From: Marine Group III euryarchaeote CG-Bathy1
GTDB taxonomy: Archaea; Thermoplasmatota; Poseidoniia; MGIII; CG-Epi1
NCBI GenBank assembly: GCA_001875425.1
Contig: MIYU01000019.1
Span: 1-64,000, forward strand
DNA: 64,000 nucleotides
Reading direction: 5' to 3'
A model generated the notes under the pieces. It was given only the letters and a program-made list of their open reading frames with translations. It was not told the origin of the DNA and did not search any database. Shown piece by piece: positions 1 to 64,000 of the stretch; the first letter of the stretch is position 1; every line of letters starts with the position of its first letter. The translations under genes were made by a program, and so were the position numbers.

Positions 1-9
1 GGGGGAACG

Positions 10-375
10 ATGGTTGGTCGTGCTCTCGGTATGACGCCGTTAAAGGTGTTGATTGCTGTTGCCGTTGGTGGATTTGGTGGTTCATTTGCTATAGCATATG
101 GTGTAGCAGCGTTAGAACCTACTGATCTATTGAGTCTTGGGCTTGCGTTTACATTTATAATTATCTTAATGGTAATTCGATATATGTTCGATAATTGGGA
201 ATCTATTCAGAAAAATATGATAGAGAAGCCGTTCGATATGGCGGCAGATATAACAGATGCAGCTGGTTCAACTATGATTAAAGCTGTTGAAGGGACGAGT
301 GAATTAATCTCAGACTCTATATCTACTGTCGTAGATGCTGTTGTTGGAGGAGAAAAGGAGGAAGAGGAGAAATGA
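10..375 (+). CDS. Small hypothetical two-helix membrane protein
   Basis: I do not recognise this 121-residue protein. Two hydrophobic helices are visible at about residues 10-33 and 40-58. They are followed by an amphipathic region rich in small residues and a charged tail ending in a run of glutamates. The stop overlaps the ATG of the following epimerase by 4 nt (ATGA), so the two are probably cotranslated. The gene begins only 10 nt into the window, so a longer start cannot be excluded. The tail after the second helix is probably cytoplasmic or peripheral. No function is assigned. Confidence 0.6.
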   Translation: MVGRALGMTPLKVLIAVAVGGFGGSFAIAYGVAALEPTDLLSLGLAFTFIIILMVIRYMFDNWESIQKNMIEKPFDMAADITDAAGSTMIKAVEGTSELISDSISTVVDAVVGGEKEEEEK

Positions 376-1319
376 AAGTTGTTGTTACAGGTGGTGCCGG
401 ATTCATAGGATCTCATTTAGTTGATGCATTAGTTAAACGCGGAGATTCTGTAACAGTTCTGGATAATTTCTGCTCAGGAGAACGAGAATTTTTAGAGCAA
501 TCTAGTGAAAATATTGAGATTCATGAAGTAGATCTTCTCAATGATGACTTTAGTGCTCAATTGGAAGGGGTTGAGCTTGTTTTCCATGCCGCAGCGAACC
601 CGGAAGTAAGAATAGGGGAAACGCAACCTGAAATAATGTTTGAACAGAATGTGAAGGTGACGGAAAAGGTGTTGGAAAGTATGCGTTGTGCTGGAGTTTC
701 GAATATCTCCTTTACTTCGACATCTACAGTATATGGTGAAGCGACAATTATCCCTACTCCAGAAACTTATGGACCGTTGAATCCTATATCTGAATATGGA
801 AAAAGTAAGCTGGAAGCTGAAAGATTAATTGAAGAATATTGCGCAAAATTTGGATTTCGTGCTGTATCTTTGAGATTTGCTAACTGTGTGGGTGCTAGAA
901 GTAATCACGGTGTAACGTTCGATTTTGTTAACAAACTAAGAGATAATGATAAGGAATTGACAATTCTAGGAGATGGTTCGCAGAGTAAATCCTACTTTCA
1001 TGTAGAGGATTGTGTTTCGAGTATGCTTGCAGTATTACCTACTGATATCTGTTCGGAAGGGGAGTTTTGTGCGTTCAATGTTGGATCTGAAGATGCGATA
1101 GATGTTGTTGCTGTTGCAGATACTGTTTGTAATGCTATGAAGCTTGAAGGTGTTGGATATGAATTCACTGGCGGGGTTGATGGAGGAAGAGGTTGGAAGG
1201 GTGATGTGAAAACGATGCTTCTCTCTGTAGAGCTTCTAAAATCTAAAGGATGGAAACCTAAATTTGACAGTCAAGAAGCGGTGCATAGTACGGCAATGTG
1301 GTTGGCAGAAAGATATTAA
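372..1319 (+). CDS. NAD-dependent epimerase/dehydratase (UDP-glucose 4-epimerase-like)
   Basis: This is an extended short-chain dehydrogenase of 315 residues that acts on nucleotide sugars, probably for surface glycans or protein glycosylation. The Rossmann motif GGAGFIG lies at residues 7-13, an acidic DN follows the second strand (about residue 31), and the catalytic pair is Y142/K146 in YGKSK, with serines and threonines around 114-119. The length fits bacterial and archaeal GalE-like enzymes. The start overlaps the upstream small membrane gene by 4 nt, and tRNA-Glu follows after 22 nt. Substrate specificity (Glc/Gal, GlcNAc/GalNAc or uronate) cannot be read from the sequence, so no symbol is given. 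Confidence 0.85.
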   Translation: MKVVVTGGAGFIGSHLVDALVKRGDSVTVLDNFCSGEREFLEQSSENIEIHEVDLLNDDFSAQLEGVELVFHAAANPEVRIGETQPEIMFEQNVKVTEKVLESMRCAGVSNISFTSTSTVYGEATIIPTPETYGPLNPISEYGKSKLEAERLIEEYCAKFGFRAVSLRFANCVGARSNHGVTFDFVNKLRDNDKELTILGDGSQSKSYFHVEDCVSSMLAVLPTDICSEGEFCAFNVGSEDAIDVVAVADTVCNAMKLEGVGYEFTGGVDGGRGWKGDVKTMLLSVELLKSKGWKPKFDSQEAVHSTAMWLAERY

Positions 1320-1341
1320 TTTTATCGTTTGTGGACAAGTA

Positions 1342-1419
1342 GCTCCTGTAGTGTAGTCCGGCCCATCATTCTGGCTTCTCGAGCCAGGGACTCGGGTTCG
1401 AATCCCGACGGGAGCACCA
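1342..1419 (+). tRNA. tRNA-Glu (CTC anticodon)
   Basis: A full cloverleaf can be drawn. The acceptor GCTCCTG (1342-1348) pairs with CGGGAGC (1409-1415) with one G-T pair. The anticodon stem CTGGC/GCCAG encloses the loop TTCTCGA with anticodon CTC at 1378-1380. The T stem TCGGG/CCCGA encloses TTCGAAT. The discriminator is A, and the CCA end is encoded at 1417-1419. No intron is present. Confidence 0.95.
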
Positions 1420-1473
1420 TTGTTCATTACTTAGAGTAAAGAATAATAGACAGCCCTTATTTGGAAATTAAGA

Positions 1474-4400
1474 ATGTCTAGGAAAATATTCGTCTTTGGC
1501 CTTTGCACATCTCTGCTTATGGGTATGCTGTTCGTAGCGCCGGTATACGAAGCAGAGGGAGAAGACGAGCATACTATTATCCAAATAGGCCCTGAAGAGC
1601 GAACTGCAGAGCTTAGAATTCCTGGTGGTTATAATCCAGAAGAGGGGTTGTTACCTCTTGTTGTAGCGCTGCATGGGTATAGTAAATATCCAGGATATAT
1701 TACAGGATATTTTCAAACACAAGATAGTGTTCATGAGAATGGTCATCTGCTTTTGACGCCTAAAGGAACTGAAAATCCAGATGGCTACTGGTTTTGGAAT
1801 GGAACCGATGCCTGTTGTGACTTCTATGACCAGAAACCAGATGATGTCGGTTGGTTAACGGGACTTATCGATGAAGCGATTGATGATCATGGAGCTGATC
1901 CTGAGAGAGTGATGCTGATTGGACATTCGAATGGGGGTTTCATGTCTCACCGAATGGCCTGTGATGCTGGCGACTATCTGCACACGATTGTTAATTTTGC
2001 TGGATCGACGTACAGTGACTTTGATGAATGTGCAGAGACAGGATATCCCAATATTATCAATGTTCATGGTACTGATGATGATGTCATCTACTACAATGGA
2101 GGATTCATTGGCAGCAATAGTTATCCTTCAGCTCCACAAAGTACTTCTTTCTGGGCAGAACGCTCCGGTTGTGAAGAGGGATCGACGTTTATTCGTGAAA
2201 TGAATCTTGCAAACAATGATGAGGAACCTGAGACTGAGGATTTAGAGCATCTAAGTTGTGACAAAGACAATCGCGTTGCGTTATGGAAAGTGAATGGTGA
2301 AGCCCACATGCCTGATTTCTATGATGCTTCGCTAATTAATGCATCTTTTGAATGGGCATTTGTAGAATCGACAGATGGTGAAACGATTGTTAAAAATGAC
2401 GCGCCTGAGGCGGAAAATTACAGTCTGATTTATGAATTAGAGATACCGAATGGAGCGAATTTCAATAGCAATGGTATCAACTATACAGAAGATTACAGTG
2501 ATACAGTCAATTACACTTTTAGTCGTGTTGCATACCATTTAGAATTAGAACGGGAAGATGAAGAGCGGGTTTTTGTCTTCGTATCGATGCCTAGTCTGAC
2601 TCTTTCAGTGGAAGAGATAGGAGTTCCTCATATTGGAGCGGGTTTTACGTATCAACAACTCGTTGAAGATTTGCATATAGAATCGAACCATCCAGAGCTT
2701 AGAAATTTAGGAATTATCGATACAGGCTCTATTGAATTCTGGCCCGGTAACTACGGTACTTGGAATACGATGGCAGTTCCGGGGGCGAGTAATGATCTGT
2801 ATGATGCAGGAGATACTGCGGTAGAAGGGAGTGGTTATGGTAGTATGCAGATTCATGATTATGAATCTGGTCAAACTCTCTTTGCTTACAACTCTTGGGG
2901 TAATGGGGGTGAAGATGATCTCGGTATTGGTAATAATTTGAACACTGATGGGCATCCAGATTGGACGTTTGAATCGAATACCCCTAATTACATTCTGAAA
3001 ACTTTGCGTGTGCTTATTCAACCTGGACCAACACCAGATGGACTTTCGGTGAATCTTAGTTCGCCTGAATCGCATCAAATAGTGCAAAGACAGGAAAATA
3101 ATATGGGTACTATTCCAATTTCTGGAACTATGAATATTGCTTGTGATTTCATTGAAGCGCGTGTCGTACCGATTGAAATGTTTTCAGATAATAGTATTGA
3201 ATCGAATTGGATAACTATTGTTGAATCGGAAAAATCTACTGGTTCAACTTTTTTTGGACTTATAGAGGTTGAAGCTGGATGGTATGATTTAGAAATTCGT
3301 ATTTCTAATAATGAAACTTTAATTGATAATTTTACTGTTTCACCGATAGGTGTTGGTGAAGTGTTCATTACGGCTGGGCAGTCAAATTCGGCTAATCACG
3401 GCGATCCGATTCTTTCGCCTTCCGACCCACGAGTAAGTGCTTGGGGTGACGAAAGTGGATGGCAATTTGCAACTGACCCTCAACCAATTGCAACTGGTGG
3501 CGGAGGTACGCCTTGGCCTGTTCTTGGCGATATGTTGGTTGAGCGATACAATGTGCCAGTTGGATTCATCTCTGTTGGTTGGGGTGGAACTGCAGTTTCT
3601 CAATGGACTCCTGAAGGTGGGCTTTTCGATCGTATAATTCTCGCTCTTGATGAGGTTGGATTCATGGGGGTGCGTGCTGTGCTCTGGCATCAAGGAGAGA
3701 GTGACATGGTCGGTGGTACCAGTACAGAAGATTATATCGATACATTGAATGAAGTAATTACTGCTAGTCGGATTGAGGCTGGTTGGCAACTTCCATGGAT
3801 TGTAGCGCGTGCCTCTTACATCCCAGGTTATGATGATGAAAATCTTGAGCGGATTGTCTCTGCTCAACAGGCAGTTATTGATTCTGATCCGCATACATAT
3901 GAAGGACCGTACACTGATAATCTAACGGGTGATGAATGGCGGTGGGATACTGTTCATTTTAGTGAAGCTGGACTTATTGAACATGCTACACGGTGGGATA
4001 TTTCTATCGCTAATGCAATGTTGGAGCTTTTTGTTTGGGATGAAGATGGTAATGAAACCATCACTGTGAATCATGTGATTCTGGTTGACATACCTCCACA
4101 TCCAGAGTGGGAATGGGATTATAGTTACCAGATTGAGGTAAATGATCTTCATATGAATGTAGATTACATTGCTGTGATTCTAATTAAGAAAGTTGGTGAT
4201 GACGAGTGGGAGGGGCTAGATTGGTGGTGGGATGATATCGAAAGAGATGATGACCAATACAATTTCACAATTTCATTACAGAGAGGATGCTATCACATTA
4301 ATGCTAATCTCTATGAAAGTGGTGCTCTCAATTCAGACGAAGAAAATGCTACAGTCTTGGCATTTGATTACTTGAACTTTACGGTTGGAAATGGCACATG

Positions 4401-4644
4401 TACCAATGGTGTTTACTCTGAAGATATAATAGAAATCGACGATTCTGACAATGATGGTGTTGAAGATGTTGATGATCGATGCCCTGATACAGCTGAAGGG
4501 GCAGAGGTTGATGGAGATGGATGTGCTGCTTCATGTTGTATCCTAGATGAAGGTGACGAGAGGAGATGGATACCCGGTTTTGGCATATTTACTACGATAA
4601 TAGCGGTTGCTCTTGCAATAGGAAAGTTCAAACGAAGATATTGA
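1474..4644 (+). CDS. Secreted two-domain esterase (PHB-depolymerase/CE1-like plus sialate O-acetylesterase-like) with PGF-CTERM-like tail
   Basis: This is a 1,056-residue exported protein. A signal peptide occupies about residues 1-28. The first catalytic domain is an alpha/beta hydrolase of the PHB-depolymerase/feruloyl-esterase type, with an oxyanion-type HG near 67, the nucleophile motif GHSNGG at 150-155, and Asp and His candidates near 202 and 278. A middle beta-rich region follows. A second, SGNH-type domain resembles sialate O-acetylesterases: AGQSNSA near 634, WHQGESD near 738, and a D..H pair in DTVHFSEAG near 825. An Asp-rich calcium-type repeat lies at about 990-1020. The C-terminus has the PGFG motif near 1034, a hydrophobic stretch and a basic end, as in archaeosortase substrates. 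The likely role is deacylation of extracellular polymers. The stop abuts the convergent helicase gene with no gap. Confidence 0.8.
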   Translation: MSRKIFVFGLCTSLLMGMLFVAPVYEAEGEDEHTIIQIGPEERTAELRIPGGYNPEEGLLPLVVALHGYSKYPGYITGYFQTQDSVHENGHLLLTPKGTENPDGYWFWNGTDACCDFYDQKPDDVGWLTGLIDEAIDDHGADPERVMLIGHSNGGFMSHRMACDAGDYLHTIVNFAGSTYSDFDECAETGYPNIINVHGTDDDVIYYNGGFIGSNSYPSAPQSTSFWAERSGCEEGSTFIREMNLANNDEEPETEDLEHLSCDKDNRVALWKVNGEAHMPDFYDASLINASFEWAFVESTDGETIVKNDAPEAENYSLIYELEIPNGANFNSNGINYTEDYSDTVNYTFSRVAYHLELEREDEERVFVFVSMPSLTLSVEEIGVPHIGAGFTYQQLVEDLHIESNHPELRNLGIIDTGSIEFWPGNYGTWNTMAVPGASNDLYDAGDTAVEGSGYGSMQIHDYESGQTLFAYNSWGNGGEDDLGIGNNLNTDGHPDWTFESNTPNYILKTLRVLIQPGPTPDGLSVNLSSPESHQIVQRQENNMGTIPISGTMNIACDFIEARVVPIEMFSDNSIESNWITIVESEKSTGSTFFGLIEVEAGWYDLEIRISNNETLIDNFTVSPIGVGEVFITAGQSNSANHGDPILSPSDPRVSAWGDESGWQFATDPQPIATGGGGTPWPVLGDMLVERYNVPVGFISVGWGGTAVSQWTPEGGLFDRIILALDEVGFMGVRAVLWHQGESDMVGGTSTEDYIDTLNEVITASRIEAGWQLPWIVARASYIPGYDDENLERIVSAQQAVIDSDPHTYEGPYTDNLTGDEWRWDTVHFSEAGLIEHATRWDISIANAMLELFVWDEDGNETITVNHVILVDIPPHPEWEWDYSYQIEVNDLHMNVDYIAVILIKKVGDDEWEGLDWWWDDIERDDDQYNFTISLQRGCYHINANLYESGALNSDEENATVLAFDYLNFTVGNGTCTNGVYSEDIIEIDDSDNDGVEDVDDRCPDTAEGAEVDGDGCAASCCILDEGDERRWIPGFGIFTTIIAVALAIGKFKRRY

Positions 4645-6156
4645 TTATCTTCTTTTCTTAGAGTGTTTTTTATTGAATCGGTGTTTTTTATTGGAGTTTT
4701 GGCTTTGATTCTTTTTACCGAATTTATTTTTATTTTTCTTAAAGGAAGAAGCTTTTTCGACCTGTTGCTTGACGTTGTTTTGAACGTTTGACCCCTCGGA
4801 ATTCTTTGGTTTTCCTCTAAATCTTCCTCCGGAGTTCTTTGGTTTTCCTCTAAATCTCCCCCCGGTATTTTTTGGTTTTTCTCTATATCTTCCCTCAGTA
4901 TTCTTTGGTTTTCCTCTAAATCTTCCCCCGGAGTTCTTTGGTTTTCCTCTAAATCTTGAACGGCCTCGTCTTCTTTTATTCGTTAAAGGACTACTAGCCA
5001 TTCTTCTTGGTCGTTTAGGAGGAGTATACTTTACTTTCTCTGGTAATTTATCGAATTCAGGAGGAGTGAAATTGATTTTGATTCCTACCTGTCTTTGGAT
5101 TTTATTAATATCGTTTTTCTGTGGATTCTGAACAAAAGAAATAACAGAGCCGTGGGCTCCGGCCCTTGCTGTTCTGCCACTACGGTGTTTGTATGCTTTA
5201 CCGTTTTCAGGGGGATCGTAATGAATTACACATTGAACCCCTTCAACATCAATTCCTCGTGCAGCAACATCCGTAGCGACTAGAGCTGTGCAATCACCAT
5301 AGATGAATTGATTCATCGCTCTGTCACGTTGATTCTGACTAAGCCCTCCATGGATTACGGCCACGTTTAGATCTTCAGCTCTCAATTCTTTTCCAACACG
5401 ATCGACTCCTCTACGTGTACGGCAGAAAATCATACTGCGGCCACCTTTCTTTACGGCGTCACGAGCTATTTTTGATTTTTTAGTATTAGAAGTTAACCAG
5501 AAGAAATGTTGCATGCTTTCCATTGAGACTTCTTTTGGTCCAACGTTGATTTTAACCGGCTTCTTTTGATATTTTTTAACTAGAGTAGAAACGTCGTCAT
5601 CTAAAGTTGCACTAAACAAAATAGTTTGGCGGCCCTTAGAACAATTATCCAAAATATGACATACTGGATCGATAAACCCCATATCTGCCATACGGTCTGC
5701 TTCATCTAAAACGACAGCGTTAACATCATTCAAATGAATCATTTTGTTTTCCATTAAATCAATTAATCTGCCGGGTGTTGCCACGACAATATCGACGCCT
5801 TTTTTGAGTCTTTGACGTTGTTTGCCATAAGAAGTTCCTCCATAGATTGCCAATACATTCAATTTGATTTGTTTTGCTAAAGGCTCTAAAACATTACTGA
5901 TTTGTTCTGCTAATTCCCTAGTTGGTGTAACGATTAAAGTTGTAGGATAATGAGGGTGGGCTGGTTTACAATTAGTGAGGAGTGGTAAACCGAACGCAAG
6001 AGTTTTTCCAGAACCTGTAGGACTTCTACAACAGACGTCGTTCCCATCGAGTATACTAGGTATAGATTTGGCTTGAACCTCAAATGGTTCTGTAATGCCT
6101 TGTTCTTTCAGGACATTAACAATAGATGGCACTATGCCGAGTTTCGAAAAACTCAA
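4645..6156 (-). CDS. DEAD-box ATP-dependent RNA helicase with repeat tail
   Basis: This 503-residue RNA helicase carries all core motifs: Q-motif region near the N-terminus, PTGSGKT (I), PTRELA (Ia), TPGR (Ib), DEAD (II), SAT (III), a VATDVAARGID segment (V) and HRSGRTARAG (VI). The tail after about residue 380 is Lys/Arg-rich and contains five 11-residue repeats of the form GRFRGKPKNSG, followed by another basic stretch. Such tails usually bind RNA non-specifically. The likely role is unwinding of structured RNA in ribosome assembly or mRNA turnover. The start is a TTG at 6154-6156, supported by a TATA-like box about 30 nt upstream. The gene is convergent with, and directly abuts, the esterase gene. 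Confidence 0.93.
   Translation of the reverse strand: MSFSKLGIVPSIVNVLKEQGITEPFEVQAKSIPSILDGNDVCCRSPTGSGKTLAFGLPLLTNCKPAHPHYPTTLIVTPTRELAEQISNVLEPLAKQIKLNVLAIYGGTSYGKQRQRLKKGVDIVVATPGRLIDLMENKMIHLNDVNAVVLDEADRMADMGFIDPVCHILDNCSKGRQTILFSATLDDDVSTLVKKYQKKPVKINVGPKEVSMESMQHFFWLTSNTKKSKIARDAVKKGGRSMIFCRTRRGVDRVGKELRAEDLNVAVIHGGLSQNQRDRAMNQFIYGDCTALVATDVAARGIDVEGVQCVIHYDPPENGKAYKHRSGRTARAGAHGSVISFVQNPQKNDINKIQRQVGIKINFTPPEFDKLPEKVKYTPPKRPRRMASSPLTNKRRRGRSRFRGKPKNSGGRFRGKPKNTEGRYREKPKNTGGRFRGKPKNSGGRFRGKPKNSEGSNVQNNVKQQVEKASSFKKNKNKFGKKNQSQNSNKKHRFNKKHSKKRR
4801..4965 (-). repeat. Five tandem 33-bp repeats inside the helicase tail
   Basis: Near-identical units beginning attctttggttttcctct on the plus strand recur every 33 bp. 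They encode in-frame 11-residue repeats (RFRGKPKNSGG type) on the minus strand. Units differ at a few bases (one is RYREKPKNTGG), as expected of an expanding coding repeat. Confidence 0.85.
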
Positions 6157-6180
6157 AATAAGTGACGTCCTGAAGAAATT

Positions 6181-6191
6181 CTCATATTTTG
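6181..6191 (-). promoter_or_regulatory. TATA-like box for the helicase gene
   Basis: Minus-strand CAAAATATGAG is centred about 30 nt upstream of the TTG start at 6156. That spacing would give a leader of only a few nucleotides. The call rests on position and composition only. Confidence 0.4.
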
Positions 6192-6245
6192 CGACGAAGG
6201 GGGCTCTATATTATATGAGTACTAGAAGTAATTAGAGAGAAAGAA

Positions 6246-6254
6246 GTTAAATAC
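6246..6254 (+). promoter_or_regulatory. TATA box for the methylmalonyl-CoA epimerase gene
   Basis: GTTAAATAC is centred about 32 nt before the ATG at 6282, which predicts a leader of roughly 5-8 nt. Confidence 0.45.
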
Positions 6255-6281
6255 GAGTTAACAACGTCCAATTTAGATACT

Positions 6282-6680
6282 ATGGCCAAGATTCGTCATG
6301 TAGCTGTAGCTGTGGATTCTATTGAAGCGAGTTTGCCTATTTGGAAAGTTTTTGGAATAGATTTGGCTCATGAAGAAGACGTTGAATCGGAGAAAGTACG
6401 AACGGCCCATCTAAAATTAGAAGGTGGAAACATTGAATTGTTAGAGCCTTTAGAAAATGATTCTTTAGTAAGTAATTTTCTCGAACGTCGTGGTGGTGGA
6501 TTACATCATATCGCCATAGAGGTAGAAGATATTGATGAAATCATTGAGAAGGGGCTTAAAATCGGTTTGAAGCCGATAGGTGAAGCACCTAGAGCTGGTG
6601 CTGAGAATTGTTTGGTAGCATTTTATCATCCTAAAGATACTGGTGGTGTATTGATTGAAATTGTACAACCTACCACATAG
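6282..6680 (+). CDS. mce: Methylmalonyl-CoA epimerase
   Basis: This is a 132-residue vicinal-oxygen-chelate protein that interconverts (R)- and (S)-methylmalonyl-CoA in propionate and odd-chain or branched-chain metabolism. Two beta-alpha-beta-beta-beta modules are visible. Candidate metal ligands sit at H6, H75/H76 and E126, in the contexts IRHVAVAV, GLHHIAIEV and VLIEIVQP, typical of the family. The length is standard. The mutase partner is not in the window. The gene stands alone with its own TATA box, followed by the OPT transporter. Confidence 0.85.
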   Translation: MAKIRHVAVAVDSIEASLPIWKVFGIDLAHEEDVESEKVRTAHLKLEGGNIELLEPLENDSLVSNFLERRGGGLHHIAIEVEDIDEIIEKGLKIGLKPIGEAPRAGAENCLVAFYHPKDTGGVLIEIVQPTT

Positions 6681-6777
6681 ATGTTTAATGTCCGTATAAC
6701 TAAGCAAACAGAGAGAGTGGTTTAATCTGTCTAAAGTTCGTACCTCAGTTTATCGTCAAACGCCGACACCCGGTGGT

Positions 6778-8850
6778 TTGAAAGCGATTGAAGATGGTAC
6801 ATTAGAATATTTTGATACTGAAATGTATTCTAATTTTAACACTGAAGTTTTAGAAGAATATTTAGAAGAAAAAACAAGAAAAAGTGGTTTTGGTTCTACT
6901 ACATGGAAATGGAATCAGGTTCAACTCGGTTTGATTATAGGAATTATATTTGCTATAATCAATCAATATGTTGGTCTGAAAGTTGGTATGATTGTGTCCG
7001 GTTCATGGTATGTGGCATATCTAGCTGCGATGGCTCTTAAATGGACGCCGGGAGAGGTGAATATTTCTGCATCTACCTCCACAGGTGCGGCGATGGTTTG
7101 TACCGGTTTTGTTTTCACATATCCTGCAATTTATCTTCTAGCATATTCACCAAAATATCAAATGAGCGATGGATCATATTTGATTGATTCTGCGTTACTT
7201 TTACCGAATTCGTGGGCTCTTGCAGGTATTGCATTGGTGGCATCGATATTAGGGGGGTTTTTGGGAGTTCTTTATTTCATCATATTCAGAAGGGTGTGGT
7301 TAGTTGAAGACCCTCTCCCTCTCCCCGGTTTCGAAGCTAGTGTAAAATTAATGGATATCGCTCAAGAAACTTCAACCGGTTCTGTAGAGTCTGCAAAACA
7401 GTCCATATTTCTTGTTGGTATCTCTTCACTAATTGTAGGCGCTTTTACTTTCTTTAGGGATTTTCCTCTCTTCAAAACTGGTGTAGTTGATGTAGCAGGT
7501 GATGCTGTAAAAATTTCAGCAATGGATAAGATTGCCAATACAATTGGTATTGAAAGATTTTACAATGCGGGAGATATCATGGTTCCGTTTGACAATGCTT
7601 TAACAAAATACACTTGGTTAGGTTTCAACTTAACGCCGATGATGATTGCTATTGGTTGGTTTATGAAATTCAGAGTTGCTTTGTTAGTTAGTTTGGGAAC
7701 GTTTTTTACTTGGTTTGTTGTAACTCCTCTCGCTGCAATATTTGGTTATCCATTTTACTACCCAATAGATGGTGCTTATCATTCAGTGACTGATTATGGG
7801 ACTTTGGCATCTCTCTATTCCTATAGTTATGTAGCGCGTCCTATGGCTATTGGAGCGATTTTAGGTGGAGGAATAACCGGGCTTCTCAAAATGGCACCAG
7901 TTTTCAAAACGACTGCAGCAGATGTGATAGAGATTGTGAGACCGTCTGGAGATGGAGAAGGATCTAGAAAAGATTACATTGAAGGGAGGGGTTGGTATGA
8001 ATGGCCAATTACTCATATCTTGATGATTTTGATTGTGACTTTGGTTGGAGTTACTTTGGTATTTACTCCTCAATTTGGTCTCATTCCATCATTTTTCTTT
8101 GCACTTATTCTCTGTCTAACGACTTTTGCATTGGGTGCTATTGCTGTTAAAGTGATGGGAGAAACCAGTATTGAGCCGGTCTCTGGAACTAGCTTTATCG
8201 TGCTCCTAATGCTTGTTTTATTGTTCGATAAAATTCTTGGCCTAAGTGTAAGTGAAACTGCTTTGCTTGCTTTAGTTGGAACGACTGTGTTTGGTGGGGC
8301 GATATCTATGTCTGGAACGGTTATTGGTGATTACAAAGCGGCACTCTATGTTGGAAATCGTCCTATGCATATTATGAAAACTGAATTGGTTGGTATAATT
8401 CCCGGTACGATAGTGTCTGCTCTTTTTGCTGGTTTACTTTCCCTTGCTCTAGCGAAGGAAGAATTGATACTGTATGCACCTCAAGCCAATGCATTTGCTG
8501 CTTTTGCACAAATAATGCTTGGTGGTGAAACTCCGTGGATGTTGTTGACTATCGGTTTCTTCATCGGTATTTTTATGGAATTGTTAACCGGTATGGGTAC
8601 TGCGTTTGGTCTTGGAATGTATCTTCCTATGGTTGTAACACTACCGATGGTTGTTGGTGGAGCATTGAGAGACTGGTGGGAAACTACAATTTTAGATCGG
8701 GATGTAGAGAGATTGGGTTTAACGGAAAAAGAGCGAACTTTGCGATTATTGAACACATATATGATTGCAACGGGATTGATTGTGGGGGAGGCTGTAATGG
8801 GCACTCTCCTAGCAATATACTATGTATGGCCTCTTTTAGGTGGAGTTTAA
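6778..8850 (+). CDS. OPT-family oligopeptide transporter
   Basis: This is a polytopic membrane protein of at least 690 residues with about 14-16 hydrophobic helices. The early helix pair and the small-residue segment around ISASTSTGAAMVCTGF match the oligopeptide/metal-chelate OPT family. It probably imports small peptides or metal chelates by proton coupling. The annotated TTG start is doubtful. The frame is open upstream to 6700, and a residue run reading S-K-V-R-T-S from 6730 looks like a natural N-terminus. However, no ATG, GTG or TTG precedes it, only a CTG at 6727 with GAGAG about 11 nt upstream. The gene ends 57 nt before the KaiC-like cluster. Confidence 0.85.
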   Translation: MKAIEDGTLEYFDTEMYSNFNTEVLEEYLEEKTRKSGFGSTTWKWNQVQLGLIIGIIFAIINQYVGLKVGMIVSGSWYVAYLAAMALKWTPGEVNISASTSTGAAMVCTGFVFTYPAIYLLAYSPKYQMSDGSYLIDSALLLPNSWALAGIALVASILGGFLGVLYFIIFRRVWLVEDPLPLPGFEASVKLMDIAQETSTGSVESAKQSIFLVGISSLIVGAFTFFRDFPLFKTGVVDVAGDAVKISAMDKIANTIGIERFYNAGDIMVPFDNALTKYTWLGFNLTPMMIAIGWFMKFRVALLVSLGTFFTWFVVTPLAAIFGYPFYYPIDGAYHSVTDYGTLASLYSYSYVARPMAIGAILGGGITGLLKMAPVFKTTAADVIEIVRPSGDGEGSRKDYIEGRGWYEWPITHILMILIVTLVGVTLVFTPQFGLIPSFFFALILCLTTFALGAIAVKVMGETSIEPVSGTSFIVLLMLVLLFDKILGLSVSETALLALVGTTVFGGAISMSGTVIGDYKAALYVGNRPMHIMKTELVGIIPGTIVSALFAGLLSLALAKEELILYAPQANAFAAFAQIMLGGETPWMLLTIGFFIGIFMELLTGMGTAFGLGMYLPMVVTLPMVVGGALRDWWETTILDRDVERLGLTEKERTLRLLNTYMIATGLIVGEAVMGTLLAIYYVWPLLGGV

Positions 8851-8907
8851 AACGAAGAAAATCCTCTTATAATGGCAAGAGTGGTTTGGTGAGGAGTTTA
8901 ACTAACA

Positions 8908-9336
8908 ATGGCAAGAGAAGAATACGAAACACCGTTGATTGATGCTTACAATAGAGTTCATCAAGATGCTTTAAGCGGGGATGGAAGTTGGTTTCATAGA
9001 TTTCTTCCGCCTGGGGTTTTTATCGAGAAATTAGATGAAGAATTAGAAGAGAAATTGATTGCCGTATACAATCAATGTGAATTAAAGGCCGAAGGTTTTT
9101 TTGAAGAACTTGTAAAAAAAGAGATGGATGGAGTTTTTCAAGAAGTTACTCCGGTTGATTTGCGAACAGTTTTGCCAAAAAAACCCGTTCCCGTACAATG
9201 GGCCACATTAGGAATAGATGAACAAAAAGAGATTCAAAGAATATATGATGAAGCGAAAGAAGATGGTGTTAGTGATCCGACTCTGAAAAAGAGAGTTAGA
9301 AAATATCTTCTGGATGCATACATACTTGAGGATTGA
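8908..9336 (+). CDS. Hypothetical acidic helical protein, first gene of the KaiC-like cluster
   Basis: This 142-residue protein is not recognised. It is rich in Glu, Asp and Lys, has no signal peptide or membrane segment, and is probably mostly helical, with a Pro-rich linker near residues 82-94 (PKKPVPVQW). A GAGGAG stretch lies about 13 nt before its ATG. It is directly followed by, and nearly overlaps, the first KaiC-like ATPase gene, so it is most likely part of the same operon and may be a partner or adaptor of the ATPases. That role is inferred from context only. Confidence 0.65.
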   Translation: MAREEYETPLIDAYNRVHQDALSGDGSWFHRFLPPGVFIEKLDEELEEKLIAVYNQCELKAEGFFEELVKKEMDGVFQEVTPVDLRTVLPKKPVPVQWATLGIDEQKEIQRIYDEAKEDGVSDPTLKKRVRKYLLDAYILED

Positions 9337-9338
9337 AA

Positions 9339-10145
9339 ATGGCTAAAAGTAAAAAAAGTCCTGGTTTAGAGATTGACCCACGTGGAGGAACTCCACGAGA
9401 AAAATGTGAAACTAAAATAACTGGACTAGACACCATCCTTAACGGTGGTTTACCACTTGGAAATACGGTGCTGCTTGCTGGAACTGTTGGTTCTGGTAAA
9501 ACAACAATGGCTATGGAGTTTCTAATTAATGGAGCGAAACGAGGTGAAACTACTTGTTTTATTTCTGTAACAGAGCCGGCTTCTAAACTTTTGGAGAATT
9601 TGAGAACGTATGGTTTCTTTGATGATGAAATCATTAAAGAAGGAAAATTAAATATTTTTGATTATCAAATAATTCGTGATCGTTTAGGTGTAGAAACGAA
9701 TGAATATACTGCTCGTGACATGGAAGCCTTGTTGAGTGCTTTTGAAGATATTGTTGATGAACTAGGAGCAACTAGATTGGTAATTGATTCTATTACCGCT
9801 ATTTGTTATCAGATGCCAAGTCCTGGAGTTATACGAAATTTTGTTTTTAGATTAGGACAATTCTTAAGCTCTTTTGGTTGTACAACTTTATTAATTTCAG
9901 AAACAGTTGTAGAGGGGATGATTCAGAAATATTCTGTTTTTGGTGTGGAGGAAGCGGTAGCTGATGGGATTATTCTATTGGGTAATATTAATCGAAAAGG
10001 GGATTTGCTCAGAAGTTTACAAGTTGTTAAAATGAGAGGTACAAAACATTCTCGTTCTCGACATGTGGTTGAATTAACACCTATGGGATTATCTATCGTT
10101 CCACTCCTAAAATGGGGTAGTGAAGATAATCAGAGGTTTGGATGA
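9339..10145 (+). CDS. KaiC/RecA-superfamily ATPase with intact P-loop
   Basis: This is a single-domain KaiC-like protein of about 269 residues. The Walker A GTVGSGKT spans residues 48-55 and a Walker B-type strand LVIDSIT lies near 148. The N-terminal segment with TGLDTILNGGLP is typical of the RecA/KaiC family. It is the only one of the three paralogues here with a normal nucleotide-binding site, so it probably supplies ATPase activity for the group. The ATG at 9339 was chosen over a TTG at 9333 that overlaps the upstream stop (TTGA). The next gene starts inside its stop (ATGA). The family acts in signalling, motility and regulation, and the target here is unknown. Confidence 0.82.
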   Translation: MAKSKKSPGLEIDPRGGTPREKCETKITGLDTILNGGLPLGNTVLLAGTVGSGKTTMAMEFLINGAKRGETTCFISVTEPASKLLENLRTYGFFDDEIIKEGKLNIFDYQIIRDRLGVETNEYTARDMEALLSAFEDIVDELGATRLVIDSITAICYQMPSPGVIRNFVFRLGQFLSSFGCTTLLISETVVEGMIQKYSVFGVEEAVADGIILLGNINRKGDLLRSLQVVKMRGTKHSRSRHVVELTPMGLSIVPLLKWGSEDNQRFG

Positions 10146-10693
10146 GCAAGGTAACTGATAAAATTGCGGCCAGTGTCAAAGCTGGTAATTTGATAACTGT
10201 TTGTTCTATAGGCATTAATGAATATGAAGATGTTACAAATGAAATTGCAAATAAATTATTGAAAGAAGAAATGGGTGGTGCATACATTACTGCTTCTCGC
10301 CCCGCTTCCATATTATCTAAAAATATTGATGTTGGGCATTCTGAGTTTTACTTCGTTGATATGATATCTCAAAACATAGGCGGTTCTATGACCGATCCAA
10401 GAACTTCATATATCGAATCTCCAACAATGTTGGAATCTGTTATTTTGAATCTAGATTTAGTTATGCGTAGATTAAGAACTAAAAATAATTTCATGATCTT
10501 AGATTCTATTAACAATCTAGCGATTCACTCCGATCATAGAATATTAGAGGAATTTGTACATGTTGTAGTTAATAAAATGAAGTTGAAAGAGGTTGCTAGT
10601 ATATTATTTAGTGTTAAAGAACAGACGCCTGATGAGTTGACAAACATTCTAAAATTGCTGTCCGATACGTTTGTAGAAGGAGAAGAAGAATAA
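10142..10693 (+). CDS. KaiC/RecA-like protein lacking a P-loop
   Basis: This 183-residue protein has the strand pattern of a KaiC-like domain, including a Walker B-like strand NFMILDSINNL near residue 120. The position where Walker A should lie reads LITVCSIGINEYE, with no GxxxxGK[ST]. It is shorter than its neighbours and ends in GEEEE. It probably does not bind ATP in the usual way and may be a structural or regulatory partner of the upstream ATPase. It overlaps its upstream neighbour by 4 nt and its downstream neighbour by 1 nt (TAATG), which indicates tight coupling. The family call rests on visible pattern and context. Confidence 0.6.
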   Translation: MSKVTDKIAASVKAGNLITVCSIGINEYEDVTNEIANKLLKEEMGGAYITASRPASILSKNIDVGHSEFYFVDMISQNIGGSMTDPRTSYIESPTMLESVILNLDLVMRRLRTKNNFMILDSINNLAIHSDHRILEEFVHVVVNKMKLKEVASILFSVKEQTPDELTNILKLLSDTFVEGEEE

Positions 10694-11454
10694 TGGCTGA
10701 AATAATCTCTACAGGAATTCAACGTCTCGATCATGTTTTGATTGATGGAAAAGGTATTGCTGCAGGAAGTACGGTGTTAATCGAAGGTACATCTGGTGCA
10801 GGAAAGGAGCTCTTTGCTAAGCAGTTTGCTGCATGTGGTGTTGGGCCAGAAAGTGTAGTTTATTTTTCAACGGATGAATCTTCAGAAGAATTGGTTGAAA
10901 CATATGAGCATTATAATTGGCCTACTGATTTACGTATTGTAAATATAGGGACGCAATTTTTTGAAAAGGTACTTTCGAGAGATTTACAAGCTTCTCAATA
11001 CAAACAAGAGGGTTTGGCTGTTTCAGAGTTAAGAAATGTTGCTGCATATGGAGAGGGGGTTGTTCAATCGAATTTCTTATCAGATATGGTCTATGAGATT
11101 TGTAAATTGACTGCGCCTTTCCGTGTTACAATTGATTCGTTAGATTTCTTTCTTCATTTCTATCCAGTTAATGAAGTTCTATCGGCTATGCGAACGATAA
11201 AATCATATGTATCGAGCAATAAGGGAACTGCTCTCTTTACTATTTCAAAAGGAGCTCACGATGTGAAGATTGTTAGTGGTTTGAGTGCTATTGCTGATGT
11301 TATTATTGAAATGGAGGCCGCCCGTATAGCTTCTGAATTTGAGAATCGCTTAATAATAAAAAAGATTAGAAATCATCCTGAGAAAGCTGTTGTGCTTATC
11401 TACGCAATAACCGAGCAAGGAATAACTCCAGAGATGATTACTAGGGTTGTTTAG
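10693..11454 (+). CDS. KaiC/RecA-like ATPase with altered Walker A (GKE)
   Basis: This 253-residue KaiC-like protein has GTSGAGKE at residues 32-39, so the usual Ser/Thr after the P-loop lysine is Glu. A Walker B-like strand (FRVTIDSLDFF) lies near 150. The N-terminal segment TGIQRLDHVLIDGKGI is typical of the family. The K-E change would disturb magnesium coordination, so activity may be lost or changed. This is the last gene of the overlapping cluster, and its stop converges with the dolichol-kinase-like gene with a 4-nt overlap. The function is unknown. Confidence 0.7.
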   Translation: MAEIISTGIQRLDHVLIDGKGIAAGSTVLIEGTSGAGKELFAKQFAACGVGPESVVYFSTDESSEELVETYEHYNWPTDLRIVNIGTQFFEKVLSRDLQASQYKQEGLAVSELRNVAAYGEGVVQSNFLSDMVYEICKLTAPFRVTIDSLDFFLHFYPVNEVLSAMRTIKSYVSSNKGTALFTISKGAHDVKIVSGLSAIADVIIEMEAARIASEFENRLIIKKIRNHPEKAVVLIYAITEQGITPEMITRVV

Positions 11455-12191
11455 AAAAATTCACAGATTGCTAAAAGAGACATATATCCTGAGAAAAACA
11501 AGAAGGGTGTGTCCCAGGTGTGTGGTGACTTTGCCTCCGTTATTGTCATTATAGGTGGTATGAGCAATAAAGACACTATGAATTCTGTAGAATTAAAATG
11601 GATTTTGTATAGCCATATGGCTAGCAGTCCAACAATCCACACACATGCACTTCCTTCGAGTGTTCGTTGATATTCTCGATCTACAAACAAACCTTTAGTG
11701 GTGTAGGGATGTTTACCAAATTTTACACCTACCGGTTCAGCCAATCCATCCCCTACTGCATTGATTAAAATGGGAATCATGACTAGTTCTTCTAAGCCAA
11801 TCTGTCCGAAGTACCAAGCAAATGGTATGATTACAAGATAGCCGACTGCGAATTGTGTTATAATCCAAACAAGAGTGTAAGGTCTGTCTTCAGGTCTATC
11901 GAATCCTTCAAATGTTAATTGAGCGAGGGGGATGGCGTTACGTATAGGTTCCCAGAATACCATCAAGGCAGTAGTTGCCAAAAAACCACTAACTACTAAA
12001 TTATCTATATCTGTAAAAGTGGCTGTATTTAGTTGATAATCTACAAAAATAGGGACGAAAAAAAGCGCAAAATGGTTGAGTTTTCGTGTGTAGTTGACTT
12101 TTATTTTGAAATCGCGGGCGAGAAACCCTGAAAGAATTAGAATAGAGCCAATACCTATGGATTTGAATAAGAGAGATTCGGCTTCTATCAT
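11451..12191 (-). CDS. Dolichol/phytol kinase-like membrane protein (CTP-dependent polyprenol kinase family)
   Basis: This integral membrane protein of about 246 residues has seven or so hydrophobic helices. RKLNH follows the first helix. A conserved block NAVGDGLAEPVG, then KHPYTTKG and RTLEGS, matches the SEC59/phytol kinase family, which phosphorylates polyprenols with CTP. The likely role is making dolichyl phosphate for glycosylation or recycling isoprenols for archaeal lipids. A longer frame begins at 12242 but runs into tRNA-Ala, so the ATG at 12189-12191 was chosen. The 3' end overlaps the KaiC-like cluster by 4 nt on the opposite strand. Confidence 0.75.
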   Translation of the reverse strand: MIEAESLLFKSIGIGSILILSGFLARDFKIKVNYTRKLNHFALFFVPIFVDYQLNTATFTDIDNLVVSGFLATTALMVFWEPIRNAIPLAQLTFEGFDRPEDRPYTLVWIITQFAVGYLVIIPFAWYFGQIGLEELVMIPILINAVGDGLAEPVGVKFGKHPYTTKGLFVDREYQRTLEGSACVWIVGLLAIWLYKIHFNSTEFIVSLLLIPPIMTITEAKSPHTWDTPFLFFSGYMSLLAICEFF

Positions 12192-12202
12192 ACTTAGAGA
12201 GA

Positions 12203-12279
12203 TGGTGGACCGGGCGAGATTTGAACTCGCGCCCTCCTCCATGCCAAGGAGGCGATCTTCCAGGCTGATCTACCGGCCC
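12203..12279 (-). tRNA. tRNA-Ala (GGC anticodon)
   Basis: On the minus strand the acceptor GGGCCGG pairs with CCGGTCC (one G-T). The anticodon stem CCTCC/GGAGG holds loop TTGGCAT with anticodon GGC. The T arm GCGAG/CTCGC encloses TTCAAAT. The discriminator is A, and CCA is encoded at 12203-12205. The tRNA lies just upstream of, and in the same direction as, the dolichol-kinase-like gene. Confidence 0.95.
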
Positions 12280-12315
12280 ACTATCTAGTTAGTTAGTTAG
12301 GGCGTAATATAATTG

Positions 12316-13011
12316 CTAGTGGCATGACATACCGTATTTTTTGAGTCGCCAGTAATTGTAAGGCCATGGAGTAAGGAAGCCAGCAATTAGCATTGGAATG
12401 ATAACCCACCACGTGAGTTTTGCACCCCCCGTCAAAACGATATCTACAACATTCATTGCCGCCTCCATCGATATCATAGAAATTAATGACATACCAATTG
12501 CCACTCTGAAAGCCTCCTTGAATGGCATTTGTTTCAAGAGGATAAATGTCTCAAGTGCTATTGATGTCATTATTCCATTAAACATCGCAAGAAGCATGAT
12601 ACTCATGACGGACCATGCCCATGGATTCTCTGTAATCTGAAAGAGGAAAATAGTTCCAAAATCACCAATTGAGCATCCTATCAAACACCATTTTGTATTA
12701 TGTGCGGATTGAAGCCAAACACCCCTATCTGCCCAATTAAAATCTACTTTTTTTGGTGTGCTTGAGAGTTGAAGGAAATCTGTTCCAGGTTCATGAATGG
12801 AATAGCCAGCATTTGTTACTACGGCCTCTAATTCTTTCTTATTTGGTCCAGTTTCATCAACATTTATTGTGGCCTGAGCAGATTCTAAATCCACAATTAC
12901 ATTAGAAACCCCTGACACCTGATTTAATGCATTTTTGACGTTGTTAACACATGCATTACACGTCATACCCCCAACACCTAGGATTACTTCTGTTGACATA
13001 TTTGAAGACAT
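12316..13011 (-). CDS. Heavy-metal-associated (CopZ-like) domain fused to DUF4396 membrane domain
   Basis: The 231-residue protein has two parts. Residues about 5-75 form a heavy-metal-associated domain with GGMTCNAC, giving metal ligands C18 and C21. After a linker, residues about 95-231 form a membrane domain with about four helices and the segment HNTKWCLIGCSIGDF, typical of DUF4396. The HMA part would bind Cu(I) or a similar soft metal and could pass it to the membrane part, which itself has two cysteines in WCLIGC. DUF4396 has no proven function. The gene is divergent from tgtA and about 40 nt from it. Confidence 0.78.
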   Translation of the reverse strand: MSSNMSTEVILGVGGMTCNACVNNVKNALNQVSGVSNVIVDLESAQATINVDETGPNKKELEAVVTNAGYSIHEPGTDFLQLSSTPKKVDFNWADRGVWLQSAHNTKWCLIGCSIGDFGTIFLFQITENPWAWSVMSIMLLAMFNGIMTSIALETFILLKQMPFKEAFRVAIGMSLISMISMEAAMNVVDIVLTGGAKLTWWVIIPMLIAGFLTPWPYNYWRLKKYGMSCH

Positions 13012-13054
13012 GTAAGTCGTAGAGTGTTTTAAGGATTGGTGTTCCTAGGGGAGT

Positions 13055-14764
13055 GTGTTTGAAGTAAAGTATAGAGATGGTATGGGGAGATTGGGTGAAC
13101 TACAGACGCCTCATGGGGTGATCGAAACGCCCACACTCTTACCTGTTGTTAATCCGAAAAAATTAACACTATCTGTAAATGAGTTGGAAGAATGTGGTGC
13201 CACATCTCTTATCACAAATAGTTACCTCATTTGGAAAGAAGAAGAGTTTCGAGAACGTGCTACAAAGGAAGGAGTTCATGGATTATTAGATTGGGATAAA
13301 CCGATAATGACAGATAGTGGCACATTTCAAGCATATATGTATGGTGAAGTGGAAGTCTTGCCTGAGGAAATTATCGAATTTCAAAAAAAAATAGGAACCG
13401 ACATTGGAACAATGCTTGATGTTTTTACAATTCCTAAAACTAATTTTTCAGATGCTGAGAAAGAATTAGAAGAAACTGATAAAAGAATGAAAGTGGCAGC
13501 TGAAATGAAAGGAGAGATGGCTCTCAATGGAACAATTCAGGGTGGTTTGCATATGGATCTTCGAAGTCGTGCAGCCAAGATGGCTTCTGAACTCGATGTA
13601 GATGTCCACCCTATTGGTGGTGTAGTTCCTCTTATGGAGAAATATGAATTTTCTTCGTTGGTAGATATAGTAATGAATGTGAAAATGAATTTAATTGCAG
13701 CGAGACCGGTTCATCTTTTCGGTTGTGGGCACCCTATGTTATTTCCTTTGGCAGCACTCATGGGTTGTGATTTATTCGATAGTGCTAGTTATGCTAAATT
13801 TGCAGCAGATGATCGTTTGATGTTTCCATGGGGCACTAGAAAATTAGCTGATTTGTATGAAATGCCTTCTTGTAGTTTAGCAAGTACTGGTTTGACTATT
13901 AATGAAATTAAGAAGATGGAAGATAAAGAACGAGTGCATATTTTAGCTAAACATAATCTTCTTACTTCATTTAGCGAAATACGGCGTGTGAAACAGGCTA
14001 TCCGGGAAGGAAGTTTATGGGAATTAGTTGAATTACGATCTCATTGCCATCCAAATTTAATGAAAGCTATGGAAAAATTACGCGAGTATAGAGAATATTT
14101 ATCTAAATACGAGCCCATGTTTAGAAAGCGAGGTTTTTCAGTTGTGAGTGAGAAATCGCCTGATAGGCCAATTGTACATCTTATCTCTAAACGTATTCCA
14201 AAAAGTGATGAGTGTTTTGTTCATCCATTATTCGGTTCAACCCCCCGTTCCTTATCTCAAACACAACCGGTTGCTCAATTGCCTAATTTTGAAGGCGGCC
14301 GTACAATGGAATGGAATGAAGAACGCATTGTAGAAGTGATTGACTTTCAATTTGGAAAGGGATTGGGGAAGAAAATCTTGGGTAGAAATATAGAATGCAT
14401 ATTTAGTGAGAAAACTGGAAGGTTGAGAAATATTAATCGTAATGGAAGACATATACTATCCTTAAGACCTAGAGAAGGGAGATTTACTCTTAAAAAAGAA
14501 GGAGCGATTGAATTACATAAACAAACTAAATATCCTTCAAACCGTGTTGTTGTAGAGGAAGAAACTGCAGAATTTAATAAAGAAGGGAAAAGTGTGTTTT
14601 GTCAATTTGTACTAGATGTTGATAAAGATTTGAGACCGATGGATGAGTGTTTAATTGTTACAGAAAAAGATGAATTGGTTGCTTTCGGACAGTTGCGTGT
14701 ATCTCCTTGTGAAATAGAACAGAAACAGAGAGGATACGCTGTAAGAGTAAGTGAAGGTATGTGA
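13055..14764 (+). CDS. tgtA: Archaeosine tRNA-guanine transglycosylase
   Basis: The 569-residue enzyme exchanges guanine 15 of archaeal tRNAs for preQ0 in archaeosine synthesis. Visible elements are TDSGTFQ near residue 90, GTIQGG near 160, GGVVPLMEKY near 190, the nucleophile block CDLFDSASY near 240, and a C-terminal PUA domain ending in AFGQLRVSPCEI. The length matches single-chain archaeal TGT. One anomaly stands out: where relatives have the zinc motif CSCPVC, this protein reads SCSLAS (residues 272-277), although the later histidine H300 in KHNL is kept. The start is GTG at 13055, preceded by AGGGGAG. The gene overlaps the DUF457-like gene. Confidence 0.9.
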   Translation: MFEVKYRDGMGRLGELQTPHGVIETPTLLPVVNPKKLTLSVNELEECGATSLITNSYLIWKEEEFRERATKEGVHGLLDWDKPIMTDSGTFQAYMYGEVEVLPEEIIEFQKKIGTDIGTMLDVFTIPKTNFSDAEKELEETDKRMKVAAEMKGEMALNGTIQGGLHMDLRSRAAKMASELDVDVHPIGGVVPLMEKYEFSSLVDIVMNVKMNLIAARPVHLFGCGHPMLFPLAALMGCDLFDSASYAKFAADDRLMFPWGTRKLADLYEMPSCSLASTGLTINEIKKMEDKERVHILAKHNLLTSFSEIRRVKQAIREGSLWELVELRSHCHPNLMKAMEKLREYREYLSKYEPMFRKRGFSVVSEKSPDRPIVHLISKRIPKSDECFVHPLFGSTPRSLSQTQPVAQLPNFEGGRTMEWNEERIVEVIDFQFGKGLGKKILGRNIECIFSEKTGRLRNINRNGRHILSLRPREGRFTLKKEGAIELHKQTKYPSNRVVVEEETAEFNKEGKSVFCQFVLDVDKDLRPMDECLIVTEKDELVAFGQLRVSPCEIEQKQRGYAVRVSEGM

Positions 14765-15408
14765 TGTCCTGGTTAGCGCATTTTACTGAGCAAGTCATTT
14801 TCAAAAAGCATATGCCAAAATTGGATCTGCGTTGGTTACTGCTTGGAGGGATGGCTCCAGATGCATTAGGCTTGTTGAAAATTTTAATCTATACTCGTGT
14901 TTTAGAATACGAACAACACCGAGGCATGGAATTTGGTGTAATGCATACGTTATTTTTTGGTTTTTTTATTGCTGGGATTGTGTACTTCTATTATTTACGG
15001 AAAAATAATTGGATAAGAAATGATGTGGCGATTATATGTTCTGTTTCAGTCCTAATAGGAGAAGTTAGTCACATAATTAGTGATTCGTTTGATAGTAAAG
15101 GGTGTATGTTACTTTGGCCATATTTGACAGAACAGTATGGTATTGGATTTTGGGAGTATAGAGCGCATTATGGTTTGAGTAATGATTTTATGTATTTTCA
15201 TTGGGGTAACGCTTGGGCACCGATGATAGAATGTTTCTTTGCTACTTGGGCCGCTTACATCTTATACAAAAATCCAAATATTGAATGGGGAAATAAAATA
15301 ATAAAGATTAAGAAAGTGTGGGCACGTAATTTTGGAATGGGATATGCTGCATTTCTATGGATTCCTTATTTTATTTTAAATTATATTATAGAATATAATT
15401 TTGGCTAA
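14764..15408 (+). CDS. Membrane-bound metal-dependent hydrolase, YdjM/DUF457-like
   Basis: This is a protein of about 214 residues with five or six hydrophobic helices. The N-terminus has a GGMAPD motif, followed by an H in VMHTLF and the block GEVSHIISDSFDSKGCMLLWP. This is the H-x3-D arrangement of the YdjM/DUF457 family of putative membrane metal hydrolases. The substrate is unknown, and links to lipids or membrane stress are only suggested by the family. The ATG at 14764 shares one base with the tgtA stop (a GTG lies directly before it at 14761), so it is probably cotranslated with tgtA. It ends 4 nt inside the convergent pdxH. Confidence 0.65.
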   Translation: MSWLAHFTEQVIFKKHMPKLDLRWLLLGGMAPDALGLLKILIYTRVLEYEQHRGMEFGVMHTLFFGFFIAGIVYFYYLRKNNWIRNDVAIICSVSVLIGEVSHIISDSFDSKGCMLLWPYLTEQYGIGFWEYRAHYGLSNDFMYFHWGNAWAPMIECFFATWAAYILYKNPNIEWGNKIIKIKKVWARNFGMGYAAFLWIPYFILNYIIEYNFG

Positions 15409-16034
15409 GGAGCTAATCTTTCAACACTCCAAATGGTCTTGTTTAAGGTATAATGAAACCTATCATGAAGCCTTCCTCGGCGACCCTGCCAGAATTCATA
15501 AGAATCTGGAAAAAGAGAATACCCTCCCCAATAATCCGGAAGAGGGACTTCTTGGTTTTCATATTTTGTTGTGATAGTTGCTAGTTCGTCTTCTAATTGT
15601 TTACGATTTGTAATTTTTTGACTTTGTTTAGAGATCCAGACAGCTAGTTGACTTAATCTTGGCCTTGTATGAAAATATTTTTCTGACGTTGTTTTGGATA
15701 TTCTGGAAACTGTGCCTCTAACTCTAATTTGCCTCTCTTCATTCGGCCAATAAAATAAAAGTGCGGCGTGTGGATTTTTCTCTAAGTGCTCAGCTTTTGG
15801 ACTGTTGTAATTGGTGTAAAAAATAAAACCACCCTCATTAAAATCCTTCAAAAGTACTGTACGAGAGGTGGGGTTTGAATTTGCATCAACTGTAGAAAGA
15901 ACCATAGAGGTCGATTCTAAATTGTTTATTTCTTCAACTTCATTCAACCATTTACTAAATAGAGAAAGAGGGTTGTCTGGTAAATCGGAGCTGGAGAGAG
16001 TATTTTTTTCATATTCTCTTCGCTTATTTTTCAA
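15405..16034 (-). CDS. pdxH: Pyridoxamine 5'-phosphate oxidase
   Basis: The 209-residue FMN enzyme oxidises pyridoxine or pyridoxamine 5'-phosphate to pyridoxal phosphate. Conserved pieces are SRTVLLKDF near residue 58, FYTNYNSPKAEHL, RQIRVRGTV, TRPRLSQLAVWISKQS, and the C-terminal WGGY and EFWQGR..RLHDR blocks that bind FMN and PLP. The length equals that of the E. coli family. PdxH is a salvage-type enzyme uncommon in archaea, which usually make PLP with PdxS/PdxT, so acquisition from bacteria is plausible. It lies 7 nt upstream of the DUF63 stop region on the same strand. Confidence 0.9.
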   Translation of the reverse strand: MKNKRREYEKNTLSSSDLPDNPLSLFSKWLNEVEEINNLESTSMVLSTVDANSNPTSRTVLLKDFNEGGFIFYTNYNSPKAEHLEKNPHAALLFYWPNEERQIRVRGTVSRISKTTSEKYFHTRPRLSQLAVWISKQSQKITNRKQLEDELATITTKYENQEVPLPDYWGGYSLFPDSYEFWQGRRGRLHDRFHYTLNKTIWSVERLAP

Positions 16035-16041
16035 AATTGCA

Positions 16042-17139
16042 CTAAGTTCCTAAGGCTATCCGGAGCATGTCTCTTACACCTGGAGCAAGTCCGAGAGTGA
16101 TTAGGAACATCATAAGCAAGGTTATCGCTTGTGGATCGTCATCGTCTTCTTTGATACTAAATAGCATCCAAAGGGCGGCGGTAACGACTATGATTTTCAA
16201 AGGAATCATAACGAAAGCTGTGCCGAATTCCTCTATTAGGAATGTTGGTAAAACGTGTTTTTCAGCATATCCATATTCCTGTATCCCTAGCCAAGTAGCC
16301 TTTGCATCCAATAAATGGGCAAAATAGAGTATCAATGGTGTTCTTTGGCCGTATTCTTTGTAATTATTCGGAGATGTGTATGTAATGAAGAAGATTGCCA
16401 CAGTGAGGCCGATTGCTGAGAGTATTATGTCTGGAATTACACTAGGATTTTTAACTTCATACACATAGAAAAGCTGCAAGAGTGCCATCATTAGTAATGT
16501 TATATTTGCAACTTTGAAGAAGAGTACTGGATCTCGTAGTGGTTTATCTCCCCATTTGAAATTAAATAAATAAAATAATACTCCAATCATGAGTGCGAAG
16601 GAAGCTAAACTTGCTAGTTCCTGATCGGACGCTTCTGTGCGTAAGAAATAGCCTACAATGAGAAGGAGGTATGTACTGTAAACCAATCTCTTATGATCTT
16701 TTGATTTTACTTTCTTAATTAATTTGCCAACCCACAGTGCCCCTATAGAATAAAGAGCGAGTGTTAGATATATCAAAGGTGAAATGAAAAAGTATTGTAA
16801 TGGTTCTTCAAAATGGCCTGCATCTTCTAGAACACGAATTGCTCCGCCTGCGACAATTAGAGGGAATGTTGCGAACATGAAATCATCATCTATTTTGACC
16901 TTCCATTTCTTAAGTAAATCGCGGATAATCACAAACCCTAAATAGAATAAAAATGCATACAAAATAGTATTGTAAGTATTGTATGTAGCGGTTATTCCAT
17001 CGACGGGAACACCTCTAGCATCGGCAAGAAGTGGCGCGAAGAAATTCTGATACCAAAAATCCCTTAATGGCTCCCAGAAATATGAAATTATGATTAAGGC
17101 ACCAATGGCAGATGTGGTTGTTTTTGATTGAGAATCCAT
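16042..17139 (-). CDS. DUF63-family archaeal membrane protein
   Basis: The protein of about 365 residues has ten or more hydrophobic helices and the DUF63-like segment FPLIVAGGAIRVLEDAG after the third helix. The family is archaeal, its function is unknown, and the length is as expected. The frame is open to 17181, but a TATA-like sequence (TATATAC on the minus strand, 17169-17180) lies inside that extension. It sits about 35 nt before the ATG at 17139, which is also preceded by AAAGGA. The shorter start is therefore preferred. The gene is divergent from the pterin dehydratase gene. Confidence 0.75.
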   Translation of the reverse strand: MDSQSKTTTSAIGALIIISYFWEPLRDFWYQNFFAPLLADARGVPVDGITATYNTYNTILYAFLFYLGFVIIRDLLKKWKVKIDDDFMFATFPLIVAGGAIRVLEDAGHFEEPLQYFFISPLIYLTLALYSIGALWVGKLIKKVKSKDHKRLVYSTYLLLIVGYFLRTEASDQELASLASFALMIGVLFYLFNFKWGDKPLRDPVLFFKVANITLLMMALLQLFYVYEVKNPSVIPDIILSAIGLTVAIFFITYTSPNNYKEYGQRTPLILYFAHLLDAKATWLGIQEYGYAEKHVLPTFLIEEFGTAFVMIPLKIIVVTAALWMLFSIKEDDDDPQAITLLMMFLITLGLAPGVRDMLRIALGT

Positions 17140-17168
17140 AATTATTCCTTTAGCTAGGCTAATGTAAG

Positions 17169-17180
17169 TTGTATATAGCA
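17169..17180 (-). promoter_or_regulatory. TATA-like box for the DUF63 gene
   Basis: Minus-strand GCTATATACAAC is centred about 35 nt upstream of the chosen ATG at 17139, giving a leader of around 10 nt. It argues against the longer start at 17181. Confidence 0.4.
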
Positions 17181-17199
17181 TCTAAATATCTTTTCCACC

Positions 17200-17487
17200 A
17201 TGCCTAAACTACCAGAAAATGAAATTATGGCCTCGTTAGCGGGGTTGAAAGAGTGGAAATATGACACTGAAAGAGATATGCTTGTTATGGAATGTGAGTT
17301 TGAGAATTTTGTAAAGGCAATGGAATTTGTTAATCTTGTTGCTGATGTTGCTGAGCGTTTAGATCACCATCCAGACATTACAGTTCATGGGTGGAATAAA
17401 GTCAAAATTGCAACAATGAGTCATGATTTGAACGCAATCTCTGAAAGAGATATCAATCTTGTAAACGAAATTCAGAATTTGTTTTAA
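17200..17487 (+). CDS. Pterin-4a-carbinolamine dehydratase (PCD/DCoH family)
   Basis: The 95-residue protein has the standard PCD layout. The N-terminal MPKLPENEI..L..L..W is typical and fixes the start at 17200. The active-site block LDHHPDITVHGWNKVKI contains the family's histidines and the HP dipeptide. The last helix includes the common DLNAISERD segment. The enzyme dehydrates 4a-hydroxytetrahydropterin. In organisms without aromatic amino acid hydroxylases it may act in molybdopterin or other pterin chemistry. No hydroxylase is visible in the window. The gene ends 1 nt from the convergent top6A stop. Confidence 0.88.
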   Translation: MPKLPENEIMASLAGLKEWKYDTERDMLVMECEFENFVKAMEFVNLVADVAERLDHHPDITVHGWNKVKIATMSHDLNAISERDINLVNEIQNLF

Positions 17488-17488
17488 T

Positions 17489-18568
17489 TTATAATTTAAA
17501 CTCTGCTAGTTTTTCAGGTAAGTATGTGTCTGTAACGAAATCTAAACCATATTTGGCTAATGCTTGTTGTTCTGATTTTTTACCTAACTCTAATTGTAAA
17601 TCTATTTCGCTTGTCCAGAATTCATTTTGAAATCGTGGGTCTGATTTTATAGCATTCAAACTGGCGATATCTCGATCTGTTAAACTATCAGAAGGGAGAT
17701 CATAATTTACAATGTCTGAAGGAGTTACGCCCAAATAATGTGTTTTTGGATTAGCGAGGAGATGTGAAATGTGGGCCGTTTTTATTGCCCCATAAGCCAT
17801 GCTACCATAGATTCTATACGACCAAGGATCTGCGTCTGTGAAAGCCAGTACGGGTAATTTTGATGCTTTTTGCATTCTTCTTAGAAATCGTCGCGTTGAG
17901 CGGGCGGGTTGGCCCTTTGTATGTAGGATGATTGCTTTGTGGGTTTCATCAAACCCATTTTCAACAAGTCTGTCAAACATACCTCCTGTTTCTATTGCTA
18001 AAATGAACCTACTATCTTCAAAGGAGTTGAAGGTTAGTTTTTCTTCTTCAACATTGTAAGGGATGTTGTAGCCAGTATCACCGACGTCCTCTCTGCAATT
18101 TATTCTCATTGGTTTTCCTTTTCTATTTATTTCCGTTAAAACTAAATTTCCTAGGATTTTTGCTCCATCTTCTTCTGGTCTTATTTTGAAATCTTCTCTT
18201 TGTAATTTGGTAATTATTTCTAAATCTTCAATTAAATTATTAGATTCATTTTGTGTGCCGAATTTACCAAGTTCCCATGCTTCTGAAATGTAATACAGCT
18301 CTCTTAGTGTCGATGATTTTTTTTGGAGGGCCATCTCTTTGATAAAATCTAAGAGATATGTGGTTCTAAGAAGCATGTATGCGCCGTCTAGTTTTTTTGC
18401 GCTTCTGGTGGTTTTGGAATCGCCATAAACGTATACTTTTTTCTTCTCGTCGAAAACGATATTGGTTTTTGTTCGAGCTGCCAGTTGCATTTCTGGTACC
18501 TCTCCTTTGGTTAGTTGTTTGTGGATTTTTCCCGCAATTCGTTCGAGCTCTACCACAGATTCGTCCAT
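17489..18568 (-). CDS. top6A: DNA topoisomerase VI subunit A (Spo11-like)
   Basis: About 359 residues from the preferred start. The protein is the cleaving subunit of the archaeal type IIB topoisomerase that decatenates and relaxes DNA. The catalytic tyrosine lies in [11 protein letters not shown] (Y92/Y93) within the winged-helix domain. The Toprim domain shows [14 protein letters not shown], with the glutamate in IETGG, and later the acidic pair DADPW. The frame extends to 18649 but would then overlap the divergent gene at 18614, so the MDESV start at 18568 is used. MSFFY at 18601 is an alternative. The partner top6B, often adjacent in archaea, is not next to it here. Confidence 0.92.
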
Positions 18569-18613
18569 AGGTGCTAGTGGATAACGGTAAAAGAATGACA
18601 TCCATGGTGGATT

Positions 18614-19321
18614 ATGAGTAATATACCCCCAGACCACCCAAGATATCATTCATTGATGGCTCGTAAACGTCTTGTGGAGTTAGGAGATCTCGTAGCTAAA
18701 GAAGGATTAATTGCTCATGGAAGAGGTGAGGCTTTTGATTATCTTTTAGGAGAAGCGACCTGTCCTCCTGCGTTGGAGGCTATCAAAGCTGCTGCTCAAA
18801 CAATCAGAGAAGCAAAGGCCCCTGTAATTTCTGTAAATGGGAATGTTGTAGCGTTAGCTGCGGAAGAAATAGCTGATCTTTCTAAGATGAGTGATGCTAA
18901 AGTTGAGATTAATTTATTTCATAGAACCTCTGAAAGGGTTTCTGGTTTATTTGAAATAATGAAAGGGGTTGGAATCGAAGCTTTAGGAGAGGAGGTAGAC
19001 GATACGATCCCTGGTTTATCTTCTGAAAGAGCTAAGTGTTGTTCTGAGGGGATTGGTTCAGCTGACGTTGTGATTGTGCCTTTAGAAGATGGCGATCGTT
19101 GTCAAGCATTGGTGGACATGGGAAAAACTGTAATTACAATTGATTTGAATCCATTATCCAGAACTTCTCAAACTGCTCATATCACGATTGTAGATGAATT
19201 GACTCGGTGTTTGCCTTTGTTGATTGATGCTGTTCGTGGAGGGGTGGATGTTGATGGTTTCAATAATAAAGAAAATCTGAAAGAGGTTCTCGGTTTTATT
19301 TCGGATAGGATTAAAAATTGA
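18614..19321 (+). CDS. 4-phosphopantoate--beta-alanine ligase (archaeal phosphopantothenate synthetase)
   Basis: The 235-residue enzyme (COG1701/DUF137 type) joins 4-phosphopantoate and beta-alanine in the archaeal route to coenzyme A. The N-terminus IPPDHPRYHSL, then GLIAHGRGEAFDYLLGE, and later VNGNVVAL, NLFHRT and TIDLNPLSRTSQTA are typical of this strictly archaeal family, and the length is as expected. It is divergent from top6A. The following gene begins with a TTG inside its TGA stop, so the two are likely coupled. Confidence 0.93.
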   Translation: MSNIPPDHPRYHSLMARKRLVELGDLVAKEGLIAHGRGEAFDYLLGEATCPPALEAIKAAAQTIREAKAPVISVNGNVVALAAEEIADLSKMSDAKVEINLFHRTSERVSGLFEIMKGVGIEALGEEVDDTIPGLSSERAKCCSEGIGSADVVIVPLEDGDRCQALVDMGKTVITIDLNPLSRTSQTAHITIVDELTRCLPLLIDAVRGGVDVDGFNNKENLKEVLGFISDRIKN

Positions 19322-20298
19322 GTGTTTTGAATATTTTATTTGTGGGTAGTGAGGAGGTTGCCTCTTCCATTGCCAAAAAATCAGATTCGCGAGATGTTGA
19401 TAATTATATTTACAAAGATTTGAAAAGTGATGGTTCGTTTTCTACTATTTCTATTCTAAGACCTAATAATTATCCGGAGAAGCCGAAGTCGTTCTTTACT
19501 TCCCTAACAATTTCAGATTTTGGAATAATTGAAGTCAATAAAGTTGATAGTGTTTTTGGAGAAGTGGTTGTTTCGATGGCTAGTGCAGGGATTGAAAATG
19601 GTTTTATTCTAATCAATCCTATTGAAGGAGACTGGGTAGATGAAGTTCAGGTGAAGGGGTTAGTAGAACAGGCAGGACTTGTCAAATGGAAATTCATTGA
19701 AAATGATGGCGTAGTCATTAGAGAGGGATTAGTAGAAATTTTGAATAAGATTGAAAATAAAGAAGAGGAGGGTTTTGTCGTCGCAGTAGATCAAGCATTT
19801 ACTGTGAAAGGGGTTGGTTTAGTTGCGATTGGTAATGTTCAACGAGGTAAGATTAGTAAACATGATAAGGTAGTTTTTGCCGGTTCTGAAGGAAATGCAA
19901 TTACTCGTTCTTTACAAGTTATGGATTTAGATGTGGAGATAGCGAACGTAGGAGACCGAGTTGGTTTAGCATTGAGAAGTAGTGGGGGATTTAGAGAAGA
20001 TATATTGGGTAAGGGTTCTATTTTAGCCGATTCAGAAGAACGATTCATTATAGAGTCAGAATCTGAGTTTGAACTAAAACGTGCAGCTTTTCAAAAGAGT
20101 GTTCTTTCAGAAGGGGATGTGATTCATTTTTGTGGTGATTTACAATTTGGAGTGGGGCGAGTTTCTAAAATTACTGAAAGAATCTTTGTTAAATGGGAAA
20201 ATCCTATTGTATTAAATAAAATATCTAAAAAAGATCCATTAATAATTCAATTAGAAGCGAGTCCTAGAATAATAGGTTCTGCTAATTTTAATAAATAA
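19318..20298 (+). CDS. Degenerate translational-GTPase (SelB/EF-Tu-like) protein without a working G domain
   Basis: The 326-residue protein keeps an EF-Tu-type domain 2: residues about 153-235 read as VDQAFTVKGVGLVAIGNVQRGKI and following strands, as in SelB and EF-Tu. The N-terminal half has the shape of a G domain, but the P-loop position is FVGSEEVASS, with no GK[ST], and only a weak NKVD remains. GTP binding is therefore unlikely. A third beta domain may follow. The TTG start overlaps the upstream CoA-synthesis gene by 4 nt. The gene may act as a regulator or a ribosome- or RNA-binding factor, but no function can be claimed. Confidence 0.6.
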   Translation: MSVLNILFVGSEEVASSIAKKSDSRDVDNYIYKDLKSDGSFSTISILRPNNYPEKPKSFFTSLTISDFGIIEVNKVDSVFGEVVVSMASAGIENGFILINPIEGDWVDEVQVKGLVEQAGLVKWKFIENDGVVIREGLVEILNKIENKEEEGFVVAVDQAFTVKGVGLVAIGNVQRGKISKHDKVVFAGSEGNAITRSLQVMDLDVEIANVGDRVGLALRSSGGFREDILGKGSILADSEERFIIESESEFELKRAAFQKSVLSEGDVIHFCGDLQFGVGRVSKITERIFVKWENPIVLNKISKKDPLIIQLEASPRIIGSANFNK

Positions 20299-20310
20299 AG
20301 ATAAGAGATT

Positions 20311-20432
20311 AGATAGAGAGACCTTCATTTCCACTGGAACTCTTTCTATACGTTAAGCGGGACATTTCCAATTATTTCTAAATAATCAAATTCTCAAATT
20401 ATTTTTCCACAGGAAATAGACCTCTCTCACTA
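20311..20432. repeat. Imperfect inverted repeat with nested palindromes in a convergent intergenic gap
   Basis: The 131-nt gap holds TTCCACTGGAA (20329-20339), a palindrome with 5-bp arms, and TTCCACAGGAA (20405-20415). They match one another in opposite orientation at 9 of 11 positions. The flanks also resemble each other: AGAGAGACC on the left and the opposite sense, CCTCTCTC, on the right. Between them lies the perfect hairpin ATTATTT-CT-AAATAAT (20371-20386). It could end transcription from both sides, since it lies between convergent genes. It also sits where strand composition appears to change. Confidence 0.55.
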
Positions 20433-22025
20433 AAAGAGATCTTTCAAAGACGAGATAGACATTCTCTTCTGTTCTGTACTATCTCTCTCTCTAACAGTAA
20501 CGGTATCATCTTCTAAACTTTCATAATCTATTGTTATGGAATGAAAAATCCCAATCTCATCCGCTCGAGCATATCTTCGCCCAATTGAACCAGATTCATC
20601 ATAAAACACATCGATACCATTTTCTAAAAGCATATTACAAACATCCTTAGCCTTTTCAGCCAAACCATCCTTTGTCATGAGTGGGGCGATAAGGACATCG
20701 TAGGGTGAAACAACCCTAGGTAGGGAAAGCCATTGTCGTTCCCCATCCTCTTTCCAGGTTGTTTCAAGAATGGAATAAAATAAACGATCTAAACCGAACG
20801 ACGGCTCTACAACACAAGGATACACCATTTCCGATTCTTGGTTGGTTTCCTTCTTGAAAAATTCTTCACCTAATGAAATCTCTTCACCATCTAATAACAC
20901 CTTCATTCCCGGAGCTAATTCCATCTCTGAAACACTTTTTTGAATTTCACCAGCCTTGGATTGAAATGCTTTACCCAGCGCTCCAACATTCAATCCCCAT
21001 CTCTCTACAGTTTTACTAGTGCCCGGTATCGGAACACGGAATTCATTTCCAGAACTAGTTCCATGCGATCGTAAATCATAATCTCCTCTATGTGCAACCC
21101 CTACAACCTCTATCCATCCTATTGATGTTTTAATTTCCCCATCCCAACAATCTTGAGAGTAGTGAGCCATCTCGTCTTTACGATGCTGCCTCCATCGCAA
21201 TGATTCTTTAGGAATCCCTACGGACTGTAAAAACGCTTGAGCAGCTGCCAGGTGTGTACCTACTAATGCCGAACCAATAACGCCCTTCTTCACTGCACTT
21301 TCAATATCAATTTCTAAAACCTCTCCTTCATTTGGTACGAGAACTAAAGATATCTTTCCTAGGTGTGTAGGAACTGAAGGCTCATCTTTAGGTAGGAAAA
21401 AATGCTCAACCTCCATTTGAGTGAATTCTCTCATCCGCAGTAATCCTTGTCTAGGTGATATTTCATTCCGATAAGATCTACCTATCTGACTCACAGCCAA
21501 AGGCATCTTGTTTCGATTAAGTCGATACAACCAAGGAAAACATTGAAAAATACTTTGAGCAGTTTCTGGTCGTAGATATCCCTTAGTGCCTCTTCCTGCA
21601 CCAACTTGTGTAGCGAACATCAAATTGAAAGCACTCAATTCAGAAAGCTCACCTTCACAAGAGGGGCAAAGCGTCGATTTCAGAACCTCAGCTAACTCTT
21701 CACGAGCCATTCCACTCCCCCCTTCTACCAATTGATCTGCCCGATAATTTTTACTACATTCTTTACATTCAACTAAAGGATCATCAAACTCAGAAAGATG
21801 TCCTGACGCTTTGAATAAATCTTCAGGTCCAACCAACGCCCCATCTAATTCTAAACAACCCAATCCCAATACATAGTGGCGTTTCCACACACGTAAGATC
21901 CTCTCTCTAAATTTCACACCTACTGGTCCATAATCGAAAAAACCAGCTAATCCACCATACGGCTCACTCGCTGGTTGAAAAAAGCCCCTTCTTTTCGCCA
22001 AACTACTTACTTTTTGATAATCCAT
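20430..22025 (-). CDS. glyS: Glycyl-tRNA synthetase (class II, archaeal/eukaryotic dimeric type)
   Basis: The 531-residue enzyme charges tRNA-Gly. The N-terminus has FFQPASEPYGGLAGFFDYGPVG, as in alpha2 glycyl synthetases. A zinc-ribbon-like insertion carries CKEC and CPSC. Motif 2 is GRSYRNEISPRQGLLRMREF, and motif 3 lies in EPSFGLDRLFY. A C-terminal anticodon-binding domain follows with LIAPLMTK and IGRRYARADEIG. The length is typical of archaea. The start directly abuts the stop of the amidohydrolase gene, so it is the third gene of the prs operon. Confidence 0.95.
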   Translation of the reverse strand: MDYQKVSSLAKRRGFFQPASEPYGGLAGFFDYGPVGVKFRERILRVWKRHYVLGLGCLELDGALVGPEDLFKASGHLSEFDDPLVECKECSKNYRADQLVEGGSGMAREELAEVLKSTLCPSCEGELSELSAFNLMFATQVGAGRGTKGYLRPETAQSIFQCFPWLYRLNRNKMPLAVSQIGRSYRNEISPRQGLLRMREFTQMEVEHFFLPKDEPSVPTHLGKISLVLVPNEGEVLEIDIESAVKKGVIGSALVGTHLAAAQAFLQSVGIPKESLRWRQHRKDEMAHYSQDCWDGEIKTSIGWIEVVGVAHRGDYDLRSHGTSSGNEFRVPIPGTSKTVERWGLNVGALGKAFQSKAGEIQKSVSEMELAPGMKVLLDGEEISLGEEFFKKETNQESEMVYPCVVEPSFGLDRLFYSILETTWKEDGERQWLSLPRVVSPYDVLIAPLMTKDGLAEKAKDVCNMLLENGIDVFYDESGSIGRRYARADEIGIFHSITIDYESLEDDTVTVRERDSTEQKRMSISSLKDLF

Positions 22026-23006
22026 TTACCAAATCACCTCTAGGATTTCACTTTTGGAATCTAACACCGCCATTTCAGGGTTTTCCCCCCTTTCTTCCAT
22101 TATTACATATCCTTTATTTTCTATCTTTATCTTTGAAAACTTATCAATTGTTTTATCCAGTCCAAAACATGCCAATTTAATCAAGTCAAGAGGAGCTATT
22201 GATGAAAATTCTTGAGCAATAAATCGCAATTCATCAATTATATTCAAAGAACAGAACATTCCATTATCTGTACCTATTCCAACATCTATCTCTAATTCTA
22301 GCATACGCTCTAAAGGGGCACGCAACCCAAATCGAGAATTGGATCTAGGACATACAACAACCCCAACACCTTCACTTTTTATTTTTATCAAATCATCATC
22401 ATCAGCTTCACATAAATGCACTAAAAAATCAGGGTCCAATTTTAACACAGGAGAAAGCTCCTCCCTCTTTTTCTCAGAATGATGTAGTGCCACAATTCCA
22501 TTTTCATTCTTCGCTTTCGAAGCCACAGCTTCTACAATCCCCTCTCCAACATCAACATAACTACTCAAACCGATATTTTCACTAGGTGCATTTTCTCCTT
22601 CATGCCCCGGTCTTCCAAGTCCTACGATTTGAATTGGAGTGTCTATTTCATTCAATAAAGAGAGCCCCTCAATACCACCTTCACGAAAATCAATAATCAA
22701 CCCTGTTCCAAATTTCTCAGCTTCTCTTATTCCACTTTCCAAGGATAGACTTCCTTTTTGATTGGATAGCCATTTTTGCTTCCAACCATCAACACCCACC
22801 AATTCTTCCAATGATAAATCATCAGGAACTTCATCTCTCGCATCTGTATCTCCTAAATGCGTATGACAATTACGAAAGGCCGGGAATATCACTCCACGTT
22901 TGGCCGGTTCAGTGGGCCGACCAAGACCTATTTCCTTTGTTAATGGATTCAACCAACCTTCTACAAAACCTTCTCGGGTAAAAACCCAACCACCCCACAC
23001 CTTCAC
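22026..23006 (-). CDS. Amidohydrolase-superfamily deaminase-like protein
   Basis: The 326-residue metal-dependent hydrolase is related to cytosine, guanine and SAH deaminases (COG0402 type). Metal ligands are visible as CHTH near residue 49-52, a histidine in ALHHSEKK, a second histidine in LVHLCEADDDD, and an aspartate in GIGTDNGMF. The protein is shorter than most members (about 400-450), with a reduced N-terminal beta sandwich, so substrate assignment is unsafe. It overlaps prs by 4 nt and abuts glyS. Linkage to PRPP synthetase makes purine or nucleoside salvage attractive, but this is inference. Confidence 0.7.
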   Translation of the reverse strand: MKVWGGWVFTREGFVEGWLNPLTKEIGLGRPTEPAKRGVIFPAFRNCHTHLGDTDARDEVPDDLSLEELVGVDGWKQKWLSNQKGSLSLESGIREAEKFGTGLIIDFREGGIEGLSLLNEIDTPIQIVGLGRPGHEGENAPSENIGLSSYVDVGEGIVEAVASKAKNENGIVALHHSEKKREELSPVLKLDPDFLVHLCEADDDDLIKIKSEGVGVVVCPRSNSRFGLRAPLERMLELEIDVGIGTDNGMFCSLNIIDELRFIAQEFSSIAPLDLIKLACFGLDKTIDKFSKIKIENKGYVIMEERGENPEMAVLDSKSEILEVIW

Positions 23007-23848
23007 TTCAATGCCTCTGCTATAACAGAAGAAACCGAGTATCGGGTATGTACACTTTCTATACTATCTGAGCACATCAATTCATCACATATCCGTAGAC
23101 GATTAGCAGCATCTTCTATGAATAGGCCGTGTGTACAAACAGCAGAAACCGACGCAGCCCCTCCTTCTTTTAACATTTTAGCAGAAGTAGCAATAGTTCC
23201 ACCAGTAGAGATTATGTCATCCAAAATCACCACATTCATTCCCTTTGGATTTAGATCTCCCATAGTAATCTCAACATTTCTATCATCAATTCTATTTTTA
23301 GACATAACATGACAATCAACATTCAATATTTCGGCAGCCTCCTCACATCGCTTCCGAGCTCCTTCATCTGGTGCAACAATAAGATCAACTCCGTTTTTCT
23401 GTAAATATTCTGCCGCAGCACGCGTGCCAGAAATATCCTGACTGGGAACTCCAAAGAAATCCAAGACCTTCGGTGCATGGATGCTAATCGTGTATACTGA
23501 ATCACACATCGAACCGATAGCAGCACCAATTGCTCGGGATGAAATCGCCTCACCATCTCTAAATGTTCTTTCTTGTCTAGAGTATCCCATATACGGTATC
23601 ACAGCTCGTATCTCTTTCGCCCCTGCTTCACGCGCAGCATCTAAAAGAAGAAGCATCTCAACAACATTATCATCTGGAAATGTATTCTGAACAACAATAA
23701 CTCGAGAACCCTTTACATTCTCTAAAAGCCTAACATAACGTTCACCATCTGCAAAACGCCGATTAATCACGCCACATACTTCAGCACCGAGCTCTTTGGC
23801 CAAAGACCGCCCCAATTTTCCATGTCCCGAACCAGCTACAACGAACAT
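23003..23848 (-). CDS. prs: Ribose-phosphate pyrophosphokinase
   Basis: The 281-residue enzyme makes PRPP from ribose 5-phosphate and ATP for nucleotide, histidine and cofactor synthesis. Family blocks are RRFADGERYVR near 30, VVQNTFPDDNVVEMLLLLDA, VIPYMGYSRQER near 86, SIHAPKVLDFF, VAPDEGARKR and the PRPP loop VVILDDIISTGGT near 205. The length fits the short archaeal form. It is the first gene of an operon with the amidohydrolase and glyS, and shares a 75-nt divergent promoter region with ridA. Confidence 0.94.
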   Translation of the reverse strand: MFVVAGSGHGKLGRSLAKELGAEVCGVINRRFADGERYVRLLENVKGSRVIVVQNTFPDDNVVEMLLLLDAAREAGAKEIRAVIPYMGYSRQERTFRDGEAISSRAIGAAIGSMCDSVYTISIHAPKVLDFFGVPSQDISGTRAAAEYLQKNGVDLIVAPDEGARKRCEEAAEILNVDCHVMSKNRIDDRNVEITMGDLNPKGMNVVILDDIISTGGTIATSAKMLKEGGAASVSAVCTHGLFIEDAANRLRICDELMCSDSIESVHTRYSVSSVIAEALK

Positions 23849-23865
23849 TACGTGTAAATCGCCCC

Positions 23866-23875
23866 CCCATAAAAC
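23866..23875 (-). promoter_or_regulatory. TATA box for the prs operon
   Basis: Minus-strand GTTTTATGGG is centred about 23 nt before the prs ATG (23848), predicting a leaderless transcript. Confidence 0.4.
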
Positions 23876-23896
23876 AACTTTCTCTAGGCGAAGGCC

Positions 23897-23905
23897 GTTT
23901 ATATC
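23897..23905 (+). promoter_or_regulatory. TATA box for ridA
   Basis: GTTTATATC is centred about 23 nt before the ATG at 23924, consistent with a start of transcription at or next to the start codon. Confidence 0.5.
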
Positions 23906-23923
23906 TCAAATTAATACCACATT

Positions 23924-24304
23924 ATGAAAGAAATCATCACTTCATCTAATGCACCACCACCAGTAGGCCCATATTCACAAGGAGTCGCACTGGGTGGTTT
24001 TATTTTTTTAAGCGGACAAGTCGGTCGAAAAACAGATACTACTGAATTAGAGATAGGCGTAACCGCTCAAACCCGTCAGGCGATTCTCAATATGCAAGCA
24101 GTATTGGCTGAAAAAAATCTAACTTTAGCTAATGTAGTGAAAACATCAGTCTTCTTAGCGGACATGAATGATTTTGCAGAAATGAACGCAGTCTATGCAG
24201 AATTCTTCGATGAGGACACCGCTCCAGCTAGATCAACAATCGAAGTCGCTAGATTGCCACTGGATGCATCGATGGAAATCGATGCAATAGCATCTCTCGA
24301 TTAG
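23924..24304 (+). CDS. RidA/YjgF-family enamine/imine deaminase
   Basis: The 126-residue trimeric-fold protein has the N-terminal PPPVGPYSQGV block, LSGQVG in the second strand, and the C-terminal PARSTIEVARLPLD block with the conserved arginine that binds the substrate carboxylate. The family hydrolyses reactive enamines released by PLP-dependent dehydratases. The length and all signature positions are normal. It has its own TATA box, and its stop overlaps the convergent ceramidase-like gene by 4 nt. Confidence 0.92.
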   Translation: MKEIITSSNAPPPVGPYSQGVALGGFIFLSGQVGRKTDTTELEIGVTAQTRQAILNMQAVLAEKNLTLANVVKTSVFLADMNDFAEMNAVYAEFFDEDTAPARSTIEVARLPLDASMEIDAIASLD

Positions 24305-24975
24305 GAAGATTCCTTCTCTATACTACTCTTCATTAGACCGACAAATAAACAGTAGAGCATACCTCCATTGAGGGTATGCCATACAAAATGAGTCCCTAGT
24401 GAAAAAGAATCACAAATATTTTCATCAATCGAACGGAAGAAGATGGAGATTGCAAAAAGCGGCGCCGCAGCCAAAACAAAATACGCACGTTCACCTTCAC
24501 GATAGTATGCATATCCCCCTAACAATGCAATGAAGAACATACTTGAAAAATAACCAGAAGAACCATTAGCATAATCTGCAGGAAATGGAATCGCTAATAT
24601 GATTGTTACAACAACGAACGCTGCCCAACTTACAGGCACAATCCACCACCGAGGCATAATCATATGCCAACAAAACACCCCCATGTATACGAATTGAAAA
24701 ATAGTAATCGGCCCACTATCTGTCAGTAGTGCCCATCTAGTTGCAAAAGTATGGAAGAGAAAACTACCAACACCTATTGTACATATCAATCCCAACAATA
24801 AAACAAATTCCCAATGTTTCCTTCCACCCTTTTCTCGATAATTCTGATAATAGTACCACCCAGCTACGAATGCTATGATGAAGGCTAGATTAGTAACGGC
24901 ATTCAATGGCTCAGATAAGAACGTAGCATCGGTACGTTCACAATAATTGTCAAGGGGTTCGGACCAATCTGCCAT
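24301..24975 (-). CDS. Ceramidase-like (CREST superfamily) membrane hydrolase
   Basis: The 224-residue protein has seven hydrophobic helices. The N-terminal motif DNYCERTDATFLSEPLNAVTNLAF and the later GSFLFHTFATRW..LTDSGPI and HFVWHTLNGG match the alkaline ceramidase/PAQR-related CREST family. The conserved Glu, Ser, His and Asp residues are in the expected helices and would bind zinc. Its substrate in an archaeon is unclear, because sphingolipids are not expected. It may act on another amide lipid. The gene lies just upstream of tRNA-Ser's 3' end on the same strand. Confidence 0.75.
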   Translation of the reverse strand: MADWSEPLDNYCERTDATFLSEPLNAVTNLAFIIAFVAGWYYYQNYREKGGRKHWEFVLLLGLICTIGVGSFLFHTFATRWALLTDSGPITIFQFVYMGVFCWHMIMPRWWIVPVSWAAFVVVTIILAIPFPADYANGSSGYFSSMFFIALLGGYAYYREGERAYFVLAAAPLFAISIFFRSIDENICDSFSLGTHFVWHTLNGGMLYCLFVGLMKSSIEKESS

Positions 24976-24986
24976 ATTATTCCTAA

Positions 24987-25074
24987 TGGCGCGGGGAGGG
25001 GGATTTGAACCCCCGTGGGATTACTCCCATTGGATTAGCAATCCAACGCAATGGCCAGACTATGCGACCCCCGC
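24987..25074 (-). tRNA. tRNA-Ser (GCT anticodon)
   Basis: This 88-nt tRNA has the long variable arm of the serine class. On the minus strand the acceptor GCGGGGG pairs with TCCCCGC (one G-T). The anticodon stem TTGGA/TCCAA holds loop TTGCTAA with anticodon GCT. The variable arm TGGGAGTAATCCCA forms a stem, followed by the T arm GGGGG/CCCCC region. The discriminator is G, and CCA is encoded at 24987-24989. Confidence 0.93.
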
Positions 25075-25094
25075 ACATCTGCCTTGAGAATGCC

Positions 25095-25103
25095 TTTGTA
25101 TAA
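25095..25103 (+). promoter_or_regulatory. TATA box for the XTP pyrophosphatase gene
   Basis: TTTGTATAA is centred about 25 nt before the ATG at 25125, as expected for a leaderless archaeal transcript. Confidence 0.45.
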
Positions 25104-25124
25104 GGCGCTTTTGTTAACCCTATT

Positions 25125-25685
25125 ATGAAGATACACCTAATCACTTCCAATAAGGGGAAGGTTGAGGAACTGTCTGCAATGTTAACACCATTAGGTCACG
25201 AGACGGAACAAACAGATCTTCAATGCCCAGAACTTCAAGCCAATAATTTAGAGGAAGTCATCGTTCACGGCTTAGAATGGTTGAAAGATGTTGTAAATGG
25301 TGAAAACGTATTGATAGATGATGCAGGCGTTTTCATAGAGGCGTTGGGAGGATTTCCAGGTGTATATTCTAGATACGCTTACGACACAATTGGTTTGAGT
25401 GGTATTCTAAAACTCATGGAAGGTATAGAAAATAGACGCGCATCATTCAAATGTGTTTTAGGATTCTTACAGAGCAACGGAACACAGTATGTGTTGGCAG
25501 GTGAAACCCACGGAACTCTAACTCACAAGGAAAAGGGAGAAGAAGGATTCGGCTATGATCCAATATTTATTCCCGATGGCGAAGAGAAAACATTCGCTGA
25601 GTTGGATATGAATAGAAAAAATCAACTAAGTCATAGAGGTAAAGCACTAAACAAACTACTAGATATTTTATCGTCAATAGAATGA
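25125..25685 (+). CDS. rdgB: XTP/dITP pyrophosphatase (RdgB/HAM1 family)
   Basis: The 186-residue house-cleaning enzyme hydrolyses XTP and dITP to monophosphates. Signatures are ITSNKGKVEEL at residues 5-15, the acidic IDDAGVFIEAL with FPGVYSRYA near 65-85, and GFGYDPIFIPDG near 145. The C-terminal KNQLSHRGKAL block completes the family pattern. The length is normal. It has its own promoter, and its stop is 2 nt from the convergent transketolase stop. Confidence 0.93.
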   Translation: MKIHLITSNKGKVEELSAMLTPLGHETEQTDLQCPELQANNLEEVIVHGLEWLKDVVNGENVLIDDAGVFIEALGGFPGVYSRYAYDTIGLSGILKLMEGIENRRASFKCVLGFLQSNGTQYVLAGETHGTLTHKEKGEEGFGYDPIFIPDGEEKTFAELDMNRKNQLSHRGKALNKLLDILSSIE

Positions 25686-25687
25686 AA

Positions 25688-27604
25688 TTAAGATAACTCT
25701 TTCTTCACTCTTTCTATAATATCTTCCGAACTAAGTCCTTGATATCCAATCTGTTCTTTTTGTCCCCCTATTCCTGGTTTAGATGTTCCCATATGACTGT
25801 ATTTTGGCATCAATCCTCTTTCAAGAAGCCAAGTTCCATATCTAATTCCCAACCCTGTTTTTGAATTCAAACTTTCAACAACCATTACAAAATTACTATT
25901 ACCAACTTTACTAATCATCTCTTCATCAATCACATTCAAAGTAGGTTTGTTAATCAAACCAATTGATATCCCTTCTTTTTTCAATGTTTCAACAGCATGA
26001 AGGCTTCTGTACAACATATCTCCAAATGTTACAATCCAACCATCTTCCCCTTCTCTGATAATTTCATCCTTACCAACTTCAAATTGATATCCCTTACCAA
26101 ACATCTCCTCCCCCTTCTCATTTAATATCTTAGGTACTTTAGATCTCGTAGAAAAAATAAATCTCAAACCAGGATCATTAAACACACTTTTCACAATAGC
26201 ATCCATTTGAGTTATGTCTCCAGGAAAGTAAAGACGAGTGTGCTCATCTTCCTCAACAAAATTATCTGCAAAGAAATTATTAAGACCAAAATGACAAGTA
26301 TTATCTGACATGTCGTCTACACCTGCATGTGAGAAATGAGAAAGAACATTCGCTCGGTTTAATCGAGACATTGTAATTTCTGAGATGACCATTTCCATAA
26401 ACGCTGAAAAGGTTGCAAAAATACCCTGTTTCCCTTCTTCTGAACCAAAACCAGCAGCAGCCAAGAAATTATTTCTTTCTTGAACTCCACCAGATGTAAA
26501 ACAATCGGGATGCTTCTCACGAACAAAATTCAATCCAACAGAACCTTCAAGGTCAGAATCGAATGCATGTACGTTTTTTCGTTGCTTAGGTTTTAGAGAA
26601 TCTAATATGGATACAACACTCTTTCCAAATTGAACTCTACATGCTCCAAATTCATCGCTACTACCTAAGAATCCATTCTTCTTTTCATTCGTAGTTTTAG
26701 CAACCAATTCATCTAATAATTCTATAGCTTTTGTATGCCCTCTTAAATTAAGATACTCTTTTGCAGTATCTATAGGTATAACATCATGAAGTTTTGTTGT
26801 ACCTTCTAATTGAGGTATATCTCTCCCCATCACTCTTTTACATATCACAGCTACAGGGCCATCAATCTCCACAGCTTCAACAAGTGTTTTGTAAAGTTTT
26901 ACAGTATTTTCCCCTCTACAAACAAGTACTTTGAATCCTTGCCCTTCTAATGTCTTTGATAATTCAAAGCCTTCCATATATGATTCAGGATGTCCGGAAA
27001 TTGTAACATTGTTATCATCAATAATCCATTTTACATTTAGATTATGTGCAACAGCAAAGCGCGCTGCTTCTGCATCATTCCCTTCCATTTGAGATCCATC
27101 AGAACCAAACATAACTACAGCTTTTTTCGGATTGGCCATAGCAACACCATTCACATGTCCTGCTGCATGTCCTAACCTTCCAGTGGAAAAATCTACACAA
27201 TCAAGTAAATCACATTCAGGATGCCCTGCAAGACCGGATGCATGTTCTCGATATTGAAGTAATTTCTCAATAGATAATTTTCCATTCAAAGCCGCTCTCG
27301 CATATTGAAGGGCGGATCGATGTCCTGCTTCATCAAAGAATCCATCATGTATTGAAGCACCACCATCTCTAAGAGCATCGATAATCAAAACTTCTGGCAC
27401 GATATCATAAGGCCCTCCTGTGTGTCCACCCAACCCCTTCGCACGAGCTACTGCAGTAAGGGTGATGACCACATCTCTCATTATCTGTATATTTTCCTGT
27501 AAAACAGCAAGAGATTCATAGGGTATTTCAGATTCTAAACCCAACTCTAGAGGTCGAAAATTACCGACATCGATAGGGAATCCCATGTATGATTCCATAC
27601 ACAC
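25688..27604 (-). CDS. tkt: Transketolase (single chain)
   Basis: This is a full-length 638-residue thiamine-diphosphate enzyme that transfers two-carbon units between sugar phosphates. The N-terminal TPP-binding domain shows GGHTGGP near 60, ASGLAGHPE, then FGSDGSQMEGNDAEAARF near 166 and DDNN. A pyrimidine-binding domain follows with VREKHPDCFTSGGVQERNN and FAADNFVEEDEH-like segments, and a C-terminal domain completes the chain. Many archaea split transketolase into two genes, but here it is fused. The first ATG choices are 27604, 27598 (MESYM) and 27586 (MGFP). The gene begins 27 nt after rpl30e and may read through from the RNA polymerase operon. Confidence 0.88.
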   Translation of the reverse strand: MCMESYMGFPIDVGNFRPLELGLESEIPYESLAVLQENIQIMRDVVITLTAVARAKGLGGHTGGPYDIVPEVLIIDALRDGGASIHDGFFDEAGHRSALQYARAALNGKLSIEKLLQYREHASGLAGHPECDLLDCVDFSTGRLGHAAGHVNGVAMANPKKAVVMFGSDGSQMEGNDAEAARFAVAHNLNVKWIIDDNNVTISGHPESYMEGFELSKTLEGQGFKVLVCRGENTVKLYKTLVEAVEIDGPVAVICKRVMGRDIPQLEGTTKLHDVIPIDTAKEYLNLRGHTKAIELLDELVAKTTNEKKNGFLGSSDEFGACRVQFGKSVVSILDSLKPKQRKNVHAFDSDLEGSVGLNFVREKHPDCFTSGGVQERNNFLAAAGFGSEEGKQGIFATFSAFMEMVISEITMSRLNRANVLSHFSHAGVDDMSDNTCHFGLNNFFADNFVEEDEHTRLYFPGDITQMDAIVKSVFNDPGLRFIFSTRSKVPKILNEKGEEMFGKGYQFEVGKDEIIREGEDGWIVTFGDMLYRSLHAVETLKKEGISIGLINKPTLNVIDEEMISKVGNSNFVMVVESLNSKTGLGIRYGTWLLERGLMPKYSHMGTSKPGIGGQKEQIGYQGLSSEDIIERVKKELS

Positions 27605-27631
27605 ACCCCTCTTAAAAGGTACTGATAAAAA

Positions 27632-27919
27632 CTATTTTTTTAGAGACATTATATCAGATGCACCTGCATCTAATATAGCAACACTCGAAACACTAAAAGG
27701 TTTACCACATGCTGAACCTAACGTAGAGTTATTCCCATCATATTGATGAAGTGGGGTTTTCTTTTCTTCAGATAACTCATCAACAAATTCTTTAGGACAA
27801 TTGTTAGCATATATCATTAATTTCACATCGCCTTTTTTCAAAGCTCTACGGCAACTTCGCTCACCAATAGCAACTACACCAGTAGCAATTACACTTTTCA
27901 ACGATCGACCAACATCCAT
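27632..27919 (-). CDS. rpl30e: Ribosomal protein L30e
   Basis: The 95-residue L7Ae/L30e-family RNA-binding protein is recognisable from its single domain with a kink-turn-binding pattern: a GxxxxGxR-like helix start (VVAIGERSCRRALKKGDVKLMIYANNCP), then a loop and C-terminal VSSVAILDAGASDI. It overlaps the rpoA2 stop by 1 nt. This is the usual archaeal position for rpl30e, directly after the large RNA polymerase genes. NusA, S12 and S7, which commonly follow, are absent. Confidence 0.88.
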   Translation of the reverse strand: MDVGRSLKSVIATGVVAIGERSCRRALKKGDVKLMIYANNCPKEFVDELSEEKKTPLHQYDGNNSTLGSACGKPFSVSSVAILDAGASDIMSLKK

Positions 27920-30216
27920 TATTTCTTTCCACCGCCCTTTGATGTATTATATGTAACACTAATCGCACCAGTTCCAAGAGATATAGGCTGTCCTACTATA
28001 ATATTCTCAGCTACACCGCCTAATTCATCACATTCACCAGTTAGACCTGCACCGAGTAAATGAGCAGATGTAATTTCGAAAGCAGCCCTAGCTAAAACAG
28101 AAGTCTTTCTTCCAGAAATACCATGTCTTCCTATTGCCCTCACCATACCTTCCATTGTCATTACTTCAGATACTAACATTAAATGTCTTACATCAACTTG
28201 AAGTCCTTGTCCATCTAAGGTCTCAAACAATTCATGAATTATCGAATTTCTAGCAGCCTCTATACCCAGTACCTCTGCTATTTCATGAATAGAATTGGTG
28301 GTAGTTCTAGCACCATCAACCTCTTCAAATTCCAGAATTCTTTTTAGATTCGAACCTTCTGTGAATAATCTAAATTCTTTTCCTTCTTTCTTTACAATTG
28401 CACGAGTTATTTCAGGTATACCCACTACTTTCAAATTTCGTACTTTATCTTCTAATATGTATAATTTTTTGAAAGATACCTCTTCTTCTTGAAGAATAAT
28501 ACTATCTTTTTCATATTCCATTTTACATTTCAATCTACCATTCTTTTTCATTCTGGCAGCTATTACATCGATACCAAGATCAAACTCCCTCATTAACTTC
28601 TTTTTCGGTTTAACAATTATTCTAAGATTGGTTATGTCTGTATGTATGTCTGCAATTTGCGCTACAGATTTAGATTCAATTTTTCCAGCTAATTTAAAAG
28701 CAACATCTTTTTTCGTCGCATATTTTGGAGATAAGAACACTTCCATAATCGGTGTTTTTGGTAATCTTCGTGCATCTACAATCTCAATTAATCTAGGCAA
28801 TCCTAATGTAACGTTCATTTCAGCAACACCAGCATAGTGGAAGGTACGCATCGTCATCTGAGTTCCAGGTTCTCCTATTGATTGGGCAGCTAGCACACCA
28901 ACAGCTTCTGTTGGATCAATACTGGTCAATTCAGATTGTCTAATACATCCCATTACAATTTCACTCAATGCCTTTCCTTTGACCTTTCTTTCAATCGCCA
29001 TTTCAGATATACGCCGAATCGTACTTTGATTCATTTCCATTCCAATCTCATTCAAACATTGTTGAACCTCCTCTTCTTTCTTTACTAATTCTTTATAACT
29101 TGAAACCATACCAAGAATTTCTTTTTTCACAAGTCGTTGCTTTTCACTATTTCTTACAATTTCATCAATATAATGTTCAGGTAAACCTTTCGACTCTCTT
29201 CGAGCACTCTTTTTGTAAGAACTTGTTTTCTTTTCACCATGAACTTCAGCAGCTATAGATACATCTATCACCGGCTCCTTCTTTTTATCCTTCTTTCCAC
29301 TAGAATATTTCACCGCATTATTTCTAAATTTCTCTAATCTTGAGGCAGGAACTCCACATTCACGTAATAATGCATCTGAAACATCAGCAACATGAGAAGG
29401 AAGAAACACTCCTCGTTTGTAAAGATTAATAGCAGCTTTTTCAGACACTCCCAATGAAATAAACATCTTCGTCGCAGCTTCTCTTTCTTCTGCAAATCTA
29501 ATTCTTTCCCTTTCTAAATCTAAATGATCTTCAATTTGAGTGTAATTTCTAGCAGAACGGACACTTGTACCATCCATCTTGTGATATTCTTCTAGATGCA
29601 TCATTCTAGGCAATTCAATTACTTCTGAAATTCGAAGGAAAGATACGTAAGGTTCCTCCTCTCTATCTGGCATAACTAAATTAACTTCATCAGGTATCTC
29701 AGGCCTATCAAAACTCAAAACCTCTGATATTACTGATTGATAGCAAATCCCTCTATTTTTCAAATAAATATATCCATTGAAAGGATAACGAAACTGTTTT
29801 GCATTAATTGGAAAAGCAACACCAACTAACATCTCACCCTTACTAGCAACACGTTCAACCATCCCTTCAATAGTATAACCTTCAGGAAGGGACCAAATAA
29901 TCCCTAATTTTCTTTCAACTCTTCTTAAAACAACATCCGCAGAGATAGGACCAGTCTGTGTTTTTTCTTCTTCACGAGCTCCTTCTAAAACAACTTCTCT
30001 CTCAATCCTTTTATTTCCAATTTTATCTAAAATATATAGAATATCTCTATTACTAAATCTACTCAATAATTGTCTCAGGGTCATTTTCTTTAAATCATCA
30101 ATTCTTAGACCTCTTTTCGTTTCTCCTCTACCTACTGTAGCATCTGCTATTTTTTCAGCTAATTCTCTAGGAATGCCACGTCTTTGAAGAGCTCTTACTG
30201 TGTCAAATTTTGCCAT
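27919..30216 (-). CDS. rpo1C: RNA polymerase subunit A'' with a long N-terminal extension
   Basis: The 765-residue protein is the C-terminal half of the largest RNA polymerase subunit. The core from about residue 345 carries the bridge/trigger region with [28 protein letters not shown] and [19 protein letters not shown], then jaw and C-terminal parts ending in [10 protein letters not shown]. The usual archaeal A'' is about 400 residues, so roughly 340 extra residues precede the core. They include [13 protein letters not shown] near 14-26, a central acidic/basic region, a helix-hairpin-helix-like stretch at about 254-300 ([15 protein letters not shown]) and a Lys-rich linker at about 305-345. 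The function of the extension is unknown. It overlaps rpoA1 and rpl30e by 1 nt each. Confidence 0.95.
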
Positions 30217-32897
30217 TATTTCTTTCCTCCTATACCAACAACTCTATCAAACACTTCATCAATATTCACACTCTGACCAGCTTTACTTTTAGTCGGATCT
30301 GTACCATCTTCTCCATATTTAGTTTGAAGAACAATACCACCACTATTCCTTACACTTCCATCATATTTTACACGTACATCTTCAAGAGCATTAATCAATC
30401 TTCTTTGCATATATCCTGATCTAGCAGTTCTAACCGCTGTATCCACTAACCCCTCTCTTCCTCCCATAGAGTGAAAGAAATATTCCGTAGCACTTAGACC
30501 AAGCTTGTACGAAGAACGCACAAATCCTCTAGCATCTGCACCCAAATCTCCGGCTTTAAAATGAGGTAGAGTTCTTTCTTTATATCCTCTAGCAATTCTT
30601 CCTCCTCTTACCGCTTGCTGACCAATCGACGCCGTCATTTGAGATAAATTTAACATACTTCCTCGAGCCCCTGAACGAGCCATTATGACTGCGAAATTAT
30701 CATCTCTATCATTTACAAGATGCCATCCTGCTGCCGAACCCGCCTTGTCTCGTGCCTTTCCTAAAATACTCATAACCTCAATCTCTAAAGTCTCTTCTAA
30801 ACTCCTACCAGCGGCTGCTTCTAATTCTCCCTTATCATAAGAAGCAACTAATTTTCCTACAGTCCTCTTAGCTTTGGTTAGTGTTTTCTCAATCTCATCT
30901 ATCGCTTCTTGAGGTACATCTTCGTCATCTATGGCAGTTGTAATACCCTTTTCACTGAAAGCTGCAATAGATAATCTAGTAACTTTATCTATAAAATCAC
31001 GAGCAGCATCTGCGCCTTTTAATCTTGATATTTCATCTAAAATTTGACCTTTGAAAGCAGATACTGAATTACCATCTACAATACCTCTTATCAATTCACC
31101 ATCTACAACTTCAACAATAGTGTCTAATGCTTCATTTTCTTTTACACTTCGATCCGGCCAATAAACAGATGATCTATATTTCAAATTCATATCATCTGGT
31201 AATAATTGTGAAAAAATCTGTTTTCCAGTCCATCTTGGTCCACCCTTATTTTCAGGTATGGCAGGTTTTGGAAGCTCTCCATAAAAATCCAACCTTGAAA
31301 GCATACGTACAGTTTGTTCCTTATCAAAACTGGTGTCTTTGAATGTTAAAAGATACAGCCCAGATATGTGGTCGTGTATGGCTCCAATAACAGCTCCACC
31401 AAATCTAGGAGATCTGATGTGTTCTTGAACTCTCATCAATATACGCGCTTCAGCACGCGCCTCTTCACTTTGTACAACATGAAGATTCATCTCATCTCCA
31501 TCAAAATCAGCATTATATGGTGGACAAACACATAAATTCAATCTAAACGTCTTTCCACCCATTATACGAATTTCATGAGCCATCATAGACATTCTATGCA
31601 AGCTAGGTTGTCGATTAAACAATACAATATCTTTATCCATTAAATGACGTTCAACTATGAAACCAGGTTCAATTCTGTCATGATTAAATTCCCAATTTTC
31701 ATCAGTTAATTTAACTCTTCTACCATCAGGTCTTATGATATAATTTATTCCAGGAACGTACCTTTCAGGATCAGTAGGTTCAAAATTTTCCTTAATCAAT
31801 TCTTTCATAAATTTTAAATTATGAATATTAACTCTTATCGGTACAGTTAATTCTCTCGCTACTAATTCAGGTACGCCAACTTCATTTATACTGATATAAG
31901 GGTCTGGAGTTATGACGGTACGTGCAGAAAAATTAACACGTTTACCGGAAAGATTGGATCTAAAACGCCCTTCTTTTCCTTTTAATCTTTGAACTATTGT
32001 TTTTAGAGGTCTACCAGATCGATGTCTCGCGGTTGGTATTCCTGCAGTTTGATTATCAAAATAAGTTGTACAATGGTATTGTAACAGTTCCCACAAATCA
32101 TCTATTATTAATTGAGGTGCTCCTGCATCTCTATTCTCTCTCAATCTTTGATTTATTCTTAATACATCCACCAATTTATGTGTTAAATCATCTTCAGATC
32201 TTTCTCCACTATCTAAAGTTATAGAAGGTCTAACAGAGACTGGCGGTACTGGAAGAACAGTCATAATCATATATTCTGGCCGTGTAACTCCAGGCTCAAA
32301 ACCTAGAGCTCGCAAATCACTCTCAGGTATTTTCTCTAATCTAGCTCTAACTTCTTTTGGAGTAAGTTTTCTTCCCTCTTCACGGAAAGTACTAGGCTTG
32401 TCTAAAACTGTTTTAATTTGCACATCATTACAATGCGGACAAGTTTTTGATTTAGCCGCTTCTCTAACAATCTTCTTAGATAATTGTTGATGTCCTATTG
32501 TGCTTCCCGCATCTCTTTTTACTATTTGAACAATTTCATCAGAATAATCTGAGATTCTTTCTTCAGGTAGCATAAGTCTACTACATGCACCACAAGTTCC
32601 ATTCAAACAATCTTTAAGCATTTTTGTATAACCAACATGAATAATTGGCATTGCAAAATCAATATGACCAAAATGCCCAGGGCATTCGTCTAATTTTCTT
32701 CCACAAGTTTTACATCTTAATCCAGGTTCTATAACTCCTAAATGCATGTCCATTAGTCCCATAGGTATAGGGAAACCATCATCATCATAGGTGTCTGCTG
32801 TGATTACTTTAGTTGTAGAAAGTTTACGGATTTCTTTAGGACCCATTAATGCAAACTCTATATGTGAAATCTTTTTTGGAATGGTTGATGTGTTCAT
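30216..32897 (-). CDS. rpo1N: RNA polymerase subunit A'
   Basis: The 893-residue N-terminal half of the largest subunit carries the active site. Zinc motifs are visible as [17 protein letters not shown] near 60-76, plus CGAC and CPHC. The catalytic magnesium motif [10 protein letters not shown] is at about 461-470. The clamp, active-site tunnel and funnel segments follow ([22 protein letters not shown] earlier). The length is typical. It overlaps rpoB by 4 nt and rpoA2 by 1 nt. Confidence 0.97.
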
Positions 32898-35800
32898 GAC
32901 ATATCCTCCAATCTAAGCCTAGCAACAATTCCCAATGATTTCAACTCTTCAATCAATAGTTTAAACGCATAACTCATACTAACTTCATAAATCGCTAAAT
33001 TCTTCTCCATAGGAGATACCAATACTCCTCTACGATCTAAATAACCAAAATGTCCAGATTCAGTATCAACACGCTGAGTTGTTTTATCAGACTCATCTAA
33101 TAGTCTATCTTTAATGACCATAGATGCGCCATGTCCAATTAAACAATCCCTTTCCATTTCTCCAAATCTTAGACCACCCATACGGGCTCTTCCTTCAGTT
33201 GGCTGTCTAGTTAAGAGCTGCACAGGTCCTCTGGATCTAGCATGCATTTTACCAGAAACCATATGATGTAATTTTTGATAGTAAATTACACCTATGAATA
33301 TATCAATGTCCAACTTTCTTCCAGTTTGACCGTCATACAATATTTCTCTTCCATTATGTCTGAATCCGGCATTCACAAGCCCCGTTCTAATATTGGTTTC
33401 GCGTTCACCTGAAAATGCACTACCATCTACAGTTCGCCCTTCCATACTACCAACCTTACCTCCTATCATTTCTAAAACATGAGCAACCGTCATACGTGAG
33501 GGTATAGCATGAGGATTAATCATCAAATCTGGCGTTATTCCACTAGCTGTGAAAGGCATACCTTCTGGAGGAACTATATGTCCAAGAACTCCCTTTTGAC
33601 CATGCCTACTTGCAAATTTATCCCCTCTCTCAGGTATTCTCTGATCGCGTATTCTAATTCTAGCAATCCTAGAACCATTTTCCGTTTCAGATAGCATTAC
33701 TGAGTCTACAATTCCTTTCTCATTAGGTCTTACAGTTAGTGACGATTCCCTAGATTTTTGAGGAGATAGAAAATCAGTTGGCTCCGTTAAGAACCTTGGT
33801 GGACTAGTTTTTCCAATTAAAACTTCACGACCACCTAATTCTATTTCTGGATGTATTAATCCATCTTCTTCTAAATGAGCATATGCTTCTTCAGCACGCG
33901 CTCCTCTAACTTCAGGTCCAGGTATACTAAATCTATCTTCTTGACCACCAGGGTATCTTCGTTCTTCAGCATCATATGTTCTAAGGAATGAAGACCTACC
34001 TAATCCCCTGTCTATTGCTCCTCTACTTATGACAATCGCATCTTCCATATTGTATCCTTGGTACGACATAACTGCAACAACCATATTCTGACCAGCAGGT
34101 CTGGTTGTTAGTGAATTATATTTCATTGCCTCTGTTTGAACTAGAGGAACTTGAGGGTAATGTAGCATATGTCCTCTGGTGTCCGGTCTAAGTCTGTAAT
34201 TAGATTGCCCCAATCCCAACGACTGTTTTGACATACCTGCACCCATCGTAGCTCGAGGTGACGAATTGTGTTCTGGAAACGGAACGTTAGAAGTTGCAAC
34301 ACCCAATATCACCATCGGATCAATTTCTAGATGTGTATAATCATGGGTTTTCTTATTACCCTTTAACTGTTCTTCATTAATCGCTATTAAACAATCTTCT
34401 TCTTCTTCAGCATCAATATATTCTACGAGTCCTTCATCCAGTAAATCATTCCATTCGATTTCACGACTTTCAAGTCGCTTGATTACTTTCTCTGTAATCA
34501 GGAGTTTGTTTCGTCTATCAACAACAAGTAAAGGCCTTCGTATTCTTCCAGGATCACTATTAATCATAACATCATTCATATTTTTTTCATGTCTTACATT
34601 TACCACATTGTTCAATACACCACGTCTTCTTGATTCTCTAATACTCGAAACCAACTCTTTTGGATCGCTATGAACACCAATTAAATCTCCATTCACGTAC
34701 ACTTTACCCATTTTCTCATTTAATTCTTCAATGTCTTTCAGACCTAATCTATTCAACGTTTCTAAAATCTCTATTTGCATAAAGTTCTCAGAAACATCAA
34801 CAACTAAAGCAAGATTTTTGACCAAACCACAATTCTGACCTTCAGGAGTTTCATTAGGACACAATCTACCAAACTGAGTCGAATGCAAATCACGCGCTTC
34901 GAAATGAGGCTGAGATCTCGTAAGAGGCGAAATCACTCTACGTAAATGACTCAAGGTAGACATATTACAAGTACGATCTAACAATTGTGAAATACCAGCT
35001 CTTCCCCCAGTCCAATTTCCAGTTGCCATTGCATGCATTATTCTATTCGTTAATACATCACGACGAATAGAGCTGTGTACTTTTCCTTCTCTTCGTTTTA
35101 GATAGGATCTCTCTAATTGATATTTCAAATCATTTAGAAGGGCTTGTAACCCTGAACGGAATAATTCTTCCATCAAATTTCCAGCAAGTTTCAATCTCTT
35201 ATTCGCATAATGATCTTTGTCATCAGGTACTCTTTCTCCTAAGTGTAATTCTAAAACTTCTCTAGCCATACGTCCCAAGAAAACAGCTTTCTTCTTACGA
35301 GCTTCAGGATTAGTACTCAAATGAGGTAATAATATATTATCTAATATGTAATTTACACGATTCTCTCTATATTCTTTTGATTGACCAGCAGCAAATCTAC
35401 GTTCTAATAGTTCACGTGCTTCTTCAGTTGTAAAAATTCCTTCAGCATTATGGGCTTCTTCAATATTCGCTAAAATTAAATTGCGCATTATTTCCTTACC
35501 GGTTATATTTTGCATTATTTCATCAGCCGAATCAATTCCTAAAGCCATCATTAATACAACTAGAGGCACTTGTCCAGAAGCAACTGGTATTGACACATTC
35601 AAAATACCATCCTTTTTTCGTTCAACTACTGTTAATGCTCTGAAACCTTCTCTTTGAGAGAAAACTTTAGCCAGCTCGGTCCGTCTTTGATATCTTTCTT
35701 CATATTCTACCATTACACGATTAGGTGCTAAATCCTCTAAACAGACTAATACTCTTTCAGTACCATTAATAATGAAATATCCTCCAGGATCTTGTGGGTC

Positions 35801-36319
35801 TTCTTTATTTTCGCACAATGCATTTGCATATTCTTCATCGCCGGTCCCTTCTCCAGTAAGATTATGTCTGTGTAAGTTGCATGCAATGGATTTAACCATT
35901 ACAGGTAAGGTTCCTATTTCACAAGCTTCCTTTTCATCTATAAGTATTCCATCTTCATAAGTTTCAAATTCTAAATATATCGGCGCAGCATATGTTAATC
36001 TACGCAATCTCGCCATCATAGGTGTAGAATCAGACGCTGAACCATTAGCTTCATGCACTCTTGGAGTTCCAAGAGAAATTTTACCAAGTTTAATAATAAT
36101 TTCTTGGTCTCCTAATTCCAATCTTATCTGACCAGCTTGTTGTTCTACTGCTCCAACAGTTATCCCATCAACAACTCGTTGCATCCAAGACATGTCATTT
36201 TTATCATGAGGTATAAAATCGTTGAAAGAACCGAGTTGATGATTAACTAATGCTGCAGTTTTTCCAGAAATACTTCTACTCTTAAAGAATGACTCAATTA
36301 ATTTTCTATTTTTATTCAT
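32894..36319 (-). CDS. rpo2: RNA polymerase subunit B (undivided)
   Basis: The 1,141-residue second-largest subunit is present as one chain, unlike lineages that split it into B' and B''. Visible elements are the protrusion/lobe parts, FGRLCPNETPEGQNCGLVKNLA, the hybrid-binding GYNMEDAIVI, and GDKFASRHGQKGVLG near 900-914. The C-terminal part has RFGEMERDCLIGHGA and the clamp segment. The length fits undivided archaeal B subunits. It overlaps rpoH by 1 nt and rpoA1 by 4 nt. Confidence 0.97.
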   Translation of the reverse strand: MNKNRKLIESFFKSRSISGKTAALVNHQLGSFNDFIPHDKNDMSWMQRVVDGITVGAVEQQAGQIRLELGDQEIIIKLGKISLGTPRVHEANGSASDSTPMMARLRRLTYAAPIYLEFETYEDGILIDEKEACEIGTLPVMVKSIACNLHRHNLTGEGTGDEEYANALCENKEDPQDPGGYFIINGTERVLVCLEDLAPNRVMVEYEERYQRRTELAKVFSQREGFRALTVVERKKDGILNVSIPVASGQVPLVVLMMALGIDSADEIMQNITGKEIMRNLILANIEEAHNAEGIFTTEEARELLERRFAAGQSKEYRENRVNYILDNILLPHLSTNPEARKKKAVFLGRMAREVLELHLGERVPDDKDHYANKRLKLAGNLMEELFRSGLQALLNDLKYQLERSYLKRREGKVHSSIRRDVLTNRIMHAMATGNWTGGRAGISQLLDRTCNMSTLSHLRRVISPLTRSQPHFEARDLHSTQFGRLCPNETPEGQNCGLVKNLALVVDVSENFMQIEILETLNRLGLKDIEELNEKMGKVYVNGDLIGVHSDPKELVSSIRESRRRGVLNNVVNVRHEKNMNDVMINSDPGRIRRPLLVVDRRNKLLITEKVIKRLESREIEWNDLLDEGLVEYIDAEEEEDCLIAINEEQLKGNKKTHDYTHLEIDPMVILGVATSNVPFPEHNSSPRATMGAGMSKQSLGLGQSNYRLRPDTRGHMLHYPQVPLVQTEAMKYNSLTTRPAGQNMVVAVMSYQGYNMEDAIVISRGAIDRGLGRSSFLRTYDAEERRYPGGQEDRFSIPGPEVRGARAEEAYAHLEEDGLIHPEIELGGREVLIGKTSPPRFLTEPTDFLSPQKSRESSLTVRPNEKGIVDSVMLSETENGSRIARIRIRDQRIPERGDKFASRHGQKGVLGHIVPPEGMPFTASGITPDLMINPHAIPSRMTVAHVLEMIGGKVGSMEGRTVDGSAFSGERETNIRTGLVNAGFRHNGREILYDGQTGRKLDIDIFIGVIYYQKLHHMVSGKMHARSRGPVQLLTRQPTEGRARMGGLRFGEMERDCLIGHGASMVIKDRLLDESDKTTQRVDTESGHFGYLDRRGVLVSPMEKNLAIYEVSMSYAFKLLIEELKSLGIVARLRLEDMS

Positions 36320-36561
36320 TAACCTACCACCTGTCTGTAACTTACGTACACACCGGCGGTGTGACTTTTCCTCGTAATTTCGATAACATCTCCGGCTTTA
36401 ATATCTTCTGAAAGAGCCTTGATGGCAGGATCTGTCAATAGTATTTTCATCAATTCATTACGTGTTATTTTCATAGATTCGAGTTTGGCTACAATCTCCT
36501 CTTCAGGTACGTACCGATGTTTCGGAACGAGATGGTGTTGCCAAATCTCTTCATCATTCAT
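36319..36561 (-). CDS. rpo5: RNA polymerase subunit H (Rpb5 C-terminal homologue)
   Basis: The 80-residue subunit has the conserved HHLVPKHRYVP near the start, then LKS/ITRNELMKILLTDPAIKAL and the C-terminal GDVIEITRKSHTAG..VSYRQVV, as in archaeal subunit H. It heads the operon rpoH-rpoB-rpoA1-rpoA2-rpl30e. The ATG at 36561 is fixed by the early conserved motif. An AT-rich sequence directly before it is too close to serve as a normal TATA box, so transcription may begin upstream or come through tRNA-Lys. Confidence 0.93.
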   Translation of the reverse strand: MNDEEIWQHHLVPKHRYVPEEEIVAKLESMKITRNELMKILLTDPAIKALSEDIKAGDVIEITRKSHTAGVYVSYRQVVG

Positions 36562-36632
36562 ATATTAAAATCCTCAATTGTGGTGGTTTTTGGGGGGTGG
36601 TTGGTGAGTAACTACATACGGCGATTGGGCGG

Positions 36633-36709
36633 TGGCGGGCCTGCAGGGATTCGAACCCTGGGCCGTCCGGTTAAAAGCCGGACGCTCTACCTAGCTGAGC
36701 TACAGGCCC
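36633..36709 (-). tRNA. tRNA-Lys (TTT anticodon)
   Basis: On the minus strand the acceptor GGGCCTG pairs with CAGGCCC. The anticodon stem TCCGG/CCGGA holds loop CTTTTAA with anticodon TTT. The T arm CAGGG/CCCTG encloses TTCGAAT. The discriminator is G, and CCA is encoded at 36633-36635. The tRNA lies upstream of rpoH on the same strand. Confidence 0.95.
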
Positions 36710-36861
36710 CTAACCGACATAACGCACTCTACCCTGCCGTACGCTGTCCGGAAAGCCGTTTACGTCGCGGTAGGTATATAATGACTTCGTTAGAAGCAAC
36801 GCATCATAACATCCCAACCTCTAGTTAAAAAGAAAACCCATCAATTATCGGCCGTAGTTCT

Positions 36862-36870
36862 CTTAATATC
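36862..36870 (+). promoter_or_regulatory. TATA box for the glpX-fba pair
   Basis: CTTAATATC is centred about 25 nt before the ATG at 36891. Transcription would start at or next to the start codon, giving a leaderless message. Confidence 0.5.
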
Positions 36871-36890
36871 TGGCTTACTACTATGTCTAG

Positions 36891-37871
36891 ATGCCTAGTT
36901 TAAACACCCTTAAACCTTATTTTTTAAAAGCCACTGAAGAGGCGGCAATAGCAAGTGCATTGTGGAGGGGCAAGGGAGATAGAAAAGCTGCTGATGCAGC
37001 AGCCGTAAAAGCAATGCGTCAAGTTTTTGACGACGTCCCCTTCGATGGAAAAGTAGCTATCGGTGAAGGTGAACGGGACGAAGCACCAATGCTGTACATA
37101 GGTGAACAACTGGGAAAAAACGTCAATAATCCTAACGTTCCTCAAGTGGATATAGCAGTAGATCCTTTGGAATGTACAAACCATTGCGCATTAGACAAAC
37201 CAAATGCAATCGCCGTATTGGCAGCAGCTCCACGAGGAACTTTACTCAATGCTCCTGATTGTTACATGGATAAAATAGCAGGTCCTCCTGAATTAGTTGG
37301 TGAAATTAGTTTAGAAGCCTCGGTAGAGGCGAACGTTGAATCTGCCGCAAAAGCACTTGATAAAAAAATAGAAGATTTAACAGTAACTTTTATGGATCGT
37401 TCTAGGCATGACGATTTAAGAAAACGTCTAAAATCAATGAATGTCAACATTGCACCGATAGGTGATGGAGACGTTTCCGCTTCAATTTTTGCTGCCAATC
37501 CTAAACATTCTGTCGATATGTTAATGGGCATCGGCGCAGCTCCAGAAGGAGTAATCTCAGCCGTTGCAATTTTAGGTATGGGGGGTGTTTTTGAAGGACA
37601 ATTAAAATTCCAAGTATCTTCAGATGTGGGTATGGATCTACAAAATGAACAATATGAAAGAGCACGTAAGATGGTGTCTGGCGATTTAGATAAAATTAGA
37701 TCAGCTGATGAATTATGCACCAGTAGAGATTCATTGTTCGTAGCCACCGGCGTCTGCTCAGGATATCTTCCAGGCGTTGTTTTTAACAAAAATTCCGTTA
37801 TTACTGAATCACATATCATCGATGTTCATTCCGGTCAACAAGAATATCCAAAAACCACCAGAGAGTTTTAA
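36891..37871 (+). CDS. glpX: Fructose-1,6-bisphosphatase class II (GlpX type)
   Basis: The 326-residue phosphatase forms fructose 6-phosphate in gluconeogenesis. Family blocks are ATEEAAIASALWRGKGDRKAAD at the N-terminus, KVAIGEGERDEAPML near 55, the metal site DPLECTN near 92, NAIAVLAAAPRGTLL, YMDKI, a glycine-rich GDGDVSASI and later MGIGAAPEGVISAVA. The length is as in bacteria. The metal loop reads ECTNHC where many bacterial enzymes have EGT. Archaea more often use class IV or V FBPases, so bacterial origin is likely. It is 42 nt ahead of the class I aldolase gene and probably cotranscribed with it. Confidence 0.9.
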   Translation: MPSLNTLKPYFLKATEEAAIASALWRGKGDRKAADAAAVKAMRQVFDDVPFDGKVAIGEGERDEAPMLYIGEQLGKNVNNPNVPQVDIAVDPLECTNHCALDKPNAIAVLAAAPRGTLLNAPDCYMDKIAGPPELVGEISLEASVEANVESAAKALDKKIEDLTVTFMDRSRHDDLRKRLKSMNVNIAPIGDGDVSASIFAANPKHSVDMLMGIGAAPEGVISAVAILGMGGVFEGQLKFQVSSDVGMDLQNEQYERARKMVSGDLDKIRSADELCTSRDSLFVATGVCSGYLPGVVFNKNSVITESHIIDVHSGQQEYPKTTREF

Positions 37872-37913
37872 TTGAAAGCATAATCTTATTTTTCAAAGCT
37901 AAATAGGAGTTTC

Positions 37914-38924
37914 ATGGACACACAACTTTTGGAAGGGACGGTGAATGCTATAGTGGCTCCAGGTAAAGGAATCTTAGCAGCAGATGAGAGTACACCAACT
38001 ATGGGCAGTCGCTTATCTCAGGTAGGCGCAGAAAACACCGAAAACAATAGACGGGATTTTCGAGAACTCTTATTCACTACTGAAGGTATGGAAGAAAATG
38101 TTTCCGGAGTTATTTTATTTGATGAAACATTACGTCAACAAAGTGCAGACGCAGGCACTCTAACTGATAATTTAATCAAAAAAGGAGTTATACCTGGTAT
38201 CAAAGTAGACAAAGGCGCTAAGAATTTAGCCAATAGCTCTAATGAAAAAATAACAGAAGGTCTAGATGGGCTCCGTGACAGATTAAATGAATATTTTGAT
38301 TTGGGTGCACGCTTCGATAAATGGCGCGCAGTCATAACTATCGGAGAAAGAATCCCTACTGACTATTGTATAGATGCAAATGCACATGCATTGGCTAGGT
38401 ATTCAGCTCTTTCACAGGAAGCAGGCCTTGTACCTATCGTGGAACCAGAAGTTCTTATGACAGGTAATCATTCTATCGAAACTTGCTACGAAGTAACAAA
38501 GAAAACATTGAATTCAACATTCACTGAATTACAAGCCCAGGGCGTTCATTTACCAGGCATATTACTTAAGCCAAATATGGTTATTTCAGGTTTGGATTGC
38601 CCTACACAAGCAGGCCCTGACGAAGTAGCAGAGCAAACAATTAAGTGTTTTACAGAATGCGTCCCCTCTGACGTCAACGGTATTGTTTTTCTATCTGGCG
38701 GTCAAACGAGTATAGAGGCAACAGACCATCTCAGCCGTATGAATTCTATGGGACCGCATCCATGGGAACTTAGTTTTTCTTATGGTAGGGCATTACAACA
38801 TGATCCATTAATGACTTGGAACGGTAGTAATGAGAATAAAGGAATCGCCCAAGAAACGTTTCTAAAACGCGCTAAATTGAACGGCTTAGCAAGATACGGT
38901 AATTATAATACAGATATGGAATAA
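37914..38924 (+). CDS. fba: Class I fructose-bisphosphate aldolase (eukaryotic/bacterial type)
   Basis: The 336-residue enzyme reversibly joins triose phosphates. Signatures are GKGILAADESTPTMGSRL near 16-34, NRRDFRELLF, GVILFDETLRQ, GIKVDKGAK, KWRAVITIGE, the GLVPIVEPEVL block with acid residues, and the Schiff-base lysine in LLKPNMV near 222. SGGQTSIEATDHL and the FSYGRALQ block follow. This is the classical class I aldolase, not the archaeal DhnA type, and is probably acquired. It follows glpX with a 42-nt gap. Confidence 0.93.
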   Translation: MDTQLLEGTVNAIVAPGKGILAADESTPTMGSRLSQVGAENTENNRRDFRELLFTTEGMEENVSGVILFDETLRQQSADAGTLTDNLIKKGVIPGIKVDKGAKNLANSSNEKITEGLDGLRDRLNEYFDLGARFDKWRAVITIGERIPTDYCIDANAHALARYSALSQEAGLVPIVEPEVLMTGNHSIETCYEVTKKTLNSTFTELQAQGVHLPGILLKPNMVISGLDCPTQAGPDEVAEQTIKCFTECVPSDVNGIVFLSGGQTSIEATDHLSRMNSMGPHPWELSFSYGRALQHDPLMTWNGSNENKGIAQETFLKRAKLNGLARYGNYNTDME

Positions 38925-38925
38925 A

Positions 38926-39705
38926 CTATTCCATTTCTAACAATACTTTACTGGAATCTTTAATCAAACCAACAGACCATTTCGCTATAACAATACCACC
39001 TATCATTCCTACTATGGGGTCTAACATTTCTAAACCAAACATCATACCCATCAGAAGCGCAAAAATCACAAAGATAGATATTAACGCATCAGAAAGAACG
39101 TGCAGATATGCACCTCTTAGATTTAAATCGTCTATATTTTTAGAATCAGTCAACCACCCTCCAAAAGTATTCAAAACTTGATTAAAATCTTCTAAATATT
39201 CTCCAACAATTCCTTCTTTTTCGGAATTAAATTCATGAGTGTGATGTTCATGATGTGTATGCCCATGATGGTGCCCGTCACCTAATATGTGGGCGCAATA
39301 TAGATTCACAACAAGCCCTACGATCGCCACTAGTATTGCTTCTTCATATCCAATCGGTTCTGGGCTACTCAAACGCATCAAAGCCTCCCATCCAATATAC
39401 AGTGCAACAATAAACAGTACAATCGCACTTGCAAAACCACCAAGCGCATTCACCTGCTCAGTTTTTTCTGGATTATCTTTAATATCTGAATTCGTCCTAG
39501 CGAAATAATAAGCATACAGAGTAATTCCCAATGCTGCTGCATGGGTGCCCATATGCAGTCCATCGGCAAGCAATGCAATTGAATTGTATACAACTCCGGT
39601 CCCGATTTCTATAACCATCATAACAAGAGTTATGATTACAACAATTTTGGTTCTCTTTTCTCCATCATTTTCATGCGTATGGTTGGATTGAAGTGGTTGA
39701 TGCAT
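38926..39705 (-). CDS. Cation diffusion facilitator (CzcD/DmeF-like)
   Basis: The 259-residue protein with six helices exports divalent metals such as zinc or cobalt by proton exchange. The helix pairs carry HMGTHAAALGITL-type and SDALISIFVIFALL segments that match metal-binding helices 2 and 5 of the family. A His-rich loop near 140-156 (GHHHGHTHHEHH) lies between helices 4 and 5, as in zinc transporters. A short N-terminal His segment is also present. It is convergent with the aldolase gene with 1 nt between stops. Short palindromes upstream might be a metal-regulator site. Confidence 0.85.
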   Translation of the reverse strand: MHQPLQSNHTHENDGEKRTKIVVIITLVMMVIEIGTGVVYNSIALLADGLHMGTHAAALGITLYAYYFARTNSDIKDNPEKTEQVNALGGFASAIVLFIVALYIGWEALMRLSSPEPIGYEEAILVAIVGLVVNLYCAHILGDGHHHGHTHHEHHTHEFNSEKEGIVGEYLEDFNQVLNTFGGWLTDSKNIDDLNLRGAYLHVLSDALISIFVIFALLMGMMFGLEMLDPIVGMIGGIVIAKWSVGLIKDSSKVLLEME

Positions 39706-39772
39706 TAATCTTCCATCTCCCTACTTTCCTTATTAAAATTATCCTGCTAAATCTATAGCTTTGTCAAATTTC

Positions 39773-39784
39773 AGCGTGTACGCT
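39773..39784. repeat. Short palindrome upstream of the CDF gene
   Basis: AGCGT-GT-ACGCT is a perfect 5-bp-arm palindrome about 70 nt upstream of the CDF start. It may be an operator for a metal-responsive regulator, but no regulator is nearby. Confidence 0.3.
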
Positions 39785-39810
39785 ACGAAGAAAAAACTCA
39801 TTTGTATGCA

Positions 39811-39827
39811 CACTGTCAGTAACAGTG
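39811..39827. terminator. Hairpin downstream of the RRM gene
   Basis: CACTGT-CAGTA-ACAGTG forms a perfect 6-bp stem with a 5-nt loop, about 35-50 nt past the RRM protein stop on the minus strand. It could stabilise or end that transcript. No clear U-run follows. Confidence 0.3.
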
Positions 39828-39861
39828 AAATCAAAATCAAATGTTCGTCGTTTTCTACTAC

Positions 39862-40116
39862 TTAATCTTCTCGAGGTTTTGCCTCGTTAACTTTCAACTC
39901 TCTGCCATCAGCATCGTGGCCATTTAATGCCTCGATAGCTGCGCCAGCTTCGTCTGCAGTTGCCATTTCGACAAACCCAAATCCACGGCTTCTGCCGCTC
40001 ATACGGTCTACAATAACTTTTGCAGACGTCACTTCACCGTGCTCTCCGAAGAGTTCACTCAACTTACCATCGTCCATGGACCACGGCAAATTTCCTACAT
40101 AGATGTTCTTACTCAT
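39862..40116 (-). CDS. Single-RRM RNA-binding protein
   Basis: This is a protein of about 84 residues consisting of one RNA-recognition motif. RNP2 is IYVGNLPW near residue 4 and RNP1 is RSRGFGFVEM near 43-52, with the usual beta-alpha-beta order and a short acidic/basic tail. Small RRM proteins of this kind occur in bacteria such as cyanobacteria and are uncommon in archaea. The likely role is RNA chaperone action or binding of cold-shock or mRNA 3' regions. The start at MSKNIYVGN (40116) is preferred over an ATG three codons upstream at 40125. Confidence 0.88.
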   Translation of the reverse strand: MSKNIYVGNLPWSMDDGKLSELFGEHGEVTSAKVIVDRMSGRSRGFGFVEMATADEAGAAIEALNGHDADGRELKVNEAKPRED

Positions 40117-40202
40117 TTCTATCAAACCTTCCTTGTTACCAAGGTGACCGTTCAGAAGCCCCCCTTCTTAAAGATTATCGTTAAGTTTAAGTTCCGTTAT
40201 TA

Positions 40203-41033
40203 TTATAATTCTACACCCAAAACAAATGCTAATATCGCTACACCCATCCCCTGCTTAATCATTTTTTGACCTTTGAAATATTCACCATTTTTAGCACTAT
40301 ATATTCCATATAACATCATAATATTAGCTAGAGTTACAACGGCCAAATATCTTATCTGTCCATCCCCAGTAAATTTACTATATACTCCATATGATAGAAT
40401 AATTGCGATGAGCAAAAACCCTCCTCCAAAATTCAAAGCACGTTCCACACCAACCTTACTCGGCAAAGTATCACGATCAGTATCTCCTTCTAAATCTTGT
40501 ACATCTTTTACAATTTCTCTACTTATAGTTGCTAAAACTGCAAGTCCAAATATCCACATTGTTTTTTCTGAATGACCTACAACAACACCTGCATAGAGAA
40601 AAACGGAACCGGATAAAATCCCAATAACAACATTCCCCGGCAATCCTGCAGCTTTCATTGAATTTTCATACATAATTAACAAACAAACCCCTCCTAAAGC
40701 AATAGCAAACGGTACTGCATCATCTAATTTAGATACTAAAATCAACAATCCAATTAACAACAAACTTTTAGCATAGAGTATTGCACTTTCTTCACTTACT
40801 CTTCCTGAAGGAAGTGGACGATTCGGATGATTTTTCCTATCAGTTTTTCTATCATTATAATCGTTTAATGCATTTCCGCCACCAACCAACATCATACTGC
40901 AAAGTATCGCTATTTCTAACTCATCTCGATACTCAGCAATGTCGCGTCCAACGGCTACAAAGGCACCGACAAAAACAGCGCATGCAACTAAAATCACATT
41001 CCCCGGGCGTAGCAATTGTAGATAAGCTAACAC
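40203..41033 (-). CDS. UbiA-family prenyltransferase, probably digeranylgeranylglyceryl phosphate synthase
   Basis: The 276-residue protein with eight or nine helices has the UbiA Asp-rich motif NALNDYNDRKTDRKNHPNRPLPSG near 54-77 and a second acidic motif DVQDLEGDTDRDTLP near 180-194. This form is typical of archaeal DGGGP synthase, which attaches the second geranylgeranyl chain to glycerol phosphate in ether lipid synthesis. The length fits. The GTG start at 41033 is followed by a canonical membrane N-terminus. Other UbiA members (quinone or heme synthesis) remain possible. Confidence 0.8.
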   Translation of the reverse strand: MLAYLQLLRPGNVILVACAVFVGAFVAVGRDIAEYRDELEIAILCSMMLVGGGNALNDYNDRKTDRKNHPNRPLPSGRVSEESAILYAKSLLLIGLLILVSKLDDAVPFAIALGGVCLLIMYENSMKAAGLPGNVVIGILSGSVFLYAGVVVGHSEKTMWIFGLAVLATISREIVKDVQDLEGDTDRDTLPSKVGVERALNFGGGFLLIAIILSYGVYSKFTGDGQIRYLAVVTLANIMMLYGIYSAKNGEYFKGQKMIKQGMGVAILAFVLGVEL

Positions 41034-41071
41034 AAGCCTGAAGCTTCACCCATTGTTAAAAGAAAACCCCT

Positions 41072-42853
41072 TCATTCTAAATATGTATTGAGAACCGGTT
41101 TTTCATCAAGATGGAAGAACATGTAGAATGCCCACCACGTTATTATATCCAACGAGTCCATCAAATTTTCAATACCACTGGCATTCTTTCCATAACCCTT
41201 ACTTTCCGTTTCCATCCAATCTTCCATTTCCTCTAATGTATCACATACTTGATGATAGCACCAATATCCATCTACCAATCCCCCATAACCCAAGGTAATA
41301 GTCCCTAAATTCGTTTGAAATGAATCATGATCACTTCTAGCAGTTGTATCTTCATAGATGATTATTTCAGGCCTTCCCTGTTCAATCCATGAATGATATT
41401 TCCATTCATCTTCACACGTTTCTTCTATCGGTTCGCACGAAGAATTTCCTACTAATATGTCTTGATGCATAGCAACATTAATCGCATCCGCTCCTACCCA
41501 TTCTGTAAGGCGCACCATCTCTGGTTGATTAATCATATCATAATCGTTTGAAGGCCCAATGTATAATCTCAACGGCCAAGTTTCATTATCTTTTGGATAT
41601 CCATCATAGTCTGGTTGAGGATCAGGATCACAATCACCTACTCCACCACCATGTTCACCACCACACGGCGCTCCGCCACCACCAGGCCAATTTACACCAG
41701 CCATGTCTAAATTCACATAATTAGTAACGGTAACGTCAGGATTGTTTTCCTTTACATAATGATCTGTCCAATAATCACTTCCTCGCTTTCCCCCCTCTTC
41801 ACCAGACCAGAAACAGAATACCATTGTTCTTCTAGTTTGAAAGTTAGAAGCAGCTTCAGCTACAGCTAAGACCATTGATGAACCAGCTGTATTATCATAA
41901 GCTCCTACACGCGTCCCATAGCTTCGTTCACCAGTTTCATGAGGATCTGAAATTATTGGTATAAATGCCGCATTTGCAGGAGGCGCTATATCGAAATGCG
42001 CTCCAAAAACTAACCATTCATTAGGATACACCGTACCATATTTGTATCCACAGATGTTGTATGATTCACTATTTTGATTCTCAAATATATCAGTAAATTC
42101 ATATCTATGAGTTATCACCTCATCAAGATTATAGTTGCCAAGCTCTCCTACTAACCATAATCCAGCTTCTTCATATCCAAAATTACCCTGTCCAGCCCAT
42201 CTATTCAATTGTCCGCAAGCTAAATCAACAGATATACAAGGACTTTCATCTGTAATATCGACTAAATGATCATATACTATTCTACCATTCACCACTCCGG
42301 TTGAATACAACCCTCCTTGGTCCTTTCCATAAGTTTCATGCATTTTTCTCTCTATAGGAATCATCACAGCTACTACTTCTCCACCATTGTTCAGACTCCC
42401 ATTCAACATGGATAATCCATTAGCAGATTCTATCTTTTCCACTCCATTAGCTGAGGAATCTTTCACACCCCCTCTAGCAACCCACTGGTTCCACGATTCA
42501 CTCGAATCTCTTATGGGCCAATTGGTTCTCTCCCATTCTCCTATGAAGAAATATGCCTTGTTAATTCTGGGCGGAGCTAATATATTCAAATTTTGGGTTT
42601 CTCCTTTCTTTAAATCCAATACAGTACCATTCTGAACCAAACCGGCATTGTCAACTATTAGGTGTGGTACGAATACTGCAAGATCCCGCTCTACAGAGAA
42701 TTTCACATTCTGAATCTCTCCTCCAATCAATACAGCAGGACTAACTATCAAATCTCCTGATTCCATTTCTCCAGAAAAAACCCCAAGACAACCTGAAAAA
42801 GTTGGAAAGATGAGCAACAAAACTAAAAGTAATGATTCAGACCTCATTAACAT
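41072..42853 (-). CDS. Lipoprotein M28-family zinc peptidase
   Basis: The exported protein of about 593 residues has a hydrophobic N-terminal segment ending in a lipobox-like FSGC, and a long acidic region before the peptidase domain. M28 metal residues are visible as GAHFD, AYDNTAGSS, WSGEEGGKRGSDYW, NLDMAG and a later SDHDSF, giving the expected H/D/E/D/H set. The family includes aminopeptidases and related exopeptidases, so this probably degrades extracellular peptides. The frame runs to a GTG at 42880, but ATG 42853 or 42847 gives a normal signal peptide. It is divergent from the membrane protein at 42925. Confidence 0.82.
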   Translation of the reverse strand: MLMRSESLLLVLLLIFPTFSGCLGVFSGEMESGDLIVSPAVLIGGEIQNVKFSVERDLAVFVPHLIVDNAGLVQNGTVLDLKKGETQNLNILAPPRINKAYFFIGEWERTNWPIRDSSESWNQWVARGGVKDSSANGVEKIESANGLSMLNGSLNNGGEVVAVMIPIERKMHETYGKDQGGLYSTGVVNGRIVYDHLVDITDESPCISVDLACGQLNRWAGQGNFGYEEAGLWLVGELGNYNLDEVITHRYEFTDIFENQNSESYNICGYKYGTVYPNEWLVFGAHFDIAPPANAAFIPIISDPHETGERSYGTRVGAYDNTAGSSMVLAVAEAASNFQTRRTMVFCFWSGEEGGKRGSDYWTDHYVKENNPDVTVTNYVNLDMAGVNWPGGGGAPCGGEHGGGVGDCDPDPQPDYDGYPKDNETWPLRLYIGPSNDYDMINQPEMVRLTEWVGADAINVAMHQDILVGNSSCEPIEETCEDEWKYHSWIEQGRPEIIIYEDTTARSDHDSFQTNLGTITLGYGGLVDGYWCYHQVCDTLEEMEDWMETESKGYGKNASGIENLMDSLDIITWWAFYMFFHLDEKPVLNTYLE

Positions 42854-42924
42854 GCGATAAAACCGACATACAAAAAACACTCGCTCACCGTTAAGTTGAA
42901 AATACCACTCTTTTTACAATCGCA

Positions 42925-43413
42925 GTGCAACTATTCACAACACCATTTAGAAAGCATTTTTTCGTAGGACTAATCGTAGGAATATTCCTCTCTATAGATT
43001 TAGCTATAGTTAGCGCGCTAAGCGAAGTTTTTGGTGTAGATTATATCTCTTCTTGGTATCCCCGACTCTTTGGATTCGTTACAGTAACCACAGTTTTCGG
43101 TTCAGTGGGATTATGGCTACTGAGGTCTTTCGGTGATTCGTATTCTAAAAATCCAGAATTAATTTTATGTTTAATCGTTTTACTTTTAGCCACAATGATG
43201 ACATTAAACGTACTAAATGAAAGCATTCAATTAGATGATGAGATTTATTCAGAAGAAGATATAGAGATAGTTAAATCTAAAAATTTTAAAATCATGACTA
43301 CTTTGTATCATTATACTGTCGCAATAGGGTGGATATATTTCATTCCAAGATTGACTGAACCGGAACAGGATCCCATCGAAGGTCTCCGCACAAAATTCTT
43401 ATTAAATCGGTAA
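42925..43413 (+). CDS. Hypothetical four-helix membrane protein
   Basis: This 162-residue protein is not recognised. Hydrophobic helices are visible at about 12-32, 46-67, 79-95 and 125-143, with an acidic stretch between helices 3 and 4 (SEEDIEIV). The start is GTG at 42925. It is followed after 39 nt by the RND exporter gene on the same strand, so the two may be coexpressed. Confidence 0.55.
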   Translation: MQLFTTPFRKHFFVGLIVGIFLSIDLAIVSALSEVFGVDYISSWYPRLFGFVTVTTVFGSVGLWLLRSFGDSYSKNPELILCLIVLLLATMMTLNVLNESIQLDDEIYSEEDIEIVKSKNFKIMTTLYHYTVAIGWIYFIPRLTEPEQDPIEGLRTKFLLNR

Positions 43414-43452
43414 AAATGCCCTATTATCTATTAAGACTTTATAGAATCACAT

Positions 43453-46400
43453 ATGTTTGATTTAACCAACACTATAGAAAAAAGAAATAGGGCAATATTG
43501 CTATTCTTAATCTTTTTCATAGCTCTATTTTCAGGGTTTCATTCAGATGTAGGAAGAGAAACAAACTCGAGAGAACCCTGGTCTTATCCAGACAGCCCCT
43601 TTTGGCAAGCATCTTATAGGTCAGATCAAATTTTACCGGCAGAATATCATCAGGTCTATGTCCTCGTTATGGGGGAAAGTGAAGAAACTGTAGGACACAA
43701 CACATTGGATATGGGTGTCTTTAGAGACGTTACTAGCAGACACGATCAAGTACTATCAGACGAAGAAGCCTCACAATATTTTGATCACGATTTCAATTCC
43801 ATGGTTTTACGTAATACAACCACAGGTCCATGGGGTATAGCAGAAACTGTAAGAGATATCATGGACAAAAAAAGCCCGTTATATCTTCCTGAAGAATATG
43901 GTGGAATAAATTACACAGGTCCAGATTTTTTAAACGCTACTGATTTGGACTTATCTTATGTTCTAAATCATTTGATGAATGCCCGTACAACTGATGGCAC
44001 TTATTGGGCCAGAGGTTTAACGTCTCCAGATTTATGTATTTTATCTTCAGATAGTAACTGTACAAAACCACAAAATTCCAACAACGAACAAATACAAATG
44101 ACTGCACAAAATGGGGAAATTTGGACTGCTAGAGGGTTTTGGGTCGTTGCTCAAGCTAATTCCACTCGTCTTTTTTCCGATTATTCATTGACTGCAGATG
44201 GTGATAAGCCGTATTATGAACTATATGAAAAATTAGTGGATGATTATTATTATGATTTAGAATCAGATCAGGCAGTTTCTTACTATGGCTATGGTGCAAT
44301 AAGCCTAGAAATGGAAAGGGAGGTAAATTCCACCATGCCGTTAGTGGGTGTCTCTTTCATTGCTATGGTTATTCTTTTAGGAATATATTTTAGAGATTGG
44401 CGAGACACATTCTTCAGCGCATTTGGTTTACTAGTTTTAATGGGTAGTATGTTCGCTAATTTACAATGGCTTGGATATCCCCAAACCCAAATTTCTGCAA
44501 TGTTACCCATCTTAATGCTCGCATTAGGTGTTGATTTTACAGTTCATAGTTTAACTAGATGGAAACGATTAACTTTCACACATTCTTTATACAATAAGAA
44601 ACCAAAACAAGCAAGTGCTGAAGGGGCATTCAACTCTATAGGGTCTCTTTTTCCAGCTTTAGGAATCGCTACAATCACCACCATGGTCGCTTTCGGCACC
44701 GCTTCCATGAGTAAAATTCCAGATTTGTATGAATGGGGAATTTTAGCTTCCATTGGAATTTTAGAAGCTTATTTTATTATGGGGGTTTTCACACCACTCG
44801 CCCGTAGTGTCTGGCCACCAAAAATCAAGGAAAAAACCATCACAAAAGTAAATCCTGTAGAACAACCTCAAGTATCTAGAAATCCACTATTTCGTTTAAT
44901 GTGGATTATTGCAGGAACATTTTGCATTGTTTTAGGAACTATTGGAATATGGATTCCTGGTCTTCCAACAACTAGTTTTTACGTTCTTGCAGCAGCATTT
45001 TATGCAAGAGGCTCGCAAAGATTGTATGATTGGTTATTAAATCATAAATTCTTTGGTAAACCTATACGAGATTACAGAGAAGGCAGAGGAATGCCCTTCC
45101 GTTCAAAACTTTATACTCTTTCTATGATGTGGATTGCAATTCTTGTTTCAGTTCATTATCTAACTATAGCAGGGGATCCAGGTTATGGGCAATTAACAAT
45201 CATATTTGTCGGCTTAATTGGCACATGGTTTCTTTGCTTTAAAGTTCCAACACAATTCGAAAAAAATAGTGACGACCCCCTCAATAATTTCTTCCAAAAA
45301 TCTTTCGATATGACTTCGATAAGTAATTATTTACGAAACAACTCTAAAGGAATAATCATAGTTTTTGTAGTTCTTACTCTTTTACTTTCTCCTCTTCATC
45401 TAGGCCATCCCGAATCGACTTTCGAAATACGGGATTATGCTGACAATGATTCTCGATTAGTTCAAACAATCACCATTGGTAAGGTGACTTTTACAGAGGA
45501 AGGAGAACCAGGATTTTATTTAGTCGAAGGAGAAAGTCTAGAAGATTTCGAAACATTATTATTATTGGAAGATCTGTATTCAAATCTAGAAGATATGGGC
45601 TTAGTTGCTTATTGGGTCCCATCTGTTACAAATTTATTACGTATACAATCAACTCTTGCAATATCAACAGGACAGGGACACATACCAACTAGCATAGATC
45701 CAATTTCAGGCCTCCCTACCGATTCAGAAGATGCCTACAAAATTTTGGCCGATATTTATAGAAATGGTACAAGATCTCTCGATTCAACATTTCAATTAAC
45801 TCCAGGAGATGCTAAGGCGACATACCATATAGATGATAACAATCTAACTCATTTGAAAATATGGTTTATGGTTGGAAAAGCAGATGATTTAGAATTTATG
45901 AGAGACCTTCTTGTGGTGTTAGAAAGTTTAGAAGAACCATTAGAATCTACGGACAACGTAACACTCCAAGTCACAGGTCCAAGCTACAAGAGATATGTTT
46001 ATTTGACTGAAATTACAGAAAGTTTCGAGAAAAGTTTGTTGACAGCAATAGTACTTTCTTTCTTTATTTTACTAGTAGCACTAGGAGACTTCCGACTCAC
46101 TATCATAACTATTCTTCCCGTTGCTGCAATAACTATATGGTTACGAGGGGGCATGGTTCTAACAGATACTAGTATCAACTTAGTTACAGTACAAATTTCT
46201 AGTTTAGCAGTCGGGTTAGGTGTGGATTATTCAATTCATATGGTTCAGAGAATCAGAGAAGCACGAAGAGAAAATCCAAAAGCCACTCAAATCGAATGGA
46301 TGACGGAAAGTATGGATGAAACAGGAAAAGCAGTAGCAACTTCTGCTATTACGGATTTAATAGGGTTCTTAATTTTGACATTATCTATTATGCCTCTCTT

Positions 46401-46518
46401 TGTTATGTTCGGTACAATCATGGGTATAATGATTTCATTATCATTCATAGCGGCACTTGTTATGTTGCCTGTTTTATTATATCAATTCGGCGAGTTAGAG
46501 AAAAAGATTATACCTTAA
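43453..46518 (+). CDS. RND-superfamily exporter (COG1033/MMPL-like) with an internal YbaN/DUF454 domain
   Basis: The 1,021-residue membrane protein has the two-half RND plan. Each half starts with one helix (about 14-30 and 635-652), then a large extracellular domain, then about five helices. Helix residues such as GVDFTVHSL (near 358) and GVDYSIHM (near 926) mark the proton-relay helices of the superfamily. Between the halves, at about 476-596, lies a distinct module with GIWIPGLPTTSFYVLAAAF, RLYDWLLNHKFFGKPIRDY and later helices, which matches YbaN/DUF454 small membrane proteins. This fusion is unusual. The likely role is export of lipids or hydrophobic compounds. Confidence 0.85.
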   Translation: MFDLTNTIEKRNRAILLFLIFFIALFSGFHSDVGRETNSREPWSYPDSPFWQASYRSDQILPAEYHQVYVLVMGESEETVGHNTLDMGVFRDVTSRHDQVLSDEEASQYFDHDFNSMVLRNTTTGPWGIAETVRDIMDKKSPLYLPEEYGGINYTGPDFLNATDLDLSYVLNHLMNARTTDGTYWARGLTSPDLCILSSDSNCTKPQNSNNEQIQMTAQNGEIWTARGFWVVAQANSTRLFSDYSLTADGDKPYYELYEKLVDDYYYDLESDQAVSYYGYGAISLEMEREVNSTMPLVGVSFIAMVILLGIYFRDWRDTFFSAFGLLVLMGSMFANLQWLGYPQTQISAMLPILMLALGVDFTVHSLTRWKRLTFTHSLYNKKPKQASAEGAFNSIGSLFPALGIATITTMVAFGTASMSKIPDLYEWGILASIGILEAYFIMGVFTPLARSVWPPKIKEKTITKVNPVEQPQVSRNPLFRLMWIIAGTFCIVLGTIGIWIPGLPTTSFYVLAAAFYARGSQRLYDWLLNHKFFGKPIRDYREGRGMPFRSKLYTLSMMWIAILVSVHYLTIAGDPGYGQLTIIFVGLIGTWFLCFKVPTQFEKNSDDPLNNFFQKSFDMTSISNYLRNNSKGIIIVFVVLTLLLSPLHLGHPESTFEIRDYADNDSRLVQTITIGKVTFTEEGEPGFYLVEGESLEDFETLLLLEDLYSNLEDMGLVAYWVPSVTNLLRIQSTLAISTGQGHIPTSIDPISGLPTDSEDAYKILADIYRNGTRSLDSTFQLTPGDAKATYHIDDNNLTHLKIWFMVGKADDLEFMRDLLVVLESLEEPLESTDNVTLQVTGPSYKRYVYLTEITESFEKSLLTAIVLSFFILLVALGDFRLTIITILPVAAITIWLRGGMVLTDTSINLVTVQISSLAVGLGVDYSIHMVQRIREARRENPKATQIEWMTESMDETGKAVATSAITDLIGFLILTLSIMPLFVMFGTIMGIMISLSFIAALVMLPVLLYQFGELEKKIIP

Positions 46519-46544
46519 ACATTTAATTCTATCCATTAGTAGGT

Positions 46545-46553
46545 TTTATAATC
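46545..46553 (+). promoter_or_regulatory. TATA box and strong Shine-Dalgarno near pyrB
   Basis: TTTATAATC is centred about 26 nt before the GTG start at 46575. GGAGGG at 46564-46569 is a strong ribosome-binding site. The two cannot both serve the same transcript, because a start of transcription at about 46573 would leave the GGAGGG outside the message. A second upstream promoter may exist. Confidence 0.4.
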
Positions 46554-46574
46554 CACCACCACAGGAGGGCCAAC

Positions 46575-47477
46575 GTGAAACACATCGTAACTATTGAAGA
46601 TTTAAACAATAAGGACATAATTGACATTCTTGACAGAGCGAAAAAACTCGTCCCTATTGCAGAAGGAAAAAAAACATCTAACTCTCTTTCTGGAAAAATC
46701 GTAGCTACCTGTTTTTTCGAACCATCTACCAGAACAAGACTTTCCTTCGAAACAGCAATTTCACGCCTCGGAGGAAACTATATCGGTTTCGCTGATCCTT
46801 CTGCAACATCTCATATCAAAGGAGAAACTCTTTCAGATTCAATTAGAATGGTTTCAGGCTATGCTGACGCAGTCGTTCTTCGACACCCGCAAGAAGGTTC
46901 TGCAAGACTCGCAGCAGACATTTCTCCAGTCCCTATCATAAATGGTGGCGATGGAGCTGGGCAACATCCAACACAAACATTACTGGATTTATTTACAATT
47001 AGAGAAGAAGTCGGTAAATTAGAAGGCCTTAACGTTGGCTTATTGGGTGATTTAAGATATGGACGAACCGTTCATTCATTATCAGAAGCTTTATCTAGAT
47101 TTAACAACAAACTTCATTTCATATCTCCAGAAAATCTAGCTATACCTGATAGAGTCAAAGATGTTCTAGGTCCAGACTGCTGGTCTGAGAGTAATGAACT
47201 CGAAAAAATTCTTCCAGATTTGGACGTTCTTTATGTAACTAGAATACAAAAAGAACGATTCCCCGACATCGAAGACTATCTTAAAGTTGCAGATATTTAT
47301 CGTATTACTGCCGAACTATTGAGAGATGCTAAACCAGAACTCAAAGTAATGCACCCACTACCACGTGTATCTGAAATATCAACAGATGTAGATGAAACAC
47401 CACACGCCGCTTATTTCAAACAGGCATTCAACGGCGTACCTGTTAGAATGGCACTATTGGAAACCCTAATGGAGTAA
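46575..47477 (+). CDS. pyrB: Aspartate carbamoyltransferase catalytic subunit
   Basis: The 300-residue enzyme makes carbamoyl-aspartate in pyrimidine synthesis. The carbamoyl-phosphate motif FFEPSTRTRLSFETA is near 49-63, the aspartate-side HPTQTLLDLFT near 134, and LGDLRYGRTVHSL plus HPLPRV follow. The length is normal for PyrB. The start is GTG at 46575 after a GGAGGG site. pyrI follows after 4 nt. Confidence 0.95.
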   Translation: MKHIVTIEDLNNKDIIDILDRAKKLVPIAEGKKTSNSLSGKIVATCFFEPSTRTRLSFETAISRLGGNYIGFADPSATSHIKGETLSDSIRMVSGYADAVVLRHPQEGSARLAADISPVPIINGGDGAGQHPTQTLLDLFTIREEVGKLEGLNVGLLGDLRYGRTVHSLSEALSRFNNKLHFISPENLAIPDRVKDVLGPDCWSESNELEKILPDLDVLYVTRIQKERFPDIEDYLKVADIYRITAELLRDAKPELKVMHPLPRVSEISTDVDETPHAAYFKQAFNGVPVRMALLETLME

Positions 47478-47481
47478 TAAC

Positions 47482-47940
47482 ATGGAAGGCAATCTACTGA
47501 AAGTACAACCGATAAGAAATGGAACAGTTATCGATCATATCAATGCCAATATGGCCCTTAAAATTATTCAAATTTTACGTTTAAGTGATTCTGGTTCTAC
47601 AGTAAGTGTTCTAATCAATGTGCCTAGTAAAAAACTAAATAAAAAAGACATGATAAAAATAGAAGATCGGGAATTATCTAAAGAAGATTCAGCAAAACTC
47701 GCGTTATTGTCTCCAGGTGCACATGTCAATATTATTCGAAATTACACAGTCGCAGAAAAATTACCAGTAAAAATTCCTAATACAATCAGTAATGTCGCAT
47801 CGTGCCCAAGTACAAATTGCATCTCTAATAATGAAAGAGGTAGTACTAGCCGTCTTGAACTCAAAAGCGAAGTGCCGTTGATACTCTCTTGCTATTATTG
47901 TAATAGACGTGTTGATGAGAATAATTTAGTTTTGAATTAA
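47482..47940 (+). CDS. pyrI: Aspartate carbamoyltransferase regulatory subunit
   Basis: The 152-residue protein binds nucleotides and zinc and joins PyrB trimers into the regulated holoenzyme. It has the N-terminal nucleotide-binding pattern GTVIDHI and a C-terminal zinc domain with CPSTNC and CYYC. The length and motif order are normal. It follows pyrB with a 4-nt gap and ends 4 nt inside the convergent arcC. Confidence 0.94.
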   Translation: MEGNLLKVQPIRNGTVIDHINANMALKIIQILRLSDSGSTVSVLINVPSKKLNKKDMIKIEDRELSKEDSAKLALLSPGAHVNIIRNYTVAEKLPVKIPNTISNVASCPSTNCISNNERGSTSRLELKSEVPLILSCYYCNRRVDENNLVLN

Positions 47941-48857
47941 TTAGTAATAATCGTACCAGCTTCTCCTTGTAAAGCCAATGATATTTTTTCTGTTGAGGTT
48001 ATTATTGCCATTTCACCACCTCTCTCTAAAAATTGAATTCCAGCTTCTACTTTAGGCCCCATCGATCCTTCTGGAAATTCTCCTTTTTCATAATACAGTT
48101 TAATTTCATCCTTGGTAATTTTCTCAAGAGGAGTTTTCTCTTTTCCAACCCACACATTATCTACATCAGTAGCAATTATCAAATGGGTAGCATTCAATTC
48201 ACATGCCAGCAGACTTGCTACAGAATCTTTGTCTATAACTCCTTCTACACCTTCATATCCCCTTTCTGTCGTCACTACAGGCGTTCCACCACCCCCTGCA
48301 GTTATTACTAATACTCGATTTTCAAAAAGAGATCTTATTATTTCCAACTCCACAACTCTTTTTGGTTTAGGGGAAGGTACCAATCTTCTTAATCCTCTAT
48401 CTGTTTTTTTTACAAACCATCCTTTCCGCTCTAATTCTGCTTTATTTTCAATAGAATAATAAGGCCCTATTGGTTTAATTGCATTACGAAAAGAATCTTT
48501 ATCAGAATCAATCTCTACTTGCGCCAACATTGCCAATACTTCTCTTGAACCATTATTTTTTAAAATTAAATTCCGAACAGTTCTCTCTAGTAAATATCCC
48601 AAACCTCCTTGAGTATCTGAAACTAAATGATCCAATGGTCTCGGAGGGGTTTTAGGAATAGAAGCTTCAACTCTTAACAATGCATTTCCAACTTGAGGTC
48701 CATTTCCATGCGTTATCAAAATTTTCTCTCTTCCAGACAAAAGAGTTTCGATAGGTTGTAAAGATTGCTTCGCTCTTTTCAATTCAGATTCAACAGTTCC
48801 ATCATCATTAGGACGTAACAGGGCATTACCACCTAGGGCAAGCACAATCCTCATCAA
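47937..48857 (-). CDS. arcC: Carbamate kinase
   Basis: The 306-residue amino acid kinase interconverts carbamoyl phosphate and ATP with carbamate. Signatures are the N-terminal LALGGNALL, HGNGPQVGN near 50, VSDTQGGLGYLL, the ITAGGGGTPV block, and the C-terminal GPKVEAGIQFLE. The length fits. The gene overlaps rpl11 by 4 nt, so it is the last gene of the ftsZ operon, and it faces pyrBI. Together these suggest local supply or use of carbamoyl phosphate, but no carbamoyl-phosphate synthase is in view. Confidence 0.92.
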   Translation of the reverse strand: MMRIVLALGGNALLRPNDDGTVESELKRAKQSLQPIETLLSGREKILITHGNGPQVGNALLRVEASIPKTPPRPLDHLVSDTQGGLGYLLERTVRNLILKNNGSREVLAMLAQVEIDSDKDSFRNAIKPIGPYYSIENKAELERKGWFVKKTDRGLRRLVPSPKPKRVVELEIIRSLFENRVLVITAGGGGTPVVTTERGYEGVEGVIDKDSVASLLACELNATHLIIATDVDNVWVGKEKTPLEKITKDEIKLYYEKGEFPEGSMGPKVEAGIQFLERGGEMAIITSTEKISLALQGEAGTIITN

Positions 48858-49324
48858 AATTTGTCGCTGTATTCTCCAGCTTTCATTGCAGCTTGCACAT
48901 CTTTAGGATCTTTCCCTTCAGCAGATAAGCCCATTGATTTTGCAACTCCTAAGACTTCTGAAGCCTGCGCTCTTAAATCTGCACCACTGAGTCCAGATGT
49001 TTTCTGTTTAGCTACTGTTATGGCTTGTTCAATTGTTATATCTGCAGCAACAACAGTACCTGCTTCTCCAGATCCCTTTTCAATACCTAATACCATTTTT
49101 ATTAGAGAAGATGTAGGTGGTGTTCCTATTTCTAATTTAAATGTTTTATCATCTTCAACAAAGACCTTTACAGGAACTTGCATTCCTTCCATACTTGCAG
49201 TTACTTTGTTAATCTCTTCAATTACTTCTTTTACATTCACTCCGCTTGGCCCTAGAGCCGGTCCTAGCGGCGGTCCTGCATTTGCTTTACCTGCTTGAAC
49301 TACTGCATCAACTACATTGCCCAT
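48854..49324 (-). CDS. rpl11: Ribosomal protein L11
   Basis: The 156-residue protein of the GTPase-associated centre has the N-terminal block AGKANAGPPLGPALGPSGVN and the C-terminal RNA-binding domain with TSSLIKMVLGIEKGSGEA. The length fits archaeal L11. The order ftsZ-secE-spt5-rpl11 is the usual archaeal arrangement. It overlaps arcC by 4 nt and follows spt5 after 2 nt. Confidence 0.96.
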   Translation of the reverse strand: MGNVVDAVVQAGKANAGPPLGPALGPSGVNVKEVIEEINKVTASMEGMQVPVKVFVEDDKTFKLEIGTPPTSSLIKMVLGIEKGSGEAGTVVAADITIEQAITVAKQKTSGLSGADLRAQASEVLGVAKSMGLSAEGKDPKDVQAAMKAGEYSDKF

Positions 49325-49326
49325 AT

Positions 49327-49854
49327 CTATTTTTCTCCTCTTTCAAGAACACTAACATGATCTCCTCGAACCGTTATAGGAATAGGAACCATAGCCTCAA
49401 ACAATTCCACAGTAACTTCTTCTTTAGATTCATCAATTCTTTGAACTCGCGCTTTCTCTCCTTTGAAAGGACCAGCTATCACTTCCACAATATTTCCTTC
49501 TTCAATACCAGAAACTGCAGGTGGCGGTGTTAGGTGGGGTCTAAGCTCGTCTAAAGTAATAGTTCCAAATGTTGGTTGCCCAGCTCTTCCATATTTACCA
49601 GCTTTACCAGCCTTCATAACAAGTCCTCTTGCGTAAGTTAAACCTTTCAATTGATCTCTTAATACTTCAGGATGTTCTGCTTCTACAAACAAATATCCTC
49701 TAAGTTTGGATGGAGCTAATATCGAATATACAGGCGCTCCACTTCTCCTTATCCTATCTCCTAATTTTTCCCCAACCGTTCTTTCATGACCTAGTTGAGT
49801 TTTCATTGTGTATATCTGAGTTTCAGGCTTCTCTTCTTCATTGATTTCATCCAT
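49327..49854 (-). CDS. spt5: Transcription elongation factor Spt5 (NusG)
   Basis: The protein of about 175 residues binds the RNA polymerase clamp with Spt4. The NGN domain (about 10-100) has YTMKTQLGHERTV and LRGYLFVEAE, and the KOW domain has EEGNIVEVIAGPFKGEKARV near 118-137. The frame is open to 49965 across the secE 3' end, but that part reads as a secE shadow, so the ATG at 49852-49854 is used. The gene lies 5 nt after secE. Confidence 0.93.
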   Translation of the reverse strand: MDEINEEEKPETQIYTMKTQLGHERTVGEKLGDRIRRSGAPVYSILAPSKLRGYLFVEAEHPEVLRDQLKGLTYARGLVMKAGKAGKYGRAGQPTFGTITLDELRPHLTPPPAVSGIEEGNIVEVIAGPFKGEKARVQRIDESKEEVTVELFEAMVPIPITVRGDHVSVLERGEK

Positions 49855-49859
49855 GTATT

Positions 49860-50099
49860 TTACACTCCAAATAAATCTCTTAGAAATGGCGGTACATTTT
49901 GCCAAAAGTAGTATATGCCAAAACCAATACCACCAGTAATAGCTATACCGATAGCAACCGTCCACGACGTTCTAGTAAACTCATCATAACTAGGTTTCTT
50001 AGCCAATCTCATAACTCTGCCAAGCTGACCTCTAGAAATTTTTCTAGCGCGCTCTTCTAGAGCATCTTGCTTTTTCCAAACCCAATCGACAAAGCTCAT
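49860..50099 (-). CDS. secE: Preprotein translocase subunit SecE/Sec61-gamma
   Basis: The 79-residue translocon subunit has an amphipathic N-terminal half with WKKQDALEERARK, the conserved KKPSYDEF before the membrane helix, then a single hydrophobic helix with TVAIGIAITGGIGFGIYYF. It overlaps ftsZ by 4 nt and precedes spt5, as in many archaea. Confidence 0.92.
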   Translation of the reverse strand: MSFVDWVWKKQDALEERARKISRGQLGRVMRLAKKPSYDEFTRTSWTVAIGIAITGGIGFGIYYFWQNVPPFLRDLFGV

Positions 50100-51190
50100 T
50101 GTACAAAGTCTATTCCATACCTCGTTTCTAAATCCTCTTCTATGCTACTAGGTGGTCCCAAGATTTGTTCCGACTTAACCCCCGTTACAACCAACATAAC
50201 TCTGATAGAATTATCCAATTCTGGATCCACCGAAGCTCCCCAAATGATTCTAGCCTCTTTATTAATCTTACTATAAATTTCTTCTAGAACTGTTTCTGCT
50301 TCTTTCAATGACATATCACTCCCGCCTGTAACGTTCACTAATGCACCACTGGCGCCTTCAATGTCCACTTCAATAAGAGGGGATGAAAGCGCAGCTTTGA
50401 CAGCTTCCGAAGCCCTATCTGCACCACTACCTTCTCCTGTTCCAATCATTGCAACACCCGATTCTGTAGTCATAATTGATCTTAAATCTGCAAAATCAAT
50501 GTTAACTAAACCAGTCGCAGTAGTTATTTCAGACATACATTTTATTGCACCAGCTAAAATATCATCAGCCTCTCTAAACGCTTGATTTAATGGTAATTGA
50601 GAGATATCATCATTTAACAATCTATCGTTAGGAATAACAATTACAGTATCAACAACTTTTCGTAATCTTTCTAATCCCTGCCTAGCATTTTCCATTCTTT
50701 TAGCGCCTTCATTTGTAAAAGGCATTGTAACAACTGCAATAGTCAATGCTTTTTGTTGCTTAGCCAACTTTGCAAATACAGGCAAAGAACCAGTCCCAGT
50801 ACCTCCTCCTAGTCCTGCAGTCAAGAAAACAATATCAGCATCTGTACACGCTTCTAGTATTTCACTCCTACTTTCGTCTGCAGCCGCTTGTCCTATTACT
50901 GGGTCGGAACCGGCACCCATTCCTCTGGCGCACTCTCTACCAATCAACATCTTATTTTCTGCAATCGTACTTAACAAATGTTGCGCATCAGTATTAGCAG
51001 CTAACATTTCAACACCTTCAACACCTTCTTCAGATAATCTAGTTAGGGTATTATTTCCACCCCCACCACATCCAACAATCAGGATATTAGTTTTCAAATC
51101 GGATATGAGCTCTTGCAGAATCTCCTCTTCGCTTTTCTCTTCTTGCGATTCGGTCGTTGGTTCTGAAGATTCCTCATTCAAATCTGTCAT
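50096..51190 (-). CDS. ftsZ: Cell-division GTPase FtsZ
   Basis: The 364-residue tubulin-fold GTPase forms the division ring. The nucleotide-binding loop GCGGGGNN is at 40-47 and the tubulin signature GLGGGTGTGS at 126-135, followed by the T7 region with NIDFADL near 225. The acidic N-terminal tail of about 30 residues is longer than in many bacteria. The ATG at 51190 is 26 nt from a TATA-like TTTTAAATAC, so the transcript is nearly leaderless. It heads the operon ftsZ-secE-spt5-rpl11-arcC. Confidence 0.96.
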   Translation of the reverse strand: MTDLNEESSEPTTESQEEKSEEEILQELISDLKTNILIVGCGGGGNNTLTRLSEEGVEGVEMLAANTDAQHLLSTIAENKMLIGRECARGMGAGSDPVIGQAAADESRSEILEACTDADIVFLTAGLGGGTGTGSLPVFAKLAKQQKALTIAVVTMPFTNEGAKRMENARQGLERLRKVVDTVIVIPNDRLLNDDISQLPLNQAFREADDILAGAIKCMSEITTATGLVNIDFADLRSIMTTESGVAMIGTGEGSGADRASEAVKAALSSPLIEVDIEGASGALVNVTGGSDMSLKEAETVLEEIYSKINKEARIIWGASVDPELDNSIRVMLVVTGVKSEQILGPPSSIEEDLETRYGIDFVQ

Positions 51191-51210
51191 ATGTGCTCGA
51201 CTTTCCTTCT

Positions 51211-51220
51211 GTATTTAAAA
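51211..51220 (-). promoter_or_regulatory. TATA box for the ftsZ operon
   Basis: Minus-strand TTTTAAATAC is centred about 26 nt upstream of the ftsZ ATG, with a purine-rich GAAGGAAAG between. This predicts a leaderless or near-leaderless transcript. Confidence 0.5.
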
Positions 51221-51271
51221 ACCACCTATACAAAAAAACCATAGAAAGACACATAATATTCACTCAAAAGG

Positions 51272-51279
51272 GTTTAAAT
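51272..51279 (+). promoter_or_regulatory. TATA box for the giant surface-protein gene
   Basis: GTTTAAAT predicts transcription starting at about 51300. That is past the GTG at 51293 and about 14 nt before the ATG at 51314, so it favours the shorter start. Confidence 0.4.
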
Positions 51280-51313
51280 CCTATCACCAAACGTGGGATT
51301 ACGAGAAAAACTG

Positions 51314-54300
51314 ATGAATATTCACATCTCACCCCCAAAATATTTCCGCCAATTATTGGTTTTCTTAACAGTTTTACTTTTACTATCTCAAACAAATTTC
51401 GTCGCTATTACTTCCTCCACAACACAAAAGGCCGACAGTCAAGGATATGGCATTACAGAAGTACTCGATTTAAATTTTAAAGAAATAAACGAGAAGGATA
51501 ATCTGGATGATATCGTAGACCCTCTTTTGGATATAGCTAGGGATTCGTACAAGCAATCCACTCTAAATATAACAGAACTTGATGAAAATCACGACAGAGT
51601 CTCCTCATTAAATGCAAGTGAAGATATAGATGCCTCATTCGAGGAAAACATAATTGAAACCAATATCGATTTATCTACAAGAGGGTTCTCTCCAACTGTA
51701 GTCAACGACCCAGAACCGGTCAGAGCCGGTATAATGGATTATATTTTAGGAAATCCCGATTTGTGGCCAGGTGATTTACTAGAGTTAGATACAATTTTCG
51801 ATTTTTTCACTGATACTTATCTAATATATTATGAATATGATTATAATCAGAATGGAATTATTTGGAATCATTGTAGTGACGGTACGGAACCAACAACTCC
51901 TTGGAATGCTACTACCGGTCCTTGCAATGGTAATTGGATTTCAGAAACCCAACTAATCAGGGCCGATTTACTTCAATTTTTAGCTGGAGCCTCTATTCAA
52001 ATTATTACAGACGCAATCATAGATACAATTGGTGAAGGACTCATTGCCGATCTTCTAATAGGTTTCTTGGATGGTCTTGATCAATCTGATTTGGCTTGGG
52101 AAACAATAGACATAGATGGGGATGGTGTGAATGACATGAAAGCACGCATGGTCCCTATTCTGTCTAATATAGATTTTGGAGCTTCATTAAATTTCTCTTT
52201 TCCGCCAGTCGATGACATCTCATTTGGAACTTCTGCCGGTTTAAGATTCGATTTAGAACCATTAGATGGAACTGAAATTGAACATCCAATTGAAGTTTCT
52301 GTTATTAGAGGATTGACCTATACTACAACAGAGGACGACACCGTAACATACGTCTGGACAGTCAATTCTAGATTATCACATATGCCAGAAGAATATCATT
52401 GGGAGGCCTTGATTGAGAATTTTGGAGTAATTTGGGATCTTACTGGTGGCGGCATCAATCCTGGCGATGATCTCTCTGCACTTTCTCCACCATATATCAT
52501 CAGTTACGGCCTTACTGGTGGTCCAGCCTTACCACAAAATAATGGTCTCGATCCTGAATTAATTTTAACTCCAGGATATGTTAGATATGATTGGAATTCT
52601 GTTGGAGATGGGGCTCCTGCAGAAGATGCGATGGAAGATATGACTTTCTTAGAGATAGGTATCAACAATCGAGGAGAACCAGTTCCTGCAGATTTCAGTT
52701 TGAAAATCTATGATCAAGGCAACGAAGCCGAAGAGGGAGATGAAATAGACGGTATCGAAGTATTCGCTTCCAACAATGCCGCGAACGGCATTTTCGATTT
52801 CGATTTCACTTATTTCGAACACAACCGTGATCCAGAAGAAATTCACCCATTCTTTAATCATATCACAGCAAGAATGGAAGGCGTACCGACTGGCGATATT
52901 CCAGAGGACGGCAGGCTGGCTTCTGTATGGTTAGAAGCAAGAAATGAAACAGGTTCTAAAGGATCTAACTGGACTGCAGTAGAGCTCTATTCAAATGGCG
53001 TCATTGAATCTTTCACTTATGGTGATTATGAATACATGTCTGAAACAGATGAAGAAGCAACTTGGGATAATCATGATTATCGTCTATTCACAGGAATTGT
53101 TTTGAAAGATATACCGCAGTATCTCTTTCTAGAAGGGTCATTTCTAATCTTTTCAGATTCCGATCCAGTAACTCCTGATGTAGATTTTGGAGGAGTAACC
53201 GAAGTTGCAAATTTCCTTAATTATGCAATGGTCACTATAGCGGCTAAACTATACAGCATAGGATTGGTTCTGAGAGCTATTCCTGGGGCTGCATTAGGTA
53301 TAAGTCTCGGAGGTGAAGGAGAGGATGGTGCAGTAGACCTCTATATGAGAACGGAGAGGGATTTAGACCCTCAGAAGAAAGCATACATTGGTGAATTTTC
53401 CGTATACTTAACAAGTCACGCTTATTTGGATTTGAATGACAATAGTGAAGATAATTATTTAACAATATATAATCAAACAGCCTTTCTTGAACAGAATTCT
53501 CCAAATCCAGATAGGGCTGCCTTATCTCAATTAAATCAAAATTTCACATTCAGTGGCCGATTACGAGGTATCGGTGATATCCATTACGCTTCTCAAAATC
53601 AAACACGCACGGTCACAATTGATACAGATCCAATATCCGATTTACCTTTCCGAGTTTATTTTGAAAGTGCTGATGAAAATTTAACCGCAGATACTTGGGC
53701 CAATATTTCATTAAGTGATATTCCAAACAGACTAGAATTTGCATTCGATTCTGAAGCGTTTAGTTATAGTGGTGGTGAAGTGGTAGATGGTATAATTCTA
53801 TCCAGCTTCGCGGACGGAACATATTCTAAATTCACTTTGGAACATATACCAGAAAACATTAACGTTGGAACGGGCGATGGCGATTTCTTTTTGAATACTG
53901 ATAGTTGGTTCAATTTCTCTTTTATAATAACAAATATAACTGATAACAATTCTGCCACCGCTACTATTTGGGATGATTCTCTTTATGATGATAGTTACGT
54001 TCTTCTAACACAAAACAACGTTGAAGAAGTGGATTGGTCTGCAAGCCTTAGCGGTCGTTTGAATTGGCTAGATGCATTAGAATTAGATAATTTAGGCAAC
54101 GAATCTGAATTTAGATTATTCTTCCATCAACCCGCCGTTTTCAAAGTTGGCATTTTAGACAATACAGATTATGGCGAAAATAGTGCTAAAGGTGTTAACG
54201 GTTATCTTTCCGTAGAGCCGTTACCAACTGAATTAGTTTTCACCATCTCTTCTAACGACGAAGCGGAAGGTCCAGGAGGAGAGCTAGGTAATATCACAGG

Positions 54301-56839
54301 GCTATCTGACATATCTAGAATACTTTCAGAATTGGCGAATTTAGGACGCTCTCTTGCAGACATCATTTCTGAGGTTTCTATCAATCTCGTTTCAGATGTC
54401 GATTCTGTAGAGTCGAGTCTCAAATTCGATTATAGTATAGAAGAAGAGGTCAACATTGTTGCTTGGTTGAATAAAGGAGACATCACTCTTTTGGAAGAAG
54501 AAGAAAGATGGGTGCAAGGTGTTTGGTCATCACAAATTGAAACGGACGATGGAATCATTCTTGCTGCTAGACTATATCTTGTGGGACTTCCTAGGGTACT
54601 TGGTTTAGATTATGTTTCAAATAGAGATGATATAGATGTAAATTTGACGGTAGAAGGCTACAATAAAGAAGGTATTGCAGAATATCTTCTATTCGATACA
54701 AATGGACTACTCGGTCCAAATTTAACAGCATATATTGGCCCATCAATATCCGATGAAGATCGCGGCGTTCCACAATCTTTAGATTTAAGCATTATAGGGG
54801 ATTTAGTTGTAAATTCTAGCGCTGACAATTTCACAATAGATGGTTATCTAAACATTTCACATTCAAGTGTAAATAACGACCCCTTGGGCCCTATTTATTT
54901 GGAAGTCAATGAAGGTGGAACAAGACCTTATTCTATTCGTGTTTTAATTCCAGAAATTCCAAATACCATTTCGATTCATCTAATGGTTTCAGAGGATAAT
55001 GTGGGTATTTCTTATAACGCAAGCGACGTACTAGGGACTTTCATTGTAGAAGTCGAAATAGGTAATACGGATGATTTGAACACAGATTGGTACAATGGAG
55101 TATCTTTCGATATTTCTGAAGATAATGACGTATCACTCAAAGCATTCCTTGTAGGCCTTCCTTCTGATTTATTGTTGAATTTCTACGACCCTTCAGAAGG
55201 TGGTGCTTGGCTAGATTTGAATATGCAAAATTTCAATGCTGCGCCAGCAGGTTATATGAATGATTTAACATTAGATCTAAAAAATCTAAGCGACATGGAT
55301 ATCTTAGTTCACATAGGCGACTTACCTAGGAATTTTGATTTAACAGGAGATTTATTCGTCAGTTCAGGAGGTCCGAGTGCTACCAGCTCTCTAGGAATAA
55401 GTAGCATAGATTTAGATTTAGGTCTCAATTCAAGTGCACAATTAAATGAAATTTTTGTAAGTATCCAAGACGTCGATACAGATTTACTTCTTGAATTATA
55501 CACCCCCACACTCCCTCAAGTCCTAACTTTAAACGCCTCCATAACTGGCGACGTTGCTTTTGATTTATCGCTCTCTTCACCTATACAAGAGGTAATTCTT
55601 TTCGTAGATTTAGGTGATACTACTTTACTAAATCCTTATTGGACACACGGCGTAGTTTTCCTTCAAAATAACGATTCAACAGCCTTTAGATTATATGAAA
55701 AAGGAGAGATTACTGCAGCTCATCTTAATTTCTTAAACGACGAACCAAAAGACATATACATCATGTTAGAAAATTGGAGCCCAGATTTACTCTCTGGAGA
55801 TGCTCCCGAATGGGCAATAGTAGATGTCGATACGGGTGTAGACGGCAGCTCAACATTCTTGTATATTGACGATATTCAGGAAAATAACATTATAGAAGGA
55901 CATTTCATTATCGCCACAGATGAGGAAAAAGGAATCGATACAGACGCTTCCTTTGATGTTACCACTAGTTCAGGTATAGGCTCAGCTTACATTCAGGCAA
56001 TAAATCGTACTCGGCCAACCAATACCGAACTATATCTCGATGATTTACCAGATGATTTATCCGCAACAGTACTTTCAGGCAGGTCAATAGAGATTAACTA
56101 TACGGCTAGCGATCCGACAGATTATGTTTGGGTTTACTCTTCTAAGAAAGTATTGGATAATTGGGTAAGTGCATATGCACTCGTTCATGACGTTTCTACG
56201 TATATGAATTTAGCAGTTCTTCCATATTATGGCTATGATATGGATCGGCCATTTATTTTACAAGGTCTTCCAACAGTAACAGTTGGCACTTCTAACAATT
56301 CTCTAGATGTTATCTTGATAGTAGATCCAGGTTATTCTGGCGGGTTTACAGGCACAGCACTCGATGCAGAGAACGTAGGGGATGGCACCTTCATCGGGCT
56401 GAACGAGCTAGGAAATTATGTCATAAGTGCACCAAACGGCGTCGACAAAGCATACTATCGTCTTTCGAATGCACCAACAACTCCTCAATTCTCTCTTAAT
56501 AAATTCGAAATTTACGCTGATAATATCTCTTATGTAGAACTTACGACAACCCAACTCTTTGGAGTTTATCCAATTTTTGCATTACACAAAGCAAACGGAG
56601 GAAATCTAACCTTCATTATAGGCGCAAGTATTCGACCCGTCGAAGGTATGGAATTCAAAGCCAATTCTGTCATGCTAGATTTAAGAACTAAAGAATTTGG
56701 CGGTCTACCTATTTTACCGACGTGGTTAGGAATCTCAAATAATGGAATAAACGGTGAATTCGGCAAAGACGAAAGTCACTATATCATGCCGGAGCCCGTT
56801 CTAAGTTTAGTTTATACTGTATTAGGAGAAATATTATGA
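51314..56839 (+). CDS. Giant secreted acidic repeat protein (1,841 residues)
   Basis: I do not recognise this protein. An N-terminal hydrophobic segment (about 13-35) acts as signal peptide. The rest is acidic, with many Asp, Glu, Asn and Ser, few cysteines, and many N-x-S/T glycosylation sites. A short pattern of the form h-x-x-h-P-x-x-h-x-h recurs near residues 600, 802, 843, 968, 1089, 1211, 1280, 1335, 1398, 1576 and 1649 (for example DIPNRLEF, GLPSDLLLNF, DLPDDLSA). This suggests tandem beta-type domains of variable size. There is no C-terminal anchor, but the next gene, overlapped by 4 nt, encodes a membrane-anchored partner. The likely place is the cell surface. The frame is open to a GTG at 51293. 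Confidence 0.7.
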   Translation: MNIHISPPKYFRQLLVFLTVLLLLSQTNFVAITSSTTQKADSQGYGITEVLDLNFKEINEKDNLDDIVDPLLDIARDSYKQSTLNITELDENHDRVSSLNASEDIDASFEENIIETNIDLSTRGFSPTVVNDPEPVRAGIMDYILGNPDLWPGDLLELDTIFDFFTDTYLIYYEYDYNQNGIIWNHCSDGTEPTTPWNATTGPCNGNWISETQLIRADLLQFLAGASIQIITDAIIDTIGEGLIADLLIGFLDGLDQSDLAWETIDIDGDGVNDMKARMVPILSNIDFGASLNFSFPPVDDISFGTSAGLRFDLEPLDGTEIEHPIEVSVIRGLTYTTTEDDTVTYVWTVNSRLSHMPEEYHWEALIENFGVIWDLTGGGINPGDDLSALSPPYIISYGLTGGPALPQNNGLDPELILTPGYVRYDWNSVGDGAPAEDAMEDMTFLEIGINNRGEPVPADFSLKIYDQGNEAEEGDEIDGIEVFASNNAANGIFDFDFTYFEHNRDPEEIHPFFNHITARMEGVPTGDIPEDGRLASVWLEARNETGSKGSNWTAVELYSNGVIESFTYGDYEYMSETDEEATWDNHDYRLFTGIVLKDIPQYLFLEGSFLIFSDSDPVTPDVDFGGVTEVANFLNYAMVTIAAKLYSIGLVLRAIPGAALGISLGGEGEDGAVDLYMRTERDLDPQKKAYIGEFSVYLTSHAYLDLNDNSEDNYLTIYNQTAFLEQNSPNPDRAALSQLNQNFTFSGRLRGIGDIHYASQNQTRTVTIDTDPISDLPFRVYFESADENLTADTWANISLSDIPNRLEFAFDSEAFSYSGGEVVDGIILSSFADGTYSKFTLEHIPENINVGTGDGDFFLNTDSWFNFSFIITNITDNNSATATIWDDSLYDDSYVLLTQNNVEEVDWSASLSGRLNWLDALELDNLGNESEFRLFFHQPAVFKVGILDNTDYGENSAKGVNGYLSVEPLPTELVFTISSNDEAEGPGGELGNITGLSDISRILSELANLGRSLADIISEVSINLVSDVDSVESSLKFDYSIEEEVNIVAWLNKGDITLLEEEERWVQGVWSSQIETDDGIILAARLYLVGLPRVLGLDYVSNRDDIDVNLTVEGYNKEGIAEYLLFDTNGLLGPNLTAYIGPSISDEDRGVPQSLDLSIIGDLVVNSSADNFTIDGYLNISHSSVNNDPLGPIYLEVNEGGTRPYSIRVLIPEIPNTISIHLMVSEDNVGISYNASDVLGTFIVEVEIGNTDDLNTDWYNGVSFDISEDNDVSLKAFLVGLPSDLLLNFYDPSEGGAWLDLNMQNFNAAPAGYMNDLTLDLKNLSDMDILVHIGDLPRNFDLTGDLFVSSGGPSATSSLGISSIDLDLGLNSSAQLNEIFVSIQDVDTDLLLELYTPTLPQVLTLNASITGDVAFDLSLSSPIQEVILFVDLGDTTLLNPYWTHGVVFLQNNDSTAFRLYEKGEITAAHLNFLNDEPKDIYIMLENWSPDLLSGDAPEWAIVDVDTGVDGSSTFLYIDDIQENNIIEGHFIIATDEEKGIDTDASFDVTTSSGIGSAYIQAINRTRPTNTELYLDDLPDDLSATVLSGRSIEINYTASDPTDYVWVYSSKKVLDNWVSAYALVHDVSTYMNLAVLPYYGYDMDRPFILQGLPTVTVGTSNNSLDVILIVDPGYSGGFTGTALDAENVGDGTFIGLNELGNYVISAPNGVDKAYYRLSNAPTTPQFSLNKFEIYADNISYVELTTTQLFGVYPIFALHKANGGNLTFIIGASIRPVEGMEFKANSVMLDLRTKEFGGLPILPTWLGISNNGINGEFGKDESHYIMPEPVLSLVYTVLGEIL

Positions 56840-57288
56840 ATCTAAATCAAAGAAACAAACAACTCACAACAATACTGTTGTACGGTTTTCTAATATTTAT
56901 TCTATTGAGCACTTCGTATCTCTATATTTTTCCCAGAACTGAAGTAGAAGTAAAAACAGCATATCACCATTCCTTTTCAGGCGCCTTTTTACAAGTACGA
57001 ATAACTAATGCAGGTACACATGATGTCACCGATGTCTCATTAGAAATAACAGTATGGAAAGATGAAGATCTTATTAATTCCACAATACATGAAATGGATA
57101 TATTGGCAAATAGAGAATCGATAAAACTCCCTGAACTTATGTTTTATTCTGAAGCTCAACTTACACACACTGCAGTGATCACTCTCACATTCACTGAAGG
57201 CGATACAGTTCAACGATCCGTCTGGTCTTACGAAATCAAAGATTATGCCAATTTATTTTGGGAGGACCAGTACTTAAAATGGGGTTAG
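56836..57288 (+). CDS. Hypothetical membrane-anchored protein with an outside beta domain
   Basis: The 150-residue protein starts with a basic segment, then one membrane helix at about 13-31, then a domain of about 110 residues with alternating beta strands (VEVKTAYHHSFSGAFLQVRITNAGTHDV type) that resembles immunoglobulin-like CARDB domains. The ATG overlaps the stop of the giant protein by 4 nt (ATGA). The last 10 nt overlap the start of the Cas4-like gene in another frame. It could anchor or chaperone the giant protein on the cell surface. This is inferred from order and topology. Confidence 0.6.
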   Translation: MNLNQRNKQLTTILLYGFLIFILLSTSYLYIFPRTEVEVKTAYHHSFSGAFLQVRITNAGTHDVTDVSLEITVWKDEDLINSTIHEMDILANRESIKLPELMFYSEAQLTHTAVITLTFTEGDTVQRSVWSYEIKDYANLFWEDQYLKWG

Positions 57289-58103
57289 AAGGACATCCAA
57301 TTTCAGCTTCAGATTTAGAGAGATATGGTTATTGCCCACTCTCTTGGAAACTTCATAAAGATGGAGTTGACGCAGAGGGAAAAGAAATTATAGCTGGAAC
57401 TAAAAAAAAACGCGAAGTCCGCAACATTCTTCAAAATCTATTCAATCAAGAACACTACAGCGATTCCTCTTACCAAAATTTTAATTCTGTTATAAAAGTA
57501 GCAATATTCACCAACCTCATAGGTATTCTTTTTCTCTTATTTGTTAATTCATTAGTAGGCTATTTTCTAATATCTTTAAGCTTTATTTGGCTCATAATCG
57601 CTTCTCTTTATCTTTATTTCTTTCTTTATTCTCATGAAACTGCTGATGAAATAAAGGCCAAATTAGACGTCGAAGATAAGAAATCGAATAATAGCGAACA
57701 CAGAATTAACACTCCAAAATTATTCTCCAACAGCATCGGTCTATGCGGTAAACCTACTTATGTTTTGGAAAACAATGATGAAATAATACCAGTAGACGTT
57801 AAGTCAGGCAGAAAACCGGAAAAACCATTTTTCAACCACGTTCTTCAAAATGCAGCATATTGTTTCTTAGTAGAAGAACAATTAGAAACCAAAGTACCAC
57901 ATGGAATCATTAGATATGGCATGAAAGAAAAATCACATACTGTAACATGGGATGAAGATCTTAAAAATCTTCTAATAGAAAAAGTATCTGAAATGGAAAA
58001 AATCTTGAATGGAGATTCTGAAGCACACCGAAATCATAATCGGCCAGGAAAATGTAAAAATTGCTCCAGAAAGGAAGCATGTCCCGAAAGATTAGACAAT
58101 TAA
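57279..58103 (+). CDS. Membrane-embedded Cas4-like (RecB-family) protein
   Basis: The 274-residue protein has the Cas4 frame of an N-terminal cysteine (C19 in GYCPLSW) and a C-terminal cluster C259-x2-C262-x5-C268 that would hold an iron-sulfur cluster. The nuclease core is GLCGKPTYVLENND..PVDVKSG, giving the D-x-K pair D173/K175 (the E-x-K position). The GxxD aspartate of Cas4-type nucleases appears as T160, so cleavage may be lost. Two membrane helices at about 73-90 and 93-117 are inserted between the first cysteine and the nuclease core, which is unusual. The ATG at 57279 is used, with GGAGG 15 nt upstream. A TTG at 57258 is less likely. Confidence 0.65.
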   Translation: MGLEGHPISASDLERYGYCPLSWKLHKDGVDAEGKEIIAGTKKKREVRNILQNLFNQEHYSDSSYQNFNSVIKVAIFTNLIGILFLLFVNSLVGYFLISLSFIWLIIASLYLYFFLYSHETADEIKAKLDVEDKKSNNSEHRINTPKLFSNSIGLCGKPTYVLENNDEIIPVDVKSGRKPEKPFFNHVLQNAAYCFLVEEQLETKVPHGIIRYGMKEKSHTVTWDEDLKNLLIEKVSEMEKILNGDSEAHRNHNRPGKCKNCSRKEACPERLDN

Positions 58104-58118
58104 AATCGACCATTACAG

Positions 58119-58127
58119 GTTTAAATC
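58119..58127 (+). promoter_or_regulatory. TATA box for the THEP1-trm1 pair
   Basis: GTTTAAATC is centred about 30 nt before the ATG at 58152, predicting a leader of a few nucleotides. Confidence 0.45.
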
Positions 58128-58151
58128 AAGTTTTGACTAGGGTAACTCACG

Positions 58152-58790
58152 ATGGTCCCTGTCAAAGTAGCTATTTCTGGCCATCCGGGTTCAGGTAAGA
58201 CTTCAACACTACTCCGGATTGCTCAGATGCTTAGTGATGAATACTCTATAGGTGGTTTTACAACACACCCTATCAAAGAAGAGGGGTATATCGTCGGTTA
58301 CGGGTTGAAAAATTATACAACAGAGTTGTGCGATGAATGTGCACCAAAAACTCAAAACGATAAAACTCCGACTTCGCATTGTGAAGCATGCGGAGCTTAT
58401 GAACAAGGTATAGTAGCTTCAAAAAATTGGGATGTAAAACCTCGAATTACTGTTCTTCATGATGAAGAACCTGTCAATTTAGGAATACAACTATCTGTTG
58501 TTAATAAAATTGCAACAAAGTCGGTCAAGGATGCTATTGAAAATAAAGATTTAATAATTGTTGATGAAGTGGGCAAACTAGTTTCAGAATCTCCAGAATT
58601 TAGTGAAGTTCTTACAGAAGCTCTTGATTCAGGCAAACCAATGATTCTAACAATACACAAGAGATCTAGAAATCCATTGTTACAAAACATAAGAAAGAGA
58701 GATGATTTGCGCACACTCGAAGTCACTCCGATAAATTCAGCCATGCTACCTTCTAAGGTTGTTAGTATTTTGAAACACGGTATGGTTTGA
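58152..58790 (+). CDS. THEP1-like nucleoside-triphosphatase with an inserted four-cysteine module
   Basis: The 212-residue P-loop protein has Walker A GHPGSGKT at 10-17, GGFTTHPIKEEG near 34, and Walker B LIIVDEVGKL near 134-143, as in the NTPase family of Aquifex THEP1 (DUF265). An insertion after residue 58 carries C60-x2-C63 and C77-x2-C80, a probable zinc module absent from typical members. The family hydrolyses NTPs in vitro, with unclear cell role. The gene overlaps trm1 by 4 nt (TTGA), which links it to tRNA modification. Confidence 0.8.
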   Translation: MVPVKVAISGHPGSGKTSTLLRIAQMLSDEYSIGGFTTHPIKEEGYIVGYGLKNYTTELCDECAPKTQNDKTPTSHCEACGAYEQGIVASKNWDVKPRITVLHDEEPVNLGIQLSVVNKIATKSVKDAIENKDLIIVDEVGKLVSESPEFSEVLTEALDSGKPMILTIHKRSRNPLLQNIRKRDDLRTLEVTPINSAMLPSKVVSILKHGMV

Positions 58791-59827
58791 TTTTAGAGGA
58801 AGGAAAAATAGCCTTTGAGGGCCAAATATCTGGCAAAGGAAAAGGCCCGGGCAAAATAGATGGGGTGTTTTACAATCCTGCTATGAAATTATGCAGAGAT
58901 TTACATGTAGCACTTTTCAATAAAATAAATTTTAAAGGTTGCATGTTGGATGCAATGTCTGCTACAGGCATCAGAGGTCTTAGAATAGCTAAAGAATGTA
59001 ATGTAACAGTAGATTTTTGCGATAAAAATCCAGAAGCTGTAGAATTAATCACTGAAAATTTAAAACTCAATAAATTAAAAGCGGATGTTTATCGAAAAAA
59101 TGCATCCATTCTTCTCCATGAAAAACTTTACGATGCAGTTGACATAGATCCCTTCGGTAGCCCTGCTCCTTACATTTTAACAGCCCTTAATGGTCTTAGA
59201 AATGGAGGAATTTTAGCAATCACTGCTACCGACACCGGGGCTCTTTGCGGCACATATCAAAAAGCTTGTTTTAGAAGGTACAAAGCAATTAATCGCAAGT
59301 CAATTTCTTCTAAGGAATTTGCACTTAGAATACTTACAGGCTTCACCGCTAGACAAGCAGCTCTTTTAGATATGGGTATCGAAGTTATTTTGGGATATTA
59401 TGAGGGTCACCATTTTCGAGTTTATTTGAAAATACACAGAGGTGCAAACAGAGCCGATAAATCGTTAGCAATGGTAAAACACGTATCTTCTGATTTTCAG
59501 ATAATCAATCATTCAACCCCAGATAGTTACGGTCCAATGTGGACAGGAAATATAGCGGATGAAAAATATCTCCCAGAAATCAATCCAGATAACAAGAAAT
59601 TATACAAGCTAATAAATATCTTAAAATCTGAATGTAAAGGTCCCTTAGGATTACAAGATTTAGTTAAACTATCTCAAGAAACCAAAATTAATATGCCAAA
59701 AAGAGATTCAATAATTGAACTTCTTAAATCGAAAGGCTTTTTCGCCAGTCAAAGTATTTTCTCCCCTCTAGGGATTAGAACGGATGCATCAAAATCCGTT
59801 TGTTTGGAGATCATTTCAAATGCCTAA
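58787..59827 (+). CDS. trm1: tRNA (guanine(26)-N2)-dimethyltransferase
   Basis: The 346-residue SAM-dependent enzyme makes m2,2G at position 26 of tRNA. The sequence has FYNPAMKLCRDLHVAL, the SAM loop LDAMSATGIRGLRIA near 55, the VDIDPFGSPAPYI motif near 118, and ITATDTGALCG near 150. The C-terminal half has the expected ILTGFTARQAALLD and later domain. The length is in the range of archaeal Trm1 (about 370-390), slightly short. The TTG start at 58787 lies inside the upstream TGA. Confidence 0.93.
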   Translation: MILEEGKIAFEGQISGKGKGPGKIDGVFYNPAMKLCRDLHVALFNKINFKGCMLDAMSATGIRGLRIAKECNVTVDFCDKNPEAVELITENLKLNKLKADVYRKNASILLHEKLYDAVDIDPFGSPAPYILTALNGLRNGGILAITATDTGALCGTYQKACFRRYKAINRKSISSKEFALRILTGFTARQAALLDMGIEVILGYYEGHHFRVYLKIHRGANRADKSLAMVKHVSSDFQIINHSTPDSYGPMWTGNIADEKYLPEINPDNKKLYKLINILKSECKGPLGLQDLVKLSQETKINMPKRDSIIELLKSKGFFASQSIFSPLGIRTDASKSVCLEIISNA

Positions 59828-59828
59828 T

Positions 59829-59837
59829 CTTTATAAG
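59829..59837 (+). promoter_or_regulatory. TATA box for rpoL-truD
   Basis: CTTTATAAG lies about 52 nt before the ATG at 59885. A start of transcription near 59858 would leave a leader of about 25 nt that includes GGTAGGTAG. Confidence 0.45.
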
Positions 59838-59884
59838 AACCCCTTCAGTGACAAATCCTCTTCAGATAGGTAGGTAGTTGTAAA

Positions 59885-60151
59885 ATGGAAGTTTCACTGT
59901 TAAAAAATACGAAAACAGAATTGGAAATTGAAATTCGAGGCGCTAGCGAAACGCTTCTAATTCCACTATTAAACAAAACACTTGCCGATTCAAAAGTGGA
60001 TTATGCTTCATATTATACGGGACACATAATTTTAGATGATCCTCGTTTTTATTTGAGAACTAAAAAGAGCTCTCCACACAAAGTACTTCTGTCTGCTACA
60101 GATTCCGTACTCAAAGATATTGCTACGGTTCAAAAGACAATATCTAAGTAA
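59885..60151 (+). CDS. rpo11: RNA polymerase subunit L (Rpo11)
   Basis: The 88-residue subunit pairs with subunit D to form the alpha-like assembly platform. It has the N-terminal ELEIEIRGASETLLIPLLN, the DYASYYTGHIILDDPRFYLRTK segment typical of RpoL, and the C-terminal helix. The length is normal. The last base of the stop overlaps the ATG of truD (TAATG). Confidence 0.9.
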   Translation: MEVSLLKNTKTELEIEIRGASETLLIPLLNKTLADSKVDYASYYTGHIILDDPRFYLRTKKSSPHKVLLSATDSVLKDIATVQKTISK

Positions 60152-61416
60152 TGCCAAATTCCTATCTTTCCGAGGTAGGTAATGAAAAATATTCTACAGA
60201 ATTATCTGGTATTGGTGGAAAACTCCGCGACACTCCTGATGACTTCGAAGTTCGAGAAATCAGCATAATCCCTTCTCTATCTCTTACTGGTAAACATACT
60301 GTAGCAAAAGTAACATCAAGAAATTGGGAAACTAATACATTACTTAGAATTCTAGCTAAATATTTAGGAATCTATTCCGAAAGAATAGGGTTTGCTGGAA
60401 CTAAGGACAAAAGAGCAGTAACTACACAATTACTTTCATTTCCTGTAGGTGAAAACCAAGTATCTAACTTAGATATCAAAGATGTAACAATCGATATTTT
60501 AGGCAAAACTAACAGAAAAATAAAGCTAGGTGAATTGGTAGGAAATGATTTCACAATTAAAATAACAAATACTAAAAATGCAAAAGAGCACCTCCCTCCT
60601 TTAATTTCAATATTGAAAAAAGGATTTCCAAACTATTTTGGCGTTCAGCGCTTCGGTTCTATTAGGCCTATAACTCATTTAGTCGGAAGAGAAATCGTTA
60701 ACAATAATTTTGAAGAAGCTGTTAAAATATATCTATATGCTGAATCTAATGTAAAAGAGGAAGATAGAAGTTTCTTACGTAGTTTAGATAGTTGGGAAAG
60801 TACTTTAGAAAACTTACCAGGACGTTGGCTTTATGAGCGAGATTTAGTAAAGCATTTAATTTCTAAAGATGGAGATTTTAAAGGAGCTATACGTAAATTA
60901 CCTCTAAATCTCTCCAGATTATTCGTTCATGCTTATCAAGGGGCGATTTTCAATAAAATAATAGAATCCAGATTAGATTCAGGAATTCCACTTAACGCCC
61001 CCCAAATAGGTGATTTAATTTTACCAGAAGATAGTAATGGTTGCCCCAATTCAAACAGAGCAATCGAAGTTACATCCTTTAATTTAGAAAAAATAGAGAA
61101 AAGATGTCTAGAGGGTAGGGCCTGGGTTTCTGGTTTAATTCCCGGCGTCGATTGTAGCACTGCAGGAGGAATACAAGGAGAAATAGAAAACAAAACTCTC
61201 TCTCTTTTTGACGTAGATAAAGAAAACTTTACAATACCACATTTACCCGTACTATCATCCTTCGGAAAAAGACGAGCTTTACATGAAATCCCAAAAAACC
61301 TGTCAACTGAAATAACAGATGATGCCGTCACAGTAAATTTTGCCTTAAACAAAGGAAGCTACGCAACTTCTTTTTTACGTGAAATAATAAAATCTAAGAA
61401 TCTTTCGGACTATTGA
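60151..61416 (+). CDS. truD: tRNA pseudouridine(13) synthase TruD
   Basis: The 421-residue enzyme isomerises U13 of tRNAs. Family elements are the N-terminal GKLRDTPDDFEVREI, GFAGTKDKRAVTTQLLS with the catalytic aspartate near 83-99, NYFGVQRFGSIRPITHLVGR near 155 and LSRLFVHAYQGAIFNKI near 255. The insertion domain follows, then GKRRAL and SYATSFLREI at the end. The length is normal for archaeal TruD. It overlaps rpoL by 1 nt. Confidence 0.95.
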   Translation: MPNSYLSEVGNEKYSTELSGIGGKLRDTPDDFEVREISIIPSLSLTGKHTVAKVTSRNWETNTLLRILAKYLGIYSERIGFAGTKDKRAVTTQLLSFPVGENQVSNLDIKDVTIDILGKTNRKIKLGELVGNDFTIKITNTKNAKEHLPPLISILKKGFPNYFGVQRFGSIRPITHLVGREIVNNNFEEAVKIYLYAESNVKEEDRSFLRSLDSWESTLENLPGRWLYERDLVKHLISKDGDFKGAIRKLPLNLSRLFVHAYQGAIFNKIIESRLDSGIPLNAPQIGDLILPEDSNGCPNSNRAIEVTSFNLEKIEKRCLEGRAWVSGLIPGVDCSTAGGIQGEIENKTLSLFDVDKENFTIPHLPVLSSFGKRRALHEIPKNLSTEITDDAVTVNFALNKGSYATSFLREIIKSKNLSDY

Positions 61417-61445
61417 TTATATTAAACACCATTAAATGGAAGTAC

Positions 61446-62003
61446 ATGACTTCTTCAAGCACAGAAGAAATAAAAAATCAAGATACTTATTTGATACAAG
61501 TATCTGGTATCATCTATGGTCCAATTAGTGCTGACAGAGTAGTGGCTGATTTTTTGGAAGGAAAACTCTCTTCTTCTTGTTTCATATCTCCATATACATC
61601 GGAAGAACAGAAAGATTCTTGGTCACCTCTAGAAGAATCCATTCTAATTAAAAACATAATAAAAGAACGAAAACATCCTAAATTTAACAATAGATGGAGA
61701 TCTCTTAATAATCCAAACCAACACCTCTTTATCTTTGGAGATTATTTAGTTTTAGAGAGTGAAGAGTTGTCATTTTGGGATAATATCAAATCTTTTTTTA
61801 TGGAACCAAATACAGGAGCCATTCCATTTCCAGCAATCTTAAACATCAGTTTTTCAAATCAGAAAGAAGGAGTAGAAATAGAAGCGTGCACCTTCAAAGA
61901 AATATATGAAATACATTCATTAAAATGTACACTTTCAAATTCAGATGCAAGAGAGCTACGTAAAGAACTTCAAAAAGAACGTATACGTATTATTGATGCT
62001 TAG
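61446..62003 (+). CDS. GYF_2-like domain protein
   Basis: The protein of about 185 residues has an N-terminal GYF_2/DUF4339-like region (YLIQVSGIIYGPISADRVVADFLEGKL, then DSWSPLEESI) at about 15-65. A second half rich in aromatic and charged residues, of unknown fold, follows. GYF_2 domains bind ligands or peptides in bacterial proteins. A TTG at 61413 overlaps the truD stop (TTGA), but ATG 61446 gives a clean N-terminus. The function is unknown. Confidence 0.55.
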   Translation: MTSSSTEEIKNQDTYLIQVSGIIYGPISADRVVADFLEGKLSSSCFISPYTSEEQKDSWSPLEESILIKNIIKERKHPKFNNRWRSLNNPNQHLFIFGDYLVLESEELSFWDNIKSFFMEPNTGAIPFPAILNISFSNQKEGVEIEACTFKEIYEIHSLKCTLSNSDARELRKELQKERIRIIDA

Positions 62004-62021
62004 AAAAATATTTTTACAATA

Positions 62022-62345
62022 TTAGAAATGAGATTCTATCCTACTCATGATTTGCGCTTTCGATTGTGCACCAACCATTTGATCAACTAATTCTCCATCT
62101 TTGAATATCAACATCGTAGGTATTGACATTATTCCATGTGCCGCAGCTGTTTGTTGATTTTCATCAGTATTCATTTTAGTTATTAGAACCTTATCTGTCT
62201 CTGTTGAAATTTCCTCTAATACAGGAGCAACTGCACGGCAAGGTCCGCACCAAGGGGCCCAAAAATCAACTAACACCAAAGGATTTTCAGATATCGTTTT
62301 TTGAAAATCATTATCACTTATTCCAATTACTGTTCCTTCACCCAT
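62022..62345 (-). CDS. trxA: Thioredoxin
   Basis: The 107-residue protein has the active site WAPWCGPC (C33/C36), the conserved LVLVDFWA before it, the cis-proline region MSIPTML near 75 and the C-terminal GAQSKAQI helix. The length equals that of classical bacterial thioredoxin. It reduces protein disulfides. The nearest gene in the same direction is the DsrE-like gene, 54 nt upstream. Confidence 0.95.
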   Translation of the reverse strand: MGEGTVIGISDNDFQKTISENPLVLVDFWAPWCGPCRAVAPVLEEISTETDKVLITKMNTDENQQTAAAHGIMSIPTMLIFKDGELVDQMVGAQSKAQIMSRIESHF

Positions 62346-62398
62346 ATAATCACTTCCAAGACGAGTTTATCTTAATTTGAGATAGGATATAAAAACCT

Positions 62399-62758
62399 TT
62401 AGAATGTCATAATTTCCCAATCATTTTCTAATGCTTTAGCAAACCATTCAGTAGAAGGGACTCCATTGATCCCCAATTCACTCAAATGCATTTCTAAACC
62501 TCTTTGCTGTATTGATGAAAAACAGGCACCCACAACAACTCCCAATCCAGATAAAACTTCTAAATATTCTATAATCATTTTCTCCACATCATCTTTCTGT
62601 TCTCTAATCCATTCCACACCCTCTCCTTTCAAAACAATTCTTATTTTTTCTTTACCCTTTACAGCAACTGACTCTAAAATGTGTAATCCTTCTGACACCT
62701 TAATACTCCCCTTTTTTTCATCGGGCCCAGTCATTATCAATACCAATATACCGTTCAT
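62399..62758 (-). CDS. DsrE-family-like hypothetical protein
   Basis: The protein of about 119 residues starts with a hydrophobic strand (ILVLIMTGPDEKKG) followed by a helix-strand pattern (SEGLHILESV..KIRIVLKGEGV) as in DsrE/F-like sulfur-relay or scaffold proteins. It has two cysteines at most, and the conserved sulfur-carrying cysteine is not obvious, except in ACFSS. The ATG at 62758 overlaps the stop of the upstream reductase by 1 nt (TAATG), so the pair is coupled. The fold is inferred, not certain. Confidence 0.55.
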   Translation of the reverse strand: MNGILVLIMTGPDEKKGSIKVSEGLHILESVAVKGKEKIRIVLKGEGVEWIREQKDDVEKMIIEYLEVLSGLGVVVGACFSSIQQRGLEMHLSELGINGVPSTEWFAKALENDWEIMTF

Positions 62759-63759
62759 TATTCCATCCCCTCTATCCATTCTAAAGTGTCTTTGATACTC
62801 TTTTCTAAGTTCATCGGTTTCCATCCTAATTCTTCACGAGCTTTTTCCGAATTATATTCTGTTTTTTTCCCCATATATTCACGCACTATTGATGGTGTAA
62901 ACATCGGTTTATGACCAAACCAACTTTTTCCAACTTCGATATAGGCGGCGATTTTCATTAACCACAACGGCGCTTCTCTTTTAGGCATCGAGATATCAGG
63001 TTTTATTGTTTTAATAATATTTATTAATTCCTTAGCAGAAAGACATCCAGTAGACAAGATATGTCTTCCATTTGCATTTTCGTTTTCATAAGCTAACAGA
63101 TGACCCATTGCAACATCTCTTACATCTACATAACCAAATACAACCGGAGGTATCAACGGAAATTTTCCACCCATTACATTACGAAACATCATAGTCGTAG
63201 GTGTATGGCGATAGAATTTAGGTCCTATTACTGCCGTTGGATTTATGACGACTAATTTCATTTGATTTTCTTCTGCATATTTCCAGGCTCTTTTTTCAGC
63301 TTCAGTTTTTGCATATGCATACGGTTGGTCACTCCCATCATTCCAATCCTCTTCAGTAAGGGCGCCTCCGTCTAATGCTTCTTTGCCAACAGCGGCTGTA
63401 CTCGATGTAAATATTACCTTTTCAACGCCCATCTTTTTCGCAGCTTTAAGTGCATTAATCCCTCCTACAATACTCGGCTCTATAATCTCTTTTTCAGGAT
63501 TTTCTGCCCATGTTTTGTAAACAGCTGCTACCTGAAACAATCCATCCACATTCTTCATCGCACTTTCTAAAGTGTCTATTTTCATCAAATCTGCTTGAAC
63601 AATTTCAACATCTAATTTTTTTAAATGGCGCGTAAGACTTTCGTCATCTTTATTTCGCACCGACGCTCTAACATTGTATCCCCTCTCTATCAATAGTTCA
63701 ACTAAACTATATCCAACATGTCCATTGGCTCCTGTAACTAGTACATTTTTTCCATTCAT
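62758..63759 (-). CDS. NAD(P)-dependent epimerase/reductase (dihydroflavonol-4-reductase-like SDR)
   Basis: The 333-residue extended short-chain dehydrogenase has GANGHVGYSLVELL near 7-20, the catalytic YAYAKTEAEK near 146-155, TSSTAAVG near 115, and NPTAVIGP near 173. The shape resembles plant DFR/steroid-type reductases, so its substrate is probably a carbonyl or a nucleotide sugar. It precedes the DsrE-like gene with 1-nt overlap and overlaps the oligoribonuclease gene by 4 nt at its own start. Confidence 0.82.
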   Translation of the reverse strand: MNGKNVLVTGANGHVGYSLVELLIERGYNVRASVRNKDDESLTRHLKKLDVEIVQADLMKIDTLESAMKNVDGLFQVAAVYKTWAENPEKEIIEPSIVGGINALKAAKKMGVEKVIFTSSTAAVGKEALDGGALTEEDWNDGSDQPYAYAKTEAEKRAWKYAEENQMKLVVINPTAVIGPKFYRHTPTTMMFRNVMGGKFPLIPPVVFGYVDVRDVAMGHLLAYENENANGRHILSTGCLSAKELINIIKTIKPDISMPKREAPLWLMKIAAYIEVGKSWFGHKPMFTPSIVREYMGKKTEYNSEKAREELGWKPMNLEKSIKDTLEWIEGME

Positions 63760-64000
63760 AAATTAAACACATTGTCCCTGTAGAATTTTAATTCTTCTAT
63801 AGATTCTAAGATATCATCCATTGCTCTATGTTGCTTTCCCTTTCTTGGGGCCTTTCGAAGAATCTTGGGAGACCACCGATACACTAATTCTTTAATCGAT
63901 GTAACATCGACGCAGCGATAGTGCATTCTGTTCTCTAACAAAGGCATATACTCTGCTAAAAATCTACGATCAATCCCTATCGAATTTCCGCACAAAGGAG
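63756..64000 (-). CDS. orn: Oligoribonuclease (3' part only; cut by window edge)
   Basis: About 80 C-terminal residues are visible. CGNSIGIDRRFLAEYMPLLE, HYRCVDVTSIKELVYRW and the final HRAMDDILESIEELKFYRD match the DEDDh-family 3'-5' exoribonuclease Orn, which degrades 2-5 nt RNA oligomers. The catalytic histidine is in QHRAMDD and a later aspartate follows. The N-terminal DxE motif lies outside the window, so the start is not known. Orn is typical of proteobacteria, actinobacteria and eukaryotes and is not expected in most archaea. Confidence 0.88.
   Translation of the reverse strand, partial: PLCGNSIGIDRRFLAEYMPLLENRMHYRCVDVTSIKELVYRWSPKILRKAPRKGKQHRAMDDILESIEELKFYRDNVFNL

Follow-up and report, generated by a model that had tools for sequence, protein, structure and literature searches.

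Solo-Cas4 and the three-gene locus

Archaeal cas4 genes located outside CRISPR-cas loci have been described as solo-Cas4 (COG1468/PF01930/TIGR00372; Hudaiberdiev et al., 2017, PMC5704561). The Cas4-like protein analyzed here, Cas4-TM, belongs under solo-Cas4, and the fold, the Fe-S cysteines, the RecB-type motifs and the non-CRISPR location are common to both. Its distinguishing feature is a set of inserted membrane helices: after the first cysteine and ahead of the nuclease core, Cas4-TM carries one to four hairpins, counted by hydropathy, and such a membrane-inserted form is absent from the text of PMC5704561. The copy studied here differs further in that the Asp of motif II is absent. The best structure and sequence matches to the nuclease domain of Cas4-TM were the type I-C Cas4 8d3l and the Cas4-like chains 4ic1 and 4r5q, and none of them carries an inserted membrane hairpin. 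In addition, 8d3l comes from a complex of Cas4 with Cas1 and Cas2, whereas a Cas1 match was found in only one of 60 genomes of the class Poseidoniia. The nucleocapsid protein of TTV1, as cited in PMC5704561, was derived from an inactivated Cas4. Going by that description, it is a precedent for reuse of the Cas4 fold after loss of catalysis, but it differs from our protein in being a component of a viral nucleocapsid.

The window, that is, the whole stretch of 64,000 nucleotides analyzed, comes from a Marine Group III (MGIII; class Poseidoniia, phylum Thermoplasmatota) genome of 1.04 Mb. This genome is 79% complete with 5% contamination and was the sole genome of its genus in the comparison set. 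Following ftsZ, the three consecutive genes reported in a preliminary description of this DNA were present as neighbouring ORFs on the + strand, encoding a giant protein, a small protein that we call the anchor, and Cas4-TM:

50096..51190, - strand: FtsZ gene, divergent neighbour of the giant; part of a generally syntenic block and outside the system
51317..56839, + strand: giant, a predicted exported beta-rich repeat protein; ORF of 1840 aa, open from GTG 51293 (1848 aa)
56836..57288, + strand: anchor; ORF of 150 aa, predicted helix at residues 13-31
57279..58103, + strand: Cas4-TM, the Cas4-like protein; 274 aa from ATG 57279, 281 aa from TTG 57258

The stop of the giant and the start of the anchor share 4 bases (ATGA), and the same overlap (-4) was found in 11 of 15 loci of relatives. 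The anchor and Cas4-TM share 10 bases in the window if Cas4-TM starts at ATG 57279, which lies nearer to the conserved start than TTG 57258 does. In relatives, however, the anchor is mostly separated from Cas4-TM by a gap of about +62 to +70 bases, which makes the second overlap a peculiarity of the window. Of the earlier statement that every gene overlaps the next, only the giant/anchor part therefore holds beyond this genome.

The giant and anchor gene pair

The N-terminus of the giant bears a hydrophobic segment, and profile self-comparison revealed internal repeats (off-diagonal matches with a probability of 99% and E 1e-20), in agreement with its earlier reading as a secreted repeat protein. 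Sequence searches of Pfam, NCBIfam, PADLOC and PDB returned nothing useful for the giant. A compact giant homologue gave a model (pLDDT 81.5, pTM 0.71) in which a beta meander is combined with two long helices, and Foldseek comparison with the PDB and with viral models gave low-probability matches only and no confident known fold. The best match was ApoB100 (probability 0.25, TM 0.07). Because probabilities did not exceed 0.25 and TM values were about 0.1 or less, these matches were rejected as a fold assignment. At their C-termini the giants have a loosely conserved motif of the H-x-x-x-P-x-P type and, after it, a hydrophobic tail too short for a full membrane helix.

The anchor was predicted to have a single N-terminal membrane helix (residues 13-31) followed by a conserved beta domain on the outside with the motif PRTxxxVxTvYh...N.GT, which bears out its first description as a one-helix protein with an outside beta domain. 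The name reflects a role suggested by this one helix and by adjacency to the giant. A weak match to DUF2393 (PF09624), with E 1.7e-4, extended over the helix into the first part of the beta domain; its 22 bits fall below the curated gathering cut-off of 26 bits, so the anchor was left unassigned to DUF2393, and the databases searched gave no other useful match for it.

Profiles built from the MGIII giant and anchor were used to search for the pair in other lineages. The two genes were adjacent in 15/15 MGIII loci and, with order and strand kept, in all 16 MGII loci examined. In other Thermoplasmatota, covering seven families, they were adjacent, again with order and strand kept, in 15 of 17 loci; in the other two the anchor lay near a contig start or was unresolved at the ORF level. 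The anchor profile matched 98 of 293 genomes sampled from Thermoplasmatota.

A gene for a PKD-domain membrane protein lies upstream of the pair in MGII, with genes for a subtilase and then an Ig-like protein downstream. From this context of surface-protein genes, giant and anchor would form an envelope component. The whole MGII block (L154-L169) runs from L15e through PRC-barrel, metallo-beta-lactamase and a PKD membrane protein with a zinc ribbon to the giant, the anchor, a membrane subtilase, an Ig-like membrane protein and then respiratory complex genes. In several MGII genomes ftsZ is also near the giant cluster.

Giant and anchor make up what is apparently an undescribed, ancient and conserved surface gene pair. 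Many lineages of one archaeal phylum have this giant surface protein and the membrane partner dedicated to it, and the pair falls outside the known families of proteins. No description of the pair was found in the open-access literature, which is weak evidence of novelty.

Cas4-TM, a Cas4 with an inserted membrane hairpin

The Cas4/RecB-like identity first proposed for the third protein held in profile searches, in which Cas4-TM scored above the cut-offs of both TIGR00372 (78.4 bits, cut-off 65, E 5.7e-22) and PF01930 (43.1 bits, cut-off 22.7, E 6e-11). The AlphaFold model (mean pLDDT 91.8) had a PD-(D/E)XK / RecB nuclease fold, and Foldseek placed type I-C Cas4 8d3l first (E 7.1e-07), followed by Dna2, MGME1 and EXO5. 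A single-sequence search of the PDB with the window protein gave no match, and the family profile matched solved Cas4 structures. By profile and structure, the third protein is a true member of the Cas4 family. A single-sequence scan of the genome contigs for homologues likewise gave no match; the homologues were found by an alignment-based scan of these contigs.

The features of Cas4-TM referred to below are as follows:

57333-57335, + strand: C19, invariant in 48 sequences
57381..57665, + strand: predicted membrane hairpin, helices 35-88 and 92-129, from model secondary structure and hydropathy
57756..57758, + strand: motif II codon ACT, Thr160; metal-binding Asp in 47/47 aligned relatives
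57795..57803, + strand: motif III (D/E)xK, Asp173-Val-Lys175; in relatives 41 E and 6 D, K invariant
58053..58082, + strand: C259, C262 and C268, invariant in 48 sequences

The model supported the two membrane helices noted earlier, with a pLDDT of about 90-98, and showed them as an insertion that follows the first cysteine (C19) and precedes the nuclease core. Judged by hydropathy and by the K/R residues on either side in relatives, the hairpin probably has both ends in the cytosol. The helix count predicted from hydropathy is two to four for most relatives and eight for two proteins. These two (L126 and L132) are about 550 aa long, with the eight predicted helices arranged as four tandem hairpins in the nuclease. 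No description of Cas4-TM was found in the open-access literature, again weak evidence of novelty.

The active site was tallied in an alignment of the window protein with 47 relatives (48 sequences). In the relatives D, (D/E), K, Q and Y are conserved, with no variation at the Asp of motif II, the Lys of motif III, the Tyr or the four Cys, and the family looks catalytically competent. C19, C259, C262 and C268 correspond to the four Fe-S ligands expected of the Cas4 family. The window copy keeps D173, K175, Q190 and Y194 of the (D/E)xK and QxxxY motifs; the catalytic Asp of motif II is absent from this copy alone, which leaves its descent from the Cas4 family unaffected. Since this Asp is replaced by Thr160, the window protein is probably inactive as a nuclease. 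The codon ACT differs from GAT/GAC at at least 2 positions, and a single-base error is therefore unlikely. However, one genome of the genus was compared, and Thr160 may be an oddity of this MAG. A second Cas4-TM copy in another genome (L059, G037:C6:85858-86945) is broken by in-frame stops, and an intact copy lies on another contig of the same genome.

Cas4-TM is spread over many families of Thermoplasmatota, which is at most suggestive of mainly vertical inheritance, and it lies outside CRISPR-cas loci with housekeeping or surface genes as neighbours. Cas1 gave no match in the window genome, and given its absence from 59 of 60 class genomes a role of Cas4-TM in CRISPR adaptation was unsupported. 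The single Cas1 match among the 60 Poseidoniia genomes was at L153 (G008:C17:4258-4923), and it may be either a CRISPR locus or a contaminant.

At ten loci (L080, L082, L091, L101, L117, L122, L123, L127, L130 and L131), Cas4-TM directly follows, on the same strand, a gene for a secreted lamin-tail/phospholipase-D (PLD)/PKD protein; the spacing is within 25 bases or overlapping, and often a gap of 1-24 bases. These partners share 31-94% mutual identity and have two intact HxKxxxxD motifs, and the two genes possibly form an operon whose products act at the membrane. This PLD-fold neighbour is an independent hint that Cas4-TM may work on DNA at the membrane, but PLD-fold proteins act on lipids too. 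Directly upstream of Cas4-TM in L126 and L132, with the same strand and spacing, is a different lamin-tail protein. A large protein encoded upstream of Cas4-TM elsewhere (c10) was considered as a homologue of the giant, but the giant profile did not match it and its domains are those of a lamin-tail/PLD/PKD protein, so this homology was rejected.

Two gene units or one system

Wherever an MGIII locus is sequenced far enough, the trio has the same order. However, the flanking genes ftsZ, THEP1, trm1, rpoL and truD are as syntenic as the trio, and ftsZ adjoins the giant in 10/10 MGIII loci. As these housekeeping neighbours are equally fixed, the constant order of the trio in MGIII is not evidence of joint function. 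Conservation of the trio in related genomes thus holds for MGIII, but in MGII and in seven other families of Thermoplasmatota the pair stands without Cas4-TM beside it. Outside MGIII, none of 75 Cas4-TM loci (58 from named Thermoplasmatota and 17 from MGII, a broken eighteenth MGII copy being left out) had giant or anchor nearby, while the MGIII positive control was found. MGII Cas4-TM instead lies near the genes for ribosomal protein S2 and a dihydrouridine synthase. Among 17 pair-bearing genomes outside Poseidoniia, 16 have Cas4-TM, always on a different contig, and the seventeenth has none. A Cas4-like gene was missing from 23 of the 98 anchor-positive genomes (22 from MGII and one other), although single absences weigh little because most of the compared genomes are incomplete MAGs. 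The preliminary proposal that the three genes are one undescribed system did not survive this comparison, in which the pair is conserved without adjacent Cas4-TM.

Our preferred explanation, to which we assign a probability of roughly 0.6, is that there are two separate ancient units, a surface pair and a membrane-held Cas4-TM nuclease, which became neighbours in MGIII. The giant would be exported through its N-terminal signal segment, fold into a long beta meander and be kept at the outer membrane face, probably by the one-helix anchor with its outward beta domain, the two together making an envelope component. Cas4-TM would be a DNA nuclease of the Cas4 type that works independently of CRISPR and is held at the inner membrane face by helices inserted in its own fold; its most likely task would be to degrade or trim any DNA ends near the membrane. 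In the window organism this copy is probably no longer an active nuclease, its catalytic Asp having been lost. Both units, the giant+anchor pair and the CRISPR-independent membrane Cas4, are apparently undescribed and independent; the trio is a gene arrangement of MGIII, and any functional meaning of the coupling is putative.

Against the two-unit explanation, the fixed MGIII order would equally be expected if the three proteins cooperate in MGIII. A rival idea is that the MGIII trio is one system, with surface proteins that carry DNA or a virus to the membrane and a Cas4-like protein that processes this DNA on the inner side. The identical order in all sufficiently sequenced MGIII loci, the single strand and the short gaps are consistent with it, as are the other large exported proteins with which Cas4-TM is co-directional elsewhere (PLD/lamin-tail/PKD in ten loci, lamin-tail in two). 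We nevertheless consider it improbable, for the pair and Cas4-TM are apart in the other lineages examined, the surrounding housekeeping genes are equally syntenic, and the window Cas4-TM lacks the catalytic Asp although giant and anchor remain. Moreover, ComEC (PF03772) was found in none of the 60 class genomes and none of 11 others, with 10 of 14 controls positive, which makes DNA uptake of the ComEC type unlikely. The earlier suggestion that the nuclease processes DNA taken up lost ground on the same two counts, the usual channel not being found and the window copy being without its Asp. Slightly less improbable, but still unlikely, is a reading in which the Cas4-TM family, widespread in Thermoplasmatota, consists of CRISPR-independent nucleases that are held at the membrane by helices within the nuclease fold, act on DNA at the membrane in defence or scavenging and change their exported partners from lineage to lineage. 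The partner would be the secreted PLD-fold/lamin-tail protein in several lineages and giant+anchor in MGIII.

The remaining alternatives concern single proteins. The window Cas4-like protein could be without catalysis and have been repurposed at the membrane, where it would bind DNA or serve in a structure, a possibility to which we give slightly less than even odds; it covers the window copy alone and is compatible with the two-unit explanation for the family. Thr160 in place of an Asp found in every aligned relative, by a codon at least 2 positions from those of Asp, points in this direction, and conservation extends over the remaining sequence (about 42% identity; model pLDDT 91.8). On the other hand, the observation comes from one incomplete and slightly contaminated genome of one genus, and the retention of the remaining active-site residues and the four cysteines means that the loss may be recent or partial. 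The reuse of the fold raised in the preliminary description is thus possible for this copy but does not extend to the family, whose active site is intact in relatives. For the giant, we also considered lipid handling in a hydrophobic groove of beta strands, as opposed to a structural role in the envelope. Its homologue's strands alternate between hydrophobic and polar residues more than shuffled controls (2.61 vs 1.77 +/- 0.17), the model has two long helices, and LptD and vitellogenin join ApoB100 among the weak Foldseek matches. But these matches have the low scores given above, ordinary beta sandwiches likewise have amphipathic strands, and the MGII gene context is one of surface-type proteins; we regard lipid handling as unlikely.

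Separating the two units replaces one misleading story about three genes by two that can be tested, a surface pair and a membrane-inserted Cas4. The latter gives the question of CRISPR-free Cas4 function a definite location in the cell and, in some lineages, a possible operon partner.

Two minor observations were made elsewhere in the window. At 60151-62003, the HAD hydrolase and the thrombospondin-3/transglutaminase-like protein that relatives carry between truD and the next gene are missing, and the resulting adjacency is common to 0/11 relatives. At 36617-36709, ARAGORN called a tRNA-Arg (+) and a tRNA-Lys (-) on overlapping bases, one of which is presumably spurious.
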